DNA from: Candidatus Bathyarchaeota archaeon
Lineage (GTDB): Archaea; Thermoproteota; Bathyarchaeia; TCS64
Assembly: GCA_937877765.1 (NCBI GenBank)
Contig: CALGBN010000360.1
Span: 1 to 10,732 of the forward strand
DNA: 10,732 nt
Direction of reading: 5' to 3'
Shown piece by piece: positions 1 through 10,732 of this stretch (within the stretch, counting starts at the first letter, position 1; each line of letters starts with the position of its first letter). The notes beneath the pieces were generated by a model that did not search any database, was not told the DNA's origin, and worked only from the letters and a program-made list of their open reading frames with translations. Made by a program: the position numbers and the translations under genes.

Positions 1-2276
1 CTGTTTATGTTGTATATATTCAGCCTTTCCGCGCCTATACCCAGTACATCCAATGTTTTCTTCAGATAAGCCACTCTTTCCTCAGCTTTCTTACTTCCGT
101 CAATATAGTGACACTGGTCCTCTGGACAGGCGAAGATCACGACACCATCTGCGCCCTGATCAAATGCCTTCATCAAGTGAAGTGCATCTAATCTTCCACT
201 GCATGGCACTTTGAGCACCCTAATGTTCTCGGGAACACTCATGCCCAACTGTCCGGCTATCTCAGCCGCGTAACCAGCTGCGCCTTCACAGGCAAACGCT
301 ACGATAACAGGCTCATCCCTGTCTTCTAGCCACTTAGTGGGCTTCAATAAGCCCTCAATGGCTGGTAGTACTTGTTCGTCTCTGAATAGTCTCAACTGCA
401 TTGCAGCTACTGGACATGTCGCTGCGCAGATTCCACAACCTGTACATGCTTCTACATTTACTATGGGTAATCCGAAGTCGCTCCATGTTATTGCCTCGAA
501 TGGACAGGCTGATGCACATGCACCACAGCCCACACAGACATCCTCGTCTACTATTGCCTTTGTTAGCTCTACCTCGATCTCTTTCTTGTTGAGGATGCTT
601 GAGGCTTTGTTTGTAGCGAATAGTACCTCGTTGAGAGCGTGCTGTATGTCCATTGGTCCTTGGCATGCTCCACAGATGTATACGCCGTTGATGTTTGTCT
701 CTACTGGGCTCAGCTTGGGGTGCTTCTCGTTCAAGAAACCGTCAAGGCTCAGATCTAAACCGATTGCTTTGGCTAGCTCCTCGTTGCCCTTGGAGGGTTC
801 CATGCCGTTGCTGAGAACCACCATGTCTACTGGTAGCTGGACGTCCTTGTTGTCCTCGTCCTTGTAGTGGAACACCAAGCCGTTGGATGTCTCTGATACA
901 TCTTCAGCTTCTCCACGGATCAGCTTTACTCCTCGTTCCTGTGCCTCGTAGTAGAAGCGTTCATAGTCCTTGCCATTGAGCCTGATATCCTTGTGAAGTA
1001 TTGTGATGTCGATGTCTGGCCACCGTTTCTTGATATCCAGAGCGTGCTTCACAGCGATTCCACAGCATATCCTGCTACAGTACTCGTGGATACGTGGCTC
1101 TCGGCTACCAACACACTGAACCATAACCAGTTTCTCGGGTTTCTCACCGTCGCTAATCTTTCTAATGGTTCCAGCGGTAGGTCCACTCATATCAAGAAGC
1201 CTTGCGAGTTCAAGCTGTGTGATAACGTCACGGTTTTCCCCATACATGTAGTTGCCCGTTGGGTCGTACATCTCGAATCCTGTGGCAACGATTACTGTGC
1301 CGACTTTGAGGGTTTCCTCTTTGGGCTTCATATTTAGCTCTATGGCGTCTACTGGGCATGCCTTGGCTAGGTCTTCAGCGTTTTCACAGTGTTCACGATC
1401 CATGTATGGGATTCTTGGTAGGCTCTGATTGTTTGGGATGTAGACTGCTTTTCTCATGCTGAGTCCCATATCGAACTCGTTGGGTGTCTCTCCCTCACAT
1501 AATTCCATGCATTTTCCGCAGCCTATGCATTTCTCTGGGTTGATGTATCTTGGCTGTGTCTCGATGATGGCTCTGAAGTTGCCTACTACTCCTACGAGTC
1601 GTTTCAACTCGCTTAATGTGTGAACATGTACGTTGGGTTCCTTGGTTACTGGGCTCCTGTACATGCAGCGTCGGTGAAGTTCACCCTCGAATGGCATGAT
1701 ACAGTTTCCACAATCCATGGATGGGAAGCAGGTACCGAGTTGTGGTGTTTTACCGCCCATAAATGGCTGTTTCTCGACTATGTGCACATCATAACCCATG
1801 TCAGCTAGCCTTGTGGCTGCCTCCATGCCTACTAGTCCACCACCGATAACCAGTGCTGATTGCTCGACAGGTATCTTCTGTACCTTGATCTCTTCTAGGC
1901 TTGTGACGCGATTTACCGCAGCCCTTAGGAGTATCTTTGATTTCTCAGCGATTAGCTCGTTTTCTGTTTCTGCGCTGCATAGCTCGCTGATGTCAACTAC
2001 CTCGATTAGGTATTTGTTGATGCCAACGTCAATTGCTGCGTGTTTGTATGCTTCCTTGAAGATTCTTGGGCGGCATGAGGCGAAAACGACTCTATCTACA
2101 TTATTGGTAGTGATCCACATTTTGAAGTTCTCTAGGTCTTTGTCTGTTGGACCGTAGTATCCTGAGTCTACCGCTACTACGTTTGGAAGTGTCTCGGCGT
2201 ATACTGCTAGTCCGCCGATTTTTGCTCCTGTGTCGGGGCTTGTTCCCCATGGGCTGATTATTACTCCTACCTTCAT
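1..2276 (-). CDS. hdrA: HdrA-like flavoprotein fused to an MvhD domain, partial (3' end off window)
   Basis: Cytoplasmic iron-sulfur flavoprotein related to heterodisulfide reductase subunit A. The frame is open for 758 codons from ATG 2276 to the window edge, so probably only the last few dozen residues are missing. The start is 2 nt after the upstream stop, with GAGGAGGC 6 nt before it. Visible parts: an HdrA N-terminal domain (about 1-125); an FAD Rossmann motif IGGGLVG (144-150); an inserted ferredoxin region with CIGCGKCMELC (250-260) and a degenerate second half (C297, C307); the HdrA signature CVGSR plus YCSRICC (388-405); two C-terminal [4Fe-4S] motifs (CVGCGACASAC 581-591, CTGCGICAATC 611-621); and an MvhD-like domain from about 656 (C663, C692, C717, C722). 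Oddities: the usual N-terminal CxCG and the Cys near 40 are absent (ISPWGT, GYYGP), the fourth MvhD position is Ala666 instead of Cys, and the GPKDIP-type flavin loop reads GPMDIQ (540-545). QmoB or another HdrA paralogue are alternative family labels. Confidence 0.9.
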   Translation of the reverse strand, partial: MKVGVIISPWGTSPDTGAKIGGLAVYAETLPNVVAVDSGYYGPTDKDLENFKMWITTNNVDRVVFASCRPRIFKEAYKHAAIDVGINKYLIEVVDISELCSAETENELIAEKSKILLRAAVNRVTSLEEIKVQKIPVEQSALVIGGGLVGMEAATRLADMGYDVHIVEKQPFMGGKTPQLGTCFPSMDCGNCIMPFEGELHRRCMYRSPVTKEPNVHVHTLSELKRLVGVVGNFRAIIETQPRYINPEKCIGCGKCMELCEGETPNEFDMGLSMRKAVYIPNNQSLPRIPYMDREHCENAEDLAKACPVDAIELNMKPKEETLKVGTVIVATGFEMYDPTGNYMYGENRDVITQLELARLLDMSGPTAGTIRKISDGEKPEKLVMVQCVGSREPRIHEYCSRICCGIAVKHALDIKKRWPDIDITILHKDIRLNGKDYERFYYEAQERGVKLIRGEAEDVSETSNGLVFHYKDEDNKDVQLPVDMVVLSNGMEPSKGNEELAKAIGLDLSLDGFLNEKHPKLSPVETNINGVYICGACQGPMDIQHALNEVLFATNKASSILNKKEIEVELTKAIVDEDVCVGCGACASACPFEAITWSDFGLPIVNVEACTGCGICAATCPVAAMQLRLFRDEQVLPAIEGLLKPTKWLEDRDEPVIVAFACEGAAGYAAEIAGQLGMSVPENIRVLKVPCSGRLDALHLMKAFDQGADGVVIFACPEDQCHYIDGSKKAEERVAYLKKTLDVLGIGAERLNIYNIN

Positions 2277-2278
2277 CG

Positions 2279-4534
2279 TTATGCCTCCTCCACCTTTTTC
2301 ATCAATTCACCTAACTCCGTGGTGAATTGGCTTACCATCGTACCACTGGACTCTAGCACCTTGATTGGTGTGTGTATTTTCGCTGTCTTGAAGAAGTCAG
2401 CGATGATCTCCATTTGTCCCTTGACACGCTTGTCTCCCTTCAGGAAGTGACAGCGCTCTTTTACACATCCTACCAGCATGACACCGTCTGCACCTTTCTT
2501 GACGCCGTTTAAGACGTTTCTGAGACTCAGATTGCTCATGCAGTTTACATAGACCGGTACAAAGCTACTGCTGTATGTGGATTTTGTGAATCCAGCCGTG
2601 TCCATCAGGTTGTAGCCACAGTCATCACAGATGAAGCCAAGTACGATTGGTTTGTCCTGTTTCTCGGATAATATTGCTTCTACTTGTGCATCGATTACAT
2701 CATAGCCAAAGCTTGGTGTGTTTAATGCTCTTGTTGGACAACTGCTTACACAGAGTCCACAGCTTTGACATAGTAGTGGGTCAAACTCTGGGAAGCCGTC
2801 TTCTGGGATTGTGATTGCCTCGTATGGGCAGACGCTTCTACAGATTCCACACTTTCCACAGTTATCCTCATTCACTACTGGGTGGTTCACCTTCTTCTCA
2901 AGGTGTGTCCGCATATAGTTAGCTCCCATAAAAGCAGCCGCACCTGCCTGTGCTATGCTGTCTGGGATGTTCTTGGGTCCAGTAGCAGTTCCAGCTATGA
3001 ATACGCCGGGTGCTCTTGTGGTGATGTTTGCTACCTTCTCGTCTATCTCCTTGTAGAACCCTGAGTCGGTTAGCTCGACATTGAATAACTCTGCTAGTTC
3101 CTCTGAGCCTTTGCTTGGCTTCATTCCTGTACTGAGCACAAGCATGTCTGCGTCTAGTGTCTTGGTTCTCCCCATTCCGTCAGTGTAGGTGATGCCTAGT
3201 CCATCACCCTGTGGAGAAACATTATCGATGTCTCCATGAATGAAGTTGACGCCCATTTCCTTGGTGTCATTGTAAAGTGACTCGAAACCATATCCGCTTG
3301 CCCTGATATCCCTGTATAGTACAGTAATCTCGGCTGATGGATCACGCTGACTCTTAATCACGCCAGCATGCTTTATCGCCGCCATACAACAATACTTGCT
3401 ACAATATGACTGATACTCTTGGTCTCGGCTTCCGACACACTGAACCATCACGATTTTCTTTGGTGCCTTAGCGTCACTCGGACGAGCTACGATTCCACCT
3501 GTTGGTCCGAATGGGTCAAGTAGTCTTGCTAGCTGGTACTGGGTGATTACGTTGTTCAATCCGTAGCCCCACTTGGGGATACCGCTGGGATCAAAGTCCT
3601 CAAAACCAGTTGCTAGTACAACGGAGCCTACCTCGATGGTCTTTTCTCCAGCTTCTTCCATGATGTTCATCAATGCTGCGGGGTAGACGCTTGTACAGTT
3701 TCCACATTTGCTGTTTACAACATGCTTTAACTGTGCCTTTGTAGGTCCATCACTGTATACTAAATCATATTTTCCGGATGCGTTGGGAATAATCTCTACT
3801 GGTTGTCCCTTACCTTTCTTAGCTGATAGGTCAAGTTCTACTGGTTTCTTTGAGTATGTTACCTTGAATCCAGTTGGGTTTCGTTCTACTTCTTTTACTG
3901 TGCTGCTTACATGGTACTCGATGCCGGGTTTTGTGAGTAACTCGATCATTCTTGGACCACGTAGACACATTGTACAGTCCTCTTCTGGGTAGGTCTTGCT
4001 GATTAGTGACATTGCACCGCCGATAGCTGGGCTTCTCTCGATTACATGAACCTTGAAGCCTTGATCAGCTAGCTCTGATGCCGCTGTAAGCCCAGCTACA
4101 CCTCCTCCGACAACGAGTGCTTCATTAGATCGCTCGTAGGTCATGGTTTCTAGTGGCTGTGCCGCCTTGACCTTGGCTACAGCTGCCTTCAACAGCATCT
4201 TGGCTTTCTGGGTCGCCTCTGATTTGTCGAGATGAACATACGCGATCTGCTCTTTGGCGTTCACCAAGGCATAGTTATCCTCGGGTAATCCAGCCGTTTT
4301 CATGGCGATCTCGATGGGTTTACTGCAAACGCTTCTCGTACAGGCGAATACAACTAGTCTTTCCGCGCCTTTCATCGCCTTTACCAGTGCATCCTTGTCA
4401 CCTGTGGTGCAGAGAGCCTTCATTGTGATTGTTTCTTTTACACCCTCAAGGGTATGCACATATGCAGAAAGTGCCTTGTAATCTATTTTATCGTTCAATG
4501 CGTCGCCGCATGTACAGAAAATTACCTTAGTCAT
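2279..4534 (-). CDS. hdrA: HdrA-like flavoprotein fused to an MvhD domain
   Basis: Second, complete HdrA-MvhD fusion (751 aa; HdrA alone is usually about 650, so the extra length is the C-terminal domain). In HdrA complexes this subunit carries FAD and can split electron pairs; a fused MvhD domain would receive them from the hydrogenase. Visible parts: N-terminal domain with CTCG (7-10), C42, C65 and C70; FAD motif VGGGVAG (142-148); DCTMC (186-190); CVGSR plus YCSKYCC (366-383); the flavin loop GPKNIPDSIAQ (519-529), close to the family norm; two ferredoxin motifs (CGKCGICRSVC 559-569, CQSCGLCVSSC 589-599); and an MvhD domain with CDDC (636-639), C665, C690 and C695. The inserted ferredoxin domain is reduced to CGNCTSVYP (277-285), with Tyr where a Cys is expected. 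ATG follows the mvhA stop codon with no gap, and GGGAGG lies 8 nt upstream. It is the copy more likely to keep a working flavin site. Confidence 0.93.
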   Translation of the reverse strand: MTKVIFCTCGDALNDKIDYKALSAYVHTLEGVKETITMKALCTTGDKDALVKAMKGAERLVVFACTRSVCSKPIEIAMKTAGLPEDNYALVNAKEQIAYVHLDKSEATQKAKMLLKAAVAKVKAAQPLETMTYERSNEALVVGGGVAGLTAASELADQGFKVHVIERSPAIGGAMSLISKTYPEEDCTMCLRGPRMIELLTKPGIEYHVSSTVKEVERNPTGFKVTYSKKPVELDLSAKKGKGQPVEIIPNASGKYDLVYSDGPTKAQLKHVVNSKCGNCTSVYPAALMNIMEEAGEKTIEVGSVVLATGFEDFDPSGIPKWGYGLNNVITQYQLARLLDPFGPTGGIVARPSDAKAPKKIVMVQCVGSRDQEYQSYCSKYCCMAAIKHAGVIKSQRDPSAEITVLYRDIRASGYGFESLYNDTKEMGVNFIHGDIDNVSPQGDGLGITYTDGMGRTKTLDADMLVLSTGMKPSKGSEELAELFNVELTDSGFYKEIDEKVANITTRAPGVFIAGTATGPKNIPDSIAQAGAAAFMGANYMRTHLEKKVNHPVVNEDNCGKCGICRSVCPYEAITIPEDGFPEFDPLLCQSCGLCVSSCPTRALNTPSFGYDVIDAQVEAILSEKQDKPIVLGFICDDCGYNLMDTAGFTKSTYSSSFVPVYVNCMSNLSLRNVLNGVKKGADGVMLVGCVKERCHFLKGDKRVKGQMEIIADFFKTAKIHTPIKVLESSGTMVSQFTTELGELMKKVEEA

Positions 4535-5935
4535 CTAAGAAACCTCCCTTACCTCGACCATTTTACCATCCACTTTCAGGTCAAAATCAACCATATGGAC
4601 ACTGCAGCTTGTGCATGGGTCATAGGCTCTTACTATTTTTTCCAGTCTCCAGCATGCTTCTGCTCGCTTCTTTTTGTCAGCGAACTCTGAGGCGTATATC
4701 TTGGCGTTTGCGTACAGGTCATGTTGTATTAAGGGGTGGTTGTAGGTTGTCGGTGCCATGATGTTAGCGTATCTGATCAAACCATTATCGTCGATTACAT
4801 AATGGTGTGTCAATACACCTCTTGGAGCCTCTATAAATGATGCTCCTTCTCCACCTCTACTCTTTACAGGCTTCCTTATGTCTGTGGAGGTAATCTGTGG
4901 GTCTTCCAGCATCTGGAGTACTTCCTCCTGTCCTGCGATTAGCTCGGGGATTCTTGCAAGGTTGAAGCCTTGTACCTGTAAGCAGGGTCTTGGGAATAGT
5001 TTGAGGTATCTTTCCTCGTATTCATGTGCTACAGGCCATGGTAGCTTGCTTGCTACGTTGAGTCTGGCTAGTGGTCCTACTCTGAGGTTTCCGTTTACCC
5101 CCTCGGGTTTATAGTAGGGTACCTTTGTGCTGCTGTGCTCCCAAACAGCCTCTTGAATATAATTGTAATAGTAGTTGGTGTCAAATTTGACGACCTCTTT
5201 TCCTGTACCTGAGATGATGCGCCCCTTGCCATCATATACATCATAGTGGTCGTCTGGTCCATTGACCAAACCCATAAAGTTTGTCTCTAGGTCTGGGAAC
5301 TGGCTGCAAACCAGTGAGTCTTTCTCGTAGACATCGAACACGAAATCGGCGTAGACCTTCATAAGCTCCAATACTTCTTTTCCTTCTTCCAGAAGCTCTC
5401 TTCTACGCTCCTCCTTCAAAGCGAGAGTCTGTCCTCCGGGTACTGATGTGACTACTTGGACGATTCTTCCACCCGATGCTTCAACCACCTTGTTACCATA
5501 GGCATGAATCTTCAACGCCGCCTTTCCGATCTCAGGGTACTTGCCCATCAATGCGATGAAGTTGCGTCCATCCTCTGGTAATCCAATAAGGTCTGGTACC
5601 GCTAGGAAGGCGCTGTGGAGGCTATGGCTTGTGACGTAGCCTCCTGCGTTCATCAAGCGTCTGAGTTTGATGGCTGTTTCTGTGGGGGTTACACCCCATG
5701 CGTTTTCGATGGCTTTGACTGATGCGAGGTGGTGGCTTACGTAGCATATGCCACAGATTCTCTGGGTGAGTCTTGGTGCTTCTTCTGCTCTTTTTCCTGT
5801 TAGTAGGTATTCGAAGAAGCGGGGGGCGACTGTGATCTGGAATTTCAGGTCTTTTAGTTCATTGTTTTCTACTTCTACCTTGATCTTGCCCATTCCCTCG
5901 ATTCTTGTTAGTGGGTCTATCTCTACTTTGGTCAC
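4535..5935 (-). CDS. mvhA: [NiFe] hydrogenase large subunit, MvhA-like (group 3c type)
   Basis: Catalytic subunit that would hold the NiFe(CN)2CO site and interconvert H2 with protons and electrons in the cytoplasm. The four metal-binding Cys are present: RICGIC (C61, C64) and DPCTSC (C441, C444), with His447 as the expected processing site and a 19-residue C-terminal tail after it that a maturation endopeptidase would remove. RIEG (11-14) and the context EEAPR-x3-RICGIC resemble methanogen MvhA, as does the coupling to hdrA genes. At 466 aa the length fits the family. The start is GTG, overlapping the small-subunit stop (GTGA), with AGGAGG 8 nt upstream. Oddities: RIEGM replaces the common RIEGH, and RFFE (39-42) replaces the RGxE signature, although Glu42 of that proton-transfer motif is kept with the usual spacing to the Cys pair. 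No maturation genes are in view. Confidence 0.95.
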   Translation of the reverse strand: MTKVEIDPLTRIEGMGKIKVEVENNELKDLKFQITVAPRFFEYLLTGKRAEEAPRLTQRICGICYVSHHLASVKAIENAWGVTPTETAIKLRRLMNAGGYVTSHSLHSAFLAVPDLIGLPEDGRNFIALMGKYPEIGKAALKIHAYGNKVVEASGGRIVQVVTSVPGGQTLALKEERRRELLEEGKEVLELMKVYADFVFDVYEKDSLVCSQFPDLETNFMGLVNGPDDHYDVYDGKGRIISGTGKEVVKFDTNYYYNYIQEAVWEHSSTKVPYYKPEGVNGNLRVGPLARLNVASKLPWPVAHEYEERYLKLFPRPCLQVQGFNLARIPELIAGQEEVLQMLEDPQITSTDIRKPVKSRGGEGASFIEAPRGVLTHHYVIDDNGLIRYANIMAPTTYNHPLIQHDLYANAKIYASEFADKKKRAEACWRLEKIVRAYDPCTSCSVHMVDFDLKVDGKMVEVREVS

Positions 5936-6801
5936 TTGTTTCGCCTCCTAGCTATCTCGCTGAGAATAGACTCAGCGTATGTGAATCTGTATAATTGGCC
6001 AACATATGTCTCGACGCTGAACTCATCTTTTAGCTGGTTCAGTAACCCGGTCATGGCGTCAATCATCGCCATACCTTGATCAGTTACATCTAGACATGCT
6101 CCACGGCAACCCTCACAAGTGTTTCCACTCGTGGGGCAGGGTGCTCCGCAGCCACCCATAGTGGCTGGGCCCATACAGAAGAAGCCTTGCTCAAGTAGGC
6201 ATCTGTCTGGGTCTGGTATCTCCTCGTGTATTCGTTTGAGCTCTGGCTCATATACGCCGAGTCTTTCCTTTGGGCAGTCATCACATACCTGCGTCGAGTT
6301 GTACTTCGGTATCTCTCCGCTCAGCAAGGTTGTTAATGTGTATGCGATGTCTGTTACCTCTGGTGGGCAACCGGGTATGATGAAATCTACCTTCACAAAG
6401 TCCTTGATAGGATGCTGCTCATCTAGTGAAACAAGGTGAGTTGGAATAGTACCCTTATCAGTTCCTCTCCAGTTATTGTAGATAGTGTTCATAAGCTCGG
6501 GACCAGGTTTGAGGTTCGCGAGCCCGGGGATACCTCCGAAGGCGGCGCATGCGCCTAGCGCGATAACGACGCCTGATTTTTCACGTATCTCCTTTATGAT
6601 TTCCTCTTCGTGGGTATTTCTGATCCCGCCCTCTACGATAGCTACGTCAATTTTATCTGGTATCTCCTTAGCATCGATAAGAGTAGGTGCATAGATGAGC
6701 TCGTTTGCTGCAAGCACCTCTACTAGCGTCTCGTGGAGCCCTACGGCGGCTACTTGGCATCCGCTGTCTCCTGCGAGCCCTATTAGTAATATTCTGGCCA
6801 T
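5932..6801 (-). CDS. mvhG: [NiFe] hydrogenase small subunit, MvhG-like, with Asp at a proximal-cluster ligand position
   Basis: Electron-transfer subunit of 289 aa pairing with the MvhA-like subunit encoded next. It should carry three iron-sulfur clusters. The proximal cluster region is DSGC (12-15), GACAAFGG (84-90 area, C85) and PGCPPE (C145). The next cluster has CDDC (173-176), C201 and C209. The last has C218, C222, C229 and C232, with an additional C236. The motif CLLEQGFFCMGPAT is typical of MvhG/FrhG. In nearly all small subunits the first motif is CxGC; here codon GAC gives Asp12. No signal peptide is present, so the enzyme is cytoplasmic. It is the first gene of the operon, overlapping mvhA by 4 nt, with 189 bp of non-coding DNA upstream. 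The Shine-Dalgarno match is weak (AGGGCAG). The family assignment is firm; how the cluster is bound is inferred. Confidence 0.94.
   Translation of the reverse strand: MARILLIGLAGDSGCQVAAVGLHETLVEVLAANELIYAPTLIDAKEIPDKIDVAIVEGGIRNTHEEEIIKEIREKSGVVIALGACAAFGGIPGLANLKPGPELMNTIYNNWRGTDKGTIPTHLVSLDEQHPIKDFVKVDFIIPGCPPEVTDIAYTLTTLLSGEIPKYNSTQVCDDCPKERLGVYEPELKRIHEEIPDPDRCLLEQGFFCMGPATMGGCGAPCPTSGNTCEGCRGACLDVTDQGMAMIDAMTGLLNQLKDEFSVETYVGQLYRFTYAESILSEIARRRNK
5944..5949 (-). promoter_or_regulatory. Ribosome binding site for the mvhA-like gene
   Basis: On the minus strand the bases read AGGAGG, 8 nt before GTG at 5935-5933. The site lies inside the last codons of the small-subunit gene. It supports GTG as the true start of the large subunit, since the next residues TKVEIDPLTRIEG are the family N-terminus. 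Confidence 0.75.
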
Positions 6802-6920
6802 TTTTTCACTGCCCTTTTTAGACTAACCCCAGCTGCGTCAATCTGTGTATGATACGCCCCTCCACATTTTTATGGTTGTTTTTGAGCACACTGGGAATCT
6901 ATAACCAATCTAAATGTAAT

Positions 6921-6935
6921 AATATATGATTTTCG
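6921..6935 (-). promoter_or_regulatory. Candidate BRE/TATA promoter of the hydrogenase-hdrA operon
   Basis: Read on the minus strand, CGAAAAT is followed by CATATATT, a good match to an archaeal BRE plus TATA box. Initiation about 25 nt downstream would be near 6899 and leave a leader of roughly 100 nt before ATG 6801. A second A/T-rich candidate, CCATAAAAATG at 6864-6874, would give a leader of about 40 nt. Sequence alone cannot choose between them. Confidence 0.4.
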
Positions 6936-6943
6936 TCCGGCTT

Positions 6944-6953
6944 ATTGTACAAT
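6944..6953. promoter_or_regulatory. Perfect 10-bp palindrome, possible operator
   Basis: ATTGTACAAT is its own reverse complement. It sits 8 bp beyond the BRE candidate of the hydrogenase operon on the upstream side, where an archaeal activator or repressor dimer could bind. No regulator gene is nearby. A 10-bp palindrome in A/T-rich DNA can occur by chance. Confidence 0.3.
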
Positions 6954-6962
6954 GTTGCTTTT

Positions 6963-6985
6963 ATAATGGTTGTAAATACCATTAT
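6963..6985. repeat. Inverted repeat, 8-bp arms with 7-bp spacer
   Basis: ATAATGGT and ACCATTAT are perfect reverse complements separated by TGTAAAT. The repeat begins 5 bp beyond the stop codon of the UPF0201 gene and upstream of the hydrogenase promoter candidate. It could be an operator or a hairpin at the 3' end of the upstream transcript. No U-run follows on the minus strand, which argues against a classic terminator. Confidence 0.45.
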
Positions 6986-6990
6986 TGCTA

Positions 6991-7365
6991 TTATTTACAG
7001 ATAAAAGTGATTACTTGCTCAATGTCGCCCCTAATCTGAACCTGTATGGGTCCCATGGGGTCCTCGTTGGTTAAGTTTAGAGAAACATGCCCAGCGTAGG
7101 CAGCTTGCCGGTTCAACCCGAAACTTAGGTAGTTTTCCTTTGTCCAACGAGTTAGTGTATTGTTTAATGTGGTTCTGATTCTGTCTTGAGCGATTCTTGA
7201 TCTAAAGTCTCTTAGACTTTCAGGTTCTTCGAGTTTCGCTGTGATTAACGATTCTTCCTTGTTATGGTCTAATTGAATGTTGCCGAACAGGTTATGTATC
7301 GCTTTTTTAACTTTCTCAGGATCTTCCGTTGGCTGTAACTGTGCCTTGATCTTTATGCTGGTCAT
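6991..7365 (-). CDS. UPF0201 family protein (predicted RNA-binding fold)
   Basis: Small archaeal protein of 124 aa, the usual size for UPF0201. Recognised by the N-terminal strand followed by PTEDPEKVKKAI (12-23), the central SLRDFRSRIAQDRIR (50-64), LNRQAAYAG (84-92) and the C-terminal GPIQVQI (105-111). Proteins of this family have an RNA-binding-like alpha/beta fold; their cellular role is not established to my knowledge. The start ATG overlaps the UPF0200 stop (TAATG). In Archaeoglobus the two families are one polypeptide (the UPF0200/UPF0201 protein AF_1395), so the pair here is the split form of a functional unit. It ends the minus-strand gene group. No catalytic residues can be named. 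Confidence 0.88.
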   Translation of the reverse strand: MTSIKIKAQLQPTEDPEKVKKAIHNLFGNIQLDHNKEESLITAKLEEPESLRDFRSRIAQDRIRTTLNNTLTRWTKENYLSFGLNRQAAYAGHVSLNLTNEDPMGPIQVQIRGDIEQVITFICK

Positions 7366-7913
7366 TATCTCAGTTTCCTGAGCAGCTTATCCAGCTCCTT
7401 TTCAAGGCTATCGACGCCGTTATCATTGTTTATGATATAGTCACTTAACGCGATGGCGTTCCCCATTCCAAACCCAAGTTCACGTCGATCCCTGACTCTA
7501 AACACTTGCCGGTTCGGTGGATCATCACTTCTACCCCTGTTCTTGAGACGATCATAACGCGTATCAGGGGAAGCATGAACAGCGATCAAATAAGTATTAA
7601 AAGCTTCAGCGAAGGTGTCCACCTCATCAAGGCTTCTTATTCCATCAATTGCTACACGATTATTTGGCTCACCGATTATGAGGGGGATGCATCTCTGGGC
7701 TACCGCCGCGTCGCCCCCTGTTTTCCTTATGTTTTCAGCCATCTTGCCAAGGTTCTCTGGGGTGGGTTCTTGGTTCCGCATTCGAACCTCGTGACGGATT
7801 ACGTCTCCCATTGTGAAAACTTTGTAGTCTTTTTCTCTGAGTAGTTCGGCTAGGGTGGTTTTCCCTGAGCCAGCCATGCCTGTGATTAAAAGTAATCTTC
7901 TTTTAGTGCTCAT
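7365..7913 (-). CDS. UPF0200 family P-loop nucleotide kinase-like protein
   Basis: P-loop NTPase of 182 aa resembling adenylate or dephospho-CoA kinases. Walker A is GMAGSGKT (12-19). An LID-like basic segment NRGRSDDP (125-132) follows, then RDRRELGFGMGNAI (141-154) and SDYIINN (157-163), both typical of archaeal UPF0200. DGIRSLDEV (90-98) occupies the base-binding or Walker B-like region. The substrate is unknown; a small-molecule or RNA-linked phosphotransfer role is inference. The ATG overlaps the radical SAM stop by 4 nt (ATGA) and the stop overlaps the next start, so translation is probably coupled across all three genes. The persistent link with UPF0201, including a fusion in Archaeoglobus, suggests the two proteins work together. 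Confidence 0.88.
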   Translation of the reverse strand: MSTKRRLLLITGMAGSGKTTLAELLREKDYKVFTMGDVIRHEVRMRNQEPTPENLGKMAENIRKTGGDAAVAQRCIPLIIGEPNNRVAIDGIRSLDEVDTFAEAFNTYLIAVHASPDTRYDRLKNRGRSDDPPNRQVFRVRDRRELGFGMGNAIALSDYIINNDNGVDSLEKELDKLLRKLR

Positions 7914-8689
7914 TTTATCTGCTCCAGTCCATCGAATCTTGTCTTAATGTAGACAGGCGTTACGCCTTCCTCTAATGCTATATTAGCGAGTTTTATCAAT
8001 AATTCCTTCTCGGTAGGGTCTTTTTTCTTTAACTCAGGGTCTAATACGTCTCCCTGATTATCAAATTGCTGAAGATAATAGACCAAGGTCTTGTCCTTGA
8101 TTACACGAGCGATCTCCCGGATATATTCTTCTCCATCTGATACACCGGGGGCAACAGTTGTACGAGCCTCGATAGGTATATTATGCTCATTACAGAGTTT
8201 GATGACCTTCAATATCCCATCTACGTATTTTTCCGCCATCACCGGGACCTGTGAGAGTCTTCCGAATGCCTCTGCGTTAAGTGGGCTCTTAACGTCTAAT
8301 GCAACTCTGTCAAAGAGCCCTGTTTTTAGTGCTCGTTCCGCTTCCTCGTAAAGCGTTCCGTTGGTATCCAGCATCAGCTTTAATCCATGTTTTTTCACTA
8401 ACTTGGCTGCCTCTATCACAGCATCAACCTGCATTAGAGGCTCTCCACCAGTGAATACCACGGCGTCAAGACTCGGAATAGGATACATGGCTTTCTGAAG
8501 ACGATCTTCAAGGTATGATAAGTCTACCAAGGTACCTGAGTCCACTGGGATTAACAAGCTGTTATGACAGTAGGGGCATCTTATGTTGCACCCAGCCCAG
8601 AAGACGACAAGCGAGACATTAGTATACCAATCTACGGTACTCATGTCTGTTACCCCGCCGATCCTTATAGGTGTGCTCAGATCAACCAA
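7910..8689 (-). CDS. Radical SAM protein, anaerobic ribonucleotide reductase activase-like (NrdG2/PflA type)
   Basis: Radical SAM enzyme of 259 aa. The [4Fe-4S]/SAM motif is CNIRCPYC (C34, C38, C41), followed by FTGGEPL (79-85), the SAM-binding GGE motif. The N-terminus GGVTDMSTVDW (11-21) matches the start of proteins called anaerobic ribonucleoside-triphosphate reductase activating protein, which generate a glycyl radical on a partner enzyme. No nrdD or other glycyl radical enzyme is in the window, so the partner is unknown. The start is taken as TTG 8689, because the conserved GG lies upstream of the only ATG nearby (codon 16) and no ATG or GTG precedes TTG before an in-frame stop. A TATA-like element sits about 33 bp upstream, fitting a very short leader. 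The gene overlaps the UPF0200 gene by 4 nt. Confidence 0.85.
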   Translation of the reverse strand: MVDLSTPIRIGGVTDMSTVDWYTNVSLVVFWAGCNIRCPYCHNSLLIPVDSGTLVDLSYLEDRLQKAMYPIPSLDAVVFTGGEPLMQVDAVIEAAKLVKKHGLKLMLDTNGTLYEEAERALKTGLFDRVALDVKSPLNAEAFGRLSQVPVMAEKYVDGILKVIKLCNEHNIPIEARTTVAPGVSDGEEYIREIARVIKDKTLVYYLQQFDNQGDVLDPELKKKDPTEKELLIKLANIALEEGVTPVYIKTRFDGLEQIK

Positions 8690-8717
8690 AGATATTCTCT
8701 TGATCAGTGGTTTTCAT

Positions 8718-8726
8718 AGATTTAAG
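8718..8726 (-). promoter_or_regulatory. TATA-like element upstream of the radical SAM gene
   Basis: CTTAAATCT on the minus strand is centred 33 bp before TTG 8689 and lies just after the stop codon of the transporter gene. It could start a near-leaderless transcript of the radical SAM-UPF0200-UPF0201 group. The gap to the transporter gene is only 43 bp, so readthrough is also possible. The match to consensus is modest. Confidence 0.3.
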
Positions 8727-8732
8727 CATGGA

Positions 8733-9605
8733 CTAAACCAAGGCACCCAATATGTAGACCCCGATAAAGATGATGATACTCCCAATAATCCGCACTCTAC
8801 CATACTTTTCACCCAAGAACAAGACACCCATCAAGGCACCAAGAACAACACTGATCTGCCTAAGCGCCAATATGTAGCTTACCTGAGCGAGACTCATAGC
8901 GTATAATACCATCATGTATCCACCTCGCATCAGTATACCAGCCACTGTAATACGGCTCAGATTAGCAGCTAGCTCCTCTTTGATAGGTTTCATTCCTTTT
9001 CGATAGATTATTGTGACTGTGAGCATCCCTGTGACAAAGAAACCAAGCCAAAAACTATAGAGAAGTGGATTAACTGCAGTAACCCCAAGCTTATCTGAGA
9101 TCGAGTATATCGTTGTGCCCAGCGCGGCGAGCAACGCGTATCGACTGCTTCCTGTTCTAAGATACTTCAACGGAGCAGCGAGGTCTTGGCTCGTCAAACC
9201 ACGTAGATGCAGTATGTAAACGCCGACAAATATTACCAGTATACCAATAATACCTGTGGAGGTTATCTTCTCACCCAATAACAGGAACGCGGCGAGAGCT
9301 ACGAAAACTGGGCTTGAACGCGCCACAGGGTAAACAAGACTTAGATCGCCTGTCTCGTATGCCTTGCCTAGTCCGAGGAAATAGAGGGTCTCGGCTCCAG
9401 CGCTCACCAATAGGTAGGGCAGTATGCTTATGGGGAAATATATCTCGGGTAATATCACCCAGAATAGTGGTATGAATAGAATTAGACTCGTAATGTTGAG
9501 AAGTAGCATGAATGACTCCTTGTCTTTTCCAGCCTTGGAGAGATAGTTCCAGAGCCCATGACTAACAGCCGATAACAGTACGAGAATCAGGGGCAAGGGG
9601 TCCAT
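8733..9605 (-). CDS. EamA/DMT-superfamily membrane transporter
   Basis: Integral membrane protein of 290 aa with about ten predicted helices (roughly 4-22, 33-52, 58-78, 88-110, 117-134, 155-172, 178-200, 219-238, 243-263, 271-288), the normal layout of drug/metabolite transporters built from two EamA repeats. Each repeat ends in the same pattern, LLLGEKIT followed by a GVYIL helix (109-132) and LFLGEKYG followed by GVYILG (262-287), which supports the internal duplication. SLVYPVARSSPVF (89-101) is a typical helix 4 segment. The substrate cannot be told from sequence; family members export amino acids, nucleobases and other metabolites. ATG 9605 has a TATA-like element about 26 bp upstream, fitting a leaderless mRNA. 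It is divergent from thpR. Confidence 0.9.
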   Translation of the reverse strand: MDPLPLILVLLSAVSHGLWNYLSKAGKDKESFMLLLNITSLILFIPLFWVILPEIYFPISILPYLLVSAGAETLYFLGLGKAYETGDLSLVYPVARSSPVFVALAAFLLLGEKITSTGIIGILVIFVGVYILHLRGLTSQDLAAPLKYLRTGSSRYALLAALGTTIYSISDKLGVTAVNPLLYSFWLGFFVTGMLTVTIIYRKGMKPIKEELAANLSRITVAGILMRGGYMMVLYAMSLAQVSYILALRQISVVLGALMGVLFLGEKYGRVRIIGSIIIFIGVYILGALV

Positions 9606-9626
9606 GGCGTATCTGAGGGTTTCGGG

Positions 9627-9640
9627 GATTTATGTTATCA
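9627..9640 (-). promoter_or_regulatory. Candidate leaderless promoter of the EamA transporter gene
   Basis: On the minus strand TGATAA (BRE-like) precedes CATAAATC. The TATA centre is about 26 bp from the A of ATG 9605, which would place transcription start at or next to the start codon, as is common in archaea that use leaderless mRNAs. Confidence 0.45.
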
Positions 9641-9644
9641 CTTT

Positions 9645-9653
9645 CATTATATG
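9645..9653 (+). promoter_or_regulatory. Candidate leaderless promoter of thpR
   Basis: CATTATATG on the plus strand has its TATA centre about 26 bp before ATG 9676. The spacing supports that ATG as the real thpR start and a leaderless transcript. This box and the one for the transporter lie within 30 bp of each other, so the two divergent promoters would interfere or be co-controlled. Confidence 0.45.
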
Positions 9654-9675
9654 CTGGAATTGTATCATTGATGGT

Positions 9676-10233
9676 ATGGTAAGATGCTTCATAGCCGTCG
9701 AATGCACCAACAGTGAGGTAATTGAAGGCATCAGAAGGGTTCAAGGTGCTCTAGAGTCCACGGGAGCTAACCTGAAGCACGTTGAGCCCGAAAACATCCA
9801 CCTCACGTTAAAGTTTCTAGGCGAGATTCCCCAGCACAAGGTAGACGAGGTAGCTGAAATCGTCAAAGACATCAGCTTCAATTCATTCAAGTTCAAAGTA
9901 GAAGAAGTAGGAGTCTTCCCGAATCTACGACGCCCAGCCACCATATGGGCTGGAATCACTGAGGGAGTCTCTGATTTAGCAGCGGTCTTTGAAGAGGTAG
10001 ACTCAAAGATGGGAAAGCTTGGGTTTGACCGTGAGCGCCGGCGTTTCCATCCTCATCTAACCATCAGCCGGGTGCGTAGCGGTAAAAACAGGGATCTACT
10101 TGTGGAGGAACTATTAGCAGTTAAGGATCAAGACTTTGGAGTCGTAAATGTGACTCGTATCGTATTGAAAAAGAGTGTTCTAACCTCAAAAGGTCCAATT
10201 TATTCGACTCTCGCTGAGAGTCAGTACAGTTAG
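9676..10233 (+). CDS. thpR: RNA 2',3'-cyclic phosphodiesterase / 2'-5' RNA ligase family protein
   Basis: Two-histidine (2H) phosphoesterase of 185 aa, normal for the family. The two catalytic HxTx motifs are HLTL (42-45) and HLTI (127-130), with FLGEIP after the first and SRVR after the second. Bacterial and archaeal members hydrolyse 2',3'-cyclic phosphate ends or join tRNA halves by 2'-5' bonds in vitro; the physiological substrate is not settled. The frame is open further upstream to ATG 9604, but that extension would overlap the divergent transporter start and both promoters, and MVRCFIAVE at 9676 is the conserved N-terminus. The gene precedes cca, an arrangement common in archaea that hints at tRNA 3'-end work. 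CVA-type catalytic residues are intact. Confidence 0.92.
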   Translation: MVRCFIAVECTNSEVIEGIRRVQGALESTGANLKHVEPENIHLTLKFLGEIPQHKVDEVAEIVKDISFNSFKFKVEEVGVFPNLRRPATIWAGITEGVSDLAAVFEEVDSKMGKLGFDRERRRFHPHLTISRVRSGKNRDLLVEELLAVKDQDFGVVNVTRIVLKKSVLTSKGPIYSTLAESQYS

Positions 10234-10271
10234 ATATTTAGAGTATGGGGGATATGAGGAACCGCGAAGCC

Positions 10272-10732
10272 ATGAACTGGAGTAAACTAAGAGAAGAGGT
10301 GCTAGGGGAGATCAAACCCACCCCAGAAGAGGAAAAAAACCTACAAGACTTCGCGCAAAAAACCATCGATAACATAAACAAGGTGCTAACCGAGACCGGG
10401 ATTAACGCCAAGGCTGAGTTACACGGTAGCGTAGCTCACGGTACATGGATCAAGGGTCAGCAAGACCTTGATATTTTCATCGTGAACAAGGAATACAAGT
10501 CACGAGACCAGCTGCAACAGGTACTTGATGCCTTGAAGAAGGGAACAGAGTGGGTATACACAGCGGCATACGCCGAGCATCCTTACTTAAAGACCCAGAT
10601 CAACGGATACAGCCTCGACCTGGTGCCATGCTTCAAGGTTGAAAACGGAGAACTATACAGCTCAACAGACAGAACACCACTCCACACAAGATGGCTAAGC
10701 GATAGACTCCATGGTCTCGGGGACGATGTAAG
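10272..10732 (+). CDS. cca: CCA-adding enzyme (class I tRNA nucleotidyltransferase), partial (3' end off window)
   Basis: N-terminal 153 codons of an archaeal CCA tRNA nucleotidyltransferase, which adds or repairs the 3'-CCA of tRNA using CTP and ATP without a nucleic acid template. The nucleotidyltransferase head is clear: GS (52-53) in HGSVAHGTW, the catalytic pair D65 and D67 in QQDLDIF, and the third carboxylate D116 in LDLVPCF. AEHPYLKTQINGY (101-113) and DRTPLHTRWL (133-142) are further family landmarks. Full-length archaeal enzymes are about 440 aa, so roughly two thirds lies outside the window. ATG 10272 is preferred because MNWSKLREEVLGEIKPT aligns with family starts and GAGGA lies 11 nt upstream; in-frame ATGs at 10245 and 10254 would add 9 or 6 residues. 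It follows thpR by 38 nt, likely in one operon. Confidence 0.92.
   Translation, partial: MNWSKLREEVLGEIKPTPEEEKNLQDFAQKTIDNINKVLTETGINAKAELHGSVAHGTWIKGQQDLDIFIVNKEYKSRDQLQQVLDALKKGTEWVYTAAYAEHPYLKTQINGYSLDLVPCFKVENGELYSSTDRTPLHTRWLSDRLHGLGDDV

Follow-up and report, generated by a model that had tools for sequence, protein, structure and literature searches.

A group 3c-like, HdrA-linked [NiFe] hydrogenase of Bathyarchaeia with aspartate recurrently exchanged for the first proximal-cluster cysteine

In the small subunit of a group 3c-like [NiFe] hydrogenase from an uncultured archaeon, we observe an aspartate (Asp12) in place of the first cysteine of the proximal iron–sulfur cluster, where almost every distant relative has cysteine, at a position that has switched repeatedly between cysteine and aspartate within this archaeal lineage. 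We consider it probable that the proximal cluster of this HdrA-linked enzyme is of a 3Cys-1Asp kind, exchanged recurrently and serving to tune electron transfer. The gene lies in the window, by which we mean the whole 10,732-nucleotide stretch of DNA analysed, a single contig of a fragmented source genome (G000; 573 contigs) whose close relatives, where named, are mostly Candidatus Bathyarchaeota. The features discussed below are as follows.

5932..6801, minus strand: MvhG/VhuG-like [NiFe]-hydrogenase small subunit, 289 aa (open reading frame and profile matches)
6766..6768, minus strand: Asp12 codon GAC, in place of the first proximal-cluster cysteine (sequence; alignment columns)
6757..6759, minus strand: Cys15, second residue of the DxGC pair (sequence; alignment columns)
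6547..6549, minus strand: Cys85, third expected proximal ligand (alignment columns)
6367..6369, minus strand: Cys145, fourth expected proximal ligand (alignment columns)
6106..6285, minus strand: region containing the eight expected medial- and distal-cluster cysteines (alignment to MvhG of 5odc; column counts)
4535..5935, minus strand: MvhA/VhuA-like [NiFe] large subunit, 466 aa (RICGIC and DPCxxCxxH motifs; alignment to 5odc_F)
2279..4534, minus strand: H1, HdrA-like flavoprotein with a C-terminal MvhD (FlpD) domain, 751 aa (profiles; alignment to 8rvu_a)
3..2276, minus strand: H2, second HdrA-like flavoprotein with an FlpD domain, 758 aa visible before the gene leaves the window (profiles; alignment to 8rvu_a)

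Residues 12–15 of the small subunit read Asp-Ser-Gly-Cys (DSGC). The other two proximal positions, C85 and C145, are intact, as are C173, C176, C201, C209, C218, C222, C229 and C232, which match cysteines of the solved MvhG (5odc) in the alignment. This agrees with a preliminary description of the DNA, which had also placed the GAC codon, correctly, two changes away from TGC or TGT. In sequence and in predicted fold, which resembles that of MvhG in a model alignment, the protein falls with the Mvh/Vhu-type small subunits of group 3c. The four-cysteine proximal set typical of this group (CxGC...C...C), which is not used as its definition, is broken by DSGC. The O2-tolerant [4Fe-3S] proximal cluster of the MBH type relies on an extra cysteine within the CxxC motif; residues 13 and 14 are here serine and glycine.

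The gene neighborhood likewise points to group 3c, as MvhA, MvhD and HdrA are all encoded alongside (MvhA at 4535–5935; two HdrA–FlpD fusions at 3–4534). The large subunit matches the VhuA profile with 335 bits, below the 800-bit cut-off, and H1 and H2 match HdrA2 with 552 and 698 bits, below the 1100-bit cut-off, and FlpD with 76 and 111 bits. Sequence and operon thus uphold the earlier view of an MvhG-like, Hdr-linked archaeal enzyme with aspartate at a proximal-ligand position. Within the window, no HdrB or HdrC gene was recognized and no gene for methylene-pterin reductase (MetVF) is in view. The closest known systems include MvhG of 5odc and the VhuG-type relatives 9sfi and 9sw2. In the MvhAGD-HdrABC complex of Methanothermococcus thermolithotrophicus (5odc), the proximal motif is CSGC rather than DSGC. 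MvhD is a separate protein in the methanogen complex, which contains a single HdrA, whereas in the window operon it is fused as a domain to each of two HdrA proteins.

In electron-bifurcating HdrA, a lysine (K409) and a glutamate (E356) are reported near the FAD (PMC12054007). The lysine is kept in both H1 and H2, and the E356 position, which we assigned by its 53-residue spacing from the lysine, is alanine in both. Across the loci with Asp12 (H1 and H2 of the window and the HdrA pairs of L144, L150, L151, L156, L157, L039 and L170), 10 of 11 distinct HdrA proteins have alanine at the E356 position and the K409 position stays lysine, in a tally that covers motif-search matches only and misses other HdrA proteins. 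The sole glutamate among the 11 belongs to H1 of L039/L169. Judged from these sequences, alanine at the E356 position would count against a simple bifurcation story. The C-terminal MvhD domain of H2 reads FACEGAAGYAA, and its relatives in L150 and L151 read FACQWCSYAAA; H2 thus lacks one CxxC cysteine, probably a [2Fe-2S] ligand.

Asp12 is widespread among relatives of the window enzyme. Residue 12 is aspartate in 94 of the 104 closest matches, cysteine in 3 and absent from 7 that are truncated at the N terminus. In an alignment of the window protein with its best 120 protein matches (121 rows), 96 rows have aspartate, 16 have cysteine and 9 have a gap owing to truncation. Of 18 motif matches in the loci L001–L121 (duplicates included), 14 carry the codon GAC and 4 carry GAT. 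The preliminary description had allowed for a sequencing error at this codon, or for close homologues all having CxGC; because 94 of the 104 close matches also have aspartate, we reject the former, and the latter fails on the same count. Three close relatives have Cys12, and farther relatives have either residue. We then assembled 404 rows (the best 120 matches of each protein search plus open reading frames of the loci), a partly redundant set that one genome may enter both as a protein match and as a locus. Here, residue 12 is cysteine in 250, aspartate in 139 and a gap in 15, with no third residue. Residue 15 is cysteine in all 389 rows that contain it, and a single row deviates at the other two proximal positions, with alanine at 145.

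That only cysteine or aspartate occurs at position 12 supports ligation, since drift should have brought in further residues had the site been vacated; the pattern fits a real ligand rather than an empty position. On this evidence, Asp12 likely ligates iron, and the proximal [4Fe-4S] cluster would be held by C15, C85 and C145 together with Asp12. A bound aspartate has a precedent among archaeal group 3 enzymes in FrhG of Methanothermobacter marburgensis (3zfs, 4ci0, 4omf), for which a 3Cys-1Asp proximal cluster with density for Asp60 is reported (PMC3930138). The structures with a natural aspartate that we compared have it at the second cysteine, however, and do not prove ligation from the first. 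Asp12 might alternatively bind no iron, in which case the site would carry a [3Fe-4S] cluster or a [4Fe-4S] cluster with an open site. Such a site is conceivable, because a [3Fe-4S] cluster can result when PsaC is artificially substituted and the Asp-bound iron of Pyrococcus ferredoxin is aerobically labile; yet in PsaC a stable [4Fe-4S] cluster, lower in potential, was obtained with one Cys-to-Asp change (all reported in PMC4070099). Given that FrhG Asp60 does ligate (PMC3930138), that the remaining ligands are retained and that the Cys/Asp dichotomy is strict over 389 scored rows, we think an unligated Asp12 rather improbable.

The position of the aspartate within the CxGC pair separates the window enzyme from those of known structure. 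The HofK small subunit of Ralstonia eutropha belongs to a group 1 type enzyme, the actinobacterial-type hydrogenase, and its proximal cluster is coordinated by three cysteines and one aspartate. HofK (5aa5) resembles the window enzyme in having its aspartate inside the CxGC pair, but reads C32-D-G-D35; aligned with the NiFeSe hydrogenase (GLGCDGDSVS versus GQGCTGCSVS), Asp35 takes the second-cysteine position. The FrhG of M. marburgensis reads HLSGCTGDAMSL, in which Asp60 likewise replaces the second cysteine (GCTGD in the alignment); it differs further from the window enzyme in its ferredoxin-type C-terminal domain and its F420 partner. The window protein thus stands outside the FrhG/HofK pattern, with aspartate first and cysteine second. 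The preliminary description had seen the same change as in R. eutropha. An aspartate does lie in the CxGC pair of that enzyme, but the comparison is inexact (CxGD there, DxGC here), and identity of the two changes is rejected on position; the archaeal precedent of FrhG had been overlooked. The hofK gene itself (L209 14963–16018, Cupriavidus necator pHG1) is annotated in the plasmid record as 'hydrogenase expression protein HypE', and its product matches 5aa5_A over all 351 residues.

Aspartate occurs at the first cysteine in none of the 12 distinct solved small subunits that we aligned. A search for FrhG elsewhere gave 7 matches in 6 of 13 genomes (methanogens and other archaea, reached through the loci), all CxGC and hence no further Asp case; M. 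barkeri FrhG (6qgr) is also CxGC in the alignment. A natural aspartate at position 1 is listed, from sequence only, for M. barkeri YP_305362 (Table 1 of PMC4070099). Among the matches listed from the open-licence literature, no title or abstract opening names an Asp-ligated group 3c hydrogenase; within the same literature, we found no paper on MvhG together with the proximal cluster and no structure, spectrum or redox data for DxGC enzymes.

The likeness to HofK had also raised the idea that Asp12 is an adaptation for oxygen tolerance, as in the actinobacterial-type enzyme. Apart from the 3Cys-1Asp coordination of HofK, we find no support for it. FrhG with aspartate is found in strict anaerobes, and COX1 has no match in any of 21 genomes (that of the window and 20 relatives), compared with 8 of 14 control genomes. 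Because the HofK aspartate occupies the other cysteine of the pair, and because Asp-ligated iron in Pyrococcus ferredoxin is reported to be aerobically labile (PMC4070099), oxygen tolerance from Asp12 is unlikely, and as an explanation of the substitution we hold it to be very improbable indeed.

To place the exchange in an evolutionary context, we built a tree with the motif left out (alignment columns 9–18 excluded). Dropping short rows and rows without residue 12 left 388, from which 161 representatives were drawn; the tree holds 96 of these, comprising all 49 with aspartate and 47 of 112 with cysteine, namely those nearest to the window together with 12 that are outgroups or distant (the 65 omitted are all Cys). 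The clade that contains the window has 34 rows, of which 31 are Asp and 3 are Cys (support 100/100), and is enclosed by a wider clade of 68 rows (49 Asp and 19 Cys; support 100/100). Mapping residue 12 onto the tree, a check proposed in the preliminary description, shows aspartate and cysteine intermingled, with six unpolarized changes between them on the best tree once an apparently chimeric record, P0108, is excluded. The minimum is seven on the full set including P0108, and six are forced by the starred branches alone. A single clade of Asp rows is rejected (AU p 4e-86, P0108 excluded). The earlier suggestion of convergent tuning was thus a fair one. Two Cys rows, P0068 (also representing P0092) and P0080, are nested among Asp rows and have otherwise clade-typical motifs. 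The P0108 record appears to join an N terminus unlike that of the clade to a window-clade body, perhaps as an assembly artefact.

These exchanges may be nearly neutral, with aspartate and cysteine about equally good ligands that drift without functional consequence. Consistent with this, no small-subunit column other than position 12 follows the Asp/Cys state closely: mutual information with the state is 0.84 bits at position 12 and 0.58 bits at the next, position 259. Apart from C12, only the residues at 20, 28 and 60 are shared by the three nested Cys proteins and uncommon among their Asp relatives, each being present in 7–20% of these. Moreover, a hydrogenase carrying an engineered aspartate at the equivalent position, the C78D variant of Alteromonas macleodii HynSL, is reported to be active (PMC4070099). 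On the other hand, every exchange requires two base changes and passes through glycine or tyrosine intermediates, neither of which appears in the 404 rows, and aspartate is held by 31 of 34 representatives of the window clade. We regard neutral drift as a possible but tentative account.

Whether the ligand follows the redox partner can be judged from 25 genomes with loci, 24 of which are represented in the 68-row clade by a member or a close relative; the remaining one, G557, was fetched after the tree was made and placed by similarity. Fifteen of these are Asp genomes, 14 of them scorable (the contig of G023 is cut inside mvhA). An H1-type gene adjoins the hydrogenase in all 14, lying after it or, in G052, G450 and G557, before it. 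The HdrA pair or its visible start is beside the hydrogenase in 13 of the 14. Both H1 and H2 are seen in nine (G000, G001, G005, G008, G026, G033, G052, G450 and G557), some of these loci being cut by a contig end, and in four the contig ends within H1 (G003, G004, G013 and G019). The other genome, G002, has an H1 homologue without the flavin domain and no adjacent H2, and the best HdrA found elsewhere in it shares 35% identity with H2. This homologue (L152 5658–6773, 372 aa) keeps the N terminus, ferredoxin and FlpD parts and has no FAD-domain match in Pfam.

The 10 Cys genomes of the 68-row clade that were scored comprise four of a MetV/MetF type and six from Asgard archaea. In the former (G032, G038, G050 and G058), MetV and MetF lie beside the hydrogenase and no HdrA is found there. 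In G032 and G038 (98 and 100% complete), nothing anywhere in the genome matches H2 at E 1e-20; in G050 and G058, HdrA genes do occur, on contigs other than that of the hydrogenase. The Asgard genomes (G818–G823) have the H1-H2-FlpD arrangement with cysteine, the contig of G818 starting inside H1. A search of 227 genomes gave 15 that match, of which these are the six closest, and two of the remaining nine that were fetched also have cysteine. Outside the 25-genome score lie a G040 fragment without an N terminus and an Asp-type fragment where a G058 contig ends. The latter (L142 9913–10368) is a second small subunit (GLMADSGCHIAL) on the same contig as the Cys-type copy.

From this distribution, a partner-matched switch can be proposed, in which aspartate is favored with a heterodimeric HdrA pair and cysteine returns once the pair is lost and electrons pass straight to MetVF. 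The near-constant HdrA pair of the Asp genomes, the four Cys genomes with adjoining MetV/MetF and no HdrA there, and the lack of any H2 match in G032 and G038 all favor it, as does the placement of the G032/G038 lineage (row P0245) among Asp rows, although P0245 has a long branch, tree support around it is weak and independent events are few. The six Asgard genomes keep the HdrA pair with cysteine, so the pair does not require aspartate and the association of ligand and partner is only loose; we reject a strict rule by which aspartate means the HdrA pair and cysteine means MetVF. A Cys enzyme outside the clade (L210) has two HdrA genes, MetVF also occurs in three Asp loci (G052, G450 and G557), and G002 retains aspartate despite its H1 homologue without the FAD domain and its missing adjacent H2. 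Partner matching of the ligand is therefore possible but weakly supported, and as a full explanation we rate it as tentatively as neutral drift. More doubtful still is its extension to a reversible natural Cys/Asp switch that accompanies re-wiring between the HdrA pair and MetVF and would reset the cluster for coupled or uncoupled delivery.

Part of the clade seems tied to hydrogen-linked methylene-pterin reduction. L146 and L147 (G032 and G038) are MetV-MetF-MvhG-MvhA clusters in near-complete genomes, and as read from gene content, each could possibly encode a direct H2-dependent methylene-pterin reductase. In L142 and L143 (G058 and G050), MetV and MetF are fused (543–547 aa) beside a ferredoxin protein with an FlpD domain and a Cys-type hydrogenase; on reading of the translations, L143 also has putative acetyl-CoA synthase subunit genes. 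An Hdr-type MTHFR has been proposed for acetogens (PMC9430772) and is comparable to the MetVF-linked part of the clade.

Returning to the tuned 3Cys-1Asp cluster that we favor, the switch at position 12 would most likely act on the cluster that comes first after the NiFe site, altering its potential and its electron/proton coupling, and we infer that selection keeps Asp12 for this redox effect. By analogy with engineered and natural carboxylate ligands, such tuning is plausible. The A. macleodii residue C78 is equivalent to the first cysteine, so that C78D, like the window enzyme, has aspartate there, but in a laboratory mutant of another group with an already engineered background; of the substitutes Asp, His, Asn and Gln, that source counts C78 among the positions that tolerate Asp alone or none at all (PMC4070099). 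The electron-bifurcating NfnSL also has a carboxylate (Glu/Asp) cluster ligand, in another enzyme whose cluster adjoins the bifurcating flavin rather than a NiFe site (PMC9503767). Changing this glutamate ligand of its proximal cluster to cysteine (E126C) is reported to alter the half-reactions and electron distribution and to leave activity in full reactions normal (PMC9503767), so exchanging a ligand may be without effect on full turnover.

The lineage-wide aspartate at the first position of a group 3c-like hydrogenase is a novel variation on the known 3Cys-1Asp theme. The Asp-ligated proximal clusters that we could trace to a structure have their aspartate at the second cysteine, and the window lineage provides a natural aspartate at the first. 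What group 3c hydrogenases do in Bathyarchaeia was called unclear in a paper of 2022 (PMC9534799), and the finding is relevant to that question. Related archaea have swapped cysteine and aspartate back and forth several times, providing a natural test of the role of the ligand, and because the residues are exchanged among relatives, one-residue comparisons of D12 and C12 are possible in similar enzymes.
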